Of a DNA stretch of 64,000 nucleotides, positions 1 through 64,000 are shown in pieces (the stretch's first letter is position 1; every line of letters begins with the position of its first letter). The notes under the pieces were generated by a model that was given only the letters and a program-made list of their open reading frames with translations, made no database searches and had not been told where the DNA came from. The position numbers and the translations under genes were made by a program. Source of the DNA: Ferruginibacter sp. (GTDB lineage Bacteria; Bacteroidota; Bacteroidia; Chitinophagales; Chitinophagaceae); contig JAHBTN010000001.1 in assembly GCA_019638575.1 (NCBI GenBank), positions 124,001 through 188,000 of the forward strand, given 5' to 3'.

Positions 1-1
1 G

Positions 2-1684
2 CCAACTGGCAGCACAGTTTGTGCAACGCAAACTGCAAGTTTCTCTGTATCTGCTACAGGCAGTGGTTTAGCTTATCAATGGCAGGTTAGCACAACAGGA
101 TGCGGCGGCACATTTGTTAATCTATCAAATACAGCACCTTATTCTGGTGTAACTACAGCTACTTTAACCATCAACCCTTCTGCTGCAGCCATGAATAATT
201 ATGCATATCGCTGTGTAGTTAGCGGAACATGTACACCATCAGTAAATTCTAATTGTGTAGTATTAACAGTTAATACTCCCATCAATATCATTTCGGCACC
301 TTCTAATTCTACAATTTGCGAAGGTTTGCAAACTACATTTACAGTTGGCGCCACAGGTACTAACCCAAGCTATCAATGGCAGGAAAGTACCAATGGCGGT
401 GGCACCTGGAATAATGTAACCAACGGCGGTGTTTATAGCGGCGCTACTATTGCCACTCTTACATTAACCAATGTACCTGCTGCAATGAGTGGCAACCAGT
501 ATCGTGTTATTGTTACTGGTACTGCTCCCTGTGGAAATGAAACTTCTACTGCAGGTACATTACTTGTAAATACAGCACCTGTTATCAGCACACAACCTGC
601 TGCCAATACAACACTTTGCGAAGGCAACAATACAAGCTTATCAGTTGTTGCTAATGGTACCGGAATTAATCATCAATGGCAATTGAGTACAACAGGCAGT
701 GCAGGCCCATGGAATAATATTATTGATGGCGGTGTATACAGTGGAGCTACTACTGCAACATTATCTATTACCGGCGTTACTGTTGGTATGAACGGGTATT
801 TATACAGGGACATTGTTAGCGGAACCTGTACCCCATCTGCTATCAGTAGTAATGCAGCCATAAAAGTAAATACGGCAATAACTATCATCAGCCAGCCGGT
901 TGCTGTTACCAATGTTTGTGCAACTGGTGCGGCAAGTTTTTCAGTTGATGCTAACGGCACTACGCCAAGTTACCAATGGCAGGAAAGTACCAATGGAGGT
1001 ACTACCTGGACCAATATAAGCAATGGTGGTGTTTACAATGGAGCAACCACCATCACCTTAACACTTACCAACATCACTGCTGCAATGAACGGTAATTTGT
1101 ACCGTGCAGTTGTTACAGCTGCTTCGCCATGTGGTGCGGTTAACTCGTCCAATGCAGTTTTAAATGTAACGCCTCAACCTGTTATAACAACCACATCAAA
1201 CAGTTTACTGGCAGGGCAACAGGCAACATTAACTGTTAATGTTACTCCTGCTCCGGGCTTAAGTTTCTCCTGGTATTTGAATGGAGTATTACAATCAGCC
1301 ACCGGAAACTCGATTGTTGCCACTGTTAACAGCCTGGGAAATTATATGGTGATAGTTAGCAGCAGTACAGGAAGCTGCCAGTCGGAAACAATTGAGATAA
1401 AAGCTACACCAAGCACTAAACTGTTTATTTTCCCAAGCCCTAATAACGGACAGTTTACAGTTTCATATTACACCGAAGGTGCTACTACCACCAATCCTTC
1501 TAAACAAAGTATAGTTATTTATGACAGTTATGGAAGAAGAGTACATAACAAAGAATATACGGTAACACAGCCATACCAATTACATCAAATTGACATGCGT
1601 GGATTTGGCGGCGGTGTTTATTACATTGTATTAAGGGAAGCAAACGGAAATAAGATAAAAACCGGTGAAGTAGTGATAAAATAA
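2..1684 (+). CDS. Ig-like repeat surface protein with T9SS sorting domain, 5' partial
   Basis: The reading frame is open from the left edge, so the start lies outside the window; 560 residues are seen. The first part consists of Ig-like repeats of about 100 residues, each with a (Y/H)QWQ-S-T-G core, a GGVY-GAT segment and a YR-VV strand; the cores recur at bases 74, 371, 671 and 971, almost exactly 300 bases apart. A diverged fifth unit has the core SFSWYLNG. The last ~85 residues (IFPSPNNGQFTVSYY, then IYDSYGRRV, then GGGVYYIVLREANG) form a type A T9SS C-terminal sorting domain, which directs export across the outer membrane and surface attachment. Such proteins are often adhesins, but no binding target can be read from the sequence. 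The repeats are nearly identical in places, which points to recent duplication. A strong terminator follows at once. Confidence 0.9.
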   Translation, partial: PTGSTVCATQTASFSVSATGSGLAYQWQVSTTGCGGTFVNLSNTAPYSGVTTATLTINPSAAAMNNYAYRCVVSGTCTPSVNSNCVVLTVNTPINIISAPSNSTICEGLQTTFTVGATGTNPSYQWQESTNGGGTWNNVTNGGVYSGATIATLTLTNVPAAMSGNQYRVIVTGTAPCGNETSTAGTLLVNTAPVISTQPAANTTLCEGNNTSLSVVANGTGINHQWQLSTTGSAGPWNNIIDGGVYSGATTATLSITGVTVGMNGYLYRDIVSGTCTPSAISSNAAIKVNTAITIISQPVAVTNVCATGAASFSVDANGTTPSYQWQESTNGGTTWTNISNGGVYNGATTITLTLTNITAAMNGNLYRAVVTAASPCGAVNSSNAVLNVTPQPVITTTSNSLLAGQQATLTVNVTPAPGLSFSWYLNGVLQSATGNSIVATVNSLGNYMVIVSSSTGSCQSETIEIKATPSTKLFIFPSPNNGQFTVSYYTEGATTTNPSKQSIVIYDSYGRRVHNKEYTVTQPYQLHQIDMRGFGGGVYYIVLREANGNKIKTGEVVIK

Positions 1685-1704
1685 AATTTGTATTTTTTTT
1701 AAAT

Positions 1705-1737
1705 AAAACCTCTTACTTTTTTGTAAGAGGTTTTTTT
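1705..1737 (+). terminator. Rho-independent terminator after the Ig-repeat gene
   Basis: Stem CCTCTTAC (1709-1716) pairs with GTAAGAGG (1723-1730) across a six-T loop, flanked by an A run and a seven-T run. It lies 21 bases after the stop codon. Confidence 0.9.
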
Positions 1738-1814
1738 ATTTTGGCAGCAAGGATGATTGACAGTTATTGGTTATCTGCCAAACATTGTTAAATTGCAGCA
1801 CTAAAAAAAGAGTT

Positions 1815-2438
1815 ATGACAAATAAGCAAAACATTATAGCCCTATTAATAAGTTCCGTAGTATTTGTTTCATGTGCAGGAAATGATAACACTGATTATAC
1901 CGATAAATCTATTATTCCCGAAGGGAAACCAATTACAACAGGCAACCCCGACACCAGTTTGCCTACAACAGTTACTGCACCTGTGCAGCCAACTGTAAAT
2001 ACCATTAATATACCATCGGCAGAAGTAAACACTTTAAGCAATAATCAACCAACAGTAAGTACAGTTACTACGCAAGCTGCACCTGAGCAAAATAAGGGTA
2101 ATGTAAAATTAAACCCTCCGCACGGGCAACCCGGACATAGGTGCGATATTGCTGTAGGTGCACCACTCGACAGTAAACCCGGTTCGAGCACAACAGCACC
2201 AACTATTGTAACCACACAGCAACCTGCACAAACAGCCAATGCAGGTTTACAAGACCAAAAAACAGCACCGGGTATGAACCCACCACACGGGCAACCGGGC
2301 CACAGGTGCGATATTGCTGTAGGTGCACCATTGAACAGTAAGCCTGCACCAACTCCCGTAGCCGTACCTGCAGAGCAGGGAGCCAATGATGTACAACCAT
2401 TACAAGCGCCGGTAAAACCCGATACATCAAAAGGATAA
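1815..2438 (+). CDS. Predicted lipoprotein with two copies of an HGQPGHRCDI motif
   Basis: A 207-residue protein. The ATG at 1815 is preferred to an upstream in-frame start at 1767 because it gives a clean lipoprotein signal: positively charged start, hydrophobic stretch at 7-18 and Cys at 20 (FVSC, with an unusual Phe at -3). The mature part is Thr/Pro/Gln-rich and looks disordered. Residues 100-122 and 155-177 hold nearly identical 23-residue motifs, NPPHGQPGHRCDIAVGAPL followed by (D/N)SKP. Each copy has two His and one Cys, which could bind metal or haem or form a disulfide; this is inference. I recall the same motif in other short Bacteroidota proteins but know no function for it. It is a single gene between a terminator and the convergent ftsZ. 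Confidence 0.8.
   Translation: MTNKQNIIALLISSVVFVSCAGNDNTDYTDKSIIPEGKPITTGNPDTSLPTTVTAPVQPTVNTINIPSAEVNTLSNNQPTVSTVTTQAAPEQNKGNVKLNPPHGQPGHRCDIAVGAPLDSKPGSSTTAPTIVTTQQPAQTANAGLQDQKTAPGMNPPHGQPGHRCDIAVGAPLNSKPAPTPVAVPAEQGANDVQPLQAPVKPDTSKG
2112..2180 (+). repeat. First copy of the 23-codon HGQPGHRCDI motif
   Basis: In-frame duplicated segment inside the lipoprotein gene; its partner is at 2277-2345. At protein level 22 of 23 positions are identical (D/N before SKP differs), with several synonymous base differences. Confidence 0.85.
2277..2345 (+). repeat. Second copy of the 23-codon HGQPGHRCDI motif
   Basis: In-frame partner of 2112-2180. The spacer between the copies is low-complexity Thr/Gln/Ala, so only the motif itself is constrained. 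Confidence 0.85.
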
Positions 2439-2467
2439 AAAAAGGCCCCGCCATAAACAGCGGGACC
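2437..2467 (-). terminator. Terminator at the end of the dcw cluster
   Basis: GGCCCCGC (2444-2451) pairs with GCGGGACC (2460-2467) with one mismatch and an eight-base loop. Read on the minus strand the hairpin is followed by seven Ts, so it best fits the end of the ftsZ transcript. It sits directly after the stop codon of the convergent lipoprotein gene. Confidence 0.7.
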
Positions 2468-2501
2468 CCTCACTCAAAATACCAAACACAAACAAATATA
2501 A

Positions 2502-2530
2502 ATGCCGTTAGGCCAAAGGCTTAACGGCAT
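2502..2530. terminator. Hairpin between the convergent lipoprotein and ftsZ genes
   Basis: ATGCCGTTA (2502-2510) pairs with TAACGGCAT (2522-2530), and GCC with GGC inside, around an AAA loop. It lies 7 bases from the ftsZ stop. The flanks are AT-rich without a long T run on either side, so it could serve both directions. Confidence 0.6.
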
Positions 2531-2536
2531 AATTAT

Positions 2537-4444
2537 TTAATCAGGTTTTTTACCTTCTAAAAAAGTATTGATAGTGCTGATTTCTGCCTGGTTGTTGTCA
2601 TCAGATTTTACAGTATAGTTGCTGTAAAAACTTTCAACATTGGCAATAGAACTATGCAGTTCCATATTGCGGCGAAGGTAAGCAGGCACCGTTTCAAACT
2701 CGTTATTAGGATCGGCTGCGTTAATGTTGAACGACAAATTACGCAGTTTTGCAATCCGATCTATTGCCTTGCGTCGAAGTTCCTCTGCTTCGTCCTGCAT
2801 GGCAGGTTCCTCAACATCGGAATTCATGATAGGCTGAGCTGGTTGTACATGTTGCTCTTCCTCCGCCGCTTGATGGGATTTAACCACCAGTTGCATTTCA
2901 ATCACAGGTTCGTCTTCCTGCTCTGTCTTTTGCACAGGCGGTAGCTCATCAACCGGATTGGATTCATTTGCTGGTTGTTCCTCCGCATAAATTTGTGAAG
3001 GCTTCACCAAATACCCTCCAGACGAAGAAGGGGCGCTAGCTTCTTTATTTACTTTTGTAATTGGGTCTTTTACTTTTGCCGGTTTATCAATGGGTGGAGG
3101 ATCTTGGGGAATATCAAATTCTATAACAGGTATTTGATCTGATGCCGAAGATATTTCAAAAAACACAGGATTGTCATTCAATTTTTCCACAGTAGTTTTA
3201 CTTGGTAAATCCACTATGGTTTTTTCTTCAGGCATTTCTTTTAATACCGGCATCAATTCATCCACCTCTACACTTCTCTCCTGTAATGCAGGCTGCTCGG
3301 TAATTTCAGCAATTGCTTCCTCTTCTTCCTTTTCATCAAATTCAAGTATGGGTTGTATTATTTTTTTATTTTTAGCCGGATTATTTTTTTCTTCTTTTGG
3401 AGGCATCTCTAAAGTCATTACAATTTTTTTATCCGCTTCATCATCAACTTTTGTCTCCGGTTTTTTTGCAAACGGATCCTTATGTTCAAAACCCGTAGCA
3501 ATTAATGTAATTCCAATTTTTGCGCCCAGGTTATTATCGTAACCAAGGCCTAATATTACATCGGTATTTTCACCAGCCTGGCTCAACAGGTAATTTTGAA
3601 TTACTTCCACTTCATCCATTGTAAACTCATGTTCTCCCTCAGAAGAATTGATGTTAATTAAAATCCATTTAGCGCCTTTAATATCATTGTCATTCAGCAA
3701 AGGTGAATTTATGGCTTGTTCAATTGCTGTTTGTGCCCTTTCTTCGCCTTCGGCAGAAGCGCTGCCCAAGATGGCAACACCGCCGTTTATCATAACAGTA
3801 CATACATCTGCAAAATCCACATTTATCTGCCCCGTGCTGTTGATTACGTCGGTAATACATTTAGCTGCGGTTGCCAATACATTATCTGCTTTTGCAAATG
3901 CTTCTTTCATTTTTAAATTTCCAAACTGGTGGCGCAGTTTATCATTACTTATCACCAGTAAAGTATCCACATGATTTTTCAAAAGCATCACACCTTCTTC
4001 TGCCTGTGCAATTCTTTTTTTGCCTTCGTAAGCAAACGGTGTGGTTACAATACCTACCGTTAGTATACCTAAGTCTTTACAAATTTTAGCCAGTATAGGT
4101 GCGCCACCTGTACCGGTACCACCACCCATGCCAGCTGTAATAAATGCCATTTTGGTATTCACTTCCAGAATCCGTTTTATTTCTTCCAGGCTTTCTTCTG
4201 TTGCCTGCCGGCCAATTTCGGGATTAGCGCCTGCACCAAGTCCCTGTGTTAAATGCGGGCCAAGCTGAATTTTATTTGGCACTTTGCTTTGTGCAATAGC
4301 CTGTGCATCTGTATTGCAGATGATAAAATTTACACCTTCGATATTTTGCGAAAACATGTGGTTTACCGCATTGCTTCCGCCACCACCAACACCAATTACC
4401 TTGATGATGGAGGATTGATCTTTTGGCAAATCAAAATGTATCAT
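2537..4444 (-). CDS. ftsZ: Cell division GTPase FtsZ
   Basis: Tubulin-like GTPase that polymerises into the Z ring at midcell. The GTP-binding GGGTGTG motif is at residues 107-113 and the catalytic T7 loop NVDFADV at 208-214. The conserved domain ends near residue 320. At 635 residues it is far longer than E. coli FtsZ (383): an acidic, Pro/Glu-rich linker of about 260 residues follows. The usual extreme C-terminal peptide that binds FtsA is recognisable as VPAYLRR at about 586-592, but 43 further residues follow it. Last gene of the dcw cluster, 145 bases downstream of ftsA, so it may have its own promoter as well. Long FtsZ linkers are known in Bacteroidota; the tail after the C-terminal peptide is less expected. 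Confidence 0.98.
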   Translation of the reverse strand: MIHFDLPKDQSSIIKVIGVGGGGSNAVNHMFSQNIEGVNFIICNTDAQAIAQSKVPNKIQLGPHLTQGLGAGANPEIGRQATEESLEEIKRILEVNTKMAFITAGMGGGTGTGGAPILAKICKDLGILTVGIVTTPFAYEGKKRIAQAEEGVMLLKNHVDTLLVISNDKLRHQFGNLKMKEAFAKADNVLATAAKCITDVINSTGQINVDFADVCTVMINGGVAILGSASAEGEERAQTAIEQAINSPLLNDNDIKGAKWILININSSEGEHEFTMDEVEVIQNYLLSQAGENTDVILGLGYDNNLGAKIGITLIATGFEHKDPFAKKPETKVDDEADKKIVMTLEMPPKEEKNNPAKNKKIIQPILEFDEKEEEEAIAEITEQPALQERSVEVDELMPVLKEMPEEKTIVDLPSKTTVEKLNDNPVFFEISSASDQIPVIEFDIPQDPPPIDKPAKVKDPITKVNKEASAPSSSGGYLVKPSQIYAEEQPANESNPVDELPPVQKTEQEDEPVIEMQLVVKSHQAAEEEQHVQPAQPIMNSDVEEPAMQDEAEELRRKAIDRIAKLRNLSFNINAADPNNEFETVPAYLRRNMELHSSIANVESFYSNYTVKSDDNNQAEISTINTFLEGKKPD

Positions 4445-4589
4445 AGTTGTTTGTTTAAATGATGCCTCTTTATATTGTGCATCTGTAATTAATAGGTTAG
4501 TATTTTAGAAAAATTTAAATGATGAATGTTGTTTGTTTAATGTTAGAAACATTGGCTTCATTCAACATTTATCATTTTGCATTCAACAA

Positions 4590-5960
4590 TTATAATTTGG
4601 CATCTTCCTCTTCCTTAAACAAATCAATCAAACCGTTTTTAAAACCATCCATAAATGTTTTTAAAGATTTGCGTTGTTTTACTTTCACTACACCGCTTTC
4701 TTCAACAGGAGCAACGGTTTCATCAACCGGTTGATTTTTTAGTGAACCCGGTACTTCAATTTTCTTAAACTGTTCTTCAAACTGCTTGGTTTTATTTTCA
4801 TAATCATTATAACCTTTCAATATTAAACCAATACAAGTGCTGTACATAGGTTTAGCAAGCTCTTCAATATGCCCGCCTGCCAGGTGTTCGTTGGGATATC
4901 CAATCCTTGCATTTAATCCTGTAACATATTCAGTTAACTGTATAAGATGTTTCAGTTGCGATCCGCCACCTGTAAGTATCACACCGCCATTAAGCATTCT
5001 TGTATCAAGACCTACTTGTTTTAAATGATAGGTAACAAAATCCATTATTTCGCTCATACGTGCCTGTATAATGCCCGCAAGATTTTTAACTGATATTTCT
5101 TTAGGGGCCATGCCACGCAAACCGGGGATGGTAATAAAAGCATTTGCTTTGGCTTCATCGCTTAAAGCACTGCCAAACTGAATTTTCATTTGCTCGGCCT
5201 GTGTTTTTAAAACACCTAAACCATTTTTTATATCGTTGGTAATATTTTCGCCACCAAATGGAATAACTGCAGTATGTTTTAAAATACCTTCATAAAAAAC
5301 TGCCAGGTCAGTAGTACCACCACCAATATCAACAATGGCAACACCTGCTTCCAGGTCCTGGTCGCACATAACGGCTGCTGCAGAAGCCAGTGGTTGCAAC
5401 ACAAGGTCTTTTGTTTTAAGACCTGCCTTATCTACACTTCGGTTGATATTGCGTATAGCATTTTTATCGCCGGTGATGATATGAAAATTTGCACCCACTT
5501 TTACACCGCTGTATCCAATAGGATTAGGAATATTCTGGAAATTGTCTACCGTAAACTCCTGCGGTATCACATCAATGATTTGATCGCCGGCAGGAATATA
5601 AGTGCGGTACTGATCGGCAACAAGTCGGTCAATTTCCTCCTGCCTTATTTCTTCTTCAATATTTTGGCGTACAATATCTCCACGGGTTTGCAAACTTTTT
5701 ATATGATGGCCCGCAATGCCAACATACACCTCACCTATCTGAAGGTCGGGGTTGCTTTCGTAACAGTTTTTTAATGCAAGTTCAATTGCTTTTATTGTTT
5801 GATCGATGTTTAACACCATGCCGTGTTGAACACCATTACTGTTGGCACGGCCAAAGCCTAGTATTTCAAGCTTTCCGTACTCATTTTTACGTCCGGCAAT
5901 GGCTGCAATTTTTGTTGTGCCAATGTCCAAACCTACGATGATGGGTTGTTCCTGGTTCAT
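4590..5960 (-). CDS. ftsA: Cell division protein FtsA
   Basis: Actin-like ATPase that anchors FtsZ filaments to the inner membrane and recruits later division proteins. Seen here: phosphate-1 motif GLDIGTTKI (residues 10-18), the SHS2-type insert after it, phosphate-2 motif VDIGGGTTDLA, and adenosine motif ILTGGGSQL. The last ~25 residues (SLKTFMDGFKNGLIDLFKEE) can form the amphipathic membrane-binding helix typical of FtsA. The 456-residue length is slightly over the family norm because of a charged linker before that helix. It lies 101 bases downstream of ftsQ. Confidence 0.97.
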   Translation of the reverse strand: MNQEQPIIVGLDIGTTKIAAIAGRKNEYGKLEILGFGRANSNGVQHGMVLNIDQTIKAIELALKNCYESNPDLQIGEVYVGIAGHHIKSLQTRGDIVRQNIEEEIRQEEIDRLVADQYRTYIPAGDQIIDVIPQEFTVDNFQNIPNPIGYSGVKVGANFHIITGDKNAIRNINRSVDKAGLKTKDLVLQPLASAAAVMCDQDLEAGVAIVDIGGGTTDLAVFYEGILKHTAVIPFGGENITNDIKNGLGVLKTQAEQMKIQFGSALSDEAKANAFITIPGLRGMAPKEISVKNLAGIIQARMSEIMDFVTYHLKQVGLDTRMLNGGVILTGGGSQLKHLIQLTEYVTGLNARIGYPNEHLAGGHIEELAKPMYSTCIGLILKGYNDYENKTKQFEEQFKKIEVPGSLKNQPVDETVAPVEESGVVKVKQRKSLKTFMDGFKNGLIDLFKEEEDAKL

Positions 5961-6061
5961 ATTTGTTTGTTTTGAGTTTGAGTATTCTTATAGCCCATTA
6001 AGGGATAAGGTTTATTGTTTTTTTTATTTTTAAAAATTGTTTTTTCATCTTCTTTAGTTTC

Positions 6062-7219
6062 TCAAGGAACCGGAATATAGTCGTTCTTATTAGGCATTAC
6101 TGCCTTTGGTTGCCGGTGATCATTCTTTACCGGTTGTTTTTTCTGTGTTGGTTTTATATCCGTTTTATTTGTTTTTTTTGTTGTTGCAGGTTTTACTGTT
6201 TGTTTTGGTAAAACAGGTTTTTTAATTATTACCGGTTGTGTAATGGGTTCAGGTGTTGTTTCTGTTTCATCATTATCATCACGCTGTATTGATTGTTGTA
6301 TCATAGATGTGTCAGAAATATTTTTCGCATTATCGGGTAATAAATTATTAGTTGTGTCGCCTGCAGCTTGTTCTGCACGTTCTGCAATAAGTTTCATCAA
6401 TTGTAAGGCTCTTAAGGAATCTGATTTTACATCAGCTGCTCCTTTTCTGCGAGCCACCACCTGGTTGTTGTAGCTTATATCAATAACACTATAATTTTTC
6501 CAACCTGCCTTTAGCATTATATTTTTATAAAAAAGTTTCATTTTTTCAAACTTAACCTCCGCATGCCGGGCATCTCCAAAAATTATCAGTTGGTTACCAA
6601 TTTTAGGCACCATTTCAAATACTTTGTTTTCATTTATATCTACCTGGTCAATCATTGCCATACAAAAAGAATCTTTTTGAATGGCAAGACTGATAACCTT
6701 AATATCCCGCAGCAGGCTGCTATCGGCTTTTGACAATACTTTCCTGTCAAACGGAAAACCGGTAAACACCGGCAACCTTGCTGAAAATTTTTCGCTGAGT
6801 GGAAGCATTGTCAATGAGTCATCAATATAAAAACTGGCGCCCGTAGTGGTAAACACCCGGGCAATGGGTTCCCGCTCACTAACCGATACCTGTAAAATTT
6901 CATTATTATCAAAGTAGAGTTCGGCAGATTGTACCCATATATCTTTTTTAAGTTGCTGTTCCAGTTTTTTTAAATTGAAACTACCAATAGGTTTACCAAC
7001 AGGGTTTGCATTTTCTGAAATTTTTAAAGCATCCAGTATATCTTTTTTATCTACAAAAAAATTATTTCCAACTCCTCCATGAATATTAATTTCAATGCCT
7101 TTACAACTCCTGGCATCTTTAATTTTTATGGCTGCAACAAATAAAAAAATGGTAGCACCTCCCATAGCAACCCAAAGTGTTGCTAACAATATTTTTTTTA
7201 TCTTATAATCTTTTTTCAT
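6062..7219 (-). CDS. ftsQ: Cell division protein FtsQ/DivIB
   Basis: Bitopic inner membrane protein of the divisome that links early and late division proteins. One transmembrane helix (about residues 10-32) is followed by a periplasmic POTRA-like domain (about 41-115) and a beta domain. Sequence identity in this family is low, and the call rests on architecture plus position between murC and ftsA, where FtsQ is expected. The C-terminal ~90 residues are Lys/Pro/Thr-rich, look disordered and are longer than in E. coli FtsQ (276 residues against 385 here). Confidence 0.9.
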   Translation of the reverse strand: MKKDYKIKKILLATLWVAMGGATIFLFVAAIKIKDARSCKGIEINIHGGVGNNFFVDKKDILDALKISENANPVGKPIGSFNLKKLEQQLKKDIWVQSAELYFDNNEILQVSVSEREPIARVFTTTGASFYIDDSLTMLPLSEKFSARLPVFTGFPFDRKVLSKADSSLLRDIKVISLAIQKDSFCMAMIDQVDINENKVFEMVPKIGNQLIIFGDARHAEVKFEKMKLFYKNIMLKAGWKNYSVIDISYNNQVVARRKGAADVKSDSLRALQLMKLIAERAEQAAGDTTNNLLPDNAKNISDTSMIQQSIQRDDNDETETTPEPITQPVIIKKPVLPKQTVKPATTKKTNKTDIKPTQKKQPVKNDHRQPKAVMPNKNDYIPVP

Positions 7220-7282
7220 TTTAAATTATCCTTCTTACAATCTATTACATCATTAATAAAGACAGATTAAAGAAACAGGTTA

Positions 7283-8746
7283 TCATAATTTATTCTTGTT
7301 TATCAAAATTTCTTTAACAGGTTGCACCAGTGTATCAATATCGCCTGCACCAGCAGTAATTAGCAATTCCGTTTTATTTTCTTTCAACCAGTTTAGCAAT
7401 TCTGTTTTACCCATAATTTTTGTATTGCTGTTATTCATTTTGTTTGCAATCATTTCGCTTTCCACGCCTTCAATTGGTTTTTCCCTGGCAGGATAAATGG
7501 GTAACAAAATCACTTCATCAGCCAGGTTTAGTGTTTCTGCAAAACCATCTGCAAGGTCTTTTGTACGGCTATACAAGTGCGGCTGAAAAACCACCGTGCA
7601 TTTTTTTTTAGGAAACAACTGTTTAGCTCCCAAAATCAATGCCCTTAATTCTTCGGGATGATGTGCATAATCATCCACCATCACCGTGCCCGTTAATGCA
7701 TCGCCTGTTGCAGAACTTTGCTTTACTATATATTCAAACCTTCTTTTTACACCTTTAAAATCTGCTACTGCTTTCTTTATTTTATCCTCATCAATTTTTA
7801 AATATTTTGCAACCGTAATTGCAGCTAACATATTTTCAATATTATGCTGCCCGCCCATATTCAAAACCACATCTTTTATTTCGTAATCCTGTATCACTAC
7901 ATCAAATTGATAACTGCCGTTAAGCATCCTGATGTTGCTGGCATACACATTAGCATTTGAATTATGCAAATGAAAACTGAAGTGTTCAGATGCTTTAAGG
8001 TCTGCTGCTCTTTTTAAACCATACTTACTAAGCAATAAACCGCCGGGTTTTATCCTTTGTGTAAATTCAATAAATGCCTGTTCCATGTTTTCGGCAGTGC
8101 CGTAAATATCCAGGTGATCGGCATCCATCGAATTAATGATGGCTATATCCGGGCTTAATTTCAAAAAACTTCTGTCATACTCATCGGCTTCCACAACACT
8201 TACATTTTTTTTATTGCTTTGTGGCTGTACATTTTCCTGCATCCAGAAATTAGTGTTATAGTTCACAGAAATTCCACCCAAAAAAGCATTACATCCATAA
8301 CCACTATGTTTTAATATATGTGCAACCATGGTGCTGGTTGTGGTTTTGCCATGCGTACCTGCCACACATATATTGTATGTGCTGTTTGTAATGGCACCCA
8401 ATACTTCGCTGCGCTTTACAAGCCTGTAACCATTTGCAATAAAATAGTTCAGTTCTTTATGTTCTTTGGGCACCGCCGGTGTGTAAATCACCAATTCTGC
8501 CTGTTTGTCAATGAGCTCAATATTATCTTCATAATGAATCTTTATCCCTTCTGCCTCTAGTTGCTTTGTTAAAACCGTTTCCGTTTTATCGTAACCACTA
8601 ACTGTTAATTTTTTTTTATTGAAATACCTGGCCAGTGCACTCATACCAATACCGCCAATTCCTAAAAAATAAACCCTGCTTAACCCATCCACATTTTGCA
8701 GGGGCTGGTTTACATTTGATGACGATATTTTTTCACTTGTATTCAA
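7283..8746 (-). CDS. murC: UDP-N-acetylmuramate--L-alanine ligase MurC
   Basis: Cytoplasmic ATP-dependent ligase adding L-Ala to UDP-MurNAc, the first step of peptide stem synthesis. The N-terminal nucleotide-binding motif GIGGIGMSALA (about residues 29-39), the ATP-binding GTHGKTTT (130-137), ADEYDRSF and DDYAHHPEE motifs are all present; 487 residues is a normal length. No ATG lies ahead of the first motif, so the start must be non-ATG. The TTG at 8746 overlaps the murG stop as TTGA, implying translational coupling; a GTG 17 codons later is the alternative. Confidence 0.96.
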   Translation of the reverse strand: MNTSEKISSSNVNQPLQNVDGLSRVYFLGIGGIGMSALARYFNKKKLTVSGYDKTETVLTKQLEAEGIKIHYEDNIELIDKQAELVIYTPAVPKEHKELNYFIANGYRLVKRSEVLGAITNSTYNICVAGTHGKTTTSTMVAHILKHSGYGCNAFLGGISVNYNTNFWMQENVQPQSNKKNVSVVEADEYDRSFLKLSPDIAIINSMDADHLDIYGTAENMEQAFIEFTQRIKPGGLLLSKYGLKRAADLKASEHFSFHLHNSNANVYASNIRMLNGSYQFDVVIQDYEIKDVVLNMGGQHNIENMLAAITVAKYLKIDEDKIKKAVADFKGVKRRFEYIVKQSSATGDALTGTVMVDDYAHHPEELRALILGAKQLFPKKKCTVVFQPHLYSRTKDLADGFAETLNLADEVILLPIYPAREKPIEGVESEMIANKMNNSNTKIMGKTELLNWLKENKTELLITAGAGDIDTLVQPVKEILINKNKL

Positions 8747-9882
8747 TCAATCATTTTTAAAATTTCGGTTGCAATAATTTCATCGGCATTGGTTATAGCT
8801 AATTTTCCAATATTGCTTTTTAACTCCTGTTGTTTGCTTTCATCTTTTGATAAACTGATTATTGCCGGCACCAACTTTTCTAACGCCTCGCTGTCTTTTA
8901 TCATTATGCCTGCATTTTTATTAACTAAACTTTGTGCATTCACTGTTTGGTGGTCTTCTGCAGCAAATGGATAGGGCACAAAAACCACCGCCTTCTTCAT
9001 TACACAGAGTTCAGCAATAGCCATAGCTCCACTCCTGCTTATTACCAGGTCGGCTGCCGCATACGCATTATCCATCCGGTTTATAAATTCGTTAGCCCAT
9101 ATATTGGCTTTACCCGCTGCTCTTTCTTTTCCTTTTTCGGCATATGGTTTACCGGTTTGCCAAATCAACTGCAGGTTATTTTCTGCAAAAGCATCCAGGT
9201 TTTTATCCAGGGCTTCATTTATACTTTTTGCCCCCAGGCTACCGCCTATAGATAATATGGTTTTCTTTGCAGCATCCAAATCAAAAAACTTAATAGCTTC
9301 TTCCCTGCTCACATTGCTTTTCGAAATACTTTCTCTTACCGGGTTGCCGGATATCATAATCTTTTCGGCCGGAAAAAATTTTTCCATTCCATCGCTGGCA
9401 GTAAAAATCTTTTTTGCTTTTTTACCCAGCATGATATTAGCCTTGCCGGCAAAAGAATTACTCTCATGTATGAACGTGGCTATCTTTTTTGCCTGTGCAT
9501 ATTTTAACACCGGGAAACTTGAATAGCCGCCTACACCTATTACTGCATTAGGTTTAAAATTTTTAAAAATCTTTTTTACCTGCAAAAAGCTTTTAAAAAG
9601 TTTTATTGGCAAACCAATATTTTTTATCAAAGAACTCCTGTTAAACCCAGCAATATCCAATCCTATAATTTTAAATCCTGCCTGCGGAATTTTTTCCATT
9701 TCCATTTTTCCCTTTGCGCCTACAAAAAGAATTTCTGTTTGCGGCTGCTGTTTTAAAATGGCATTAGCAATAGCAATAGCCGGAAAAATATGGCCGCCGG
9801 TACCGCCTCCAGCAATGATTATCCTCTTTACCTCCTTACCATTCTTAACCCCTGCAGTAACTGCTTGCATTGCATCATTCAT
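8743..9882 (-). CDS. murG: UDP-GlcNAc transferase MurG (lipid II synthesis)
   Basis: Inner-face membrane-associated glycosyltransferase that adds GlcNAc to lipid I to give lipid II. The GGGTGGHIFPA motif is at about residues 25-35, and the UDP-GlcNAc site shows SGAMAIAEL and PYPFAAEDHQ. 379 residues, slightly longer than E. coli MurG because of about 20 N-terminal residues; an internal start cannot be excluded. It overlaps murC by 4 bases and lies 18 bases after ftsW. Confidence 0.96.
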   Translation of the reverse strand: MNDAMQAVTAGVKNGKEVKRIIIAGGGTGGHIFPAIAIANAILKQQPQTEILFVGAKGKMEMEKIPQAGFKIIGLDIAGFNRSSLIKNIGLPIKLFKSFLQVKKIFKNFKPNAVIGVGGYSSFPVLKYAQAKKIATFIHESNSFAGKANIMLGKKAKKIFTASDGMEKFFPAEKIMISGNPVRESISKSNVSREEAIKFFDLDAAKKTILSIGGSLGAKSINEALDKNLDAFAENNLQLIWQTGKPYAEKGKERAAGKANIWANEFINRMDNAYAAADLVISRSGAMAIAELCVMKKAVVFVPYPFAAEDHQTVNAQSLVNKNAGIMIKDSEALEKLVPAIISLSKDESKQQELKSNIGKLAITNADEIIATEILKMID

Positions 9883-9900
9883 TTTAATGTCAATTCAAAT

Positions 9901-11205
9901 TCAATCTTTATTTTTTTCATTTGTTTCTGCATTTTCTTTTGTGTCTGCTGCAGGCACTACTGATGTTTTAGCTCCTTCTAATTGCTCTACATTTCGTGCA
10001 ACGCTTAAAATAATACCAACTGATAGGCAGGTAAATAAAAAACTGCTGCCACCCATACTCACCAATGGTAATGTAACACCGGTGTTGGGAAAAAAACTTA
10101 CGTTAACCCCCATATTGGCTATTGCCTGTATTACCAGCATAAAACTTAATGCCAATGCAAGAAAAGCCCCAAATGCATAAGGGCATTTTCTAAACAACCT
10201 TATACATCTATATAGAAAAAGCAGGTAAATAAACACAATGAAAATTCCACCAAATAACCCGTACTCTTCCAGTATAATGGCATAAATAAAATCGCTGTAA
10301 GAGTGTGGTAAAAAATTTCGGGCCTGGCTATTGCCGGGGCCCAGGCCAAACCAGCTTCCTTTAGCAATTGCAATTTTTGCCTGGTTAACCTGGTACAGTT
10401 TTTCGTTAGCATCTTCTTTTTTGCTGTACACAAAAGTTTGTATACGGCCTATCCATGTTGGAATACGGCCAACCGAAAAAACGGCAGGGATATCTTTTGC
10501 TTTGTGTTCTTTTTTATCATAAGTGCTTACGGCAATGGTAAATAAAATCAACACCGGTATCATAACTACACCAATGGTTAATAAGATATGTTTGGTGCTT
10601 ACCCTGCCTATAAACATTATTAGAATACTGGTGCCGCCAATTAACATGGCTGTTGAAAGATTGGCAGGAGCAATAAGCAAACAAATTATTGCTACCGGGA
10701 TAATGATGGGTAAGAAACCTTTTTTAAAATCTTTTATTACAGCCTGTTTTTTACTGAGCTGCCTGCTCATGTAAATAAACAATGTAAGTTTTGCCAAATC
10801 GGAAGTTTGGAATGTCATATTGATGACGGGCAACTTTATCCATCTTGATCCCTGGTTTAGTGTTTCGCCAAAAAACAGGGTATATATCAGCAGGATAATT
10901 GATAAGATGAATAACCCCGATGACATCCTTGAATAAAATGTATAATTAAACCGGTGAGCAAAATAAATAATGATAACACCCAAAATGATAAATCCAAATT
11001 GCTTAAACAAGTAACTCTCGTTACTACGGCTGTATTTATATGCCAGCGATCCGGTGCTGCTGTACACTACCAATAAACTTACCAGGGTAAGTATTATTAC
11101 AATACCCCAAATAACCCGGTCGCCTTTTGTTTTACTAACCAGGTTATCTCCCATATTATTAATGTTGGGAGTAAAAAATGATTTTATATTTATTGGTTCG
11201 GCCAT
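9901..11205 (-). CDS. ftsW: Lipid II polymerase FtsW (SEDS family)
   Basis: Multi-pass inner membrane SEDS protein; FtsW polymerises lipid II at the septum together with its class B PBP. About ten hydrophobic helices are visible. The conserved periplasmic loop shows WFGLGPGNSQARNFLPHSYSDF followed by IILEEYGLFGG, a SEDS signature. It is called FtsW rather than RodA because it lies between murD and murG with ftsI in the same cluster. The C-terminal ~25 residues are a charged cytoplasmic tail. Confidence 0.95.
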   Translation of the reverse strand: MAEPINIKSFFTPNINNMGDNLVSKTKGDRVIWGIVIILTLVSLLVVYSSTGSLAYKYSRSNESYLFKQFGFIILGVIIIYFAHRFNYTFYSRMSSGLFILSIILLIYTLFFGETLNQGSRWIKLPVINMTFQTSDLAKLTLFIYMSRQLSKKQAVIKDFKKGFLPIIIPVAIICLLIAPANLSTAMLIGGTSILIMFIGRVSTKHILLTIGVVMIPVLILFTIAVSTYDKKEHKAKDIPAVFSVGRIPTWIGRIQTFVYSKKEDANEKLYQVNQAKIAIAKGSWFGLGPGNSQARNFLPHSYSDFIYAIILEEYGLFGGIFIVFIYLLFLYRCIRLFRKCPYAFGAFLALALSFMLVIQAIANMGVNVSFFPNTGVTLPLVSMGGSSFLFTCLSVGIILSVARNVEQLEGAKTSVVPAADTKENAETNEKNKD

Positions 11206-11312
11206 ATTTGCTTGCCCTTTTTTTATAGATGAATAATGGACAGTTTATTTTTTAAAATTTATTTTTATAACATCGTCATTATTATCTATCACTCATTGGA
11301 TATTCTAAAATT

Positions 11313-12653
11313 TTATAGTTCCTTCACTGCCTGTTTAAACTGGTTGCCCCTGTCTTCATAATTTTTAAATAAATCAAAACTTGCACAGGCAGGGCTTAGT
11401 AAAACCACATCACCTTTATTTGCAAAATGAAATGCAGAATGCACGGCATCTTTTGCATTATCGGTATTCACCATCAAAGGAACTATATCGCCAAATGCTT
11501 CATGAATTTTTCGATGTTCAATTCCCATACATACAATAGCCTTAACTTTTTCTTTTACCAAATCTCTTAACAGCGAATAGTCGTTGCCTTTATCAACACC
11601 TCCTAAAATAAGTATCACAGGTTTTTCCATACTTTCCAGCGCATACCATGTGCTGTTGATGTTGGTTGCTTTACTGTCGTTAATAAATTCTACATTTTTA
11701 ATGGTAGCTACTGTTTCCATACGATGCTCAAGGCTTTCAAAAGTTTGCAGCGCTTCCCTGATTTTTTCTTTTCGAATATCAACAGCCGATGCAGCTAAAC
11801 CTGCAGCCATACTGTTATATTGATTGTGTTTTCCTTTTATGGCAAAATCTTCTATACTCATCTGCATCTCTTCGTTTTTCCATTTCAGGTGCATTTTTGC
11901 ATTTTGCAAGTAAGCGCCTTGCGGTAGTTCTTTACTCATAGTTATGGGTGCTAGTGTTGATTTAATGGGATAGTTAGTTATTGATTTTACAGTTACTTCA
12001 TCATCCAGGTTATAAATAAAAACATCTTGTTGCTGCTGATTCATCGCTATTCGAAACTTACTGCTGATATAATTTTCAAACCGGTAATCGTACCTGTCAA
12101 GGTGGTCTTCAGTAATATTGGTAAGTACAGCTACATCTGGCCTGAAAGTTTTGATATCATCCAGTTGAAAAGAACTTATCTCTGCCACATATAATTGTTT
12201 TGGCTTAACAGCCAACTGCTTTGCAAAAGAAAAACCGATATTGCCTACCATGGCACAATCAATACCTGCGGTTTTACATATATGAAATGTAAGCGCTGTG
12301 GTGGTGGTTTTTCCATTGCTGCCGGTAATGGCAATTATCTTGCTGTTGCCTTTATAGCGATAGGCAAATTCTATTTCGCTAACGATATTTGTACCTATTG
12401 CACGCAACTTTTTTACCAGTGTATTTTTTTCGGGTATGCCGGGGCTCTTCATCACTTCATCTGCGTTTAAAATTTTTTGTGTGCTGTGCATATTTTCTTC
12501 AAATTCAATCCCGTTAAGCTGCATCTCCATCCGGTAATTTTCTTTAATGGGCCCGCCATCGCTTACAAACACATCGTACCCCTGCTGTTTTGCCAGTAAT
12601 GCTGTACCTACTCCGCTTTCGCCTGCTCCCAATATGACGAGCCTTTTTTTCAT
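11313..12653 (-). CDS. murD: UDP-MurNAc-L-alanine--D-glutamate ligase MurD
   Basis: Cytoplasmic Mur ligase adding D-Glu to UDP-MurNAc-L-Ala using ATP. Seen: N-terminal GAGESGVGTA, ATP loop GSNGKTTTT (111-119), NITEDHLDRY, and the C-terminal-domain HRME and GGVDKGND motifs. 446 residues, normal for the family. 161 bases separate it from mraY upstream, the largest gap in the first part of the cluster; this gap contains a small hairpin (12777-12790). Confidence 0.96.
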   Translation of the reverse strand: MKKRLVILGAGESGVGTALLAKQQGYDVFVSDGGPIKENYRMEMQLNGIEFEENMHSTQKILNADEVMKSPGIPEKNTLVKKLRAIGTNIVSEIEFAYRYKGNSKIIAITGSNGKTTTTALTFHICKTAGIDCAMVGNIGFSFAKQLAVKPKQLYVAEISSFQLDDIKTFRPDVAVLTNITEDHLDRYDYRFENYISSKFRIAMNQQQQDVFIYNLDDEVTVKSITNYPIKSTLAPITMSKELPQGAYLQNAKMHLKWKNEEMQMSIEDFAIKGKHNQYNSMAAGLAASAVDIRKEKIREALQTFESLEHRMETVATIKNVEFINDSKATNINSTWYALESMEKPVILILGGVDKGNDYSLLRDLVKEKVKAIVCMGIEHRKIHEAFGDIVPLMVNTDNAKDAVHSAFHFANKGDVVLLSPACASFDLFKNYEDRGNQFKQAVKEL

Positions 12654-12776
12654 TAATAAAAAATTTCCTGTTTTTTAAAAAAACAATAAATGGTTTTTCA
12701 ATAGCATAGCATTTAAAGTGTAGCCTTCAGTATGAATACTGTTCTTACAAAGGATAAGGATTAACAGAAAACCTTA

Positions 12777-12790
12777 GCGTTAAAAAACGC
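12777..12790. other. Small hairpin in the mraY-murD gap
   Basis: GCGTT (12777-12781) and AACGC (12786-12790) pair around an AAAA loop. It lies 25 bases after the mraY stop on the transcribed strand. The stem is only five pairs; it might protect RNA ends or weakly attenuate, but I see no long T run. A second short dyad, CAGTAT-GA-ATACTG, lies at 12728-12741. Confidence 0.25.
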
Positions 12791-12814
12791 CATGGGGCTT
12801 TTCTAAAACTTCGT

Positions 12815-14119
12815 TTAGCGCAGTTTAAGCGTAACAATCGCCAGCACTACACTCAATATGGTTATAATCCAAAAACGCACAGCTATCTTGCTCTCGTGAT
12901 ACCCCAGTTTTTGATAATGGTGATGCAACGGGCTCATTAAAAAAACACGCCTGCCCTCGCCATACTTTCGTTTGGTATATTTAAAATATCCTACCTGTAT
13001 CATCACACTTAAGTTCTCAACCAAAAACACAAAACAAAAAATAGGTATCAATAATTCTTTTCGTACTATAATAGCCAGTGCTGCAATAATGCCACCTAAA
13101 GCAAGGCTTCCGGTATCGCCCATGAAAACCTGCGCCGGGTAAGCATTATACCACAGGAACCCTACACAGGCACCTACGAAAGCTGCAATAAATATTGACA
13201 GTTCGCCCAGGTTGGGTATGTACATGATATTGAGGTATTCGGCAAATTTTATATTGCCACTTACATAAGCAAATATGCCCAGGCAAATACCTATAATAGC
13301 GCTTACGCCTGTTGCCAGTCCATCTAACCCATCAGTAATATTTGCACCATTACTTACTGCCGTAACAATTATTATTACAATGATGATGTACAGTATATAT
13401 GCATAATCCTGCCATGCTTTGGGTAAAAGTTTAGCATAGTTAAACTCGTGGTTCTTTACAAATGGAATAGTTGTTATTATAGTTTTTCTTGCATCAGTAA
13501 AAACTTTAGGCTTTCCATTATACATCACTGTATCGTACTTTACAGGAAGGTTATCGTTATTTATTTTGGTTATGGTTCCATCAGTTTTTACAACTTCTCT
13601 TTTTACCACCACGCTTGGTGTAAAATATAATGTGGCGCCAACAATGATACCCAGCATCACCTGTCCAAATATTTTAAACCTGCTCGCTAAACCATCGCTA
13701 TCACTTTTTTTATACGCAACACCTTTTGCCTGCGCAATCTTCTTAGCTCTAATCTTAAGATAGTCGTCAATAAAACCAATGGTGCCTAACCAAATGGTGC
13801 AAAGCAACATGAGGCGTATATAAACTTTATCCAGATTGGCTAATAAAATTGTTGGTATAAGGATAGCCAGCAGGATTATAATACCACCCATGGTTGGTGT
13901 TCCTTTCTTTTCTTGTTCGCCTGCTAATCCTAAATCACGAACCGATTCGCCCAATTGCCTTTTCTGCAGGTATTTAATCAGTTTTTTACCATACACTGTA
14001 GTTATCACCAGGCTTAATAACATGGCCAGCATCACCCTAAAAGTGATGAATTGAAAAAGATTGATTCCCGGAAAACGGAACCCCTCTTTTAAAAGCCAGT
14101 CGAAAAAGTGATATAGCAT
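12815..14119 (-). CDS. mraY: Phospho-N-acetylmuramoyl-pentapeptide transferase MraY
   Basis: Integral inner membrane enzyme that transfers phospho-MurNAc-pentapeptide to undecaprenyl phosphate, giving lipid I. Signature motifs: DDYLKI with neighbouring Lys-rich loop, [27 protein letters not shown] and the C-terminal [10 protein letters not shown]. At 434 residues it is about 75 longer than the E. coli enzyme; the extra sequence is a hydrophilic loop at roughly residues 172-235 (starting near [12 protein letters not shown]), an insert I recall as common in Bacteroidota MraY. Confidence 0.96.
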
Positions 14120-14162
14120 ATAATTTAGTTAGGCTGTTATTTATGCAATCATGTTTGTTACA

Positions 14163-15626
14163 TTATTTCTCCAGTAACTCAAATAATTCATTTAAAATTT
14201 TTTTATCATCAAAATCGTACTTCACAGATTTTATTTCCTGGTATTTCTCATGCCCTTTACCTGCTATTAAAACAATGTCATCTTTATTGGCAAGGCTCAC
14301 TGCTGTTTTAATTGCTTCTCTCCTGTCGGCAATAGAAATCACTTTTTTTTTTGCAACAGCGTTTACACCTGTTTGCATATCATGTAAAATTTCCATTGGG
14401 TCTTCGCTCCTGGGGTTATCAGATGTAAGTATTACTTTATTGCTATACTCACAAGCCACTTGCGCCATCACAGGCCTTTTTGTTTTATCCCTATCGCCAC
14501 CACAACCCACTACTGTAATAATTTGCTGGTTTCCCTGCCTTAAATTTTTAATAGTTGCCAGTACATTCAGCAATGCATCCGGTGTATGTGCATAATCTAC
14601 AATACCTGTAATTTTTTCTTTTTTGCTGATGGAATAATCAAATCTTCCTTCGGCGCCATCAAGGCTGCTTAACACTTGCAGGGCTTTATCTTTATCTTGC
14701 CCCAAACAAACTGCTGCAGCATATACGGCAAGCAGGTTATATGCATTAAACTCTCCTATCAACCTAAAATAAACTTCCATATCATTCACCATCATATGTA
14801 ACCCTTCCAGGCTGTTGCCTAATATTTTCCCTTTAAAATCGGCCATTGTTTTAAGGCTGTAGAAATATTTTTTTGCCACAGTATTTTGCAGCATCACAGC
14901 GCCTCTTTTGTCATCTGCATTGCTGATAGCAAAAGCGGTTGAAGGCAGTTTATCGAACCATGATTTTTTAACCCTGATGTATTCATCAAATGTTTTATGG
15001 TAATCAAGATGATCGTGGGTGATATTGCTGAACAAAGCGCCGGCAAACTGCAACCCTGTAATACGGTTTTGGTGAATAGCATGGCTGCTGCATTCCATAA
15101 ATACATAATCGCACCTTTCATCAGCCATTTGCCTGAGCAGTTCATTCACACTAACAGCATCGGGTGTGGTATGTGTTGAAGCAATAACTTTTTGGCCAAC
15201 CTGGTTTTGCACCGTACTTACCAGGCCACATTTATAACCCAATGCTGTAAACAATTTCCAAAGCAATGTGGCAATGGTAGTTTTACCATTTGTACCGGTA
15301 ACGCCTACCAGTTTTAATTTTAAAGATGGTTCGCCATAAAAATTATGGCTCATGATACCAGCAGCTTCGGCAGCATTTTCTACCTGAACATAAGTAATAT
15401 GGGTATGTAATACTGCCGGCATTTCTTCACAAACAATTGCTACAGCACCGTTGGTAACAGCCATTTCAATAAAAGTATTACCATCTGTTTTTGTACCTTT
15501 TATAGCAATAAAACATGCGCCTTTACTCACTTTGCGTGAATCAATTTGCAGGCATGGAATTTCAATACCTGAATTGCCCGTTATAGAGCGAATAGAAACT
15601 TTATATAGTATATCCTGCAATGTCAA
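14163..15626 (-). CDS. murE: UDP-MurNAc-tripeptide ligase MurE, meso-DAP type
   Basis: Cytoplasmic Mur ligase adding the third stem residue. The ATP loop GVTGTNGKTT is near residue 110, with HDHLDYH and GCGGDRD further on. The substrate motif is DNPR (in TSDNPRSEDP), which in this family selects meso-diaminopimelate rather than lysine. There is no ATG before residue 55, so the start is non-ATG; the TTG at 15626 overlaps the ftsI stop as TTGA, the same arrangement as murG-murC. 487 residues, normal length. Confidence 0.96.
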   Translation of the reverse strand: MTLQDILYKVSIRSITGNSGIEIPCLQIDSRKVSKGACFIAIKGTKTDGNTFIEMAVTNGAVAIVCEEMPAVLHTHITYVQVENAAEAAGIMSHNFYGEPSLKLKLVGVTGTNGKTTIATLLWKLFTALGYKCGLVSTVQNQVGQKVIASTHTTPDAVSVNELLRQMADERCDYVFMECSSHAIHQNRITGLQFAGALFSNITHDHLDYHKTFDEYIRVKKSWFDKLPSTAFAISNADDKRGAVMLQNTVAKKYFYSLKTMADFKGKILGNSLEGLHMMVNDMEVYFRLIGEFNAYNLLAVYAAAVCLGQDKDKALQVLSSLDGAEGRFDYSISKKEKITGIVDYAHTPDALLNVLATIKNLRQGNQQIITVVGCGGDRDKTKRPVMAQVACEYSNKVILTSDNPRSEDPMEILHDMQTGVNAVAKKKVISIADRREAIKTAVSLANKDDIVLIAGKGHEKYQEIKSVKYDFDDKKILNELFELLEK

Positions 15627-17746
15627 TTCAGAAACAAAGAAATTTTTTGGTTTTTATTAAATGTTGTTCCCGCTGTTAAAGATTGATTGGCAACCCTGCC
15701 CCGGCCTATAGCCACTACCTGCAATCCCATATTTTCTAACAGGTACACCGCATCCTTCAATCCCATTCCGACAACATTGGGGGTTACAGAACCGGATGAT
15801 GAAACTGAAAGATGTGGTGTTTTTAAAATACCTGTATTATTTTTCAATTGTACGGAACGCCAGTTGCCAGATGTGCTTATATCTGAATAAGAAATATTAA
15901 GGGTAGTAAAAATGGAAGCCATGTCGTTCTTAATTCCAAAATAATCATACTCGCTGCTATCGGAAGTAACAGGAATATTAAATGTTTTATGCCCAGCCAG
16001 TGTACCATAAATGCGGTCGGCAATTTCTTTAAATACAGTTCCCGAAACATCGGCGCCATAAACTTTTTTTGACTCCCGGCTGTTTTGAATTACTACAGCA
16101 ATGCTGTATTTAGGCTGATTGGCGGGGAAATACCCGATAAATGAAGCCTGGTAAATTTTGTTTCCTTTGTTATAACCCCGGTTATCCAATGCCGTTACAG
16201 CAGTGCCTGTTTTACCTGCTATAAGATAATCAGGGTCTTTAATTTTACGGGCAGTGCCATGATCGCCCTGTACTACTGCCAATAAACATTCTTTAACCTG
16301 GGCCAGGGTCTCGTCGCTACAAATTTTTTCTACCAGCACTTGTGGTTTTATTGAATCAAGCTGCACACCGTATTGCCTGATGGAGCTAACGAGATAAGGT
16401 TTCATCATCTTGCCGTTATTGGCCACAGCATTATAAAGCATCAGCATATTTAATGGTGTTACCAACTCTTCGTAACCATGCGCCATAAAAGGAATCGTTG
16501 TTTTACTCCAACTACGGTTGGTTGGTTTTTTAATAGTGGGTTTACCGGAAGTTGCGGTAATATCAACTCCGGTTAAAGTATCTAACCTGAATGTGTGCAG
16601 ATGATTGATAAATTTTGATGGCTGAGAACCATAATATTGATCGGCCAGTTTTGCAAAAGCCACATTACTGCTTCGTTCAAATGCATCTTTAACAGTTATT
16701 TGATGTGTGCCTAAATGTGAATCTTTAATGCGTAATCCATAGAAACTTTTTATACCTCCTTCACAATCAACAATTGAGTTGTTGGTAACATATTTATCTT
16801 CCAGTAAACTTATAAGTGTTGCCAGTTTAAAAATTGAGCCGGGTTCTGTTGCCCTACCAATACCATAGTTAAGGTCTTCGGCATAGGAGCCATCCGGTTG
16901 TTTACCAAGATTGGCAATTGCTTTTATTTTACCCGTGGCAGTTTCCATAACAATGGCTGTGCCATGTGGTGAATTGTTATCTACCAGCATGCGCATTAAT
17001 GCATTTTCAGCAACATCCTGTATATAAGTATCCAATGTTGATACAATATCTTTTCCGTTTTCAGGATCTACATCCCCGCCATCAACAGGCATATAAGCGC
17101 CTGCCATATACCGTACCAATTGCTGGCCTGTTTTACCTTTCAGCAAACTATCGTAGCTCTGCTCGAGCCCCACATTACTTGCATTGGGCCTTGCCAATCC
17201 AATGGTACGGTTAGCAAGCAACACATAAGGATTTATACGTTTATCTTTTGTATCTATGATAAAGCCACTTTTATTTTTACCCAGCCTTACCAAAGGAAAA
17301 TCTCTTAATGCTTTGTATTCAGAAAATGAAATCTTTTTCTTTAACGGGTAATACCTGGCCTTGCTTTTATAAGCCAGCTGCAATTCTTTATGATAAGCTT
17401 GCGCTGATTTATCTTTGAACAGGTTAGCCAGGCAAATACTTAAAGAATCAACATTATCTTTAAAACGTTTACCGTTTTTTTCACGCAAACCATCGGCTGC
17501 AAAATCTACATAGATATTAAATACCGGAACAGAAGTACTTAGTATATTTCCATCTTCGCTGTAAATAGTGCCACGCTCTGCATCAACAGGTAAATATTTC
17601 AGGTGCATGCTGCTATCCATATCTTTCCAAAAATTCCCCTGTACCCTTTGGATATAGAAAGCCTTACCTACAACACATAATCCAAGAATTATCATTCCCA
17701 GGAAGCTGAGGTAAACACGCCAAAGTATATCTTTTTTAATTTCCAT
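15623..17746 (-). CDS. ftsI: Septal transpeptidase FtsI/PBP3 with a PASTA domain
   Basis: Class B penicillin-binding protein that cross-links septal peptidoglycan. One N-terminal transmembrane helix (about residues 11-30) is followed by the PBP dimerisation domain and a transpeptidase domain with catalytic SIFK at 304-307, SSN at 359-361 and KTGTA in the C-terminal third. The last ~60 residues (VTPNVVGMGLKDAVYLLE onwards) form a PASTA domain. 707 residues; the PASTA extension is usual in Bacteroidota but absent from E. coli FtsI. It overlaps murE by 4 bases and follows ftsL by 104. Confidence 0.95.
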   Translation of the reverse strand: MEIKKDILWRVYLSFLGMIILGLCVVGKAFYIQRVQGNFWKDMDSSMHLKYLPVDAERGTIYSEDGNILSTSVPVFNIYVDFAADGLREKNGKRFKDNVDSLSICLANLFKDKSAQAYHKELQLAYKSKARYYPLKKKISFSEYKALRDFPLVRLGKNKSGFIIDTKDKRINPYVLLANRTIGLARPNASNVGLEQSYDSLLKGKTGQQLVRYMAGAYMPVDGGDVDPENGKDIVSTLDTYIQDVAENALMRMLVDNNSPHGTAIVMETATGKIKAIANLGKQPDGSYAEDLNYGIGRATEPGSIFKLATLISLLEDKYVTNNSIVDCEGGIKSFYGLRIKDSHLGTHQITVKDAFERSSNVAFAKLADQYYGSQPSKFINHLHTFRLDTLTGVDITATSGKPTIKKPTNRSWSKTTIPFMAHGYEELVTPLNMLMLYNAVANNGKMMKPYLVSSIRQYGVQLDSIKPQVLVEKICSDETLAQVKECLLAVVQGDHGTARKIKDPDYLIAGKTGTAVTALDNRGYNKGNKIYQASFIGYFPANQPKYSIAVVIQNSRESKKVYGADVSGTVFKEIADRIYGTLAGHKTFNIPVTSDSSEYDYFGIKNDMASIFTTLNISYSDISTSGNWRSVQLKNNTGILKTPHLSVSSSGSVTPNVVGMGLKDAVYLLENMGLQVVAIGRGRVANQSLTAGTTFNKNQKISLFLN

Positions 17747-17850
17747 TTAAAACCCTGCTCTTAACTTTTTCTCCGCTAAACCGGAGAAAATGAATTGGAT
17801 TAATTTTCTTTTTTTAATTATGTAATTACAAGCCTTCCGTTACATATTTC

Positions 17851-18195
17851 TTACTTAACGGGAGTAGTCTCCAATACAATCGGTGGTTCTGTCAACTCTT
17901 TTAATCCTAATGGCTCAACCGCTTTAATCAGTTCACTAGCTTTACTCCTGAAAATAACATCACTCTTTATTGTCTTGTATTCGTATTCCAGTTCTTTTAT
18001 ATGCTTTTCTGTTGTGCTAATTTTTAAGTTCAGCTTATCGGTGTAATGTCCGTTATATATATATAGTACAGCCAGCAGTGTTAAAAACAAAAAGAAAGGA
18101 ATGTTTTTAACCACCCATTTATGGCTGATATACTTTTTCCAGTCGGATTTTGTTACCCCTGCCTGTGATGTTGTATTGTCTTTTTTTTCTGCCAT
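17851..18195 (-). CDS. ftsL: FtsL-like divisome protein
   Basis: Short bitopic protein of 114 residues: cytoplasmic N-terminus, one transmembrane helix (about 31-48), then a heptad-rich stretch (about 52-80, LNLKISTTEKHIKELEYEYK) suited to a coiled coil. FtsL forms such a coiled coil with FtsB and FtsQ in the divisome. There is little conserved sequence, so the call rests on size, topology and position between rsmH and ftsI. Confidence 0.82.
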   Translation of the reverse strand: MAEKKDNTTSQAGVTKSDWKKYISHKWVVKNIPFFLFLTLLAVLYIYNGHYTDKLNLKISTTEKHIKELEYEYKTIKSDVIFRSKASELIKAVEPLGLKELTEPPIVLETTPVK

Positions 18196-18233
18196 TTTAC
18201 TTGATCAGATAATTTTATATTCCTTTAAAACTT

Positions 18234-19184
18234 TTACTCTTCCAGCTTTTCAGCCACACGTAATTTTGCGCTTCTCGATCTGGTGTTTTCCTTTAACTCT
18301 TTTGTTGTTGCCGTAATTGGTTTTTTTGTTACCAGCTTAAATGGGTTTTTAAACCGATGGCCATATACATCGTCAACCAATGTATCTTCCAATGTTCCAT
18401 TCTTAAAAAAATTTTTAACCAGCCTGTCTTCCAGCGAATGAAAAGTGATGATGGCAATTCTTCCTCCTCTAATTAATACATCTGCAGATTGTTCCAACAA
18501 CTCTTTTAAAGCTCCTAATTCGTCGTTTACCTGTATCCGTAATGCCTGGAATACCTGGGCAAAATATTTATTGGGATTTCCTTTTACCACTGCCTGTACC
18601 GCAGTTTTAAATTCATTGATAGTGCGTATGGGCTGTACTTCTCTTTGAACGATGATTGTTTTAGCCAATGTTTTAGCATTGGTTACTTCGCCATATTGCT
18701 CAAACATTTTATGCAGCTGCCCCTCAGAAAAAGTTTTAAGAATTTCTGCAGCTGTAATGGTTTGTCGTTGATCCATACGCATATCAAGCGTTGCATCAAA
18801 GCGGGTAGAGAAGCCTCTTTCTGCCACATCAAATTGGTGACTTGAAACACCGAGGTCGGCAAGTATGCCATCAACTTTTTTAAACTTATGCAAACGAAGG
18901 AAACGTTTCAGGTGCCTGAAATTATGCGGTACAAAAATCACCCTTTCATCACCTGGTAAATTTTTACGGGCATCTTCATCCTGGTCAAATACAATTAAGC
19001 GGCCGTTATTATCCAGTTGTTGTAAAATGGCCCGGCTATGTCCTCCACCGCCAAAAGTGCAATCAACATAAATCCCATTGGCTTTAATGTTTAAAGCAGT
19101 AAGGCATTCATTTAACAGAACAGGTGTATGATAATTTGTAGATTGAGGATTGAGAACTTGTATGTTTGATTTTTTGTTACTCAT
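18234..19184 (-). CDS. rsmH: 16S rRNA m4C1402 methyltransferase RsmH (MraW)
   Basis: SAM-dependent methyltransferase acting on N4 of C1402 in the decoding centre of 16S rRNA. The SAM loop VDCTFGGGGHSRA starts at residue 40, followed by FDQDEDA, ILADLGVSSHQFD and the C-terminal ITFHSLEDRLVKNFF, all family signatures. 316 residues, normal. Second gene of the cluster, 23 bases after mraZ. Confidence 0.97.
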   Translation of the reverse strand: MSNKKSNIQVLNPQSTNYHTPVLLNECLTALNIKANGIYVDCTFGGGGHSRAILQQLDNNGRLIVFDQDEDARKNLPGDERVIFVPHNFRHLKRFLRLHKFKKVDGILADLGVSSHQFDVAERGFSTRFDATLDMRMDQRQTITAAEILKTFSEGQLHKMFEQYGEVTNAKTLAKTIIVQREVQPIRTINEFKTAVQAVVKGNPNKYFAQVFQALRIQVNDELGALKELLEQSADVLIRGGRIAIITFHSLEDRLVKNFFKNGTLEDTLVDDVYGHRFKNPFKLVTKKPITATTKELKENTRSRSAKLRVAEKLEE

Positions 19185-19207
19185 TCCAATTGCCTGGTTT
19201 CAATTTT

Positions 19208-19666
19208 CTAAATACCATCTTTCCTGTTCATCACTTCATTTGCTAAATCGCTAAATGATTCCGGTGTAAAAGTTTCAAAGAACTGCATATACTTACGTTT
19301 GTCCCATATCTCAATTTTGTTAACTGCCGATACCAAAACAATATCTTTATCAATACCAGCATGCTCAGTTAAATTTTTAGGAAGTAATAACCGGCCCGCA
19401 GAATCCAGTTCTAACTGTGTAGCGCCGTTTAAAAAATACCGCCTGAATTCTCTTACTTTTGGATCAAAATCATTGAGTTTACTTATTTCAAAAAAAATAG
19501 GGTCCCAGCTTTGGCGGGGATATAATGTGAGGCATTTTTCGAAACCCCTGTTTATGATAAAATGCGTGGCACCTTCTTCGGGCAGTTGCTTTTTAAAGCC
19601 TGCCGGTAAAAGGAAGCGCCCTTTAGCATCTACTGTGGCTTCATATTCACCAAGAAAACCAATCAT
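19208..19666 (-). CDS. mraZ: Transcriptional regulator MraZ
   Basis: Two tandem AbrB-like half-domains, each with the DXXXR signature: DAKGR at 13-17 and DSAGR at 88-92. MraZ forms a ring-shaped oligomer that binds short direct repeats upstream of its own operon and regulates the dcw cluster. 152 residues, normal. First gene of the cluster; repeats fitting an MraZ operator are present 36-60 bases upstream (19702-19726). Confidence 0.96.
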   Translation of the reverse strand: MIGFLGEYEATVDAKGRFLLPAGFKKQLPEEGATHFIINRGFEKCLTLYPRQSWDPIFFEISKLNDFDPKVREFRRYFLNGATQLELDSAGRLLLPKNLTEHAGIDKDIVLVSAVNKIEIWDKRKYMQFFETFTPESFSDLANEVMNRKDGI

Positions 19667-19701
19667 TTACAGGAGTTTAATTAAATATTTTACAGATATT
19701 A

Positions 19702-19726
19702 CCACAAAATAACACTTTTTCCCACC
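19702..19726 (-). promoter_or_regulatory. Putative MraZ operator: three boxes at 10-bp spacing
   Basis: On the minus strand GTGG, GTGT and GTGG occur at exact 10-base intervals (CAC on the plus strand at 19723-19725, 19713-19715 and 19703-19705), each preceded by A- or T-rich sequence. Characterised MraZ proteins bind triple repeats with the same period (TGGGN with 5-base spacers in E. coli, AAAGTG-type in Mycoplasma). The array overlaps the likely -7 element of the mraZ promoter, as expected for autorepression. Confidence 0.65.
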
Positions 19727-19737
19727 TTTTGAACAAA
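19705..19737 (-). promoter_or_regulatory. Likely mraZ/dcw promoter
   Basis: TTTG (19734-19737, minus strand) and TTATTTTG (19705-19712) are 21 bases apart. This approximates the Bacteroidota consensus TTTG-N19-TANNTTTG, with one mismatch in the -7 box and a slightly long spacer. The implied transcript starts about 36 bases before mraZ. Confidence 0.45.
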
Positions 19738-19753
19738 TTTTAAGAAAAGTTTT

Positions 19754-19762
19754 TTATCCACA
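19754..19762 (+). promoter_or_regulatory. Perfect DnaA box upstream of the dcw cluster
   Basis: TTATCCACA matches the strong consensus DnaA box exactly. Two imperfect relatives on the other strand lie close by: TGTGGATTA (19827-19835) and TGTGAATAT (19837-19845). It sits 88 bases upstream of the mraZ start. No dnaA or dnaN gene is in the window, so a regulatory role is more likely than an origin. Confidence 0.5.
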
Positions 19763-19903
19763 AGCCCCTAATGCAGATAAGGCTTGATTTTAAAGCTGAA
19801 AAATAAAGTAAGTGCTGTTAATTGAATGTGGATTACTGTGAATATCTGTTAGTAACCTTTCGGTGCAAGAAAATTAAAGCCGGTTATTAAATTTATGTAC
19901 ACG

Positions 19904-19932
19904 AAAAAAGCCAAACTCAAAAAAAGTTTGGC
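19904..19932 (-). terminator. Terminator of the arsR-peptide unit
   Basis: GCCAAACT (19910-19917) pairs with AGTTTGGC (19925-19932); on the minus strand six Ts follow. It lies 10 bases after the stop of the Cys-rich peptide, closing a two-gene transcript. Confidence 0.85.
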
Positions 19933-19941
19933 CTTTCTTTT

Positions 19942-20022
19942 TTAGCAGCAACCTGTACCGGTTATGCCGCAACAACCTCCATCTGCATTACAGCAAAGGG
20001 TTGTTTCCTGTTCTGTGTTCAT
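19942..20022 (-). CDS. 26-residue Cys-rich peptide downstream of the ArsR gene
   Basis: ATG to TAA frame of 27 codons. Six of 26 residues are Cys, arranged as three adjacent pairs at 10-11, 17-18 and 25-26, the last being the C-terminus. The middle is Gly-rich (DGG, GCCG, TGTG) and the N-terminus acidic and polar (MNTEQETT). There is no signal peptide, so it should stay in the cytoplasm. It starts 49 bases after the arsR stop and is followed 10 bases on by a strong terminator, so it is very likely the only other gene on the arsR transcript. Vicinal Cys pairs suggest thiol binding of arsenite or a soft metal such as Zn, Cd or Cu (inference). I recognise no family. It could be spurious, but its codon structure, position and tight terminator argue otherwise. 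Confidence 0.6.
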   Translation of the reverse strand: MNTEQETTLCCNADGGCCGITGTGCC

Positions 20023-20071
20023 GGCTTTAATTTTAATGGTGAAAAAATCATTTCTGTTTTTTTTAGTTTTT

Positions 20072-20407
20072 TCAGCAACAGTTTTTTCCTTCCTGTGCCT
20101 TTAATTTATTTATCAAAAAACTAAATTCTTTCATAAACCTGTCAACAACCTTCCAGTTGATGCAATAACAGCTTCGGGGCCCATCAATGCTGCCTTCAAT
20201 AAGGCCGGCATTCTTTAATTCTTTTAAATGCTGCGATACTGTTGACTGCGAAAGCGGCATCACTTCCACTATCTCTCCACAGATGCATTCGCTTTTTTGA
20301 GCCAGCAGTTTTAGTATGGCTATACGTGCCGGGTGCGACAAGGCCTTGGCAAATACTGCCAGGTCTTGCTCTCTTTTAATAAATTCATCTTTCTTATCGA
20401 ATGCCAT
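20072..20407 (-). CDS. ArsR/SmtB-family metalloregulatory repressor
   Basis: A 111-residue winged-helix repressor. The ATG at 20407 is used because the promoter and operator lie immediately upstream; the frame stays open further, but that part covers the promoter. Residues 40-46 (ECICGEI) match the ELCVCDL metal box of ArsR/SmtB proteins, with Cys41 and Cys43 as likely ligands. The recognition helix is [12 protein letters not shown] (53-64). Further Cys pairs occur at 80/82 (CYC) and at the C-terminus (110-111, NCC). In this family metal or arsenite binding releases the DNA. No arsB, acr3, arsC or P-type ATPase gene is adjacent; the only downstream gene is the Cys-rich 26-residue peptide. Confidence 0.88.
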
Positions 20408-20421
20408 TTTATTAATCTTAT

Positions 20422-20456
20422 ATCGCAAATATACGATTAATATGTTACCAGCCAAA
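20422..20456 (-). promoter_or_regulatory. arsR promoter with overlapping palindromic operator
   Basis: On the minus strand TTTG (20453-20456), a 19-base spacer and TATATTTG (20426-20433) match the Bacteroidota promoter consensus exactly. A dyad with arms ATCG and CGAT (20422-20437) encloses the -7 box, which fits repression by ArsR binding over the promoter. The leader to the ATG is about 16 bases. Confidence 0.8.
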
Positions 20457-20463
20457 TTAATTG

Positions 20464-20497
20464 TAAAAAAAATTGCCAAAGCTTCACGCTTTGGCAA
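20464..20497 (-). terminator. Terminator of the AIM24-family gene
   Basis: A perfect ten-pair stem, TTGCCAAAGC (20473-20482) with GCTTTGGCAA (20488-20497), and a five-base loop; on the minus strand a run of Ts follows. It separates the AIM24 gene from the arsR promoter. Confidence 0.9.
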
Positions 20498-20522
20498 CAA
20501 AGATTTGAAAATTACCGGTTGC

Positions 20523-21311
20523 TTATTCCCTTCCGTCGAGCAGGTTACCCAGGCCACCCAGGATGCTACCTTCTTCTTTGCGCTTGTACGTGTATTGCTG
20601 CAACCTGCCGGCCAGGCGGCTTATAGGCAGCGATTGCAGCCAAACTTTACCCGGGCCTGTAAGTTTTGCAAAGAATAAACCTTCGCCACCAAACATCCAG
20701 TTTTTTATGCCGCTAACAAATTCAATATCGAAATCAATACCGGCAGTATATGCTACCACACAACCTGTATCTACTTTTAAAATTTCGCCGGGCTGCAAAT
20801 CTTTTTCTACAATATAACCGCCTGCATGTGCAAAGGCAAGACCGTCGCCTTCCAGTTTTTCCATGATGAATCCTTCTCCGCCAAAAATGCCTGTACCCAG
20901 CCTGCGCTGAAATTCAATTCCGATACTTACTCCTTTTGCTGCGCAAAGGAATGCATCTTTTTGCGCTATAATTTTGCCGCCCAGTTTTGCTAAATCAAAA
21001 ACAATAATCTTACCGGTATAAGGCGCAGCAAAACTAACTTTCTTTTTTCCCTGCCCTATATTGGTAAAGGCAGTCATGAATAAACTTTCGCCAACCAGTA
21101 AACGCTTACCAGCGCTGAACAATTTTCCCAGTATGCTGTTGTCTTGTTGCTGGCTACCATCGCCAAAGATGGTGTTCATCTGTATGCCGTTATCCATCAT
21201 CATAAAAGCGCCGCTTTCGGCAATGGCCGTTTCGTTGGGGTCTAATTCAATTTCTACAAACTGCAGTTCTTCTCCATAAATCCTGTAATCTATTTCGTGG
21301 TTTTGTATCAT
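20523..21311 (-). CDS. AIM24/TIGR00266-family protein
   Basis: 262-residue soluble protein of the AIM24 family (TIGR00266). The family folds as a beta-prism-like repeat; the bacterial function is unknown, while yeast AIM24 is mitochondrial. Glycine-rich turns such as [15 protein letters not shown] and [13 protein letters not shown] are the recognisable repeated signatures. No signal peptide or membrane segment is seen. It is a single gene bounded by terminators on both sides and unrelated in direction or spacing to the ars unit. Confidence 0.85.
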
Positions 21312-21382
21312 GGCTTTTTTATTGTAAAAATAGGTATCATTTGTTTACTTTTTTGCAAAAGTTGATTTAATAAGTTACAACA

Positions 21383-21413
21383 AAAGAGCCGCCTTAAAAT
21401 TTGGCGGCTCTTT
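21383..21413. terminator. Terminator after the RND operon
   Basis: AAAGAGCCGCC (21383-21393) pairs with GGCGGCTCTTT (21403-21413), a perfect eleven-pair stem with a nine-base loop. It lies 23 bases after the RND pump stop on the minus strand; the A/T ends make it usable in both directions. Confidence 0.85.
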
Positions 21414-21435
21414 AATTTGATTAAGGATTTTTAAT

Positions 21436-24400
21436 TTATGCTTTTGCATTTTTCAGTAACCCGTTCCAAACTTTTTTACCTTGTATTTTTCGTACCAGGT
21501 ACATGATACCAACAAATATAAAAAAGATGGGGCCTGTAAAACCAAGCAGGGCTACATATTTGGTGCCATAAAATTTTTCCATAGGTCTTCTTATCCTTTC
21601 GGCAATCAGGTACATGCTTGGTACCATCACCAGTGTGAGGAAGAAAGCGAAGATTAACCCGAAAATGATTGTCCAGCTTAACGGCCCCCAAAACACAACA
21701 CTATCGCCGCCAAAGAAAATATGTGGATTCAAATGCTGAAAGAAGGACACAAAATTAATATTGAAACCCACTGCAAGCGGCAACAAACCTAACATGGTTG
21801 CCAGTGCAGTAAGCAAAACAGGTATGATACGTATCTTACCGGCCTGTATAGCTGCTTCTCTTGTTTTAACGCCCCTGTTGCGTAATTCATCTGTAAATTC
21901 AATCAGCAAAATACCGTTCTTAATTACAATGCCCGCCAGGCCTATGATACCAACCAGCAACATGATAGTGGCAATCGTCATGCCTGTAAATGCATAACCC
22001 AGAAATACACCTATTATTGAGAAGAAAATTTCGGTTAATACAATAAATGGCTTGCTCATACTATTGAACTGTAAAACCAATATCATAAATATTAAGCCCA
22101 TGGCAATAAAAAATGCCTTGGATAAAAATGCATTGGTTTCGGCTTCCTGCTCACCCTGGCCGGTTTGTTTAATAGTAACGTCGGAGGGTATCCTGTTTTT
22201 AGATTTAAAGTCGGCAATCTTAACAGCAAGTTCCTGGTTTACCTTACCAGTCATGGTAGGGTCAAGCACATTGGATTGTAACTGGATGGTACGTTTTACA
22301 TTTTTACGGGCAATGGCGCCTGATGTACTGGTGTAATCGATAGTTGCCACTGCACTGATGGGAATTGATTTTACCATCATGGTGTTCATATCCATAAATG
22401 TAATACGCATGTTCATGATGTCGGTAATGTTCTTGCGCTGCAGGTCGCTGTAACGCAATTGAATTTTATATTCATCTTCGCCATCTTTTAGTTTGCTTAC
22501 TTCTTTACCAAAAACAGCCGTACGTATCTCCATGCCTATCTGGCCGGTGCTAAGGCCTTCCATCATGGCTTTTTCCCTGTCCACATTCACAGTTATTTCA
22601 GGACTGTTAAGGTCCACATCCATCCTTAAATTTTCGATACCATACACCTGGTTGGTATCAAGATAATTGGAAAGACTGGTAGCTACTTTTGCAATCTCTT
22701 CATAACTATCACCAATCACTTCAATATTAACAGGCGGATCTGTTGGAGGGCCGCCATCTTCCTGTGCCACTTCAATACTTGCCCCGGGGATACCAACCAT
22801 TTGCTTGCGTATTTCATCAAGATATGGCTTGGTATGTTTACCATGGCGTTTTTCGTATTCAACAAATGAAACCTGAATACGACCGAGGTTGGGTTGCACA
22901 CTACGGTTATTGCTGCGTGGGTTATTAGCGCTGTTAGCCACATTGGTGATGATACTTTCTACAATACTTCCTTCAGTACCGGGCTTTTCTTTAGCTAAAA
23001 CTTTAACTACCCTGTGTTCTAACAATTGAGTAACACTATCGGTTGTTTTTACATCGGTACCAACGGGCATCTTCAAATACACATAAATAAAGTTAGGATC
23101 GCCACTTGGAAAAAATGTTCGATCGTTGCCACGCAATACCAACAAACCTGCTGCCACCGGGAACAGGATAAACAATGAAACCAATGCCCATACCGGCCTG
23201 CGGCCCTGTAATATCCAACGCAACAGTTTTTCGTACCTAGCCATTAATCCCGGTAAAACCCTGTTCTGGAAAAAATAAATCACATCTTTAAAAACATAGC
23301 GGTTTAATATTGACAATATAACCATGAACCATAAAAAGTTGGCTACGCCATGCCAGCCCGATAAGTGCAACAATGCGCCAAAGATGATGGCAACCCAAAA
23401 CAAAGGTTTTTTAAACAGTAATTTTTTAGGTTCATCAAATTCCCTGCCTTCGGGCTTCATAAAACTAACGGCAAATACTGGGTTAAAAATAAATGCAACA
23501 ATAAGTGACGCTGCCAATGTAAGTATGAGCATGGTAGGCAGGTAAATCATAAACTTACCAATAATACCTTTCCAGAAAAGTAATGGAAAGAAAGGTGCCA
23601 ACGTGGTTGCGGTTCCTGCTAAAACCGGTATAAATATTTCGCCTGCGGCTTCTTTGGCGCTTCGTATAATGGGCACTTTACCATTATTATAAATGCGGTG
23701 CGTATTTTCTATTACCACAATAGCATCATCTACAATAATACCCAAGCCAAACAGCAATGCAAACAACACTATAAAGTTTAAAGTTACAGGTGTGCCAACA
23801 ATTGCATCGCCGATAGGCAAAAATAAAAATGCCACAAACACACTGAGCGGTACACTTAATGCTACAAAGAATGCATTGGTAACACCCATAAAAAACATCA
23901 ACACTACCAGTACCAGTATAAAACCAATAATGATAGTATTTACCAGGTCTTTAAATGATGTATCTGTTGCTTTACTTTGGTCGCCGGTTATTACCACTTT
24001 CAAATCTTTTGGCAACACCTGGTCTTTTTGCATGCTTGCAACAATATCTTTTACTTTACCTGCAGTGCTGATAAGGTTTTCGCCTGCACGTTTTATAATG
24101 TTAATTGTTATTACATTTTTTCCATCAAGCCTGGCATAGCTTTCTTTTTCTTTTACCGTATCAACCAACTGGGCAATATCTTTTAAATAAACTGCAGCGC
24201 CTCTTGCACTACTGCGTACAACAATATCTTGCAGGTTTAATGCGCTGGTGAACTGGCCTTTTACTTTTATGGTACGGCGCATTGTGCCTACTTCAATCTG
24301 TCCACCGGTTATATCCCTGTTTTCACGGCTAATGGCATTTTCAATATCGGTAAAACTTATCCTTGCTGCCTGCATTTTGTATGGATCTACATTTACCTGT

Positions 24401-24993
24401 ATTTCTCTTTCAGGTGCACCTACAATTTCGGCCCTTGATATTTCAGGCAGTTCTTCAAACCTGTCCTGCATCTTATCTGCATATTCTTTCAGTTTGATAC
24501 CATCGTAATCGCCGCTGACATTTACAAACATGATGGGCATTTCACTAAAAGCAAATTCCTGGGCATCGGGTTCGGATGTGAGGTCGGTAGGTAAATCTGT
24601 TTTAGCCTTATCAATAGCATCCTTCACTTTTAGCTTTGCCAGTTCTGTTTTAACATCGGTATCAAACTCAACAATAATTAAACTGTAATCGGCTTGCGAT
24701 GTACTGGTGATTTTTTTTACCTTGGCACCGCTAATACCTTTCAGTTGTTTTTCAATAGGCCTTGTAACAAGGTTTTCTATATCTTTTGGCGAGTTACCTG
24801 CATACACAGTGGTAATGCTAATGGTTGGCACCACAATATCGGGAAACTGCTCTTTGGGCAGGGTATTAAAAGTATTAAGCCCCATGATGGTAACAATAAT
24901 GGCTATAATATAAATAGCCGTGCGGTTGTTAATAGCCCAACTGGTGGGGCCAAACTGCTTAAACTTTTTTGCAACTCCTTCTGTAAAATTCAT
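21436..24993 (-). CDS. RND efflux pump, inner membrane permease (AcrB/HAE1-like)
   Basis: Proton-driven resistance-nodulation-division transporter; with the adaptor and TolC-like channel encoded upstream it forms a tripartite drug exporter. Typical RND features: N-terminal helix, two large periplasmic loops, and central helices carrying the FGLGIIVDDAIVVIENTHR segment with the proton-relay acidic residues. At 1185 residues it exceeds the usual ~1040: an additional hydrophobic hairpin lies mid-protein (about residues 530-570, LFWVAIIFGALLHLSG onwards) and the C-terminus has further hydrophobic segments. The substrate cannot be deduced. It is last in the operon, 160 bases after the adaptor gene. 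Confidence 0.95.
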   Translation of the reverse strand: MNFTEGVAKKFKQFGPTSWAINNRTAIYIIAIIVTIMGLNTFNTLPKEQFPDIVVPTISITTVYAGNSPKDIENLVTRPIEKQLKGISGAKVKKITSTSQADYSLIIVEFDTDVKTELAKLKVKDAIDKAKTDLPTDLTSEPDAQEFAFSEMPIMFVNVSGDYDGIKLKEYADKMQDRFEELPEISRAEIVGAPEREIQVNVDPYKMQAARISFTDIENAISRENRDITGGQIEVGTMRRTIKVKGQFTSALNLQDIVVRSSARGAAVYLKDIAQLVDTVKEKESYARLDGKNVITINIIKRAGENLISTAGKVKDIVASMQKDQVLPKDLKVVITGDQSKATDTSFKDLVNTIIIGFILVLVVLMFFMGVTNAFFVALSVPLSVFVAFLFLPIGDAIVGTPVTLNFIVLFALLFGLGIIVDDAIVVIENTHRIYNNGKVPIIRSAKEAAGEIFIPVLAGTATTLAPFFPLLFWKGIIGKFMIYLPTMLILTLAASLIVAFIFNPVFAVSFMKPEGREFDEPKKLLFKKPLFWVAIIFGALLHLSGWHGVANFLWFMVILSILNRYVFKDVIYFFQNRVLPGLMARYEKLLRWILQGRRPVWALVSLFILFPVAAGLLVLRGNDRTFFPSGDPNFIYVYLKMPVGTDVKTTDSVTQLLEHRVVKVLAKEKPGTEGSIVESIITNVANSANNPRSNNRSVQPNLGRIQVSFVEYEKRHGKHTKPYLDEIRKQMVGIPGASIEVAQEDGGPPTDPPVNIEVIGDSYEEIAKVATSLSNYLDTNQVYGIENLRMDVDLNSPEITVNVDREKAMMEGLSTGQIGMEIRTAVFGKEVSKLKDGEDEYKIQLRYSDLQRKNITDIMNMRITFMDMNTMMVKSIPISAVATIDYTSTSGAIARKNVKRTIQLQSNVLDPTMTGKVNQELAVKIADFKSKNRIPSDVTIKQTGQGEQEAETNAFLSKAFFIAMGLIFMILVLQFNSMSKPFIVLTEIFFSIIGVFLGYAFTGMTIATIMLLVGIIGLAGIVIKNGILLIEFTDELRNRGVKTREAAIQAGKIRIIPVLLTALATMLGLLPLAVGFNINFVSFFQHLNPHIFFGGDSVVFWGPLSWTIIFGLIFAFFLTLVMVPSMYLIAERIRRPMEKFYGTKYVALLGFTGPIFFIFVGIMYLVRKIQGKKVWNGLLKNAKA

Positions 24994-25153
24994 ATACTTA
25001 AATTAAAAGCCCCAACAAACTTTTCGCTTTGCATTAAAAGTTTATAAGACTCTGATTTATTAAAATAACTTTTGTCTCTCCCCTAAAAAATGATGTTCGT
25101 TTTACAAACACATAAATAATTCACCGGCCTTGCAATTACTTAAACAGCAAGCG

Positions 25154-26365
25154 TTAGTTTTGAACGCTAATCAACTGGCCATCGTAAATATCCTGGTAAC
25201 CATCTGTAATCAACTGGTCGCCTGCTTTAAGCCCGGCTTTTATTTCTACATTATTGCCATATACTTCGCCAATAACTACCGTTTGTTTTTTTGCAACCGA
25301 TTTACCATTACTTAATTTACTTAACACATACACATATTTAGCGCTTTCGTCGTTTTGAATTGTATTAATAGGTATTACAATAGCATTACTGGCAGCATAG
25401 TCCTGGATGCGTACAACAGCCGACTGGTTAGGTTTTAATGCAGGGTCGGATGGTATTTTAGCTTCGGCCACAAAGCCACGCATGGTAGCATCTATCGACT
25501 GGCTTATCAATGAAATGGCAGAAGTAAATTTTTTATTTACATCCGGAATGCTGATTTCGATTGCAGAGCCTTTGTGTATTCTTGTTAAATAATTTTCGGG
25601 CACATTGGTTACCACTTTTAAATTACTGTTGTTAACAATTTTTATTTGTGGCCCGGTGGCTGTCATACCCTGGAATGTTTCGCCAACCCTTACAGCAACA
25701 ATATCTGCAACACCATTTACATCGCTGTACACGTTGGCAGTTTTTAATTGTTCTACAGCAATTTTTGCCTGTTCATTTGCTCCGTGCAACTGGTTCTCTA
25801 AGGCATCAACATTGTTTTTTGCAGATATCAATTGCAATTCGGTACCAATATTTTGATCCCATAAATTCTTTTGACGCTGATAAACATTCTTTGCAAATGC
25901 AAGTTGCGTTTTTAATACTTCGGCTTGTTGTTTTGCTGCTGTTACCTGTTGCTGCATGATAGCATCATCTAGCTTTAACAGTAACTGCCCTTTTTTTACA
26001 TACTGCCCTTGCTGTACATATAAAGCTTTTACTTGCCCGGGCATACCACGGGGCGATATGTAAGAAATATTCTGTGCATCTACATGTCCTTGCAGGTCGA
26101 TATAATGTTTAAAGTCCTGCGTAGTTACGGCTACAGTTGCCACCAGTTTTATTTTCGCAGCTGCGGCAGCGTTAGTGTCAAGCTTTTCCAGTTCGGCCTG
26201 CAGCTTTTTTATTTCTTCATCATTTTTTGCGTTCTGCGACTTCAGCTTTTCAATGGCAGCTTTCTTATCATTAATAAGCGCCGAACCTTCTTTTTTACTG
26301 TTACCGCAAGCTGCCATGATAAACATAGCCAACGCTGTAATGGATATTTGTGTTATCTTTTTCAT
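25154..26365 (-). CDS. RND efflux periplasmic adaptor (membrane fusion protein), lipoprotein
   Basis: Lipid-anchored adaptor that bridges the RND pump and the outer membrane channel. Lipobox MAAC puts the lipid on Cys20. A short heptad-rich stretch (about 35-70) precedes the barrel-lipoyl-hairpin order of HlyD/AcrA proteins: the first lipoyl half has GQYVKKGQLLLKLDD, then an alpha hairpin (about 145-200), then the second lipoyl half and the beta-barrel with KPNQSAVVRI. 403 residues. It lies 24 bases after the tolC-like gene, in the same operon. Confidence 0.94.
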   Translation of the reverse strand: MKKITQISITALAMFIMAACGNSKKEGSALINDKKAAIEKLKSQNAKNDEEIKKLQAELEKLDTNAAAAAKIKLVATVAVTTQDFKHYIDLQGHVDAQNISYISPRGMPGQVKALYVQQGQYVKKGQLLLKLDDAIMQQQVTAAKQQAEVLKTQLAFAKNVYQRQKNLWDQNIGTELQLISAKNNVDALENQLHGANEQAKIAVEQLKTANVYSDVNGVADIVAVRVGETFQGMTATGPQIKIVNNSNLKVVTNVPENYLTRIHKGSAIEISIPDVNKKFTSAISLISQSIDATMRGFVAEAKIPSDPALKPNQSAVVRIQDYAASNAIVIPINTIQNDESAKYVYVLSKLSNGKSVAKKQTVVIGEVYGNNVEIKAGLKAGDQLITDGYQDIYDGQLISVQN

Positions 26366-26389
26366 CTGTATATAGTTAGTTTGTTTTAA

Positions 26390-27793
26390 TTATAATTTAC
26401 CGGTGGCTTTTAAAAAATCAATCCTTGCAATAATGGCATCGTACAAGGCGCTTATATAATTTGTTTGAGCGGTTTTAAGGTCAACCTGCGCCGTATTAAT
26501 TTCAGATGCTGAGCCGGTACCTATTTCGTATTTCTTTTTTGTTTGATTATACACTTCTTCGGCAAGCCGCATGTTCTTTTTCTGAAAATCCATAGTAGCA
26601 ATGGCAGCAATAAAATTATTTTTTGCATTTTCTACTTCACCATCAATATTTATTTTTAATGCTTCGGTTTGGTTACGGCTTTTTTGCAGTTCCAGCTGTG
26701 CTTTTTTAACTTTTGAGTTTAATGAAAAACCGTTAAAGATGGGCACCTTCATCTGTATGCCAATGTACGAACTGGTGAACCAATCACCTTTTTCAAAAAA
26801 ATCAAATTTATTACGCTGTGCCTGTTTGCTGTATCCGCCTACAATTGCAAAAGTGGGTATTTGGCTAAGTTTGTACCGGCGCACATTAAGGCCATTAAGT
26901 GTATTGGTTAATTCCGAAATCTGGAAATCTTTCCTGTCGCTGTATTTAAATTGTGTTGCTTCAAGAATGCCTTCTTTTATTTTTTCATCATTAAGCGTAT
27001 CAGTAAGTACCAGGCTGTCTTTAACAGGCATGCCCATTAGTAATTTTAAGCCGGCATAACCATTGGTTATCATATTTTCGGCTTTAAGTTTTTCTGTTTG
27101 CAGGTTGGCCACCTGTACCGATAATTTATCAATATCCACTTTTTCGGTAAAGCCGTTATCATACATCACCTGCACATCGTGTTTAAGTTTTTCGAGCCTT
27201 TTTATGTTGGCATCAAGCAGTTCAATTTGTGTTTTACCGGCAACCAACTGGTAATAAATTTTGTACACGTTTGCTTTTATATTTTCCTGTGTAAGCGCTG
27301 CAATTTTTTCCTGTAAACTTATGGTACCGTTGCGTGCCTTTAATGCAATAAACACCTGCCCATCAAAAATCAACTGGCTTAAAGTTATGCCTGCATTGGC
27401 ATTCCAGGGATTACCAAAAGGAAATAACAGGTTGCCAAAACCTCCTGCAGGAAAAGTAACCGGTTGGCCGTTGCCATTTTTAACGCCTTCGTCTATTAAA
27501 ACCTGGTAAGTGGCCGGTGCAATAAAGTTTGGGATGGTTTGTACGGCAATATCTAAATTTCGTGTAACGCCTACCGTGCCGTTTATTTGTGGAAGGGCAA
27601 TTGAAGTTACATCACGGTTAACCTGTTTCTGTATCAATATATCAAGCAGTGCATTTTTAACCTGAACCGAATTTTTATTGGCGTAATCAACTGCCTGCTG
27701 TACAGTAAACGAATTAATGGTTTGAGCATGTGAAGAGGCTACCGACAATAACAGGCAGCATATATACAGGCCGTAATTCCTGGTTTTTTTCAT
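26390..27793 (-). CDS. TolC-family outer membrane efflux channel
   Basis: Outer membrane factor of the tripartite exporter. A signal peptide (residues 1-23, ending SHAQ) precedes two OEP repeats of long alpha-helices and beta hairpins; EIGTGSASEINTAQVDLKTA near the C-terminus is a typical repeat end. 467 residues, normal. It follows the TetR gene by 19 bases and precedes the adaptor by 24, so the regulator is probably the first gene of the operon. Confidence 0.94.
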   Translation of the reverse strand: MKKTRNYGLYICCLLLSVASSHAQTINSFTVQQAVDYANKNSVQVKNALLDILIQKQVNRDVTSIALPQINGTVGVTRNLDIAVQTIPNFIAPATYQVLIDEGVKNGNGQPVTFPAGGFGNLLFPFGNPWNANAGITLSQLIFDGQVFIALKARNGTISLQEKIAALTQENIKANVYKIYYQLVAGKTQIELLDANIKRLEKLKHDVQVMYDNGFTEKVDIDKLSVQVANLQTEKLKAENMITNGYAGLKLLMGMPVKDSLVLTDTLNDEKIKEGILEATQFKYSDRKDFQISELTNTLNGLNVRRYKLSQIPTFAIVGGYSKQAQRNKFDFFEKGDWFTSSYIGIQMKVPIFNGFSLNSKVKKAQLELQKSRNQTEALKINIDGEVENAKNNFIAAIATMDFQKKNMRLAEEVYNQTKKKYEIGTGSASEINTAQVDLKTAQTNYISALYDAIIARIDFLKATGKL

Positions 27794-27812
27794 CGCTATT
27801 AGTTTATTCTGT

Positions 27813-28442
27813 TTAATTCTTTTTTGTTTCTCTTTGCTGCCAGTATTTCAATACAAGTTTATAACCCTTTATTGAAACCAATCCAAACAGGAAATGAATG
27901 ATAATCTCTTCTTCAATTTTTGCCAGGTTATATTTCAGGCTTTGGTGAAAATCGGGGTTAAACGGGATGAACATGGTTTCTACCCTGTAGCGGCATAAAA
28001 TATCCACTGCTAAATCTGGCCTGTATAATTCTTCCTGTATACCTCTTTCTAAATTTTCCCTGCAAACATTGTATAAGAATTCATTTTTGTGTTTTAAAAA
28101 TTTCCTGTAAGTAGCAGGATGGTATTTCTGCATATCAAACAATATGCCCGGGTTCATAGCTGTAAACATTTCAGCCATCATATCCATCACCAAAAAAATT
28201 TCATGTATTGCATTATCAGACCTTCCCCTGTCTGCATTACATTCAAATCGGTTGTTTACAATTATATCATCCACAATTTCATCCACCAGTTCATCCTTAT
28301 CTTTAAAATACAGGTAAATGGTTTTTTTGCTCATGCCCAGGCTGGTTGCAATATCATCCATACTTACACTGCGTATACCATATTGCATTACCAGCCCTGT
28401 GGCAGCTTGTTTAATTCTTTGTTTAGTATCTAACATTGTCAT
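27813..28442 (-). CDS. TetR/AcrR-family repressor of the efflux operon
   Basis: 209 residues with an N-terminal helix-turn-helix (SMDDIATSLGMSKKTIYLYF, about residues 25-44) and a ligand-binding C-terminal half. The start is taken at ATG 28442; ATG 28436 is equally possible. An upstream in-frame TTG at 28481 is rejected because it would lie inside the promoter. The gene leads the operon tetR-tolC-adaptor-RND, and a perfect inverted repeat covers its promoter, so it very likely represses itself and the pump until a ligand binds. Confidence 0.93.
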   Translation of the reverse strand: MTMLDTKQRIKQAATGLVMQYGIRSVSMDDIATSLGMSKKTIYLYFKDKDELVDEIVDDIIVNNRFECNADRGRSDNAIHEIFLVMDMMAEMFTAMNPGILFDMQKYHPATYRKFLKHKNEFLYNVCRENLERGIQEELYRPDLAVDILCRYRVETMFIPFNPDFHQSLKYNLAKIEEEIIIHFLFGLVSIKGYKLVLKYWQQRETKKN

Positions 28443-28451
28443 ATTGGGCAA

Positions 28452-28488
28452 CAAAACTAAGGAAACTTTTATTGTAACCAAAGTTTCC
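28452..28488 (-). promoter_or_regulatory. Efflux operon promoter with TetR operator
   Basis: TTTG (28479-28482), a 19-base spacer and TAGTTTTG (28452-28459) on the minus strand match the promoter consensus exactly. The perfect inverted repeat GGAAACTTT-N10-AAAGTTTCC (28461-28488) lies between and over the -33 box. The expected start of transcription is only a few bases before the ATG. Confidence 0.85.
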
Positions 28489-28606
28489 TGTACTTTTTTT
28501 TATTTTTTTTGATGAGCGGTATGCTGCAAACTGCAGATATTGATATAAATCTTACAACCGGTACTATAAAAGCCAAAAAAGTATATTTGTACCTAAAACC
28601 AGGAAT

Positions 28607-29224
28607 ATGAAAAACAAATTGAACTACAAAAAATTATTGCAGTATTTATTACAAGGCCTGCTTATTTTAGGGCCTGTAACCATTACTGCGTACTTCATCT
28701 TTTGGGCGGTATCTACCATTGATAGTATGATACCTATTTTCAGTTATACCGATAAACAGGGAGTGGTTCATGTGAGAAACTATGGTATAGGCTTTATTAT
28801 TATTATTGCTATGCTGATTATCATTGGTTATTTCAGTTCGTTTTTTATTACCAGCCGTTTTTTAAGTTTTTTTGACAAGCTGCTTGAAAAAACACCCGGC
28901 ATTAAACACATTTACTCTACCACCCGTGATTTTTTTGAAGCATTTGCCGGCGATAATAAAAAATTTACCAAACATGTATTGGCCAATGTTGATGACAATG
29001 ATGTGTGGCGCTTTGGGTTTATTACCCGGGATGATATGCAGGATTTTGACCTTATTGATTATGTAACTGTATATATACCTATGGCTTATTCTGTAGCGGG
29101 CAATGTGTATGTGATACCTAAAAACAGGATACGTATCATTACTAACATAAGCGCTACACAAACCATGAAGTTTGCAGTTAGTGGTGGCGTAACTCAGATT
29201 GATGAAGATGAACAAAAAAAGTAA
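28607..29224 (+). CDS. DUF502 family membrane protein
   Basis: 205 residues with two transmembrane helices (about 12-34 and 59-81) and a soluble C-terminal domain containing TPGIKHIYSTTRDFFEAF and MAYSVAGNVYVIPKNRI, signatures of DUF502. The function is unknown. It is transcribed divergently from the efflux operon. TATATTTG at 28582-28589 could be its -7 box, though no TTTG is found at the right distance. The next gene starts 47 bases later on the same strand. Confidence 0.88.
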   Translation: MKNKLNYKKLLQYLLQGLLILGPVTITAYFIFWAVSTIDSMIPIFSYTDKQGVVHVRNYGIGFIIIIAMLIIIGYFSSFFITSRFLSFFDKLLEKTPGIKHIYSTTRDFFEAFAGDNKKFTKHVLANVDDNDVWRFGFITRDDMQDFDLIDYVTVYIPMAYSVAGNVYVIPKNRIRIITNISATQTMKFAVSGGVTQIDEDEQKK

Positions 29225-29271
29225 TCCTGAAAATTATCAGTATATTTAATGATGCCGGAAAATTTATAGTA

Positions 29272-30252
29272 ATGAAGAAAAGCGCCCGTTACATATTGTT
29301 ATTAACTTTTTTAATGCTATCGTACCAGCAGGTTTTTTGCTGGGGGTTTTATGCCCATCAAAAAATAAATTATTACGCTGTTTTTTTATTACCGCCCGAG
29401 ATGATGGTTTTGTATAAACCCAATATTGATTTCATAAGCGAACATGCTGTTGACCCAGATAAAAGAAGGTATGCCGTAAAAGATGAAGGCCCAAGGCATT
29501 ACTTAGATATTGATCATTATGGCGCATACCCTTATCCATCGCTGCCACATAAATGGACAGACGCCGTTGCAAAGTTTGGAGAAGATTCGCTGATGGCTTA
29601 TGGCATTGTACCCTGGCATGTACAAACCATGCTGGCCAGGCTAACCAGGGCTTTTAAAGAAAAAAACTTCAGCCTTATTATGAAAAACAGCACCGAGCTT
29701 GGGCATTATATTGCCGATGCACATGTGCCGCTGCATGCAAGCAGCAACCACAATGGGCAGTTTACCAATCAAAAAGGCATACATGGTTTTTGGGAAAGCC
29801 GTGTGCCGGAGTTGCTGGCTGCAAAAGAATGGGATTTTTTTATTGGCAAAGCAGATTATATAAAAGACCCCGGCGATTTTATTTGGAAAAGAGTTTTGGA
29901 AAGCGCTCTTGCTGCCGATACGGTATTGTTGTATGAACGGGAACTCACCAAAAAATTCCCTGACGATAAAAAATATTCTTTCGAAAACCGTAATGGTAAA
30001 ACCATACGGCAATACTCATCGGCTTTTACCATTGCATTTAATAATAAATTAGATGGTATGATTGAACGCCGTATGCGCCAATCAATTTATGCGGTTGCTT
30101 CCTTCTGGTACACTGCTTGGGTAAATGCTGGGCAACCCGACCTTAAAGGATTGGTTTCAGAAAAATTCAGCGAAGCCGATATGAAGGAGTTTGAAAAACT
30201 TAATAAGCAATGGAACTCCTCATCAAAAATGATTGGGCGTGATGAGCAGTAG
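29272..30252 (+). CDS. Zinc-dependent phospholipase C/S1-P1 nuclease-like secreted protein
   Basis: 326 residues with a signal peptide that should leave Trp24 as the first mature residue; in this superfamily the N-terminal Trp coordinates zinc. Probable ligands: Trp24, His29, His58, Asp61, the helix motif GHYIADAHVPLH (His145, Asp149, His151, His155) and HGFWE (171-175). The fold is the all-helical phospholipase C / P1 nuclease type. Whether the substrate is a phospholipid or nucleic acid cannot be told. The C-terminal helix is charged and may be a linker. Probably periplasmic; no T9SS domain. Confidence 0.8.
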   Translation: MKKSARYILLLTFLMLSYQQVFCWGFYAHQKINYYAVFLLPPEMMVLYKPNIDFISEHAVDPDKRRYAVKDEGPRHYLDIDHYGAYPYPSLPHKWTDAVAKFGEDSLMAYGIVPWHVQTMLARLTRAFKEKNFSLIMKNSTELGHYIADAHVPLHASSNHNGQFTNQKGIHGFWESRVPELLAAKEWDFFIGKADYIKDPGDFIWKRVLESALAADTVLLYERELTKKFPDDKKYSFENRNGKTIRQYSSAFTIAFNNKLDGMIERRMRQSIYAVASFWYTAWVNAGQPDLKGLVSEKFSEADMKEFEKLNKQWNSSSKMIGRDEQ

Positions 30253-30260
30253 GAAACATT

Positions 30261-31583
30261 TTATTTGGCCAATGGAACAGAAATATGAAATATACTTCCC
30301 TTGCCCAAAACACTTTCGGCTTTAATGGTTCCGTTATGAGCCGCCACCATCGTTTTTACATAACTCAATCCCAGTCCAAAGCCTTTTACATTATGCACAT
30401 TGCCGGTATGCGCCCGGTAAAATTTTTCAAAAATGCGGTTCAGCGTTTCTTTGTTCATACCTATGCCGTTATCTTCTATTTTTATGTTGAACTGGTTACC
30501 GGAATTGTAAGTACTAAGTTTTATGTGCAGGTTTTCTTTTGAATATTTTACTGCATTATCAAGCAGGTTATTGATAAGGTTGGTAAAATGTACTTCATCT
30601 GCATTAATAATATCGTTCTCTGCATCCAGTGCCACTTCTAATGTACCGCCTTTTTCGGCTACCTGCAGGTTGATATTGTTTAATGCCACTGTAATTAAAT
30701 CGTGTGCGGCAGAGCGCTTAAGATTCAACTGCACTTCCTGCTTATCAAGCAAAGCAGCTTGCAGTATGGTTTCTACCTGCTTGTTCATGCGTATGTTTTC
30801 TTCCTTGATGATGCCGGTGAAATAATCTGTTTTTTCTTTATTACCAGCCACCTTTTCATTCTTTAAAGCATCTACTGCCAGCGATATGGTTGCCAGCGGC
30901 GTTTTAAACTCATGCGTCATATTATTGATAAAATCTGATTTTATCTCGCTGAGTTTTTTCTGTTTTAACAATGTGCGTATGGTAATAAAAAAAGCTGTGG
31001 TGATAATAACAGTGAATAATATAGAACCGATAATGAACCAGAACATTTCTTTCCAAATTAAGCGTTGCTGGTGAGGCATCACAACCGACAACAATTCTTC
31101 ACTAACAAGATTCTCAAATGCAGTACCGCTGGCTGGTTCCAGGGCATATACTACACTAAAGCTGTTTACGGTATCGGCATAATACTTAAAAAAATTATCG
31201 CTGTACACCTGGTCGCCATTAATGGAGTTTATCCTCACATTAAATTCAAAGGGGTAATTTTCGAGGTTGTTTTTATTAAACCCCATTCTTATTATATCTG
31301 CTATTTCATCTTTCGAAAACCTTTTTATTACAGAAGGCCTAAAGTATTGCATCTGTAATTTATCGCCCGGAAAAAACAAGTCGCTTTTACGAGGTAGCGG
31401 CATCAACGAATTTTTTTCCTGGGTAAGCAAAGTGCCTGCATAGTTTACAGCCCTTATAAAGTTTTCCTTAACCTGCTTGTCTTTAGCTGCACGAGCGCTG
31501 TCTATCCAAAGTACCTGGAAAAAGATTAAACCAAACAGGGATAGCAGTATGAGTATGGTTATGATTGGAAAAATTCGCTTCAT
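30261..31583 (-). CDS. Membrane sensor histidine kinase
   Basis: Two-component sensor kinase of 440 residues. Transmembrane helices at about 5-26 and 179-203 enclose a periplasmic sensor region of about 150 residues without a recognised domain. H box with phospho-acceptor His224 (NMTHEFKTPL), N box LINNLLDNAVKYSKE, G1 IEDNGIGMN, F box FEKFYRAH and G2 GFGLGLSYVK. No HAMP domain is obvious. No response regulator gene is adjacent on either side, so its partner must be elsewhere. Confidence 0.94.
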   Translation of the reverse strand: MKRIFPIITILILLSLFGLIFFQVLWIDSARAAKDKQVKENFIRAVNYAGTLLTQEKNSLMPLPRKSDLFFPGDKLQMQYFRPSVIKRFSKDEIADIIRMGFNKNNLENYPFEFNVRINSINGDQVYSDNFFKYYADTVNSFSVVYALEPASGTAFENLVSEELLSVVMPHQQRLIWKEMFWFIIGSILFTVIITTAFFITIRTLLKQKKLSEIKSDFINNMTHEFKTPLATISLAVDALKNEKVAGNKEKTDYFTGIIKEENIRMNKQVETILQAALLDKQEVQLNLKRSAAHDLITVALNNINLQVAEKGGTLEVALDAENDIINADEVHFTNLINNLLDNAVKYSKENLHIKLSTYNSGNQFNIKIEDNGIGMNKETLNRIFEKFYRAHTGNVHNVKGFGLGLSYVKTMVAAHNGTIKAESVLGKGSIFHISVPLAK

Positions 31584-31724
31584 TGCTGTAAAGGTAATTC
31601 AGTTTGCAGGCGGTAAAATACATTAAATACTATAAAGTTTAAATTTAACTTAGGTTTAGATTTTTAAAGAAACAAATTTTAAGGATATGTGATGTTTCTT
31701 AAACTAAAACATTAATTTAGAAAT

Positions 31725-32276
31725 ATGGTTGATCCGGCAGCAGGTATATTATTAATAGCAGACCCTTTTTTGAAGGATCCAAATTTTATACGTACCGTAA
31801 TACTTTTGTGCGAACACCAGAAAGATGGAAGCCTTGGTTTTGTTATCAATAAACAAATTGAGCAAACAATAGATGAGCTGATAAGTGATATGGAAGGTTT
31901 AAAACTACCGGTGTATTATGGCGGCCCTGTTCAAATGAATACAATTCATTTCCTGCATCAATACCCACAGCTTATTCCCGATTCGGTTAAAGTAAATAAT
32001 GAAATATATTGGGGTGGTAATTTTGAATCGGTTACTGCCCTTTTAAAAAATAAAATTATCGACCCTAAAAAGATAAAGTTTTTTATAGGTTACAGCGGCT
32101 GGGGTTATGATCAGCTAAATGGAGAGTTTAAAGAAAAAAGCTGGCTCACCGTATCGGCCAGCCGAACGCTTGTTTTTAACACCAACCAAAACGAGGTATG
32201 GAAGAACAGCCTGCAAAAGTTAGGTGGCCAGTACGAGATGATGATTAATTACCCGATTGACCCACAACTAAACTAA
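31725..32276 (+). CDS. YqgE/AlgH family protein
   Basis: 183-residue protein with the family hallmarks: N-terminal GILLIADPFLKDPNF, then VILLCEHQKDGSLGFVINK, YYGGPVQMN and FIGYSGWGYDQLNGEFKEKSW. The family function is unsettled. No signal peptide. It precedes the acyltransferase gene by 44 bases in the same direction. Confidence 0.93.
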   Translation: MVDPAAGILLIADPFLKDPNFIRTVILLCEHQKDGSLGFVINKQIEQTIDELISDMEGLKLPVYYGGPVQMNTIHFLHQYPQLIPDSVKVNNEIYWGGNFESVTALLKNKIIDPKKIKFFIGYSGWGYDQLNGEFKEKSWLTVSASRTLVFNTNQNEVWKNSLQKLGGQYEMMINYPIDPQLN

Positions 32277-32320
32277 CAGGTTGTGTAATTGTAAACATAT
32301 CATTAGTTAAAAAAAACAAC

Positions 32321-33280
32321 TTGCTATACAGCTTTGTAAAAATCATTGCCCGGCTTGCCTTACCCATTTATAGCAGGGATATTTTTATCAATAAAAAAGA
32401 ATTATTAAAACACGATGGGCCTTTAATTCTTGCTGCCAATCATCCTAATTCGTTTTTAGATGCCATTATACTTTGTACACTTTTTAACAAACCCATTTAT
32501 TCTCTTGCCCGTGGCGATGCATTTAAGAATAAGTTTTTTGCAAAATTGCTTACATTATTTAAGATGTTTCCGGTGTACAGGGTAAGCGAAGGCGTTGAAA
32601 ACCTGGAAGAGAATTATAGCACTTTCAATCTTTGTAAAAACTTGTTCAGAAAAAACGGTATTGTTCTCATCTTTAGCGAGGGTAGGTGTATTAATGAATG
32701 GCATTTGCGGCCTTTAAAAAAAGGTACGGCACGCCTGGCCATTAGCAGTTGGGCAGATGGAATTGATGTGAAAGTGCTGCCGGTTGCCATCAACTACAGT
32801 TCGTTCAGCAAATTTGGGAAAAATGTAAAAATTTTTTTTGGTGATACCATCTCAAAAGAAGATATAAATTATAACGATACCCATGGCAATGCAATTAAGC
32901 AGTTTAATGAAACGCTTAAACCAAGGCTGGGCAACTTTGTGTTTGAAATTGATGCAAAAGATAAAAAAACATTACATAATACATTTTATATAAAACAGTC
33001 TTTTATAAAAAAATTATTACTGTTTATTCCGGCACTGGTTGGTTTTATTATTCATGCACCCCTTTACTATTTTATAAAATTGACAGGCAGTATACTGATA
33101 AAAGAAGAAGGGCATCATGATGCCTTGATAGTTGCTTTCTTATTTTTATTGTATCCTCTTTATCTGATATGCATAAGCTTACTTTTGTTTTTAATTAGCT
33201 GCAACTGGTTATCGTTTATTGCCATTTTAATTTTGCCATTTACTGCCTGGGCTTATGTGCAATTAAAACAACAGTTATAA
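32321..33280 (+). CDS. PlsC-like glycerolipid acyltransferase
   Basis: Lysophospholipid acyltransferase-like protein of 319 residues. The catalytic motif is NHPNSFLD (40-47) and the substrate motif FSEGRCINEWHL is near residue 125. The spacing from His to Asp is HX5D rather than the classic HX4D, a form I associate with a Bacteroidota branch of the family. Two C-terminal hydrophobic segments (about 230-255 and 270-310) anchor it in the membrane. No ATG occurs until well inside the domain, so TTG at 32321 is the probable start. Confidence 0.85.
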   Translation: MLYSFVKIIARLALPIYSRDIFINKKELLKHDGPLILAANHPNSFLDAIILCTLFNKPIYSLARGDAFKNKFFAKLLTLFKMFPVYRVSEGVENLEENYSTFNLCKNLFRKNGIVLIFSEGRCINEWHLRPLKKGTARLAISSWADGIDVKVLPVAINYSSFSKFGKNVKIFFGDTISKEDINYNDTHGNAIKQFNETLKPRLGNFVFEIDAKDKKTLHNTFYIKQSFIKKLLLFIPALVGFIIHAPLYYFIKLTGSILIKEEGHHDALIVAFLFLLYPLYLICISLLLFLISCNWLSFIAILILPFTAWAYVQLKQQL

Positions 33281-33319
33281 AAACTTATCCTCCTCCCATC
33301 AAAAATATACTAACTTAAA

Positions 33320-33356
33320 ATAACCGAGCCCATACCATAGGCACGGGCTCGGTTAT
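33320..33356. terminator. Bidirectional terminator between the acyltransferase and atpC
   Basis: ATAACCGAGCCC (33320-33331) pairs with GGGCTCGGTTAT (33345-33356), a perfect twelve-pair stem with a 13-base loop, between two convergent genes. T-rich flanks are modest on both sides. Confidence 0.85.
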
Positions 33357-33373
33357 CTTTATATAAAAAATTA

Positions 33374-33625
33374 TTACGCTTCTTCTGCTCCTTCAACCAA
33401 AACAATGGTTTTGTTATTCAAAACTTCTACAAAACCACTCTTAATAGTATAGCCGGCAGTTTGTGTTTTATCTTTTAAAATTTTTAATTTACCATCCTTT
33501 AAAGCACTTACCATAGGTGCATGCTTGTCTAAAACTTCAAAAGAACCGCCAATGCCCGGTAATACTACGCCGTACACATCGCCGCTGAAAACTTTTTGTT
33601 CGGGTGTTAGAATTTCGAGTGTCAT
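33374..33625 (-). CDS. atpC: ATP synthase F1 epsilon subunit, short form
   Basis: Epsilon subunit of the central stalk of F1Fo ATP synthase. Only the N-terminal beta-sandwich domain is present (83 residues; SGDVYGVVLPGIGGSFEVLDKHAPM is the signature, seen in pieces at about 14-40). The C-terminal helical hairpin that inhibits ATP hydrolysis in longer subunits (~130-140 residues) is missing. The frame ends cleanly with a terminator after it, so this is a short natural form, which I recall for other Bacteroidota. It normally follows atpD directly; here a foreign-looking cassette sits between them. Confidence 0.93.
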   Translation of the reverse strand: MTLEILTPEQKVFSGDVYGVVLPGIGGSFEVLDKHAPMVSALKDGKLKILKDKTQTAGYTIKSGFVEVLNNKTIVLVEGAEEA

Positions 33626-33639
33626 ATATTAAAGTATTT

Positions 33640-33702
33640 AGATTTTAGATGTTAGACGTTAGATTTTAGATGTTAGACGTTAGATTTTAGATGTTAGACG
33701 TT
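33640..33702. repeat. Three perfect 21-bp tandem repeats made of heptamers
   Basis: Three identical 21-base units at 33640-33660, 33661-33681 and 33682-33702. Each unit is itself three related heptamers, TTAGATT, TTAGATG and TTAGACG in shifted phase. They lie between the atpC start and the stop of the four-helix-bundle gene. Confidence 0.95.
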
Positions 33703-33706
33703 AATT

Positions 33707-34069
33707 TTAAATACTCTTTAGTGAATTGTAAAATACCAAAATCATTTTGTAAATCTGTAGTACCTCATCATTTAACTTATCCAATTTATCTCTTGAAATA
33801 TAATTAAACCTAAATGATAATTCCAGATGTGTTTGTAACTCATTGCATGAGCCCATTGCTATTTCCAAAAAGTACCTGAATTGTTTATTAGTACCTCTGC
33901 CTGCTCCTTCCGAAATATTGCTTGGTACAGAAACTGCACATCTCCTCAATTGTGAAACCAGTCCATATTTCTCTTCAATAGGGAAATCACATGTAATTGT
34001 ATAAATCATTTCAGCTAAATTAATTGACCTTTGCCAGATTTTTAATTCTCTGAAATTATGCATTCCCAT
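33707..34069 (-). CDS. Four-helix-bundle protein (23S rRNA intervening-sequence protein family)
   Basis: 120-residue all-helical protein of the TIGR02436/S23 family: FRELKIWQRSINLAEMIY at the start, QLRRCAVSVPSNISEGAGRG in the middle and FLEIAMGSCNELQTHLEL after it. The family was first found inside 23S rRNA intervening sequences and includes the Avd accessory protein of diversity-generating retroelements. Free-standing copies are common in Bacteroidota and their role is unknown. The basic surface suggests nucleic acid binding (inference). It lies between atpD and atpC, flanked by heptamer repeats in opposite orientation, and looks like an inserted cassette. No reverse transcriptase or rRNA is near. 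Confidence 0.9.
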   Translation of the reverse strand: MGMHNFRELKIWQRSINLAEMIYTITCDFPIEEKYGLVSQLRRCAVSVPSNISEGAGRGTNKQFRYFLEIAMGSCNELQTHLELSFRFNYISRDKLDKLNDEVLQIYKMILVFYNSLKSI

Positions 34070-34110
34070 ACAATGCTAGTTCTTTATCACAATTTTAGTC
34101 TCAATTCTAT

Positions 34111-34150
34111 TATCTAAATACTATTATCTAAATTCTAGTATCTAAATACT
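34111..34150. repeat. Heptamer repeat tract on the atpD side of the four-helix gene
   Basis: Imperfect 14-base units built around TATCTAAAT occur at 34111, 34125 and 34139. ATCTAAATACT (34112-34122 and 34140-34150) is the exact reverse complement of AGTATTTAGAT (33633-33643) on the other side, so the two tracts are inverted relative to each other. Confidence 0.85.
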
Positions 34151-34161
34151 ATCTTCCCTCC

Positions 34162-35691
<1,530 letters not shown>

Positions 35692-35704
35692 CTATTTCAG
35701 GCGG

Positions 35705-35712
35705 CAAAGGTA
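35705..35712 (-). promoter_or_regulatory. Probable -7 box of the atpD promoter
   Basis: TACCTTTG on the minus strand matches TANNTTTG. At the expected -33 position only TTCA is found, so the match is partial. Confidence 0.5.
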
Positions 35713-35863
35713 AGGGATAGAGTTTGAAAACTGAAATTGCAAAAGCGCAATTTTTTGAAGGTTTTTTAATGATAATTTTACCCTCTTTTTATAATAAAAC
35801 ACAATATGTTTGCTGTTTTCCGTTTTAAAGGAAAATTTTTACCCTTTTCTATTAAATGAACAG

Positions 35864-37000
35864 ATGGGCCCGGTAATTAAAAAAGTTTTTCACATATCGT
35901 TTATCCTGTTTAATGCAGTATTGCTTTTACTGTATTTGCTTGCCTGCCTGGTGCCTTTTTTACCAGCAGGCAAATACTGGTTTATTGCCATACTGGGGCT
36001 GGTTTTTCCCTTACTTTTTTTTACGCTGCTGTTATTTTTTATTTACTGGCTTTTTAAAAAATCAAAGTGGGCATTGCTTTTTGCTGTAGTAATGCTGGCA
36101 GGCATACAACAGGTTACTGTATTTTTCAGTTTTAGGCCGGTATCAAAATTTAATGCACAAATTGCACCGGGGAATATACGGGTGATGACATGGAATTTAT
36201 CGAGCTGGGGAGAATCGAACAGGAAAGCAAAATCAAACCCTAATTACCAGGCAGAGATGGTTGACCTCATCAAAAAATCAAATGCCGATGTTTTGTGTTT
36301 CCAGGAATATCTTTATTATAAAGACTCAAAGTATTACGACTCGGTAATACCGGCTCTTAAGGATTATGGTTACCGGTACAGTTATTTTGCCAAATCAAAC
36401 TACAGCAAACGAATTTATAAAACCACATTTCTAACACAATCTGTCATCCTTTCAAAATATCCAATAAAAGATTCGGCATATTTTTTTTATAACGAACATG
36501 AGTTTGCCGAACCGCTTATTTATACAGATATAATGGTGAATGAAAAAACCATCAGGGTGTTTTCTACACATTTGGAATCGGTAAAGTTTGAAAATTATGA
36601 TTACGAGGCATTGCATAAACTTAAAAAACCGATGGATGCAAGCATTGTACAATCACGTGCTGTTTTGTATAAATTAAAACAGGCCTATAAAAAAAGAGCG
36701 CAGCAAGCTGAGATACTTGCCGGCAAAATACAACAAAGCCCTTACCCCGTAATTGTTTGCGGCGATATGAATGATGTGCCCAACTCTTATACTTATTTTA
36801 CCGTGAAAGGTGATTTACAGGATGCCTTCTTAAAAAAAGACGGTGGGCTTGGGCGCACTTTCCGCTATATTTCTCCTACCCTGCGAATTGATTATATACT
36901 GGCAGATAAAAAATTTAAGGTTGAAAATTTCTGCAAGATAAAAGTTCCATACTCCGATCACTATCCCATCCTGGCTGATATAGCTTTTAAAGAAAAATGA
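35864..37000 (+). CDS. Membrane-anchored endonuclease/exonuclease/phosphatase-family protein
   Basis: 378 residues from ATG 35864; the frame is open upstream to a TTG at 35810, but the ATG gives the natural membrane start. Three N-terminal hydrophobic segments (about residues 5-30, 35-65 and 70-90) are followed by an EEP-fold domain: MTWNLSSWG, CFQEYLYY (metal Glu), ICGDMNDVPNS and the C-terminal SDHYPILADI. These are the metal and catalytic residues of the DNase I/sphingomyelinase superfamily. The substrate is unknown; the domain is probably periplasmic. TATGTTTG at 35805-35812 may be its -7 box. Confidence 0.88.
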   Translation: MGPVIKKVFHISFILFNAVLLLLYLLACLVPFLPAGKYWFIAILGLVFPLLFFTLLLFFIYWLFKKSKWALLFAVVMLAGIQQVTVFFSFRPVSKFNAQIAPGNIRVMTWNLSSWGESNRKAKSNPNYQAEMVDLIKKSNADVLCFQEYLYYKDSKYYDSVIPALKDYGYRYSYFAKSNYSKRIYKTTFLTQSVILSKYPIKDSAYFFYNEHEFAEPLIYTDIMVNEKTIRVFSTHLESVKFENYDYEALHKLKKPMDASIVQSRAVLYKLKQAYKKRAQQAEILAGKIQQSPYPVIVCGDMNDVPNSYTYFTVKGDLQDAFLKKDGGLGRTFRYISPTLRIDYILADKKFKVENFCKIKVPYSDHYPILADIAFKEK

Positions 37001-37029
37001 TTGTAGTAACTTATTATTAAAGTTGATGG

Positions 37030-37764
37030 TTAAAGATTTTGTTTAGACAGTTCCAAAAAAGCCAATGCAGCTAACACAGCACCAATAATTGGCCCCATAA
37101 CCGGAATCCAACTATACCCCCAACCACTGTTTCCTTTATTTTTTATTGGTAAAATAAAATGCATAATCCTTGGCCCTAAATCCCTTGCCGGGTTAATGGC
37201 GTACCCAGTAGGCCCACCAAGACTTAAGCCAATACCCAATACCAATAATGCTACGGGCAGTGCATCCAGCGAACCAAGTTTAAATGGCACATCGTTTATA
37301 TTACCGCCAACAATATAAAACACGCCAAACACCAAAGCAAATGTGCCAATGATTTCGGTAGCCAAATTAAAAAATATATTAGGTATGGCAGGACTGTTGC
37401 TAAACACAGAAAGCTTAGCATTTACATCATCCGTTTCATCAAAATGTTTTTTATAAGCAACCCAAACCAATAAAGCCCCGAGCATGGCGCCTGCAAACTG
37501 TGCCATAATATAAACGGGCACCATTTCCCAATTGAATTTTCCGGCAACAGCAAAACCGATTGTTATTGCAGGGTTCAGGTGAGCGCCACTATATGAAGCC
37601 GATAAAAAAACACCCACAAAAACAGCAATAGCCCAGCCAAATGTAATCACTATCCAGCCACTGTTGTTGCCTTTGGTTTTATTTAAAACAACATTGGCTA
37701 CCACACCATCGCCTAATAAAACTAAAAATGCGGTACCAACTAATTCTGCAATAAATGGAGGCAT
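37030..37764 (-). CDS. glpF: Glycerol facilitator (aquaglyceroporin)
   Basis: Major intrinsic protein channel with six transmembrane helices and two re-entrant loops. The first pore motif is HLNPAIT and the second INPARDLGPR; the Asp after NPAR is the mark of glycerol facilitators rather than water-only aquaporins. 244 residues. Third gene of glpK-glpD-glpF, 79 bases after glpD. It supplies glycerol to the kinase encoded first. Confidence 0.95.
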   Translation of the reverse strand: MPPFIAELVGTAFLVLLGDGVVANVVLNKTKGNNSGWIVITFGWAIAVFVGVFLSASYSGAHLNPAITIGFAVAGKFNWEMVPVYIMAQFAGAMLGALLVWVAYKKHFDETDDVNAKLSVFSNSPAIPNIFFNLATEIIGTFALVFGVFYIVGGNINDVPFKLGSLDALPVALLVLGIGLSLGGPTGYAINPARDLGPRIMHFILPIKNKGNSGWGYSWIPVMGPIIGAVLAALAFLELSKQNL

Positions 37765-37843
37765 AAAAAAAGTTTTTAATTGTGTTTATTAAAATGGTCT
37801 TCTCATTAAAGCATTGTTTAGCTTTAACATTTTAAAAGATTTT

Positions 37844-39400
37844 TCAAGATAATAAATATTGCTTAGCCAGTTTAGAAAATGCGCTAATTTGTTGCTGTTG
37901 CCAGCTATCATCTTTTTTCATTTCGCCTGCCATTAGTTTGGCTACAGTGGCCGCAGATTCTATGGCAGCTTTAGCATCTAAAAACAAAATCCGTGTACGC
38001 CTTGCAAGAACATCTTCAACCGTTAAAGCCATTTCTTTTCGTACTGCCCAAATAACTTCTGCCTGTATATTTTTTAGTGTTGGATGCAGAAGATTAGCCC
38101 AATCTTCATTTTCAACACATAATTGTTTTAATGATTTTGCATCGCTGCCGTACACATACAAGGCATCACTTTTATCCAAATTATTTTGCCAGCCATGAAT
38201 TTTTAATGTTTCTGTTATACAGTTTCTCTTTTCCAGCTTAGCTGAAAAAACAGCGTTATTAACTGCATCCTCTCCCATCTTGCGGTAGCTTGTCCATTTA
38301 CCACCGGTGATGGTTACAAGCCCGCTGTTACTAACTATAATGGTATGGCTGCGTGGCATAAGTGACGATTTGCGAATTTTATTTTTAATCACCAATGGCC
38401 GCTGCCCCACAAAAACACTCAACACATTTTTACGCTGCACATTTACCTGCAGGTATTTATTTATATGCTGCAAAATAAATCCTATCTCTTCTTCAAGCGG
38501 CGCAGGCTCTATTGCCGGTTCATCAATTTGAGTATCGGTGGTACCCACAATCACTTTATCGTGCCAGGGTATGGCAAACAATACCCTTGCATCCGATGTT
38601 TTTGGAATCATCAATGCTGCGTGTGCCGGAAAAATGTGTTTATCAAAAACCAAATGTATCCCTTGCGATGGCAGTATCATTTTTTTCATCATCCCATCAT
38701 CCATCTGCATAACCTTATCTGCAAAAACACCTGTGGCATTAATCAGTACTTTACATTTTGCTTCATATACATTACCATTTATTGTATCGGTGAATTGTAC
38801 GCCGGTAATTTTTTTATTTTCTTTAATGATACCGGTAACGGAGCAATAATTTATAACCGTTCCGCCGTTTTCAACAGCAGTTTGAGCAAGGTTAATGGCC
38901 AGCCGGCTATCGTCAAACTGCCCGTCCTGATACACAACAGCGCCTTTTATTTGGGCAGGATTAATGGTTGGCAACAATGTCATAGCTTTTTTGGCAGCAA
39001 TTATTTTTGTTTTTCCCAGGCTTAATGCACCCGATAAAAAATTATATACTTTTAACCCCAAGCCATAATAAATTATTTGCCACAGGCTGTAACAAGGCAA
39101 AACAAACGAAAGGTTATGGCAAACATGCGGTGCATTCTTCAACAGCAAACCTCTTTCTTTTAACGACTCCCTTACTAATTTTATATTTCCCTGCGCCAGG
39201 TAACGCACTCCGCCATGCACCAATTTTGTAGAGCGGCTTGAAGTGCCTTTTGCAAAATCAAACTGCTCTACCAATAAAGTTTTATAGCCACGGCTTGCTG
39301 CATCTACGGCTGTACCAAGGCCGGTGGCGCCTCCTCCAATAATGATGATATCCCATACCTTCACTTCATCAAGTTGTTGCAGCATTCTGCTTCGGTTCAT
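37844..39400 (-). CDS. glpD: Aerobic glycerol-3-phosphate dehydrogenase
   Basis: FAD-dependent membrane-associated enzyme oxidising glycerol 3-phosphate to dihydroxyacetone phosphate and passing electrons to quinone. The FAD motif IIGGGATGLGTAVDAASRG is at about residues 20-38; GTSSRSTKLVHGGVRYL and GLVTITGGKWTSYRKMGED are family signatures. 518 residues with the usual C-terminal helical domain. 56 bases downstream of glpK. Confidence 0.96.
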   Translation of the reverse strand: MNRSRMLQQLDEVKVWDIIIIGGGATGLGTAVDAASRGYKTLLVEQFDFAKGTSSRSTKLVHGGVRYLAQGNIKLVRESLKERGLLLKNAPHVCHNLSFVLPCYSLWQIIYYGLGLKVYNFLSGALSLGKTKIIAAKKAMTLLPTINPAQIKGAVVYQDGQFDDSRLAINLAQTAVENGGTVINYCSVTGIIKENKKITGVQFTDTINGNVYEAKCKVLINATGVFADKVMQMDDGMMKKMILPSQGIHLVFDKHIFPAHAALMIPKTSDARVLFAIPWHDKVIVGTTDTQIDEPAIEPAPLEEEIGFILQHINKYLQVNVQRKNVLSVFVGQRPLVIKNKIRKSSLMPRSHTIIVSNSGLVTITGGKWTSYRKMGEDAVNNAVFSAKLEKRNCITETLKIHGWQNNLDKSDALYVYGSDAKSLKQLCVENEDWANLLHPTLKNIQAEVIWAVRKEMALTVEDVLARRTRILFLDAKAAIESAATVAKLMAGEMKKDDSWQQQQISAFSKLAKQYLLS

Positions 39401-39456
39401 AAACAGGAAATGTTTTTAATGATGTGGATGGGATGTAATTTTAATTTGAAACGATA

Positions 39457-40953
39457 TCAACTTTTTTCGCAATTGCTGATGGTTGTGTTTACGGCATTCT
39501 TCCAGCCGGCAGATAAGTAAGCCCTTTGTGCTGCATCCATTTTTGATTCAAAAGCCTTATCAACCTGCCATTGTTTTTGTATTTCATCAATGCTTTTCCA
39601 ATAGCCCACGGCAAGGCCTGCAAGATAAGCAGCACCCAACGCTGTTGTTTCTGTAATTGTTGGCCTAAGCACTTTTGTATGTAAGATATCTGCCTGGAAC
39701 TGCATGAGTAAATCATTGGCAGTAGCGCCGCCATCAACTCTCAGCTCTTTTATATCAATACCGGCATCGGCTTCCATGGCTTTCAACACATCCATGGTTT
39801 GATAAGCGATGCTCTCCAATGCAGCACGTGCAATATGGGCTGCAGTGCTACCACGTGTAAGCCCGGTAATAGTTCCCTTTGCATCCTGTTTCCAGTATGG
39901 TGCACCAAGACCTGTAAAAGCCGGTACCACGTACACGGCACCGTTATCTTTTACTTTTAATGCCAGTTCCTCTACATCGGCCGATTTTTTTATGATACCC
40001 AATCCATCCCTTAACCATTGTACTACTGCGCCGGCAATAAAAACACTTCCTTCCAATGCATATTGCGTAATGCCATTTACTTTCCATGCTACTGTTGTAA
40101 GTAAATTATTTTTCGATTCTACAGGCTTATCACCTGTATTCATCAACATAAAGCAACCGGTGCCATAGGTATTTTTAACCATGCCGGGTTGTGTGCACAT
40201 TTGCCCAAATAAAGCCGATTGCTGGTCGCCGGCTATACCGGCAATGGGAATATTATGTGCCGTTATAATGTTTTGTGTGCTACCATACACTTCGCTGCTG
40301 CTGCGTATTTGCGGCAACATGTTGCCGGGTATGTTAAATATTTTTTCAAGTTCGGCATCCCATTGTAATGTATGAATATTACATAACATGGTACGTGAAG
40401 CATTGGATACATCGGTTACATGTATTTGCCCCTTTGTTAAATTCCAAATAAGCCATGTGTCGATTGTTCCAAAACACAGTTCGCCTTTTTGGGCTTTATC
40501 TCTTGCACCATCAACATTATCCAAAATCCACTTTACTTTAGTGGCCGAAAAATATGCATCCACTATCAACCCTGTTTTTTGCCGGATAGTTTTATCTAAT
40601 CCCTTTGCACGCAACTCATCACAGAAAGATGCAGTCCTCCTGTCCTGCCACACTATGGCGTTATAAACAGGCTTGCCTGTATTCCTGTCCCACACTACTG
40701 TTGTTTCTCTTTGATTAGTGATACCAATTGCTGCAATATTTTCGGCAGCAAGGCTTGCTTTGCTGATAACTTCGGCAGCTACACCCAATTGTGTGCTCCA
40801 TATTTCATTGGCATCATGCTCTACCCAACCGGGTTGAGGAAAAATCTGTGCAAATTCTTTTTGTGCTACTGCTTTTATGGAACCCTTTTTATCAAATATA
40901 ATTGCACGGCTGCTGGTAGTGCCCTGGTCTAATGCTAAAATGTATTGCTCCAT
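39457..40953 (-). CDS. glpK: Glycerol kinase
   Basis: FGGY-family sugar kinase phosphorylating glycerol with ATP. N-terminal [16 protein letters not shown], then [11 protein letters not shown], and the [17 protein letters not shown] signature in the C-terminal domain. 498 residues, normal. First gene of the glycerol operon. The terminator of the gene upstream (41014-41045) isolates it, so its promoter should lie in the ~60 bases before the ATG; no consensus box is clear there. Confidence 0.97.
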
Positions 40954-41013
40954 AAAAAATTATTTTCTTTCAAGTTAAAAACAAAATATTGTTTTAGTAA
41001 CTCAAACAACAAA

Positions 41014-41045
41014 AAAAGCTGCATGATTTTCATCACACAGCTTTT
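41014..41045 (-). terminator. Terminator after the aromatic/basic secreted protein gene
   Basis: AAAAGCTG (41014-41021) pairs with CAGCTTTT (41038-41045), with an inner TGAT/ATCA pairing; on the minus strand Ts follow. Confidence 0.85.
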
Positions 41046-41068
41046 ATCAAACTTCCAAAAAAAAATAT

Positions 41069-41932
41069 TTATCCCCTGCGGCCTTTACCTCTTTTATGTA
41101 CGGTTGTTTTCACCCTTGTTTTTCCTGCAGGACCGGTAACCCTTGTACGGGTAACCCTGTAATTTTTACGGGCAACAGTTGTATGTTTTATTACCATGGG
41201 CGATGATGTACGGTAAGGTTTGTAAATACGATGAGCAACTACAACCCTGTGTGTACGCACCACTGCAAAATGTGTGTGGTAACGGTAGCTGCCCGGATAA
41301 AACACTCTCCAGGCTACAGGGCGCCATGGCCTCCACCATACCGGGTAATGCCTCCACCTGAATGGAGAAACCCAGGGAACATATGCCGGGCGATAAACAA
41401 AACGAACACAAGGCCAGTAAAACACATTCACTACAATACGAACAGCGCCTGTATTTGAAACCGATGGGCCACTTGTATTTTCATCAATATTGCTGAAGTT
41501 AAAAGCTTCGTCGCCCTCGTCAGATGGCTCTACAATTTTTTGTTCACCATAGATATCTTCATCGCCGGTGATTTGAATGATGGCAGTAGTATCGCCGGTT
41601 TTTTCCAGTTCTATAACGGCTATATCCTGGTTCTCGTTTTCAGATACGGGCACTTGTAAAATAAAAACCTGTGCATCGCCATCTTTTTTATTAATAACCC
41701 TGATATAATCTGTTTCCCCATCGCCATTAAGGTCTAAATTATTTACATTTTTATCCTGGCTATTGAGAAGTTTTTCAAACTCTTCAGGAGAAGAAGACTG
41801 CTTAAATAATTCTAATGCACCCTGCAGGCTAAAGTTATCTCCCGGTAATCCTGTGGAGTCTTCCTGGGCATATAAATTAACTGTGCTGAATACAACACAA
41901 GTTAAGATGATAAGGTTTTTAATTTTTTGCAT
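41069..41932 (-). CDS. Secreted protein with basic, aromatic-rich C-terminus; function unknown
   Basis: 287 residues with a signal peptide (1-23, ending LYAQ). The N-terminal half is acidic and contains a calcium-loop-like DLNGDGETDYI (about 68-78). The C-terminal half is sharply different: Trp/Tyr/Pro-rich (WRHYPVWWRPWRPVAWR) and then strongly Arg/Lys/His-rich to the end. This polar split could let the molecule fold onto itself or bind polyanions such as LPS or DNA; that is inference. I do not recognise a named family, though similar proteins occur in Bacteroidota. A single gene with its own terminator. Confidence 0.8.
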   Translation of the reverse strand: MQKIKNLIILTCVVFSTVNLYAQEDSTGLPGDNFSLQGALELFKQSSSPEEFEKLLNSQDKNVNNLDLNGDGETDYIRVINKKDGDAQVFILQVPVSENENQDIAVIELEKTGDTTAIIQITGDEDIYGEQKIVEPSDEGDEAFNFSNIDENTSGPSVSNTGAVRIVVNVFYWPCVRFVYRPAYVPWVSPFRWRHYPVWWRPWRPVAWRVFYPGSYRYHTHFAVVRTHRVVVAHRIYKPYRTSSPMVIKHTTVARKNYRVTRTRVTGPAGKTRVKTTVHKRGKGRRG

Positions 41933-42079
41933 AACGGTTGATTTTTGTATGCTTATGACTGAGCTTTAGCCTTAAAGTTTATTTACAAATTAATTTTTTA
42001 GATTAAAAAAAATCTTTCAAATAATAAGGTTGTAATCATTATTATTTATATTTGCAACAATGTATCAAAAATTAAACCT

Positions 42080-42415
42080 TTGTTACAAAGCTGTTTTATA
42101 AGAAAATCAATTGCCGCATTTTTAATACTGGTTTTTGCTTTTAGCATAACACCAACTATTGTATTACATAATTGGTTTGCCAACCATACCGATACTTGCA
42201 CACAGCAAAAAAACAGCCAATCGTCACAAATAAGCAGCGCCACATTTCATTGCCATTGCAATAGTATGGTAGCAGTATCGGCATTTACCGAACCCGGGCA
42301 ATTTGAAATTGCTGCGGTAGAAAAAGTTTTTAATACAGCAACCTCTGCTGAAATTGTTCAACCAACTACTTCCCTAATAATTTTTCATGCGCTGCGGGGG
42401 CCGCCAACAGTTTAA
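42080..42415 (+). CDS. Small exported His/Cys protein upstream of a TonB receptor
   Basis: About 111 residues. There is no ATG at the start; TTG at 42080 is the best choice and places a hydrophobic signal or anchor at residues 10-30. The mature part holds LHNWFANHTDTC, then FHCHCNSMV, and ends in RGPPTV. Short exported proteins with His/Cys clusters and a C-terminal RGPP occur beside TonB receptors in Bacteroidota; I assign no family. The HCHC cluster suggests metal binding. TATATTTG at 42047-42054 is a good -7 box. An ATG at 42060 opens only a 13-codon frame that overlaps this start. Confidence 0.6.
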   Translation: MLQSCFIRKSIAAFLILVFAFSITPTIVLHNWFANHTDTCTQQKNSQSSQISSATFHCHCNSMVAVSAFTEPGQFEIAAVEKVFNTATSAEIVQPTTSLIIFHALRGPPTV

Positions 42416-42502
42416 TATTTTTTCATCCCTGTACTAACATGCAAACGGATTTCAATTTCCGTATTTGCTCCTTCATTGAAATTTTATTAAACTATTTTTC
42501 AA

Positions 42503-44938
42503 ATGCGAATTATCACCATACTCTTTATTGTGTTACTGCTAACAATTGTAAATACACAATCAACTAATGCAAAAGTGCCTACCCATATTGAATTTTATAA
42601 TTACCACTACATGAATGGCACTTTTTCAGGAAAGATAACAGATGCTGCAACCGGCGCCGCTATTGAAGCAGCAAGCATTTATATTTCAGACATTAAATTT
42701 GGTACTGCATCAGATGCATCGGGCAGGTTTATCATCAGGAACATCCCGCCGGGGAATCACCTTGTTGAAATATCACATATCGGCTACAACAGCATTGTTG
42801 AAAACATAAACATGAATGCCGATGTCATCAAGGATTTTGCAATGAGTGAAAGTATTATTGAAAACAATGCAGTGGTAGTTACGGGTGTTTCGGGCGCCAC
42901 ACAGCTAAAAAAAATCCCCATCTCGGTTTCTGTAATGCGAAAAGAAGATTTTTTCAGGAACTCATCCACCAACATCATCGAATCGTTGAGTAAGTTGGGT
43001 GGCGTATCAACAGTATCAACCGGGCCGGCCATATCAAAACCGGTGATACGTGGTCTTAGCTACAACCGTGTATTAACCATTAATGATGGTGTACGGCAGG
43101 AAGGGCAGCAATGGGGCGATGAACATGGCATTGAAATAGATGAGGCAAGTGTTAGCAAGATTGAGTTGCTGAAAGGCCCGGCCTCCATCATCTATGGCAG
43201 CGATGCATTGGGTGGCGTTATAAATATCATCACCAATGTGCCGGTGCCCACCAATACATTAAAAGCAAACCTCTCGGGCAACTACCAATCAAACAACCAT
43301 CTTCGTTCGCTTAATTTTAATATTGGCGCCAATAAAAACGGATTTAACTGGAACCTCTATTCATCCAACAAAGCAGCAGAAGATTACAGGAATAAATATG
43401 ATAACCGGGTTTTTAATTCAAAGTTTAAAGAAAATAACCTTGGCGGATATATTGGTTACAATGGCAGGTGGGGCTTTACACATTTATTATTCAGTAAATT
43501 TAATTTAAAGGCAGGCATGGTTGAAGGTGAAAGGGACAGTGCCGGTTTTTTTATTAAGCACATAACAAGCGCTATAACCCAAAGAGCCACTGCGGCCGAT
43601 TTCAGGTCAACCACAGCACAGGTACCTTACCAGCATATTCAACATTACAAAATTGCAACTGATAATAATATTAGATTTGGTAAAAATCATCTAACATTCA
43701 ATTTAGGTTATCAAATAAATAAAAGAGAAGAGTTTGGCAATGCCGATGATGTTAATGAACGTAGCTTAAATTTTATACTGGGAACATTTACCTATACCGG
43801 GCAGTTTCATTTTACAGAAAAAAACAACTGGAAAACTTCAATTGGCATCAACGGTATGCAGCAACACAATACCAATAAAGGCATTGAGCAATTGATACCC
43901 GGTTACAGCCTGTTCGATTTCGGCATTTATACCTTCACACAAAAAACAATTGATAAACTTACTATCAGCGGCGGGGTACGTTTTGATAACCGCCAAATAG
44001 ATGCCGGTAACTTACTTGATGGCAGCACCATAAAAGGAAGTGCATTTAAAAAATCGTTCTCAAATTTTTCGGGTAGCGCCGGTTTGGCTGCACAGGTAAC
44101 AAAAAATATAAACCTTAAGTTCAATATTGCAAGAGGTTTTAGGGCGCCGGGCTTGCCTGAACTGGCTAGCAATGGCGCACATGAAGGCACCATCCGGTAT
44201 GAATATGGCAACAGCCAATTAAAAAGCGAAACAAGTTTACAGTTGGATGGCGGTATTGAATACGGCACCCAACATATTTCGTTTGGCTTATCGGCTTTTT
44301 ACAACAGCTTCAGCAATTTTATTTTTTACAGAAAATTAGAAGCAACCGCCGGTGGCGATAGCCTGGTAAATGTAAACAACAGCTTGCTTACTGCTTTTAA
44401 GTTTGACCAGTCGAAAGCAAGGTTAACCGGCCTGGAAGCTACTCTTGACATACATCCGCATCCGCTGGACTGGCTGCATATTTTAAACAGTTTTTCATTG
44501 GTAAACGGGCAATTTAAAACTGCTGTGGAAGGAAACAAATCCCTTCCTTTTATACCTGCTACAAAATTGATAACAGAAATAAAAGGCAGCTTTAATAACC
44601 TTACTAAAAACATCCATAATTTTTATGCAAAGTTTGAAGTGGACAATACATTTGGTAAGAAAGATGTGTTTACTGCATACAATACCGAAACAGCAACCCC
44701 CGGTTATACATTGTTAAATGCTGGTTTGGGCGCCGATTTTGTGAATGCAAAAAACAAAACATTGTTCAGCCTAAGTTTTAATGCATTAAACATAGCAGAT
44801 GTTGCTTACCAAAATCATTTAAGCCGCCTTAAATATGCCGATGTAAATATAACAACCGGCCGGCAGGGAGTGTATAACATGGGCAGGAACTATAGTATAA
44901 AATTAAATGTACCGTTAAGTTTTAATTTAGGGAAATGA
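42503..44938 (+). CDS. TonB-dependent outer membrane receptor, zinc-receptor-like
   Basis: 811 residues: signal peptide, carboxypeptidase-regulatory-like domain (about 35-115, GTFSGKITDAATGAAIEAAS), plug domain (about 120-235, with PVIRGLSYNRVLTINDGVRQ and KGPASIIYGSDALGGVINII) and a 22-strand barrel. Barrel segments such as ELASNGAHEGTIRYEYGN resemble ZnuD-type zinc receptors (from memory), and the adjacent small His/Cys protein supports a metal. The actual ligand is unproven. It starts 87 bases after the small protein and is probably co-transcribed. Confidence 0.92.
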   Translation: MRIITILFIVLLLTIVNTQSTNAKVPTHIEFYNYHYMNGTFSGKITDAATGAAIEAASIYISDIKFGTASDASGRFIIRNIPPGNHLVEISHIGYNSIVENINMNADVIKDFAMSESIIENNAVVVTGVSGATQLKKIPISVSVMRKEDFFRNSSTNIIESLSKLGGVSTVSTGPAISKPVIRGLSYNRVLTINDGVRQEGQQWGDEHGIEIDEASVSKIELLKGPASIIYGSDALGGVINIITNVPVPTNTLKANLSGNYQSNNHLRSLNFNIGANKNGFNWNLYSSNKAAEDYRNKYDNRVFNSKFKENNLGGYIGYNGRWGFTHLLFSKFNLKAGMVEGERDSAGFFIKHITSAITQRATAADFRSTTAQVPYQHIQHYKIATDNNIRFGKNHLTFNLGYQINKREEFGNADDVNERSLNFILGTFTYTGQFHFTEKNNWKTSIGINGMQQHNTNKGIEQLIPGYSLFDFGIYTFTQKTIDKLTISGGVRFDNRQIDAGNLLDGSTIKGSAFKKSFSNFSGSAGLAAQVTKNINLKFNIARGFRAPGLPELASNGAHEGTIRYEYGNSQLKSETSLQLDGGIEYGTQHISFGLSAFYNSFSNFIFYRKLEATAGGDSLVNVNNSLLTAFKFDQSKARLTGLEATLDIHPHPLDWLHILNSFSLVNGQFKTAVEGNKSLPFIPATKLITEIKGSFNNLTKNIHNFYAKFEVDNTFGKKDVFTAYNTETATPGYTLLNAGLGADFVNAKNKTLFSLSFNALNIADVAYQNHLSRLKYADVNITTGRQGVYNMGRNYSIKLNVPLSFNLGK

Positions 44939-45130
44939 TTTTAAGCTGAGTAATTATATATTTCAAACTGTAACAACCAATTTTGCTATAGATACAGACA
45001 TTAACAAGGTAAAACATAATACCGCAACAATTGTAACAGATTGGATTTTTGATAAAATTCTTTTAATCTTTTTATTTTAGATTAGTTTTTGTTTTTATTA
45101 TATTGTGTCATAATCATACTGCAATTTTTA

Positions 45131-45733
45131 ATGAGAAAAATTAACTGCACATTTTTTGGGTTAATATTCATAATATTTACCTGGTCTAATATTCATGCCC
45201 AGAATATGGATATAGATGTTGTTAAATCATTAAACACAAATCAATCGAGTTATAAAACAAACTACTGCAGTTTTCATGCAAACAGTGTTACTTACATTAA
45301 TTTAGGCGCACCACTAACAGTACTCACAATTGGTATTATAAAAAAAGATAAAAAAATGCAGCAAAATGCTGCCTATATGGTTGGTTCCTTCTTATTATCT
45401 TCTGCTATTTCAAATACTTTGAAAAATATTTGTAAACAAAAAAGGCCCTACGAAATGTATCCCGAAATTACCAAACTAAGCTCTGGTGGAGGCTATTCGT
45501 TCCCATCCGGCCATACATCTGCAGCTTTTAGTACTGCTGCCTCCCTTTGCTTTTATTATCCAAAATGGTATATAATTACACCTGCCTGTCTTTGGGCAAC
45601 CAGTGTAGCTGTGGCTCGTATGTACCAGGGCGTACATTATCCCAAAGATATCGTTACCGGCGCAGTTGTAGGAGTTGGAAGTGCTTGGGCAACATATAAA
45701 TTTCAAAAGTGGATGAATAAAAAGCATAAATAA
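45131..45733 (+). CDS. PAP2-family phosphatase
   Basis: 200 residues from ATG 45131, which starts a proper signal peptide (to HAQ); the frame runs 14 codons further upstream without improving it. The three phosphatase motifs are complete: KQKRPYEMYP, PSGHTSAAFS and RMYQGVHYPKDIVTG. Such enzymes remove phosphate from lipid phosphates, including undecaprenyl pyrophosphate, at the outer face of the inner membrane. First of three closely spaced genes (gaps of 20 and 18 bases). Confidence 0.9.
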   Translation: MRKINCTFFGLIFIIFTWSNIHAQNMDIDVVKSLNTNQSSYKTNYCSFHANSVTYINLGAPLTVLTIGIIKKDKKMQQNAAYMVGSFLLSSAISNTLKNICKQKRPYEMYPEITKLSSGGGYSFPSGHTSAAFSTAASLCFYYPKWYIITPACLWATSVAVARMYQGVHYPKDIVTGAVVGVGSAWATYKFQKWMNKKHK

Positions 45734-45753
45734 CCTAACACTTACCGCTTATT

Positions 45754-46656
45754 ATGAAACTATGGTTCCTGTTCATCTTTTTTTTATTTCCACTTTTTTT
45801 ACATGCACAAAGTGAGGAATTGGTTTTACAGGATAGTACAGAATCAACTATACCAGTAAGCGACACAATGGTTTATACAAAACCAAAACATTTTTCATTT
45901 ATAACCAATATTCCCAAAGACCTGGCAGGGTTTACCAAACAATCATTTAAAAAAAAGAACCTTAAGGACCTGGCTTTTATTGCCGGTACATCTGCAGTGC
46001 TGATACTTGCAGACCAAATGATCACCAATACTTTTCAAAGCAATTTAAGAGATGCCGGTTTTGATGCAACTGAAAGTTACTCTCCTATATTGCAAATTAA
46101 AATCGGCAGTAAAAAAACCAATATTGGCAAACTGCCCCATAATATAAATACTGCTTTTTATAACCTGGGGCAGGGCTCGGCAACCATGTTATTTGCTGCA
46201 GGCTTTTTTTTAATTGGTAAAATAAAACATGATAACAGGGCCTTACAAACAGCCAGCCAGCTTACCGAAGCTTTTATTACCATGGGGCTTATTACGCAGC
46301 TTATAAAATATTCTACCGGGCGAGAGAACCCGTCAGATGCTACCAGAACCGGAGGCAGATGGCAACCTTTTCCATCCTGGAGAAATTTTCAGAATCATAA
46401 AACCAGGTATGATGCATTCCCATCTGGTCACCTGGCAACATTTACCAGTACGGTTACTATTATTGGTGAAAACTATCCTGAAATAAAATGGATTAAACCT
46501 GTTGGCTATACTATTACCGGCTTAATTGGGTTAGCTATGATTAATAACGGTGTGCATTGGGCAGGCGATTTTCCACTGGGTATTGCACTGGGTTATGGAT
46601 TTGGAAAATTCATAACTAAAAAAACAGGATTAAAAATTGTTATATCGCCATATTAA
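45754..46656 (+). CDS. PAP2-superfamily membrane protein with an altered third motif
   Basis: 300 residues with signal peptide (1-18) and several membrane helices. Motif 1 (KYSTGRENPSD) and motif 2 (FPSGHLATF) are recognisable. In motif 3, AMINNGVHWAGDFPLG, the His and Asp are present but the Arg six residues before the His, a phosphate-binding residue in the family, is Met. Activity is therefore uncertain. Paired with the PAP2 gene upstream. Confidence 0.87.
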   Translation: MKLWFLFIFFLFPLFLHAQSEELVLQDSTESTIPVSDTMVYTKPKHFSFITNIPKDLAGFTKQSFKKKNLKDLAFIAGTSAVLILADQMITNTFQSNLRDAGFDATESYSPILQIKIGSKKTNIGKLPHNINTAFYNLGQGSATMLFAAGFFLIGKIKHDNRALQTASQLTEAFITMGLITQLIKYSTGRENPSDATRTGGRWQPFPSWRNFQNHKTRYDAFPSGHLATFTSTVTIIGENYPEIKWIKPVGYTITGLIGLAMINNGVHWAGDFPLGIALGYGFGKFITKKTGLKIVISPY

Positions 46657-46674
46657 TTAAAGTTATATTACTTT

Positions 46675-47118
46675 ATGATAGATATAAATATCAATACGCC
46701 TGCTCTGCTTTTTCCTGCCATTACCTTGCTGATGCTGGCATTTACCAACCGCTTTTTATCGCTGGCTATTTTAGTACGTAAACTGCATGATGAGTATAGC
46801 CGAGGCGAAAGGGAGAAAAATATTCTGAAACAGATTAAGAATATCCGCAGCCGCATCAACCTTATCCGTTATATGCAGGCATTGGGTGTACTTAGTTTTT
46901 TATGTTGTGTACTATGTATGTATGCTATTTACCGCAACTGGATGGAGATGGCGCATTGGATTTTTGCAGGTAGCCTGTTTTTCCTGCTGGCATCTATACT
47001 CTTATCGCTAATAGAAATTAATAAAAGTACCAAAGCCATTGAACTGGTGCTAAGCGATATTGAAGAACTGGATAAGGAAAATATATTTACAGATATTTTT
47101 AAAAAAGCTGATGATTAA
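46675..47118 (+). CDS. DUF2721 membrane protein
   Basis: 147 residues, three hydrophobic helices (about 10-30, 63-85 and 92-113) with a basic cytoplasmic helix between the first two (ILVRKLHDEYSRGEREKN), typical of DUF2721. Function unknown. Last gene of the PAP2-PAP2-DUF2721 set. Its TAA stop is nested with that of the convergent DUF983 gene in a single TTAA. Confidence 0.88.
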   Translation: MIDININTPALLFPAITLLMLAFTNRFLSLAILVRKLHDEYSRGEREKNILKQIKNIRSRINLIRYMQALGVLSFLCCVLCMYAIYRNWMEMAHWIFAGSLFFLLASILLSLIEINKSTKAIELVLSDIEELDKENIFTDIFKKADD

Positions 47119-47546
47119 TCAAACTCCACTGGTTTTGTAGTTTCATAATGCTCATTGTACTTTACAAAAAACCGCATGTAGATAACACGGCTTAATCGCA
47201 TCAGCCAGGGTTGTAAAATTACAAGTAGCACTGTATTTAATCCCAGCCACCAAAATATCCGGTTATCGGTGGTAGATACCCCAATGAACACAAGCCATAT
47301 TATAAAAGTTATTGCTGTAATGCCAACTGTTAATCCATAACTGACATAACCGGTGCCAAACCAAAAACCATTTTCCATATCATACTTTTGTTTACAAACT
47401 TCACAGCATTCGGGCATATCAAATATGTGCGAAAGCTTCAGGCTCTTATATGGGTTTGGGTCTTTAAACATGGGGCCACGCCTGCATCGGGGACATTTCA
47501 TTGCTAAGATGCTCCAGGTATAATTAGGTGTTGGTTTTTTATTCAT
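47115..47546 (-). CDS. DUF983 zinc-ribbon membrane protein
   Basis: 143 residues. The N-terminal MKCPRCRRGPMF and CCEVCKQKYDMENG give the two CXXC pairs of a zinc ribbon, followed by two transmembrane helices (about 70-90 and 97-115), the DUF983 layout. Function unknown. TAACTTTG ends five bases before the ATG, implying a very short leader. The downstream end overlaps the DUF2721 stop. Confidence 0.9.
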   Translation of the reverse strand: MNKKPTPNYTWSILAMKCPRCRRGPMFKDPNPYKSLKLSHIFDMPECCEVCKQKYDMENGFWFGTGYVSYGLTVGITAITFIIWLVFIGVSTTDNRIFWWLGLNTVLLVILQPWLMRLSRVIYMRFFVKYNEHYETTKPVEFD

Positions 47547-47551
47547 GGATG

Positions 47552-47559
47552 CAAAGTTA
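47552..47559 (-). promoter_or_regulatory. -7 box close to the DUF983 start codon
   Basis: TAACTTTG on the minus strand, then five bases, then ATG. With the usual geometry transcription would start about three bases before the ATG. Confidence 0.5.
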
Positions 47560-47599
47560 ATAAAGCCTTGAATTTTATTTTACAACAAAAATCAGTTTC

Positions 47600-47854
47600 C
47601 TATTTGTATTTAATTTTAAAAAATAACATCACCAGGCTCATGGTAAGCACCATGCTGTTTGTATAAATGATGGCTGCATCCAACACAAGTATGCCATACA
47701 GCAACCACATTGATACGCCAATTATCAGCAATGCCAGCATAGACATTGAAAGGTCTTTTGAAGATTTTGTTTTCCATATTTTTATCACCTGCGGTAAAAA
47801 AGTAATGGAAGTGATGGTGCCAGCTACAAGGCCTAAAATCTGAATTGCCGACAT
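47600..47854 (-). CDS. SemiSWEET-type PQ-loop transporter
   Basis: 84 residues with three transmembrane helices and the PQ motif TFLPQVIKIWKTKSSKDLS in the first helix-loop. SemiSWEETs work as dimers to move sugars down a gradient across the inner membrane. It begins 4 bases after the ABC transporter stop on the same strand, so the two are probably co-transcribed. The substrate cannot be read from the sequence. Confidence 0.9.
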   Translation of the reverse strand: MSAIQILGLVAGTITSITFLPQVIKIWKTKSSKDLSMSMLALLIIGVSMWLLYGILVLDAAIIYTNSMVLTMSLVMLFFKIKYK

Positions 47855-47858
47855 AAGG

Positions 47859-49694
47859 TTAATTTAATGCGGTTTTTGATAAGGTTTGCTTTTTGCGTTC
47901 GCCTATCTGTTGGCGCCACATAGCAAAGTACAATCCTTTTTCCTGTAACAATAATTCATGCGAACCTGTTTCCACCACATCGCCTTTTTCTAAAACATAA
48001 ATCCTATCGGCATGCATGATAGTGCTTAGGCGATGTGCAATTAAAATTGTTACCTGCCCTTTTTGCGAAGACAGTTCTCTTATGGTATTGGTAATTTCTT
48101 CTTCGGTAATTGAATCCAGTGCCGATGTTGCTTCATCAAAAATTAATAAATGCGGTTTACGCAATAAAGCCCTTGCAATGGAAATACGTTGTTTTTCGCC
48201 GCCCGATAATTTTAATCCACCTTCACCAATCATAGTATCCAGCCCTTTTTCTGCACGGGCCAGCAAGCCCATACAGCTTGCTTTTGCTAACACTTCATCC
48301 AAATCTTTTTCGGTAGCTGCCGGGTTTACAAACATCAGGTTTTCCCTGATGGTTCCGCTAAACAAGTTTGTATCCTGGGTTACAAATCCTATTTGTTTAC
48401 GTAAGTCATCAAAACGTATTTCTGTTTCATCAAGATTATTGTATAATATTTTTCCTTCCTGTGGCCGGTACAATCCCACCAATAATTTCATTAAAGTAGA
48501 TTTACCTGAACCCGAAGGGCCAACAAAAGCGATAGTTTCGCCAATCTTTACATCAAAACTAATATTGTTGATGGCTTTATGTGATGCCGATTGGTGTTTG
48601 AACGAAACAGACTTGAACGAAAGTGTTTCAATATTATTCAACGACTTAGGGTTAGCAGGTTCCAGTTCGGGTTTTTTCTTCATCAGCTTATCAAAATTAT
48701 TCAGCGATGCTTCGGCTTCACGATAAGCCAGCAGGATATTACCAATTTCCTGCAATGGCCCAAATATGAAAAATGAAAAAACCTGCATGGTTATCAGTTC
48801 ACCGGCATCCATACTATTTTTAAAAATTAACCACATTAATATAAACAATATAACCTGCCTTAAAGTGTTTACAAATGTGCCTTGTATAAAACTGATACTT
48901 CTTATGCTTTTCACTTTGGTGAGTTCCAATCCAAGTATTTTATACGTATTCTTATTCAGCCTTTCTACTTCCTGCCCGGTAAGGCCAAGGCTTTTTACCA
49001 ACTCAATATTTCGTAGCGATTCGGTGGTGGAGCCTGCCAGTGCAGTTGTTTGCCCAACAATATTTCTTTGTATTACTTTTATTTTTTTACTGAGCAGGTT
49101 TGTTATCATCGTAAGCATTACAATACCTACCAGGTATGCCACGGGCACCATCCAGCTTATATATATACTTGCATACACAAAAACAAAAACTACACCTACT
49201 AAAACGCCAAACAGGATATTGATAAGGCTTGTCATAAATCTTTCTACATCTGACCGCACTTTTGTTAATACCGATAATGTTTCGCCACTGCGTTGGTCTT
49301 CAAATTCCTGGTAAGGAAGTTTCATGGCATGTTGCAAACCATCGGTAAAAACCTTGGCGCCAAATTTTTGAATAATTACATTTAAAAAATAATCCTGGAA
49401 GGCTTTAGCAATGCGGCTAACCATTGCTACAGAGATAGAAAACAAGAGGATATAAAAAACACCAAACTGCAGGTAATGTTCGCCTTTTCTTTCTATAACA
49501 CCATAGCTCCAAAAAAAAGTATCCCAATTAAAATTACCGGTAGTAGTGCCTGCCTGGTGGTCGCTGGCAAGGTTTACCAACTTGCCCAGCAGTATGGGAT
49601 CTACCAACGAAAAACCAATATTGATGGCAGCTAAAGTTAAAGTAAGTGCCACCAGCCATTTATAAGGCTTTAGGTAGCGAAACAATATTTTCAT
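47859..49694 (-). CDS. ABC exporter, fused permease and ATPase
   Basis: Half-transporter of 611 residues: six transmembrane helices (about 15-335) followed by an ATPase domain with Walker A GPSGSGKST, Q loop VTQDTNLF, signature LSGGEKQR, Walker B LLIFDEATSALD and switch His in IAHRLST. It resembles MsbA/multidrug exporters and should act as a homodimer. No substrate-binding protein gene is nearby, as expected for an exporter. SemiSWEET lies directly downstream. Confidence 0.93.
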   Translation of the reverse strand: MKILFRYLKPYKWLVALTLTLAAINIGFSLVDPILLGKLVNLASDHQAGTTTGNFNWDTFFWSYGVIERKGEHYLQFGVFYILLFSISVAMVSRIAKAFQDYFLNVIIQKFGAKVFTDGLQHAMKLPYQEFEDQRSGETLSVLTKVRSDVERFMTSLINILFGVLVGVVFVFVYASIYISWMVPVAYLVGIVMLTMITNLLSKKIKVIQRNIVGQTTALAGSTTESLRNIELVKSLGLTGQEVERLNKNTYKILGLELTKVKSIRSISFIQGTFVNTLRQVILFILMWLIFKNSMDAGELITMQVFSFFIFGPLQEIGNILLAYREAEASLNNFDKLMKKKPELEPANPKSLNNIETLSFKSVSFKHQSASHKAINNISFDVKIGETIAFVGPSGSGKSTLMKLLVGLYRPQEGKILYNNLDETEIRFDDLRKQIGFVTQDTNLFSGTIRENLMFVNPAATEKDLDEVLAKASCMGLLARAEKGLDTMIGEGGLKLSGGEKQRISIARALLRKPHLLIFDEATSALDSITEEEITNTIRELSSQKGQVTILIAHRLSTIMHADRIYVLEKGDVVETGSHELLLQEKGLYFAMWRQQIGERKKQTLSKTALN

Positions 49695-49784
49695 TCAGAT
49701 AGTTTATGTGTAATATAAAATCGAAAGATTTCAATACATCAAATATCGTACAAGTTTAATTAAATGGCAAGATGACAGATTGTG

Positions 49785-51329
49785 TTATCCACTCCATCCT
49801 TCTCTATCTAAGCTACGGTACTGTATTGCTTCTGCCAGGTGTTCAGGTTTAATATCTTCACTGGCAGCAAGGTCGGCAATGGTACGGCTTACTTTTAAGA
49901 TGCGGTCGTATGCACGGGCCGATAGGTTTAATTTTTCCATAGCAGCTTTTAGCAGGTTTTGCCCGGCTGTGTTTATCACACAAATTTCTTTTAGTTGTTT
50001 ACTGCTCATTTGTGCATTGGCATAAACACCTTTGTTGTTTTTATATCTTTCTTCCTGTATCAACCTGGCTTTAATTACACGCTCTCTTATACTGCTGCTT
50101 TTTTCAAATTGCTGTGCCGATGAAAGCTCATTAAAAGCCACAGGTGTAACTTCCACATGCAGGTCAATCCTGTCGAGCAATGGCCCCGATATTTTATTAA
50201 GATATTTTTGAACAGCACCCGGCGGGCATGTACATTCTTTTTCGGGGTGATTAAAAAATCCGCATGGGCATGGGTTCATAGATGCTATCAGCATAAACGA
50301 TGCAGGAAAGTCTAGTGCCACTTTTGCTCTTGATATAGTTACTTTTCTTTCTTCCATCGGTTGGCGCATCACTTCCAGCACTTGTCTTTTAAATTCGGGC
50401 AGTTCATCTAAAAATAAAACACCATTATGCGCCAAAGAAATTTCGCCGGGCTGCGGATTACCACCGCCACCAACAAGCGCCACATCCGAAATGGTATGAT
50501 GTGGGCTCCTGAAAGGACGCTTCGAAATCAATGTTGCATTTTCGGGCAGCTTGCCTGCCACCGAATGTATTTTTGTTGTTTCCAATGCCTCCTGTAAACT
50601 AAGTGGTGGCAATATAGTTGGCAAACGCTTAGCCAGCATGGTTTTACCGGCACCCGGCGGACCAATCAAAATGGCATTGTGCCCACCGGCAGCAGCAATC
50701 TCTAAGGCTCGTTTTATATTTTCCTGCCCCTTTACATCGCTAAAATCAAACTCAAAATCTTTTTGTGCATTGGCAAATTCTTCTCTTGTATTAACAATGG
50801 TTGGTTGCAAATATTCTTCATTGTTAAAAAATTCAATCACATCATTTATATGTTCTACTGCATACACATGCAGGTTGTTCACCATCGCCGCTTCTTTAGC
50901 ATTTTGTTTTGGAACAATCAATCCTTTAAAAGCTTCTTTACGTGCCTGTATGGCAATGGGTAATGCGCCGGTGATGGGGCGAACTTCCCCATCAAGGCTT
51001 AACTCGCCCATGATAACATAGTCGGCTAATTTTTCGGGGTTAATAATTTGGTCTGTGGCGCCCAAGGTGCCAATGGCAATGGGCAGGTCGAAAGCAGAGC
51101 CTGATTTTTTTATATTGGCTGGTGCAAGGTTCACCACCAATTTTGTACGGGGCATGTAAAGCTTATTGCTTTTAATGGCGCTTTCAACTCTTTGCAGGCT
51201 TTCTTTAACGGCATTATCCGGCAGCCCAACAATAAAATAATTTTTACCCTGGTTGTTTACACTTACTTCCACCGTTATGGTAATAGCTTCTACACCGTAA
51301 ACAGCGCTGCCAAATGTTTTAACCAGCAT
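49785..51329 (-). CDS. YifB/ComM-family Mg-chelatase-like AAA+ ATPase
   Basis: 514 residues: N-terminal Lon-protease-like S5 domain (about 1-170), AAA+ core with Walker A GPPGAGKTM and Walker B VLFLDELPEF, then the Mg-chelatase-like C-terminal part with MNPCPCGFFNHPEKECTC holding a Cys cluster. ComM is a hexameric helicase that promotes branch migration during natural transformation. A single gene; the tRNA processing or dprA genes sometimes nearby are not seen here. Confidence 0.94.
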   Translation of the reverse strand: MLVKTFGSAVYGVEAITITVEVSVNNQGKNYFIVGLPDNAVKESLQRVESAIKSNKLYMPRTKLVVNLAPANIKKSGSAFDLPIAIGTLGATDQIINPEKLADYVIMGELSLDGEVRPITGALPIAIQARKEAFKGLIVPKQNAKEAAMVNNLHVYAVEHINDVIEFFNNEEYLQPTIVNTREEFANAQKDFEFDFSDVKGQENIKRALEIAAAGGHNAILIGPPGAGKTMLAKRLPTILPPLSLQEALETTKIHSVAGKLPENATLISKRPFRSPHHTISDVALVGGGGNPQPGEISLAHNGVLFLDELPEFKRQVLEVMRQPMEERKVTISRAKVALDFPASFMLIASMNPCPCGFFNHPEKECTCPPGAVQKYLNKISGPLLDRIDLHVEVTPVAFNELSSAQQFEKSSSIRERVIKARLIQEERYKNNKGVYANAQMSSKQLKEICVINTAGQNLLKAAMEKLNLSARAYDRILKVSRTIADLAASEDIKPEHLAEAIQYRSLDREGWSG

Positions 51330-51386
51330 GTGTTTGAAATTTTTTTAAAGTTAGAAAAACTTTAATAGGGTGAGAAAGAAAAAAGT

Positions 51387-51712
51387 TCATTTCAGTTTTC
51401 TTAATCTTTCTTTCAATTCCTTATCCGATATATTGGCAGCATCTGCCTTATCATAAATTGAAAGAAGGTAAACAATTGTTTCAATTACTTGAACAAATGT
51501 AACAATCCTTGCACCCCCAGATTTACCTTTGTGTTTAGATGAAATTGCCAACCTTATTTTATAACAACCATTACCAAGCGGCTTGCCCATTTGGGGCTGT
51601 TTAAGCAGTTTAGTTGCCTAATCAGCAACATCCTTCTTCATAGAAGGATATTTTTTTGCTAATTTTTTATTTCTTTTTCAAAAGGCGGTGTTGTTACAAT
51701 ACTAAAGCTCAT
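51387..51712 (-). pseudogene. RelE/HigB-like toxin gene broken by a frameshift and a stop codon
   Basis: Reading from ATG 51712, which overlaps the antitoxin end by 11 bases, gives MSFSIVTTPPFEKEIK; after a six-A tract (51663-51668) one base is missing, and in the shifted frame LAKKYPSMKKDVAD continues. A TAG at 51618-51620 then interrupts, after which ATKLLKQPQMGKPLGNG and IRLAISSKHKGKSGGARI run to the stop. Adding one base gives exactly 109 codons, the normal size of these RelE/ParE-fold mRNA-interferase toxins. Only the C-terminal 67 residues remain as an open frame. Two independent lesions argue for real decay rather than a sequencing error. Confidence 0.85.
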
Positions 51713-51953
51713 CCAAAAATTGATTGAGTGTTTTGGCTTTCACTTTCCCTTTCCGGTGCTTAATAATAAAATTTACAGATTGTGAAAGATTATCGAGTAA
51801 TTGTGTTTCTTTTTTAGAGATGTTTTTAGGGGGATGCTTTTTGTAAACAACTGCATCTTCTTCAATAATTGTAAATGCAATATCAAGTTCTTCAAGAAAA
51901 TTTTGCACATGCTTTTCCTGTTTTTTTGATCTTGTATGAACAATCATTTTCAT
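51702..51953 (-). CDS. Antitoxin-like protein paired with the broken toxin
   Basis: 83 residues, intact. N-terminal strand MKMIVHTRS, then a charged helical region and a Lys-rich C-terminus, similar in layout to the small DUF2683-type antitoxins that precede RelE-family toxins in Bacteroidota (from memory). Its last 11 bases overlap the start of the toxin remnant, the classic coupled arrangement. With the toxin dead it may persist as an anti-addiction or solitary regulator, or decay next. Confidence 0.7.
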   Translation of the reverse strand: MKMIVHTRSKKQEKHVQNFLEELDIAFTIIEEDAVVYKKHPPKNISKKETQLLDNLSQSVNFIIKHRKGKVKAKTLNQFLDEL

Positions 51954-52000
51954 AGCTTAAAGTTAACAATTTAAATATCAATAACCCACCATTCAGCTTT

Positions 52001-53317
52001 TCAAATTTTTTCCAGCATATCCACCACGCCTTCCCTTTTTAAGATAAGATAGCCTAACCTGTCGTTGCTGATACCATCTTTTAAATGATAACTAAATTGT
52101 AACTGGTCGTTAATAACAGATGTTTCAAAATATTTAAAATCGATATTGGGATATTTTTTCAGGCCTTCGCCAATTTCATATAAATGGGTGGAAAGAATGA
52201 ACAAAGAGTTCCTGGTTTTTAATAACCCTTCAATTACCGTGCTGCTGCACTTCATGGCATCCTGCACATTGGTACCTTTAAAAAGTTCATCAATCAGTAT
52301 CAGCCATTTTTTACCGTTGCTAAGTTTAATGATGGTGTTTTTAATGCGGTGCACTTCGTTATAAAAATAACTTTCTCCTTTAGCTATATTATCCGATACA
52401 TTTATATTGCTTAGCAAGCCATCAAATAATGTAAGTTTCATTTCTTTGGCCGGCACACCCGTACCAACATGTGCAAGAAAAACAGCAGCGCCTACAGATT
52501 TAATAAATGTGCTTTTACCGGCCATATTGGCCCCGGTTAAAAAAAGAAAATTTGTTTTTTGGTTCAATATCACATCATAAGCCACAGGCTCCTGTACCAG
52601 TAAATGATAAAGACCTTTTGTTTCAATTACCGGATCGTTGTTTTGTACAAATTGAGGAAACACCAAATCATATTTTTTTACAGCCATAGCCATACCATAC
52701 CAGGCATCAATTTTTGCATACAGCACCACCAGGTCGAGCATGTTGTGTTTAAATCCATATCGTATAAAATGGGCCAGCTTTAATTTTTGGGCATTTGACA
52801 GTTCATCGCATGATTTATGGTTTTCAACAATAGTAAATTGTTCTTTATGGATAATTTGTTCAATAGATGATAACACTTTTTTTAAAGTGGCGGGTACCGT
52901 TTCACTGCTAAACAGGTTTAGCAGTACTTTAAAACCTTTTATAAAATCGAAACAATGCTTTACCGAATAAGTAACCAGCGCAAAATCGGGGCCATGCAGC
53001 AATTTATAGCTGTACGTTTCCATTACTGACGGATGTGAAGGAATAAGACTAATGGGTGAGTCGAAAAATTTTTCTACTACCATTACTGTGCCATTACTTA
53101 TTTGCGTGGGCCAGGTAGCCTGTTTTTTTATAATGAGTTGTAATATTTGTTGTACATCAACAATTTCGTCCCGGGTTTTTAACGCTGTGGCAAAATTTAT
53201 CCTTAACTGTTCGCTTCCATGCGTAGTACTGCAAAGGTCAAGTTTATTATACACCGAAGTTTCTTCTCCGTTGTTGAACATTAAAAGATCGGCAAGTGTG
53301 GTTTTATCTATTTCCAT
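52001..53317 (-). CDS. MutS-related ATPase without the mismatch-recognition domain
   Basis: 438 residues: a MutS core/lever-like helical region (about 1-230) and a C-terminal ABC-type ATPase with P-loop TGANMAGKST, followed by NVSDNIAKGESYFYNEVHRI and Walker B ILIDELFKGTN. The N-terminal mismatch-binding and connector domains of MutS are absent, and no Smr domain is present. Such short MutS-like proteins are common in Bacteroidota; their role is not established. It follows the dihydroorotase gene by 12 bases, probably co-transcribed. Confidence 0.9.
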   Translation of the reverse strand: MEIDKTTLADLLMFNNGEETSVYNKLDLCSTTHGSEQLRINFATALKTRDEIVDVQQILQLIIKKQATWPTQISNGTVMVVEKFFDSPISLIPSHPSVMETYSYKLLHGPDFALVTYSVKHCFDFIKGFKVLLNLFSSETVPATLKKVLSSIEQIIHKEQFTIVENHKSCDELSNAQKLKLAHFIRYGFKHNMLDLVVLYAKIDAWYGMAMAVKKYDLVFPQFVQNNDPVIETKGLYHLLVQEPVAYDVILNQKTNFLFLTGANMAGKSTFIKSVGAAVFLAHVGTGVPAKEMKLTLFDGLLSNINVSDNIAKGESYFYNEVHRIKNTIIKLSNGKKWLILIDELFKGTNVQDAMKCSSTVIEGLLKTRNSLFILSTHLYEIGEGLKKYPNIDFKYFETSVINDQLQFSYHLKDGISNDRLGYLILKREGVVDMLEKI

Positions 53318-53329
53318 ATCGGCAGCATA

Positions 53330-54670
53330 TTACCTGTTAAATGTTAGCCGTTGCCCTTTTATAGTTTCGTCAAAAACTTCATTACTATAAACCAGGTGGC
53401 CATTTACAAAAGTTTTATCTATAGATGCAGGAAAGGTAAAATTCTCTAAAGGGCTCCATCCGCATTTGTATAAAATATTTTTGGGCGTTACAGTAGTTGG
53501 TGAGGCTGTATTTACAACAACCAGGTCGGCAAAATAACCTTCACGTAAATAACCCCTGTTTTCAATTTTAAAACAATCGGCTACTGCATGGCTCATTTTT
53601 TCGGCAATTTTTTCAAAACTTATTTTCCCTTGTTTTTGATAATATAACATCAGCAACAATGGATGCTGCACCAATGGCAATCCTGCATGTGCTTTTTCGT
53701 AACTACCCTGTTTTTCTTCAATTGTATGCGGTGCATGGTCGGTTGCAATCACATCCAGCCTGTCATCAAGCAAGGCTTTCCATAATGCCTCCTTATTATG
53801 CGGCATTTTTATGGCCGGGTTGCATTTTATTTTATATCCAAGCAAATCATAATCATCGGCTGTAAAATGTAAATGATGTACACATACTTCGGCTGTAATA
53901 AGTTTTTCTTTCAGCGGCATCATGTTGCCAAAAAGCTGCAGTTCTTTTTCGGTGCTGATGTGCAGTATGTGCAGGCGGCTGCCATATTTTTGCGCAAACT
54001 TTATAGCAATCAGCGATGATTCAAAACAGGCTTCTTCGTCTCTCACCAGTGGATGATCGGATGCCGATAGTTGCCCCTTGGTATTTTTTAACCTTTGGTA
54101 ATTAGCTTTAATGATGCGTTCATCTTCGCAATGGGTGGCAATCAGCATTTCACTTTCCCTAAAAACTTTATCAAGCGTATTGTGGCTGTCTACCAGCATA
54201 TTGCCGGTGCTTGCACCCATAAAAATCTTTACACCACATACATCATGTTTATGGTTATTCATCTTTAACACTTCATCGGCATTGTTATTGCTGGTGCCCA
54301 TAAAAAAAGAATAATTAGCCAGCGATGTATTGGATGCAATGGTATATTTATCTTGCAGCAACTGTGGTGTAAGTGCATTGGGTACCGTATTGGGCATTTC
54401 CATAAAACTGGTAACACCACCTGCTACGGCCGCTTTACTTTCGGTATAAATGGTTGCTTTATGTGTTAGCCCCGGTTCCCTGAAATGAACCTGGTCGTCA
54501 ATCGCCCCGGGAAAAAGATGTTTACCATCTCCATTTATTTCGATAACCTTATATTTTGTTTCAATAACGCTGTCAATTTTTTCAATACGTTGGTTATTTA
54601 GTAATACATCAAGGGCTTTTATTTTTCCCTCATTTACTACCTGTATGTTTTTTAAAAGATATTTTTGCAT
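53330..54670 (-). CDS. pyrC: Dihydroorotase (amidohydrolase superfamily)
   Basis: 446-residue amidohydrolase; dihydroorotase interconverts carbamoyl-aspartate and dihydroorotate in pyrimidine synthesis. The N-terminal metal motif reads DDQVHFREPGLTHKA, where most type I enzymes have DHVH: the first His is Gln. The remaining ligands are visible (ATHCEDE, LHILHIST, ATDHAPHT). I recall the Q form in other Bacteroidota dihydroorotases, so it may be a lineage trait; an inactive or repurposed homologue is the alternative. No other pyr genes are adjacent. Confidence 0.85.
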   Translation of the reverse strand: MQKYLLKNIQVVNEGKIKALDVLLNNQRIEKIDSVIETKYKVIEINGDGKHLFPGAIDDQVHFREPGLTHKATIYTESKAAVAGGVTSFMEMPNTVPNALTPQLLQDKYTIASNTSLANYSFFMGTSNNNADEVLKMNNHKHDVCGVKIFMGASTGNMLVDSHNTLDKVFRESEMLIATHCEDERIIKANYQRLKNTKGQLSASDHPLVRDEEACFESSLIAIKFAQKYGSRLHILHISTEKELQLFGNMMPLKEKLITAEVCVHHLHFTADDYDLLGYKIKCNPAIKMPHNKEALWKALLDDRLDVIATDHAPHTIEEKQGSYEKAHAGLPLVQHPLLLMLYYQKQGKISFEKIAEKMSHAVADCFKIENRGYLREGYFADLVVVNTASPTTVTPKNILYKCGWSPLENFTFPASIDKTFVNGHLVYSNEVFDETIKGQRLTFNR

Positions 54671-54747
54671 AACTTGAATTTTGTTATACCGACCGGTTGA
54701 TAAGATAATTCAAACATTATACCCAACGGTTTTATAACTTTTTATCC

Positions 54748-54772
54748 ATACCGGTTGTATTAATGCCGGTAT
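54748..54772. promoter_or_regulatory. Inverted repeat upstream of the Wzi-like gene
   Basis: ATACCGG (54748-54754) and CCGGTAT (54766-54772) form a dyad with an 11-base spacer, 24 bases before the start codon at 54796. It may be an operator, but nothing links it to a known regulator. Confidence 0.3.
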
Positions 54773-54795
54773 TACCTGTAAACTAAAATTATTGT

Positions 54796-56514
54796 ATGCA
54801 ATTTATTAAAAGCTTAACCAAACTGTTGCTTTTTATTTGCCCCTCATTTGCAACGGCTCAATCAACTTATTTAAACAGCGGCTCAAAAGAAATTCATTTT
54901 GTTGACCGTATGGAAATAAAACAACAGAAAAATACAGACCTTAACTTTTCGTCTGTAAGGCCTTTCAACAGGAAATATATAACCGAGCAAACAGAATTTA
55001 TAGACAGCGCCAGGCTTGGATTTACCGATGCTGCCGGTATGGATAAATACCAGGACTGGAACAGCCAGGATCTTACACCAATAGATGAATATAACCTGAA
55101 CAGTTTTTTAATGAACAATACCGAATGGGTAACAGGGTCAACTGAATCATTTTACAGCCGCAAACCCATTTTAAAAACATTTTATAAAACCAAACCCAAT
55201 TTTTTAGAAGTAAAAACAAATAATTTTTTCCTGGCATTAAATCCTGTTTTTCAATTTAAGATTGGTGCCGAGAGTGGTTATAACAGGTCAATTTATTTAA
55301 ACAGCAAAGGTGTAACTGCCCGAGGTATGATTGGACGCAAAATTGGTTTCTCCACTTACCTAACAGATAACCAGGAACGGGGGCCTCGTTTTTTTCAGCA
55401 ACAGGTAAGCCAGTACCGGGCAGTACCGGGAGTTGGATTTTATAAACCATTTAAAACAGAAGGCTACGATTATTTTGATGCCCGTGGCTATATAACTTTT
55501 AATGCGGCCAAAGCCATCGACATTCAATTTGGATACGATAAAAACTTTATTGGCAACGGCTACCGCAGTTTATTTTTAAGCGACTGGGGCAACAGCAACC
55601 TGTTTTTAAAACTTAATACCCGTATCTGGAAATTCAATTACCAGAATATTTTTATGGAGCTGTTTCCGCAATTTAAAAAGAACGGCGATTCGCTGCTCGA
55701 CCGCAAGTATGCAGCCATGCACCACCTGAGCATGAACGTAACCAAATGGCTTAACATTGGTTTGTTTGAAGGGGTGATATTTGGACGCAGAAATCATTTT
55801 GATTTTCAATACCTGAACCCCATTATTTTTTACAGGCATATAGAAGGCACTGTTGGCAGCCCCGATAATGCACTTGCAGGGTTGGATGTAAAAGCAAACA
55901 TTGCACACCGTGCCCAAATATACGGGCAGCTATTGCTTGATGAATTCATCTTATCAAAAATAAAAAACGACCCAACCTATTGGGCTAATAAATGGGGATT
56001 ACAACTTGGCGTAAAATATGTAGATGCATTTGGCGTACCTAACCTGGATATACAGTTAGAAACAAACAGGGTAAGGCCATTTACCTATTCGCACAACGAT
56101 ACGGTTGCTAATTACACCCATTACAACCAACCACTGGCACACCCGCTGGGAGCCAACTTCCAGGAGTTTATTGGTATTGTACGTTACCAGCCTGCACCAA
56201 AATGGTATGTGTACTTGCAAGCCATATATTATTATAAAGGACTTGATAGTGCAGGCATTAATTATGGCGGTAATATTTTTAGGGATTACAGCACCCGGTC
56301 GATGAGTAATGGTTATAAAATAGGAAGCGGCGATAAAGCAAAAGTGTTTAATGCATTTTTACAGGTATCGTACGAAATAAAAGAAAATATCTTTTTTGAA
56401 ATATCTGGCCAATACAGGAATTTTAAATCGTTAACCAACCCAACCGCTTCCAATACAACTATGGTTACTGCCGGTGTACGTATGAATATGTTTACCAGGC
56501 AATACGATTATTAA
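54796..56514 (+). CDS. Outer membrane beta-barrel protein, Wzi-like
   Basis: 572 residues with a signal peptide (to TAQ). The body has many alternating hydrophobic strands ending in aromatic residues, as in large outer membrane barrels. Segments such as GYDKNFIGNGYRSLFLSD and FDFQYLNPIIFYRHIEG, then NALAGLD, recall the capsule assembly protein Wzi family; this is from memory. Wzi anchors capsule at the cell surface, but no capsule genes are nearby. It could equally be a general barrel of unknown role. Confidence 0.6.
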   Translation: MQFIKSLTKLLLFICPSFATAQSTYLNSGSKEIHFVDRMEIKQQKNTDLNFSSVRPFNRKYITEQTEFIDSARLGFTDAAGMDKYQDWNSQDLTPIDEYNLNSFLMNNTEWVTGSTESFYSRKPILKTFYKTKPNFLEVKTNNFFLALNPVFQFKIGAESGYNRSIYLNSKGVTARGMIGRKIGFSTYLTDNQERGPRFFQQQVSQYRAVPGVGFYKPFKTEGYDYFDARGYITFNAAKAIDIQFGYDKNFIGNGYRSLFLSDWGNSNLFLKLNTRIWKFNYQNIFMELFPQFKKNGDSLLDRKYAAMHHLSMNVTKWLNIGLFEGVIFGRRNHFDFQYLNPIIFYRHIEGTVGSPDNALAGLDVKANIAHRAQIYGQLLLDEFILSKIKNDPTYWANKWGLQLGVKYVDAFGVPNLDIQLETNRVRPFTYSHNDTVANYTHYNQPLAHPLGANFQEFIGIVRYQPAPKWYVYLQAIYYYKGLDSAGINYGGNIFRDYSTRSMSNGYKIGSGDKAKVFNAFLQVSYEIKENIFFEISGQYRNFKSLTNPTASNTTMVTAGVRMNMFTRQYDY

Positions 56515-56529
56515 GTTTGATTAATTAAA

Positions 56530-57270
56530 TTATTCTACCGTAAGAGAGAAAGAAATAATACGGGAATTTATTTTATCAATCACTTTTGAATATTTAAGAT
56601 AGGGATCCCGGTTGTGCAGGTTGCCTAAACCCCATCCTATTTTCACTTCGGGTGTTAATACAAACACAGGAAAATAAAAGTGAAACCCAACACCTGCTTC
56701 CACGCCATAATCAAACCGGTTCAATTTAATCAGGTTTTCGGCTTTTCTTGCCCCGGCATTTGAAGCAAGGTCGTACTCTCCTTTAATACCTGTCATCATG
56801 TACACTTTAAAATTATCAATACGGTCGCTGGTAAATTTTATCTGCACAGGTAAAGTAAGAGAGATAGATTGTACTTTTTTTTGAGTAACCGGTGTTTCGC
56901 CCCCCGGGCCATCGGGGTATTTAACGTTGTATTCAAAAGCTTTTTCGGTAAATGTTAGATTAACGGGGTAAGTACGTAAATCAAAATGATCGTTTAGCCT
57001 GAAATTAACCATCCATGCAAGGTTAATACCCGTACTATTAATACTTTCCACAACGGTAATGCTATCAAAAGGGGCTTGCTGTAAAAAAACAGGATTGTGT
57101 GTAAATGAAAAGTGCGACCTGTTCATACCCAAATTGATACCAAACCTTATTGGCTTTTCATCGTGATCGGGTAAATTATAACGTTCACGTAACTGAGCAA
57201 AGCCAATTACAGGGCACAAAAGAATAATGATTCCGGTATAAATTATTTTTCTCCGCAATAGATGCTGCAT
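56530..57270 (-). CDS. porT: PorT-like component of the type IX secretion system
   Basis: 246-residue outer membrane barrel with a signal peptide (to GFAQ). It has the PorT-like pattern FGINLGMNRSHFSF, LRTYPVNLTFTEKAFEY and GVEAGVGFHFYFP. PorT/SprT is required for T9SS export and gliding in Bacteroidota. The gene overlaps ubiE by 28 bases; the ubiE-porT pairing is one I recall from other members of the phylum and supports the call. It fits the two T9SS cargo proteins encoded in this window. Confidence 0.82.
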   Translation of the reverse strand: MQHLLRRKIIYTGIIILLCPVIGFAQLRERYNLPDHDEKPIRFGINLGMNRSHFSFTHNPVFLQQAPFDSITVVESINSTGINLAWMVNFRLNDHFDLRTYPVNLTFTEKAFEYNVKYPDGPGGETPVTQKKVQSISLTLPVQIKFTSDRIDNFKVYMMTGIKGEYDLASNAGARKAENLIKLNRFDYGVEAGVGFHFYFPVFVLTPEVKIGWGLGNLHNRDPYLKYSKVIDKINSRIISFSLTVE

Positions 57271-57986
57271 ATTCCTAAACTCAATGTTTTAATGTATGTA
57301 TTTGTAAATCCCAGGTTATCCAGTATGTAGGTAAAATTTTTTCCTTCGGGAAATTTTTTAATTGATTCGTCGAGATATTTATATGCGGTGCGGTTTTTTG
57401 ATATTAATTTACCCACTTTAGAGCAAATGAATTTCATGTATAAGTCATACGTGGTTTTTACAATTGCATTTTTGGGTTTACTAAATTCAAGAACCACCAG
57501 CTTACCGCCCGGTTTTAGTACCCGGTAAATTTCAGCCAGTCCTTTTTCCAGGTTTTCAAAATTACGAACCCCAAAAGCAACAGTTACCGCATCAAACGTA
57601 TCGTTTTTAAAATTTATTGTTTCGCTATCGCCATTTAACAGTTCTATAGAGTTTTGCAAGCCAAGTTTTTCAATCTTTTTTCGGCCAATCTGCAACATAC
57701 CCTCACTAATATCGATACCTGTAATTTTTTCAGGTTTTAAAATATTTGTTGTCATGATGGCTACATCAGCCGTACCTGTTGCAACATCTAAAATTATTTT
57801 TGGCTTAAGCAAGGCCAATTCCTTTATTGCTTTTTTTCTCCACCGTAAATCGATACCGGCACTTAAAAAACGATTTAAAAAATCATACCGGAATGCAATA
57901 TCATCAAACATACCGGCAACCTGTTGTTTTTTACTATCGCCGGAGTTTTTAATTGGTACTACTGTATCGTGTGCGTATTGCGACAT
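57243..57986 (-). CDS. ubiE: Demethylmenaquinone methyltransferase UbiE/MenG
   Basis: SAM-dependent C-methyltransferase for the last step of menaquinone synthesis. The SAM motif ILDVATGTADVAI is near residue 60, with GDSETINF, FGVRNFENLEKGL and KPGGKLVVLEFSKP following; these are UbiE signatures. 247 residues from ATG 57986; three extra codons upstream to a TTG are less likely because they would lie within the promoter. TATCTTTG ends six bases before the ATG. Confidence 0.95.
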   Translation of the reverse strand: MSQYAHDTVVPIKNSGDSKKQQVAGMFDDIAFRYDFLNRFLSAGIDLRWRKKAIKELALLKPKIILDVATGTADVAIMTTNILKPEKITGIDISEGMLQIGRKKIEKLGLQNSIELLNGDSETINFKNDTFDAVTVAFGVRNFENLEKGLAEIYRVLKPGGKLVVLEFSKPKNAIVKTTYDLYMKFICSKVGKLISKNRTAYKYLDESIKKFPEGKNFTYILDNLGFTNTYIKTLSLGICSIYCGEK

Positions 57987-57992
57987 AAGGCG

Positions 57993-58000
57993 CAAAGATA
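57993..58000 (-). promoter_or_regulatory. -7 box close to the ubiE start codon
   Basis: TATCTTTG on the minus strand, six bases, then ATG. The predicted transcript begins about four bases before the start codon. No TTTG is found at the -33 position. Confidence 0.5.
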
Positions 58001-58085
58001 AGCTGTTTTATGTTTGGGCTTTATTGGTTTTAACTAGTTATTAGTATAATTGGATTTTGAGTAATTAATCTGTATAAATGCCCTG

Positions 58086-58093
58086 TATCTTTG
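58086..58093 (+). promoter_or_regulatory. -7 box close to the engB start codon
   Basis: TATCTTTG, four bases, then ATG. The predicted start of transcription is within about two bases of the start codon. A TTTTG lies at 58055-58059, but the 26-base spacing is too long for a standard -33 box. Confidence 0.5.
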
Positions 58094-58097
58094 TACA

Positions 58098-58754
58098 ATG
58101 CAAATTAAAAATGCCAAATATCTAATTAGCAGCCCCGGTTATGAAAAATGCCCGCAACCCAATAAGCCCGAATATGCTTTCATTGGCCGTAGCAATGTTG
58201 GCAAATCATCATTAATTAATATGCTTTGCAATAATGATAAACTGGCAAAAACATCAGCATCGCCGGGCAAAACACAATTGCTTAATCATTTTGAAATAAC
58301 AGCACTCAGTAAAAATGGAAAAGCAGGTTTACAAAGCGAAGCTAAAATTGTAAGCTGGTACCTTGTTGACCTGCCTGGATATGGTTTTGCAAAAGTAAGT
58401 ATGAGTAACAGGCGGCGTTGGGAGCAGATGATTGAAAATTATTTACGCAAGCGTGAAAACCTTACCCTTGTTTTTGTTTTAATTGATGCAAGGCATAGCC
58501 CTCAAAAAATAGATCTTGAATTTTTAGAGCAGTTAAAAATATGGCAGGTTCCTTTTTGTCTTGTTTTTACAAAAGCCGATAAAGTAAACCAGCGAACTGT
58601 AAGCAAAAATGTAAAAAGTTTTTTAGATGCCATGAAAATAACCTGGCAGTTTTTACCACAGCATTTTATAAGCAGTGCTGTAAAAAAAACCGGAAGGGAT
58701 AAGATACTGAGCTTTATTGAAGAAACAAATGCTGAAATAGAACAGGAGAAATAA
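58098..58754 (+). CDS. engB: Ribosome-assembly GTPase EngB (YihA/YsxC)
   Basis: GTPase needed for late assembly of the 50S subunit. G1 GRSNVGKSS, G2 Thr in TSASPGKTQ, G3 DLPGYG, G4 TKAD and G5 ISSAV are all in order. 218 residues, slightly longer than the ~200-residue norm because of an insert before G3 (SKNGKAGLQSEAK). Divergent from ubiE, with facing -7 boxes about 86 bases apart. Confidence 0.97.
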   Translation: MQIKNAKYLISSPGYEKCPQPNKPEYAFIGRSNVGKSSLINMLCNNDKLAKTSASPGKTQLLNHFEITALSKNGKAGLQSEAKIVSWYLVDLPGYGFAKVSMSNRRRWEQMIENYLRKRENLTLVFVLIDARHSPQKIDLEFLEQLKIWQVPFCLVFTKADKVNQRTVSKNVKSFLDAMKITWQFLPQHFISSAVKKTGRDKILSFIEETNAEIEQEK

Positions 58755-58770
58755 AGAGAGTAAGAATTAC

Positions 58771-58796
58771 AGTTTGTATTTTTTACAATACAAACT
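58771..58796. terminator. Hairpin between convergent engB and the YkuK-like gene
   Basis: AGTTTGTATT (58771-58780) and AATACAAACT (58787-58796) form a perfect ten-pair stem with a six-base loop. It is AT-rich, with an A-rich rather than T-rich flank on the plus side. Confidence 0.6.
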
Positions 58797-58819
58797 CATA
58801 CAATAAAAAAATTTGCACA

Positions 58820-59293
58820 TCAGTTAACGGCCTTATTTGCACAGCTACTGCTTGCAAAGGCTTCGGGCTTGGCTTTAAATGCAAACCCCATACCCAGTAT
58901 GTAGCCCATAGCTTCACGCAGGGCCTCATTACTTTTAAACTGAGGATTGGTGTTTATGTCTGCATGCACTTCCATATCTACATCGTACAAAGTAAACAAA
59001 TCGCATAGTTCATAGGCAATCTCAATACTTTTTGCTACCTCTACCAGCATCCTTTCTTTAATGCTGTATTGGTGTGTAGTTTTTTCGTTGTGGATGAACA
59101 TAAAGCCACCATGCCCTTCTCTTAAAAAAACTATTACAGTAGCAAATTCTGTTTCTTTACCTTTTACCTGGCTATCGGTGCCAATACAAACTTTTAAATG
59201 GTAACCTGCAGTAGTTTCTCTTTCAATGGCCTGCTCTACTGCATCTTTAATGTGAAGCCGGATAGGATCTCCGTTAAATTTTCTCCATAACAT
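58820..59293 (-). CDS. RNase H-like YkuK-family protein (DUF458)
   Basis: 157 residues of the YkuK/DUF458 family, which has an RNase H-like fold. VCIGTDSQVKGKETEFATVI contains the first acidic residue of the predicted active site; YDVDMEVHADINTNPQFKS follows, with further Asp residues. The in-vivo role is unknown. The tail ends SSSCANKAVN. A single gene, convergent with engB. Confidence 0.85.
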   Translation of the reverse strand: MLWRKFNGDPIRLHIKDAVEQAIERETTAGYHLKVCIGTDSQVKGKETEFATVIVFLREGHGGFMFIHNEKTTHQYSIKERMLVEVAKSIEIAYELCDLFTLYDVDMEVHADINTNPQFKSNEALREAMGYILGMGFAFKAKPEAFASSSCANKAVN

Positions 59294-59438
59294 AAAATTG
59301 GGTTTTTTAAAGTTAAGGATAAATAATAATGCAAACTTAAAAACAGTAAATTAATTTATACTGAATTAAACTGTTTGTTGATAGTATTTTCAGTAATATT
59401 TATGCAACTAAATAAAACAAGATGATAAATTTTACAAT

Positions 59439-59470
59439 AAAAAAAGGGGGCAGCCCCTAACGCTACCCCC
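59439..59470 (-). terminator. Terminator of the T9SS metalloprotease transcript
   Basis: GGGGGCAGC (59446-59454) pairs with GCTACCCCC (59462-59470), with one C-A mismatch; on the minus strand seven Ts follow. It lies 20 bases after the protease stop. Confidence 0.9.
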
Positions 59471-59489
59471 CATTACACATGAATCTACC

Positions 59490-61076
59490 TTACTGTTTTA
59501 TGATTCGTTCTGTCTTTCTTTCATCATTAGTAAACAACTGCATCACATACATACCACCCGGCTGATTGCTCATGTTAATATGAGTAATGCCTTTTACTCC
59601 TTTTCCTTTTGTTATCAATCGGCCATTCATATCGCTAAGTAAATACTGGTAATCTTCAGCTGCATTTACAACTATATCGCTTTGAACAAAAGTTGATACA
59701 CTTATTTTGTTATCTGCCTTACCATTAGTTTTTAAAGCAATAATGTTTGAGTAAACAACCTGGTCAATTACAGATGTAACTTTTATACGGTAATAAATGG
59801 TGTTACTTTTATATGGCTGGTACGAAAAATTTACTGCGTTAGATGACATATTGTTCAACACGGTAAAATCACTTCCATTGGCAGAAGACTGTACCTCTAT
59901 TTTTTTAATAGGCTCATCAGAAACAATACGCCAATTAAGGTTATGCTTATTGTTATCGGTATTACCTGATAATGTTACATCATGTATAGGCAATATCCCT
60001 GTATAACCATTAAGTGTATATGAACCTAAACTTCCATAGGCACCAACATTTGTATTACCGGTACCATGTATCTTAATATAGTATGTACCCGCAGTTAAAA
60101 AAGTATCAACAGTTACACTCATTGTATTTTCGGGATCGTACGTAGTGATTAGTGTTGCTGATGAATTATATAACTCTAACCTTATATCGAGGTTGGCACC
60201 AATATAATTAGCGCCTACATTAAATGGTATAGCAGTTAAATGCAGGCTGGCGCTTTGGTTTAGTGTAAATTTAAATGCATCTTTATCGGTATTGGTACCA
60301 ATAATGCCGTTTACGGTAAAATTTGAAACGTTAATAGAATAAGTGCTAGCATCCAGTGTTTCGGTATAATCATCAGCACGATATCCAAAACCGTTTTGTG
60401 TAGCAATAATGGTTAGGTTATCCTGTATGCTGGTACATCCATAAGGTGTAGGGCCGTTGTTCCAGTTACTCATGTTGCGGTAATAACTGTTACCCATAAT
60501 TGGCGCCCAACCGGTTTGGCCGCTTCCTTCTCCGCTGTTATATTGCTCTGTAGGCGTGCTGCAATCGCTACCGTATTTCGACTGGTGAGATAACCCTACC
60601 GTATGGCCGCTTTCGTGTGAGCAACATTCGCCAACCATTTTAGGGCTGTAAGGGCCAAGCCTGTCGCTAAAAACAAATGCAGGTGTATCATCGCCCCAGG
60701 TAAATGAACCCACATAAGAAATACCTCCAACACCAGGCATCCAGGCACTGGTAGTGGTAATAATTACCCTCATACGTTTATTTAAAGGTGCTGCTAAATA
60801 AACCGCCGAATCAGTAGTAATATTTATATTAAAGGGACGGTAATCTTCAGCTACACGGTTAAATACTTCAGTAATTTGTGCTTCATTTAATCCGGATGGT
60901 GCACAATCAAGCGGATTGCCACCATTCCATACTGTGCTTTGAACATATTGCCCGTCAAAGTCGAGGAATATTGTTGCAGTAGCTGAAGGGTAACTGTTTA
61001 ATTTAGGTATACTGAATACATTATTTGATATAAATAATGATACAATAATTGCTAGTAAGGTAAAAAACTTTTTCAT
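59490..61076 (-). CDS. Secreted metzincin-type metalloprotease with T9SS sorting domain
   Basis: 528 residues: signal peptide (1-22), a zinc protease domain with HESGHTVGLSH (154-164), the HEXXHXXGXXH metzincin motif, and a Met-turn candidate PIMG (Met194); then a PPC-type beta domain (about 240-350, DAFKFTLNQSASLHL to TAGTYYIKIHG), a short Fn3-like region and a C-terminal type A sorting domain (about 455-528, ending GGMYVMQLFTNDERKTERII). It is exported through T9SS to the surface or medium. A segment before the protease domain (LDFDGQYVQSTVWNGG) is shared by related reprolysin-like proteins. 37 bases downstream of a small secreted protein gene. Confidence 0.92.
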   Translation of the reverse strand: MKKFFTLLAIIVSLFISNNVFSIPKLNSYPSATATIFLDFDGQYVQSTVWNGGNPLDCAPSGLNEAQITEVFNRVAEDYRPFNINITTDSAVYLAAPLNKRMRVIITTTSAWMPGVGGISYVGSFTWGDDTPAFVFSDRLGPYSPKMVGECCSHESGHTVGLSHQSKYGSDCSTPTEQYNSGEGSGQTGWAPIMGNSYYRNMSNWNNGPTPYGCTSIQDNLTIIATQNGFGYRADDYTETLDASTYSINVSNFTVNGIIGTNTDKDAFKFTLNQSASLHLTAIPFNVGANYIGANLDIRLELYNSSATLITTYDPENTMSVTVDTFLTAGTYYIKIHGTGNTNVGAYGSLGSYTLNGYTGILPIHDVTLSGNTDNNKHNLNWRIVSDEPIKKIEVQSSANGSDFTVLNNMSSNAVNFSYQPYKSNTIYYRIKVTSVIDQVVYSNIIALKTNGKADNKISVSTFVQSDIVVNAAEDYQYLLSDMNGRLITKGKGVKGITHINMSNQPGGMYVMQLFTNDERKTERIIKQ

Positions 61077-61113
61077 TGGTTAGGATTTTGGATTTTACAG
61101 TAGATTCAGTTTA

Positions 61114-61569
61114 TTAATTTAAAAAACAAACAGGTATTACTTTATCTGTTTCTATTTTAATTAATTGATAATTTCCTGCCAGGTTTTTTTTCAATTCAAA
61201 ACCATCAAAGAAATTTTGATTGATGATACGGCCTGTATATGATACGGTTCCATCGTCATTTAAAATTTTTGAAACGCTGAAAATTGTATTGGAAAAATCG
61301 GGTGATTTTATTACTGCCGATTGCAGGTTTGCATATTTTACAATATTGCTTGTTACTATTCCCGAAAAATTAAAATTACTGCCAAAATGCAAGCTGATAT
61401 TTTGTCCTGCAGGAGCACTAAAAATCCTGCTTAATTCAGTTTGATTACATTCAATTGCTGCGGGAAAATTGCTGAATTGTTTTGGTTTTGCAGTGTTATC
61501 CTGCGAATAACCTGTTATTGAAATGATACACAATAACATAAACAATGCATAGGGTGCATAGTGTTTCAT
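61114..61569 (-). CDS. Small secreted protein upstream of the metalloprotease; function unknown
   Basis: 151 residues from ATG 61569, which begins a clear signal peptide (MKHYAPYALFMLLCII to YSQ); an ATG at 61614 is also in frame but would bury the signal. The mature part has no recognised domain: ELSRIFSAPAGQNISLHFG, a central set of strands, and a single Cys near each end. With only 37 bases to the protease gene and a terminator after that, the two are probably one operon. An inhibitor or folding partner of the protease is a reasonable guess, not shown by the sequence. Confidence 0.75.
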   Translation of the reverse strand: MKHYAPYALFMLLCIISITGYSQDNTAKPKQFSNFPAAIECNQTELSRIFSAPAGQNISLHFGSNFNFSGIVTSNIVKYANLQSAVIKSPDFSNTIFSVSKILNDDGTVSYTGRIINQNFFDGFELKKNLAGNYQLIKIETDKVIPVCFLN

Positions 61570-61729
61570 TGGATTTCTATTGGTTTTTAGAGGTTTGGAT
61601 ACTAAATCTTCCATTTGCAAACGGTGATTACAAATGTTTTATTATCTAAAAAACAAAAAATTGTTTTTCAAATCATATAATTAGTAGAAATACGATTAAC
61701 TATTTAGTAGATGCACTTAGTAAAGATTA

Positions 61730-62095
61730 CTAAAATTGATTGGTACCCAATAAAACAAGGGTACAGGCTTCCTGTGCTATGATATTATTTTTTAGCGCCA
61801 GTTTTTCTAATTCATCATTTTCGGTACCGGGGTTAAAGATGATTCGTTTGGGGCTAAGGGATAAGATATAATTGTAGTACTCTTGCTGGCGCCCCGGATT
61901 TATATAAAGTGTAACGGTATCTATATTTTTGTAGGATATTTTTTCAGTATCAACATCTACGCCTGCGATGGTTGCTTTACGGTTGCCAATAGCTACCACC
62001 GGGTGCCCATATTTTACAAGCTTGTTTATGGCAAGATAACTATATCTGTTAGGGTTGGCCGAAGCGCCTATTACCAATGTTTTTTTCTTTTCCAT
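61730..62095 (-). CDS. CoA-binding Rossmann protein (YccU-like)
   Basis: 121-residue single Rossmann domain of the CoA-binding family: VIGASANPNRYSYLAINKL at the N-terminus, then HPVVAIGNRKATIAGV and IIFNPGTENDEL. It resembles the CoA-binding half of succinyl-CoA synthetase alpha. Function unknown. It begins one base after the stop of the DCC-family gene, so the two are translationally linked. Confidence 0.92.
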   Translation of the reverse strand: MEKKKTLVIGASANPNRYSYLAINKLVKYGHPVVAIGNRKATIAGVDVDTEKISYKNIDTVTLYINPGRQQEYYNYILSLSPKRIIFNPGTENDELEKLALKNNIIAQEACTLVLLGTNQF

Positions 62096-62096
62096 A

Positions 62097-62498
62097 TCAG
62101 TTTAAAAATCTTGCTTTTACTTCAGGAGTTGGTATCATACATTGCTGCCGCTTGCCAAACCATTTATAGCGGTTTTTTGCAATCCAGTTATAAACTGCAT
62201 TCCTGATGAATGCCGGAACAATGATAAAGCCATAGCATAGCGGCCATAAACCTTTTAAATGCCTGCAAATTCTTAAGGCTGCTGTTGACTGTTTATAAGC
62301 TTTTTCATTATCAATTAATACAAAAGATTGCATATCATTAACCGGTAAACCATATTGCTGTAATATTTTTTGCCCTGCCTGCGATTGCATAGCTGCAAAA
62401 AAAATATTTGCATTTTTGTTTCGCCTGATGATAAAATTTACTGCGCTGTTACAAAAATTACACACTCCGTCGAACAGTATGATGGGTGAATTATCCAT
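62097..62498 (-). CDS. DCC-family thiol-disulfide oxidoreductase-like protein (DUF393)
   Basis: 133 residues. The N-terminal ILFDGVCNFCNSAVNFIIRR contains the DGVCXXC signature with a thioredoxin-like Cys pair; FAAMQSQAGQKIL and WLCYGF-like hydrophobic segments follow. The substrate is unknown. It is first of a two-gene unit with the CoA-binding gene. TAACTTTG ends five bases before the ATG. Confidence 0.92.
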   Translation of the reverse strand: MDNSPIILFDGVCNFCNSAVNFIIRRNKNANIFFAAMQSQAGQKILQQYGLPVNDMQSFVLIDNEKAYKQSTAALRICRHLKGLWPLCYGFIIVPAFIRNAVYNWIAKNRYKWFGKRQQCMIPTPEVKARFLN

Positions 62499-62503
62499 AG
62501 CCT

Positions 62504-62511
62504 CAAAGTTA
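62504..62511 (-). promoter_or_regulatory. -7 box close to the DCC-family gene start
   Basis: TAACTTTG on the minus strand, then five bases, then ATG at 62498. The predicted transcript begins about three bases before the start codon. Confidence 0.5.
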
Positions 62512-62652
62512 CAATTGAATAGTGGTTTTTATTTTTGATTTAAGAAAATAAACTTCATAAGCATTTACTGCAGTTTTAAAAAAGCTGATAGGGTTTTAAC
62601 CGTACAAGTGTGCGACACCACCGAAGCTGAATAAACTGATACTGCCGGGACA

Positions 62653-62686
62653 ATAAAAAAACAGCGTTAGTTTTTACACTAACGCT
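62653..62686 (-). terminator. Terminator of the pyruvate dehydrogenase E2 gene
   Basis: AGCGTTAGT (62663-62671) and ACTAACGCT (62678-62686) form a perfect nine-pair stem with a six-base loop; on the minus strand a T run follows. Confidence 0.9.
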
Positions 62687-62721
62687 TTCTTATTTTTCAA
62701 CATGCAATTTTTAAGTGTAGT

Positions 62722-63999
62722 TTACAACAGCATGGTTACCGGGTTTTCCAGGTATTTTTTAAGTGTTTGTAAAAATGCAGCGCCTACTGCTCCGTCAACC
62801 GTACGGTGATCGCAACTGAGGGTTAATTTCATAATATTAGTTACAGCAAATCCATCGCCTTTTTTAACAACAGTTTCTTTTATCCTGCCTACGGCAAGAA
62901 TGGCGCTGTCTGGCGGGTTGATGATGGCGGTAAATTCGTCTATATCCATCATACCAAGGTTGCTTATGGTAAATGTATTACCGCTGAATTCGTTTGGTTG
63001 CAGTTTTTTATCTTTTGCCTTACCATATAATTCTTTGGCTTCGGCTGCAATTTGTGATAACGTTTTTTGATCGGCAAAACGGATAACGGGTACTATCAAC
63101 CCATCGGGAGTAGCCACGGCGCTGCCAACATGTATATGATGGTTTTGACGTATGAAATCACCCATCCAACTGCTGTTTACAGCCTGGTGCTGCCGCAGCG
63201 ATAAGGCTGCTGCTTTAATTACAAAATCGTTAAAAGATATTTTAACCGGGCTTATTTCGTTTAGCTGTGTACGTGCGGTCATTGCATTATCCATGTTTAT
63301 CTCCATGGTAAGGTAAAAATGCGGAGCGGCAAATTTACTTTCGCCAAGACGGCGGGCAATGGTTTTACGCATTTGCGTTAATGGTATATCAGTAAATCCT
63401 TCGGTGCTGCTAACAGTGCTAACAACTGTGACAGGTACTTTGCCGGTTGTGCCAACCGGTGCCGCCGTAGCAGCAGATGGTACATAACTATCAATATCTT
63501 TTTTTATGATACGGCCACCATCGCCGCTGCCGCTTACTTTGCTGATGTCAATCCCTTTATCGGCGGCTAATTTTTTTGCTAATGGCGATGCTTTTATTCT
63601 TCCGTTGGCTGATGATACGGCTTGGTTAACTGTTGCAGCGGCCTGTTCTGCAACCGCTGTTTGTGTAGCGCTAACTGTTGCCTGCTTATTGTTTGCACCA
63701 GCTTTTTCGGCAGCTACATAAGCGCTTACATCGGTGCCTGCTTTTCCTACAATAGCAATAATCTCGTTTATTTTTGCAGCCTGTCCTGCTTCTACACCTA
63801 TGTATAATAAAGTACCTTCTTCGTATCCTACCACTTCCATGGTTGCTTTATCTGTTTCTACATCGGCCAATACATCATCGGCTTTTACCGTATCGCCAAT
63901 TTTTTTATTCCATGCTACAATCTTTCCTTCGGTCATGGTATCGCTTAACAAAGGCATACGTATTTCTTTTGCGCCTGCGGGCAAAGAAACAGTTTGTGT
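62722..63999 (-). CDS. Dihydrolipoamide acetyltransferase (pyruvate dehydrogenase E2), probably 5' partial
   Basis: E2 core enzyme transferring acetyl groups from lipoamide to CoA. A lipoyl domain with the lipoyl Lys in ETDKATMEV, an Ala-rich linker, a peripheral-subunit-binding domain (KASPLAKKLAADKGID) and the catalytic domain ending with DHRTVDG are all present. The frame is open to the right edge: TQTVSLPAGAKEIRMP has no ATG before the Met, and resembles an inter-domain linker, so another lipoyl domain may lie outside the window. A TTG at 63984 is the only start candidate inside. Confidence 0.93.
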   Translation of the reverse strand, partial: TQTVSLPAGAKEIRMPLLSDTMTEGKIVAWNKKIGDTVKADDVLADVETDKATMEVVGYEEGTLLYIGVEAGQAAKINEIIAIVGKAGTDVSAYVAAEKAGANNKQATVSATQTAVAEQAAATVNQAVSSANGRIKASPLAKKLAADKGIDISKVSGSGDGGRIIKKDIDSYVPSAATAAPVGTTGKVPVTVVSTVSSTEGFTDIPLTQMRKTIARRLGESKFAAPHFYLTMEINMDNAMTARTQLNEISPVKISFNDFVIKAAALSLRQHQAVNSSWMGDFIRQNHHIHVGSAVATPDGLIVPVIRFADQKTLSQIAAEAKELYGKAKDKKLQPNEFSGNTFTISNLGMMDIDEFTAIINPPDSAILAVGRIKETVVKKGDGFAVTNIMKLTLSCDHRTVDGAVGAAFLQTLKKYLENPVTMLL

Positions 64000-64000
64000 A

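Follow-up and report, generated by a model that had tools for sequence, protein, structure and literature searches.

A two-gene arsR unit encoding a 26-residue peptide with three cysteine pairs, a probable arsenic-binding product found mainly in the Chitinophagaceae

Small cysteine-rich proteins that handle metals and arsenic sites formed by vicinal cysteines are known already. Bacterial metallothioneins of the SmtA/BmtA type are small, rich in cysteine and adjoin an ArsR/SmtB repressor, and the peptide described here is likewise small, cysteine-rich and located beside such a repressor, but it is much shorter, carries its cysteines as vicinal CC pairs among ars neighbors and matches no Pfam or NCBIfam model. 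Among the repressors, ArArsR of Arsenicibacter rosenii SM-1 is a proven sensor of As(III) and MAs(III) (2025 study, PMC11868830). ArArsR carries cysteines at positions 41, 43, 80, 82, 107, and 108. Its response to As(III) depends on Cys41, Cys80, and Cys82, that to MAs(III) on Cys41 and Cys82, and its footprint TTTTATCGTAATATTGCGATCACAATC includes the dyad ATCG-N8-CGAT (PMC11868830). The mutants C107S and C108S remain arsenic-responsive, indicating that the CC end is not necessarily an arsenic site (PMC11868830). The A. rosenii arsRMC operon has arsM and arsC adjoining arsR, as do many of the peptide-bearing relatives described below; in the available portion of the study three genes are named for this operon and a small peptide is not mentioned (PMC11868830). 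A further point of comparison is ArsD of the Escherichia coli R773 system, a larger protein that carries the C-terminal pairs Cys112-113 and Cys119-120 and whose chaperone role depends on Cys12, Cys13, and Cys18 (PMC4562236). The C-terminal CC-x5-CC arrangement is not present in all ArsD proteins.

The initial annotation of the window (the whole 64-kb stretch of DNA that was analyzed) had described a promoter overlaid by a dyad, an arsR gene, a 26-codon frame and a terminator, and this layout was confirmed as an isolated two-gene unit on the minus strand that spans positions 20456 to 19904. The upstream gene is followed by a terminator-like hairpin (20472..20498, minus strand; an 11-pair stem followed by a T run in the terminator scan), which lies between that gene and arsR and sets the unit apart. 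The unit starts at 20456 with TTTG-N19-TATATTTG (20426..20456, minus strand), a promoter of the Bacteroidota type. The dyad ATCGTATATTTGCGAT (20422..20437, minus strand) is the only ATCG-N8-CGAT copy within the window and covers the -7 box: the TATATTTG box and the N8 of the dyad are the same eight bases. The arsR gene (20072..20407, minus strand) begins with ATG and encodes 111 amino acids. It is followed by a gap of 49 bases, the last part of which is an A-rich start region, AAAATTAAAGCC (20023..20034, minus strand), that is similar among relatives, and by the 26-codon peptide gene (19942..20022, minus strand). The product, MNTEQETTLCCNADGGCCGITGTGCC, contains the three Cys-Cys pairs at residues 10-11, 17-18, and 25-26 that had been read from the frame. 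A terminator-like hairpin with six T (19904..19932, minus strand; core stem 19932-19910, T run 19909-19904), which the terminator scan reports on the plus strand only, closes the unit, and the 60 bases past the stop codon of the peptide gene fold with -18.0 kcal/mol. The next gene on the same strand begins 276 bases further on and is not an ars gene; it presumably belongs to a cell-wall cluster. Upstream of the unit, on the same strand and separated from it by one gene and the terminator, lies a putative RND-type trio (21436-27793, minus strand), three genes that resemble an efflux pump, an adaptor, and an outer-membrane factor.

The product of the window arsR gene is a winged-helix protein of the ArsR family (PF01022, 53.6 bits with a cut-off of 22; NF033788, 71.3 bits with a cut-off of 55), and the ECICGEI motif and the cysteine tail reported for it are both present. 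Its cysteines (41, 43, 80, 82, 110, and 111) have Cys41, Cys43, Cys80, Cys82, and a C-terminal pair in common with ArArsR, and by sequence comparison the repressor is of the ArArsR type. The window dyad consists of the same two half sites as the ArArsR footprint with a different N8, and its position differs in that the ArArsR site was placed over the -35 element by the authors of the study (PMC11868830) whereas the window dyad lies over the -7 box. ATCG-N8-CGAT was found no more than 100 bases before the start in 75 of the 107 distinct arsR upstream regions of the fetched loci, compared with an expectation of 0.07 of 107 from mononucleotide shuffling. The exact dyad is present in 17 of 21 listed peptide-bearing loci (it is absent from L011, L022, L088, and L094), and in L066 all 16 bases are identical to the window site. 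The window dyad is therefore a probable ArsR operator. The ArArsR-type pattern of six cysteines, together with the occurrence of the same dyad in the ArArsR footprint, makes trivalent arsenic, As(III)/MAs(III), by close homology the very probable inducer, which narrows the earlier proposal of a metal-sensing ArsR.

Two further arrangements of the dyad were observed. In eight loci (L024, L099, L110, L130, L132, L134, L137, and L148) two ATCG-N8-CGAT sites lie 61-65 bases apart, upstream of arsR by no more than about 90 bases. Inspection by eye places a small hairpin and a run of T in the stretch that separates the two sites, resembling a terminator flanked by repressor sites. Sequences close to the operator, such as ATCGCAATATTGCAAT, stand immediately 5' of the peptide gene in only 2 of 30 members (L066 and L094), and in L066 a near copy was also seen by eye ahead of arsM; these copies suggest further arsenic-controlled starts.

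Vicinal thiols bind many soft metals, and the window ArsR also matches the CmtR and BigR models, with scores below their cut-offs. Both points would fit a peptide that carries Cu(I), Cd(II), or Zn(II), or one that acts on the repressor by resetting or anti-repression, but we regard either role as highly improbable in view of the cysteines and the dyad, which fit the As(III)/MAs(III) sensor (PMC11868830), and of the neighboring genes in relatives, which are arsM, ACR3, arsC-like, and ArsN2 genes according to family models.

The conservation of the frame and its cysteine pairs had been put forward as the test that could refute the proposal, and both were found in 29 further intact relatives, giving 30 intact members of the peptide family (the window, L005, L011, L014, L016, L022, L024, L025, L066, L087-L091, L094, L097, L099, L110, L128-L134, L137, and L147-L150). 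The consensus of 22 members is MNTNQKDPGCCxxGSxCCGxTxxGCC, and lengths range from 16 to 32 residues. The number of cysteines varies from four to eight, so that no single geometry is kept: a two-pair variant (MNTNQNDPGCCGGGCC), four-pair variants (L066 and L094), and CC..C.C...CC variants (L099 and L110) were all identified. The window copy retains all six cysteines and diverges from the consensus outside the pairs, where the usual KDP/NDP and W are absent.

A comparison of ten pairs by the Nei-Gojobori method, of equal length and hand-picked among close relatives (L134 and L087 were each used twice), gave a pooled pS of 0.376 and pN of 0.109 (pN/pS 0.29, or 0.42 if the shared cysteine codons are omitted), in line with the dN/dS-type check that had been proposed; two of the ten pairs, both of the 16-residue form, contain no synonymous changes. 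Differences at codon positions 1, 2, and 3 number 29, 26, and 61 (242 codons each). Of the 455 frames in the window that open with ATG and span 15-45 codons, only one encodes at least three CC pairs. Among 4,725 distinct short frames from all fetched loci, part of which were fetched with the peptide profile, 20 do so and all 20 are the peptide gene in ars loci; six of these 20 (L096, L097, L014, L016, L025, and L066), as well as L001 of the window, come from ArsR searches instead of the peptide profile. A chance frame was rejected on the basis of the conservation across relatives and of this count. The peptide was also considered as a remnant of arsM, which was rejected since it lies directly 3' of an arsM in 22 members and is thus a separate gene. 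In one locus (L015:440-680, identical to L106) an arsM gene appears to be reduced to an N-terminal piece followed by a CCKPGSGCC tail.

The searches based on ArsR only yielded 80 loci and an additional 29 loci (L095-L123) from 59 genomes of the genus of the window. The peptide is present in 11 of 42 close arsR loci (L005-L027 and L095-L113) and none was seen in the other 31; at least four of these loci were seen twice (L005/L096, L009/L100, L013/L104, and L015/L106), several are truncated by the end of a contig, and base-by-base reading extended to 18. L099 and L110 were found solely by this reading, which implies that some members may still be missed. With the peptide profile at the family level (E ≤0.001), 20 of 394 genomes in 9 of 101 genera gave a match, 19 with an intact gene and one with a broken gene (L151). 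At the order level (E 0.01) matches were found in 20 of 396 genomes, consisting of 11 peptide genes, all within the Chitinophagaceae, and nine other matches (six DUF6428 tails, one ArsM tail, and two unrelated). A ten-member profile matched 2 of 395 genomes at the phylum level, both Chitinophagaceae and one of them the window genome, and at the class level 3 of 345 genomes matched: the window genome, another member of the Chitinophagaceae, and one spurious match (L157). Taken across these levels, the peptide gene is mainly a feature of the Chitinophagaceae, and the member counts are lower bounds since none of the profiles includes L099 or L110, and the two latest ones also lack L066 and L094. 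The assignment to the Chitinophagaceae comes from L005, which carries that name and is one and the same locus as L096 from the genus of the window. L022 belongs to the Chitinophagaceae (through L085), and the source of L025 and L066 is named as Bacteroidetes bacterium. Two of ten profile matches (L092 and L093) and L157 were set aside after inspection, and a second match in one order-level genome was rejected as an ArsM tail. The broken gene (L151:1510-1650) has no in-frame ATG, lacks the last cysteine pair, and adjoins an arsM. No plasmid-borne copy was recovered by tblastn from 72,556 plasmid records with the L005 peptide as query (E up to 10), and the window peptide matched no family in Pfam or NCBIfam (E up to 10). 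Four weak matches to granulin peptides among solved structures (E 0.0055 to 0.021) were attributed to cysteine content and rejected.

The gene directly 5' of the peptide gene is arsM in 22 of 30 members and arsR in the remaining eight (the window, L022, L025, L066, L088, L094, L148, and L150). The peptide gene is followed by arsC, ACR3, ArsN2-like genes, arsM (L066, L094, and L148), other genes or no ars gene. In each of the 29 relatives a further ars gene, arsM or arsC, accompanies the peptide gene, in many cases together with ACR3, a channel, or ArsN2, so that the description of the peptide as the only partner of arsR holds for the window genome, where the unit contains no pump, reductase, or methylase, and fails for the fuller ars loci of the relatives. 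Neighbor names were tested on examples with family models (NF008823, arsenite methyltransferase; TIGR00832, ACR3; NF040501, ArsN2; PF20001, DUF6428; PF00230, MIP channel). The arsC product of the relatives passes the cut-off of the LMWPc family (PF01451) but does not reach those of the arsenate reductase models (best 94.5 vs. 157.6 bits); the designation as ars-type ArsC therefore rests also on the place of the gene.

The frequency of arsM as a direct neighbor, which lies before the peptide gene in 22 of 30 members and after it in three, and the CC-x5-CC end shared by many ArsM proteins of these loci would agree with a dedicated partner of ArsM that supplies the methyltransferase with As(III) or accepts MAs(III) from it, with the window copy as a leftover. 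We consider this relationship unlikely. The window unit, unlike the A. rosenii arsRMC operon (PMC11868830), contains neither arsM nor arsC, units without arsM are also found in L022, L025, L088, and L150/L152, and the window genome contains only partial ArsM matches and yet the frame, promoter, and terminator of the unit are intact.

All 29 members folded have a hairpin past the stop codon (-10.1 to -30.2 kcal/mol, without a shuffle control; 60 bases past the stop were folded, 40 in L150, and L147 was left out), and in many loci arsC, ACR3, or ArsN2 lies behind it. The Bacillus CDB3 ars1 operon provides a precedent, as an internal hairpin lowers downstream expression there (PMC4562236). A leader peptide, in which the translation of the cysteine codons ahead of the hairpin tunes read-through into the downstream ars genes, would account for this arrangement. 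Such a function is nevertheless quite unlikely, given that no ars gene on the same strand lies behind the hairpin in the window or in L024, L128, L130, L132, L133, L134, and L137, that residues other than cysteine are also conserved among members, and that the cysteine codons are scattered.

The CC-x5-CC motif is not confined to the peptide. Among the proteins encoded in the fetched loci, and allowing up to two residues after the motif, it ends 38 of 68 ArsM, 17 of 27 DUF6428, and none of 53 ArsC and 17 ACR3; a further 11 ArsM carry two CC pairs with other spacing, and 102 of 106 ArsR carry one C-terminal CC. The peptide profile by itself recovers these tails of ArsM (NF008823) and DUF6428 (PF20001), whose endings, such as CCEPGSGCC or CCTPGGGCC, contain the CC-x5-CC of the peptide and are likewise encoded in ars loci. 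In ArsM and DUF6428 the motif is the tail of a large domain, whereas it makes up nearly the whole peptide. The spacing of Cys10-11 and Cys17-18 is also that of Cys112-113 and Cys119-120 in R773 ArsD, again in an ars context, with the third pair of the peptide (25-26) following this ArsD-like motif (PMC4562236). The chaperone region of ArsD with Cys12, Cys13, and Cys18 has no counterpart in the peptide (26 residues, no Pfam match). The suggestion of a new class of protein thus stands at the level of the sequence, which no family model matches, and has to be qualified by the presence of CC-x5-CC on ArsM, DUF6428, and E. coli ArsD. A speculative and on balance doubtful extension is that CC-x5-CC is an exchangeable arsenic-transfer tag, that the free peptide is a diffusible As(III)/MAs(III) carrier between ArsM and DUF6428 proteins, and that on its own, under the control of an arsenic sensor, it would constitute the whole dedicated defense of the window genome.

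The window genome (3.4 Mb, completeness 100) contains one copy of the peptide gene. It gave no match to the ACR3 model, which is matched by 7 of 14 control genomes, or to the ArsB model, which is matched by 6 of the 14, and searches run without a positive control gave no match for an ars-type ArsC and only partial matches for ArsM (the best with E 9.2e-9 and 32% identity over residues 78-181). The LMWPc family has one match, compared with three or four match rows in each of three relatives, one per genome in the ars locus, and three other ArsR-like matches show 26-38% identity. Based on the outcomes for ACR3, ArsB, ArsM, ars-type ArsC, and LMWPc, arsR and the peptide gene form the only ars-type unit found in the window genome. 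The fuller loci of the relatives, the decay seen elsewhere (the arsM remnant in L015 and the broken peptide frame in L151) and the off-consensus residues of the window copy outside the cysteine pairs might indicate that a larger ars operon is decaying here and that the unit is a remnant of it, with no present function in this genome. There is little to recommend this explanation: the dyad, promoter, start region, frame, six cysteines, and terminator are all intact, and the comparison of the window with L087 gives a pS of 0.68 and a pN of 0.28.

We consider it reasonably likely that the locus is a two-gene arsenic-response unit in which an induced thiol peptide binds As(III)/MAs(III) as a buffer or carrier. 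The cysteine pairs, the arsM and efflux neighbors, and the shared tails suggest that the peptide is probably a tiny arsenic-binding molecule. If arsenic is absent, an ArsR dimer would occupy the dyad over the promoter and block transcription of arsR and the peptide gene. Binding of As(III)/MAs(III) to Cys41/Cys80/Cys82 of ArsR would cause the repressor to leave, a step that we infer from the work on ArArsR and the likeness of the sites, and a short message reaching to the terminator would then allow both arsR and the peptide to be made, as the layout of the unit suggests. The three vicinal thiol pairs of the peptide would capture trivalent arsenicals and provide a cheap intracellular buffer or carrier, and in the relatives the peptide would work beside ArsM and the efflux genes and may hand arsenic to them.

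The matches listed from the open-licence literature include no description of such a peptide, and as far as these reach, a form this small that stands alone in ars loci is not known. Annotation commonly overlooks such short frames. If the proposed role is correct, the peptide would rank among the smallest gene products that handle metals. Chelation of As(III) inside the cell is named as a eukaryotic route (PMC11868830), and a conserved thiol peptide of 16 to 32 residues that is induced by arsenic would provide bacteria with a counterpart encoded by a gene. The peptide also connects to the CC tails shared by ArsM and DUF6428, the latter being a family of unknown function, and the window unit poses a simple question, namely whether one peptide gene may protect a cell that has no pump.
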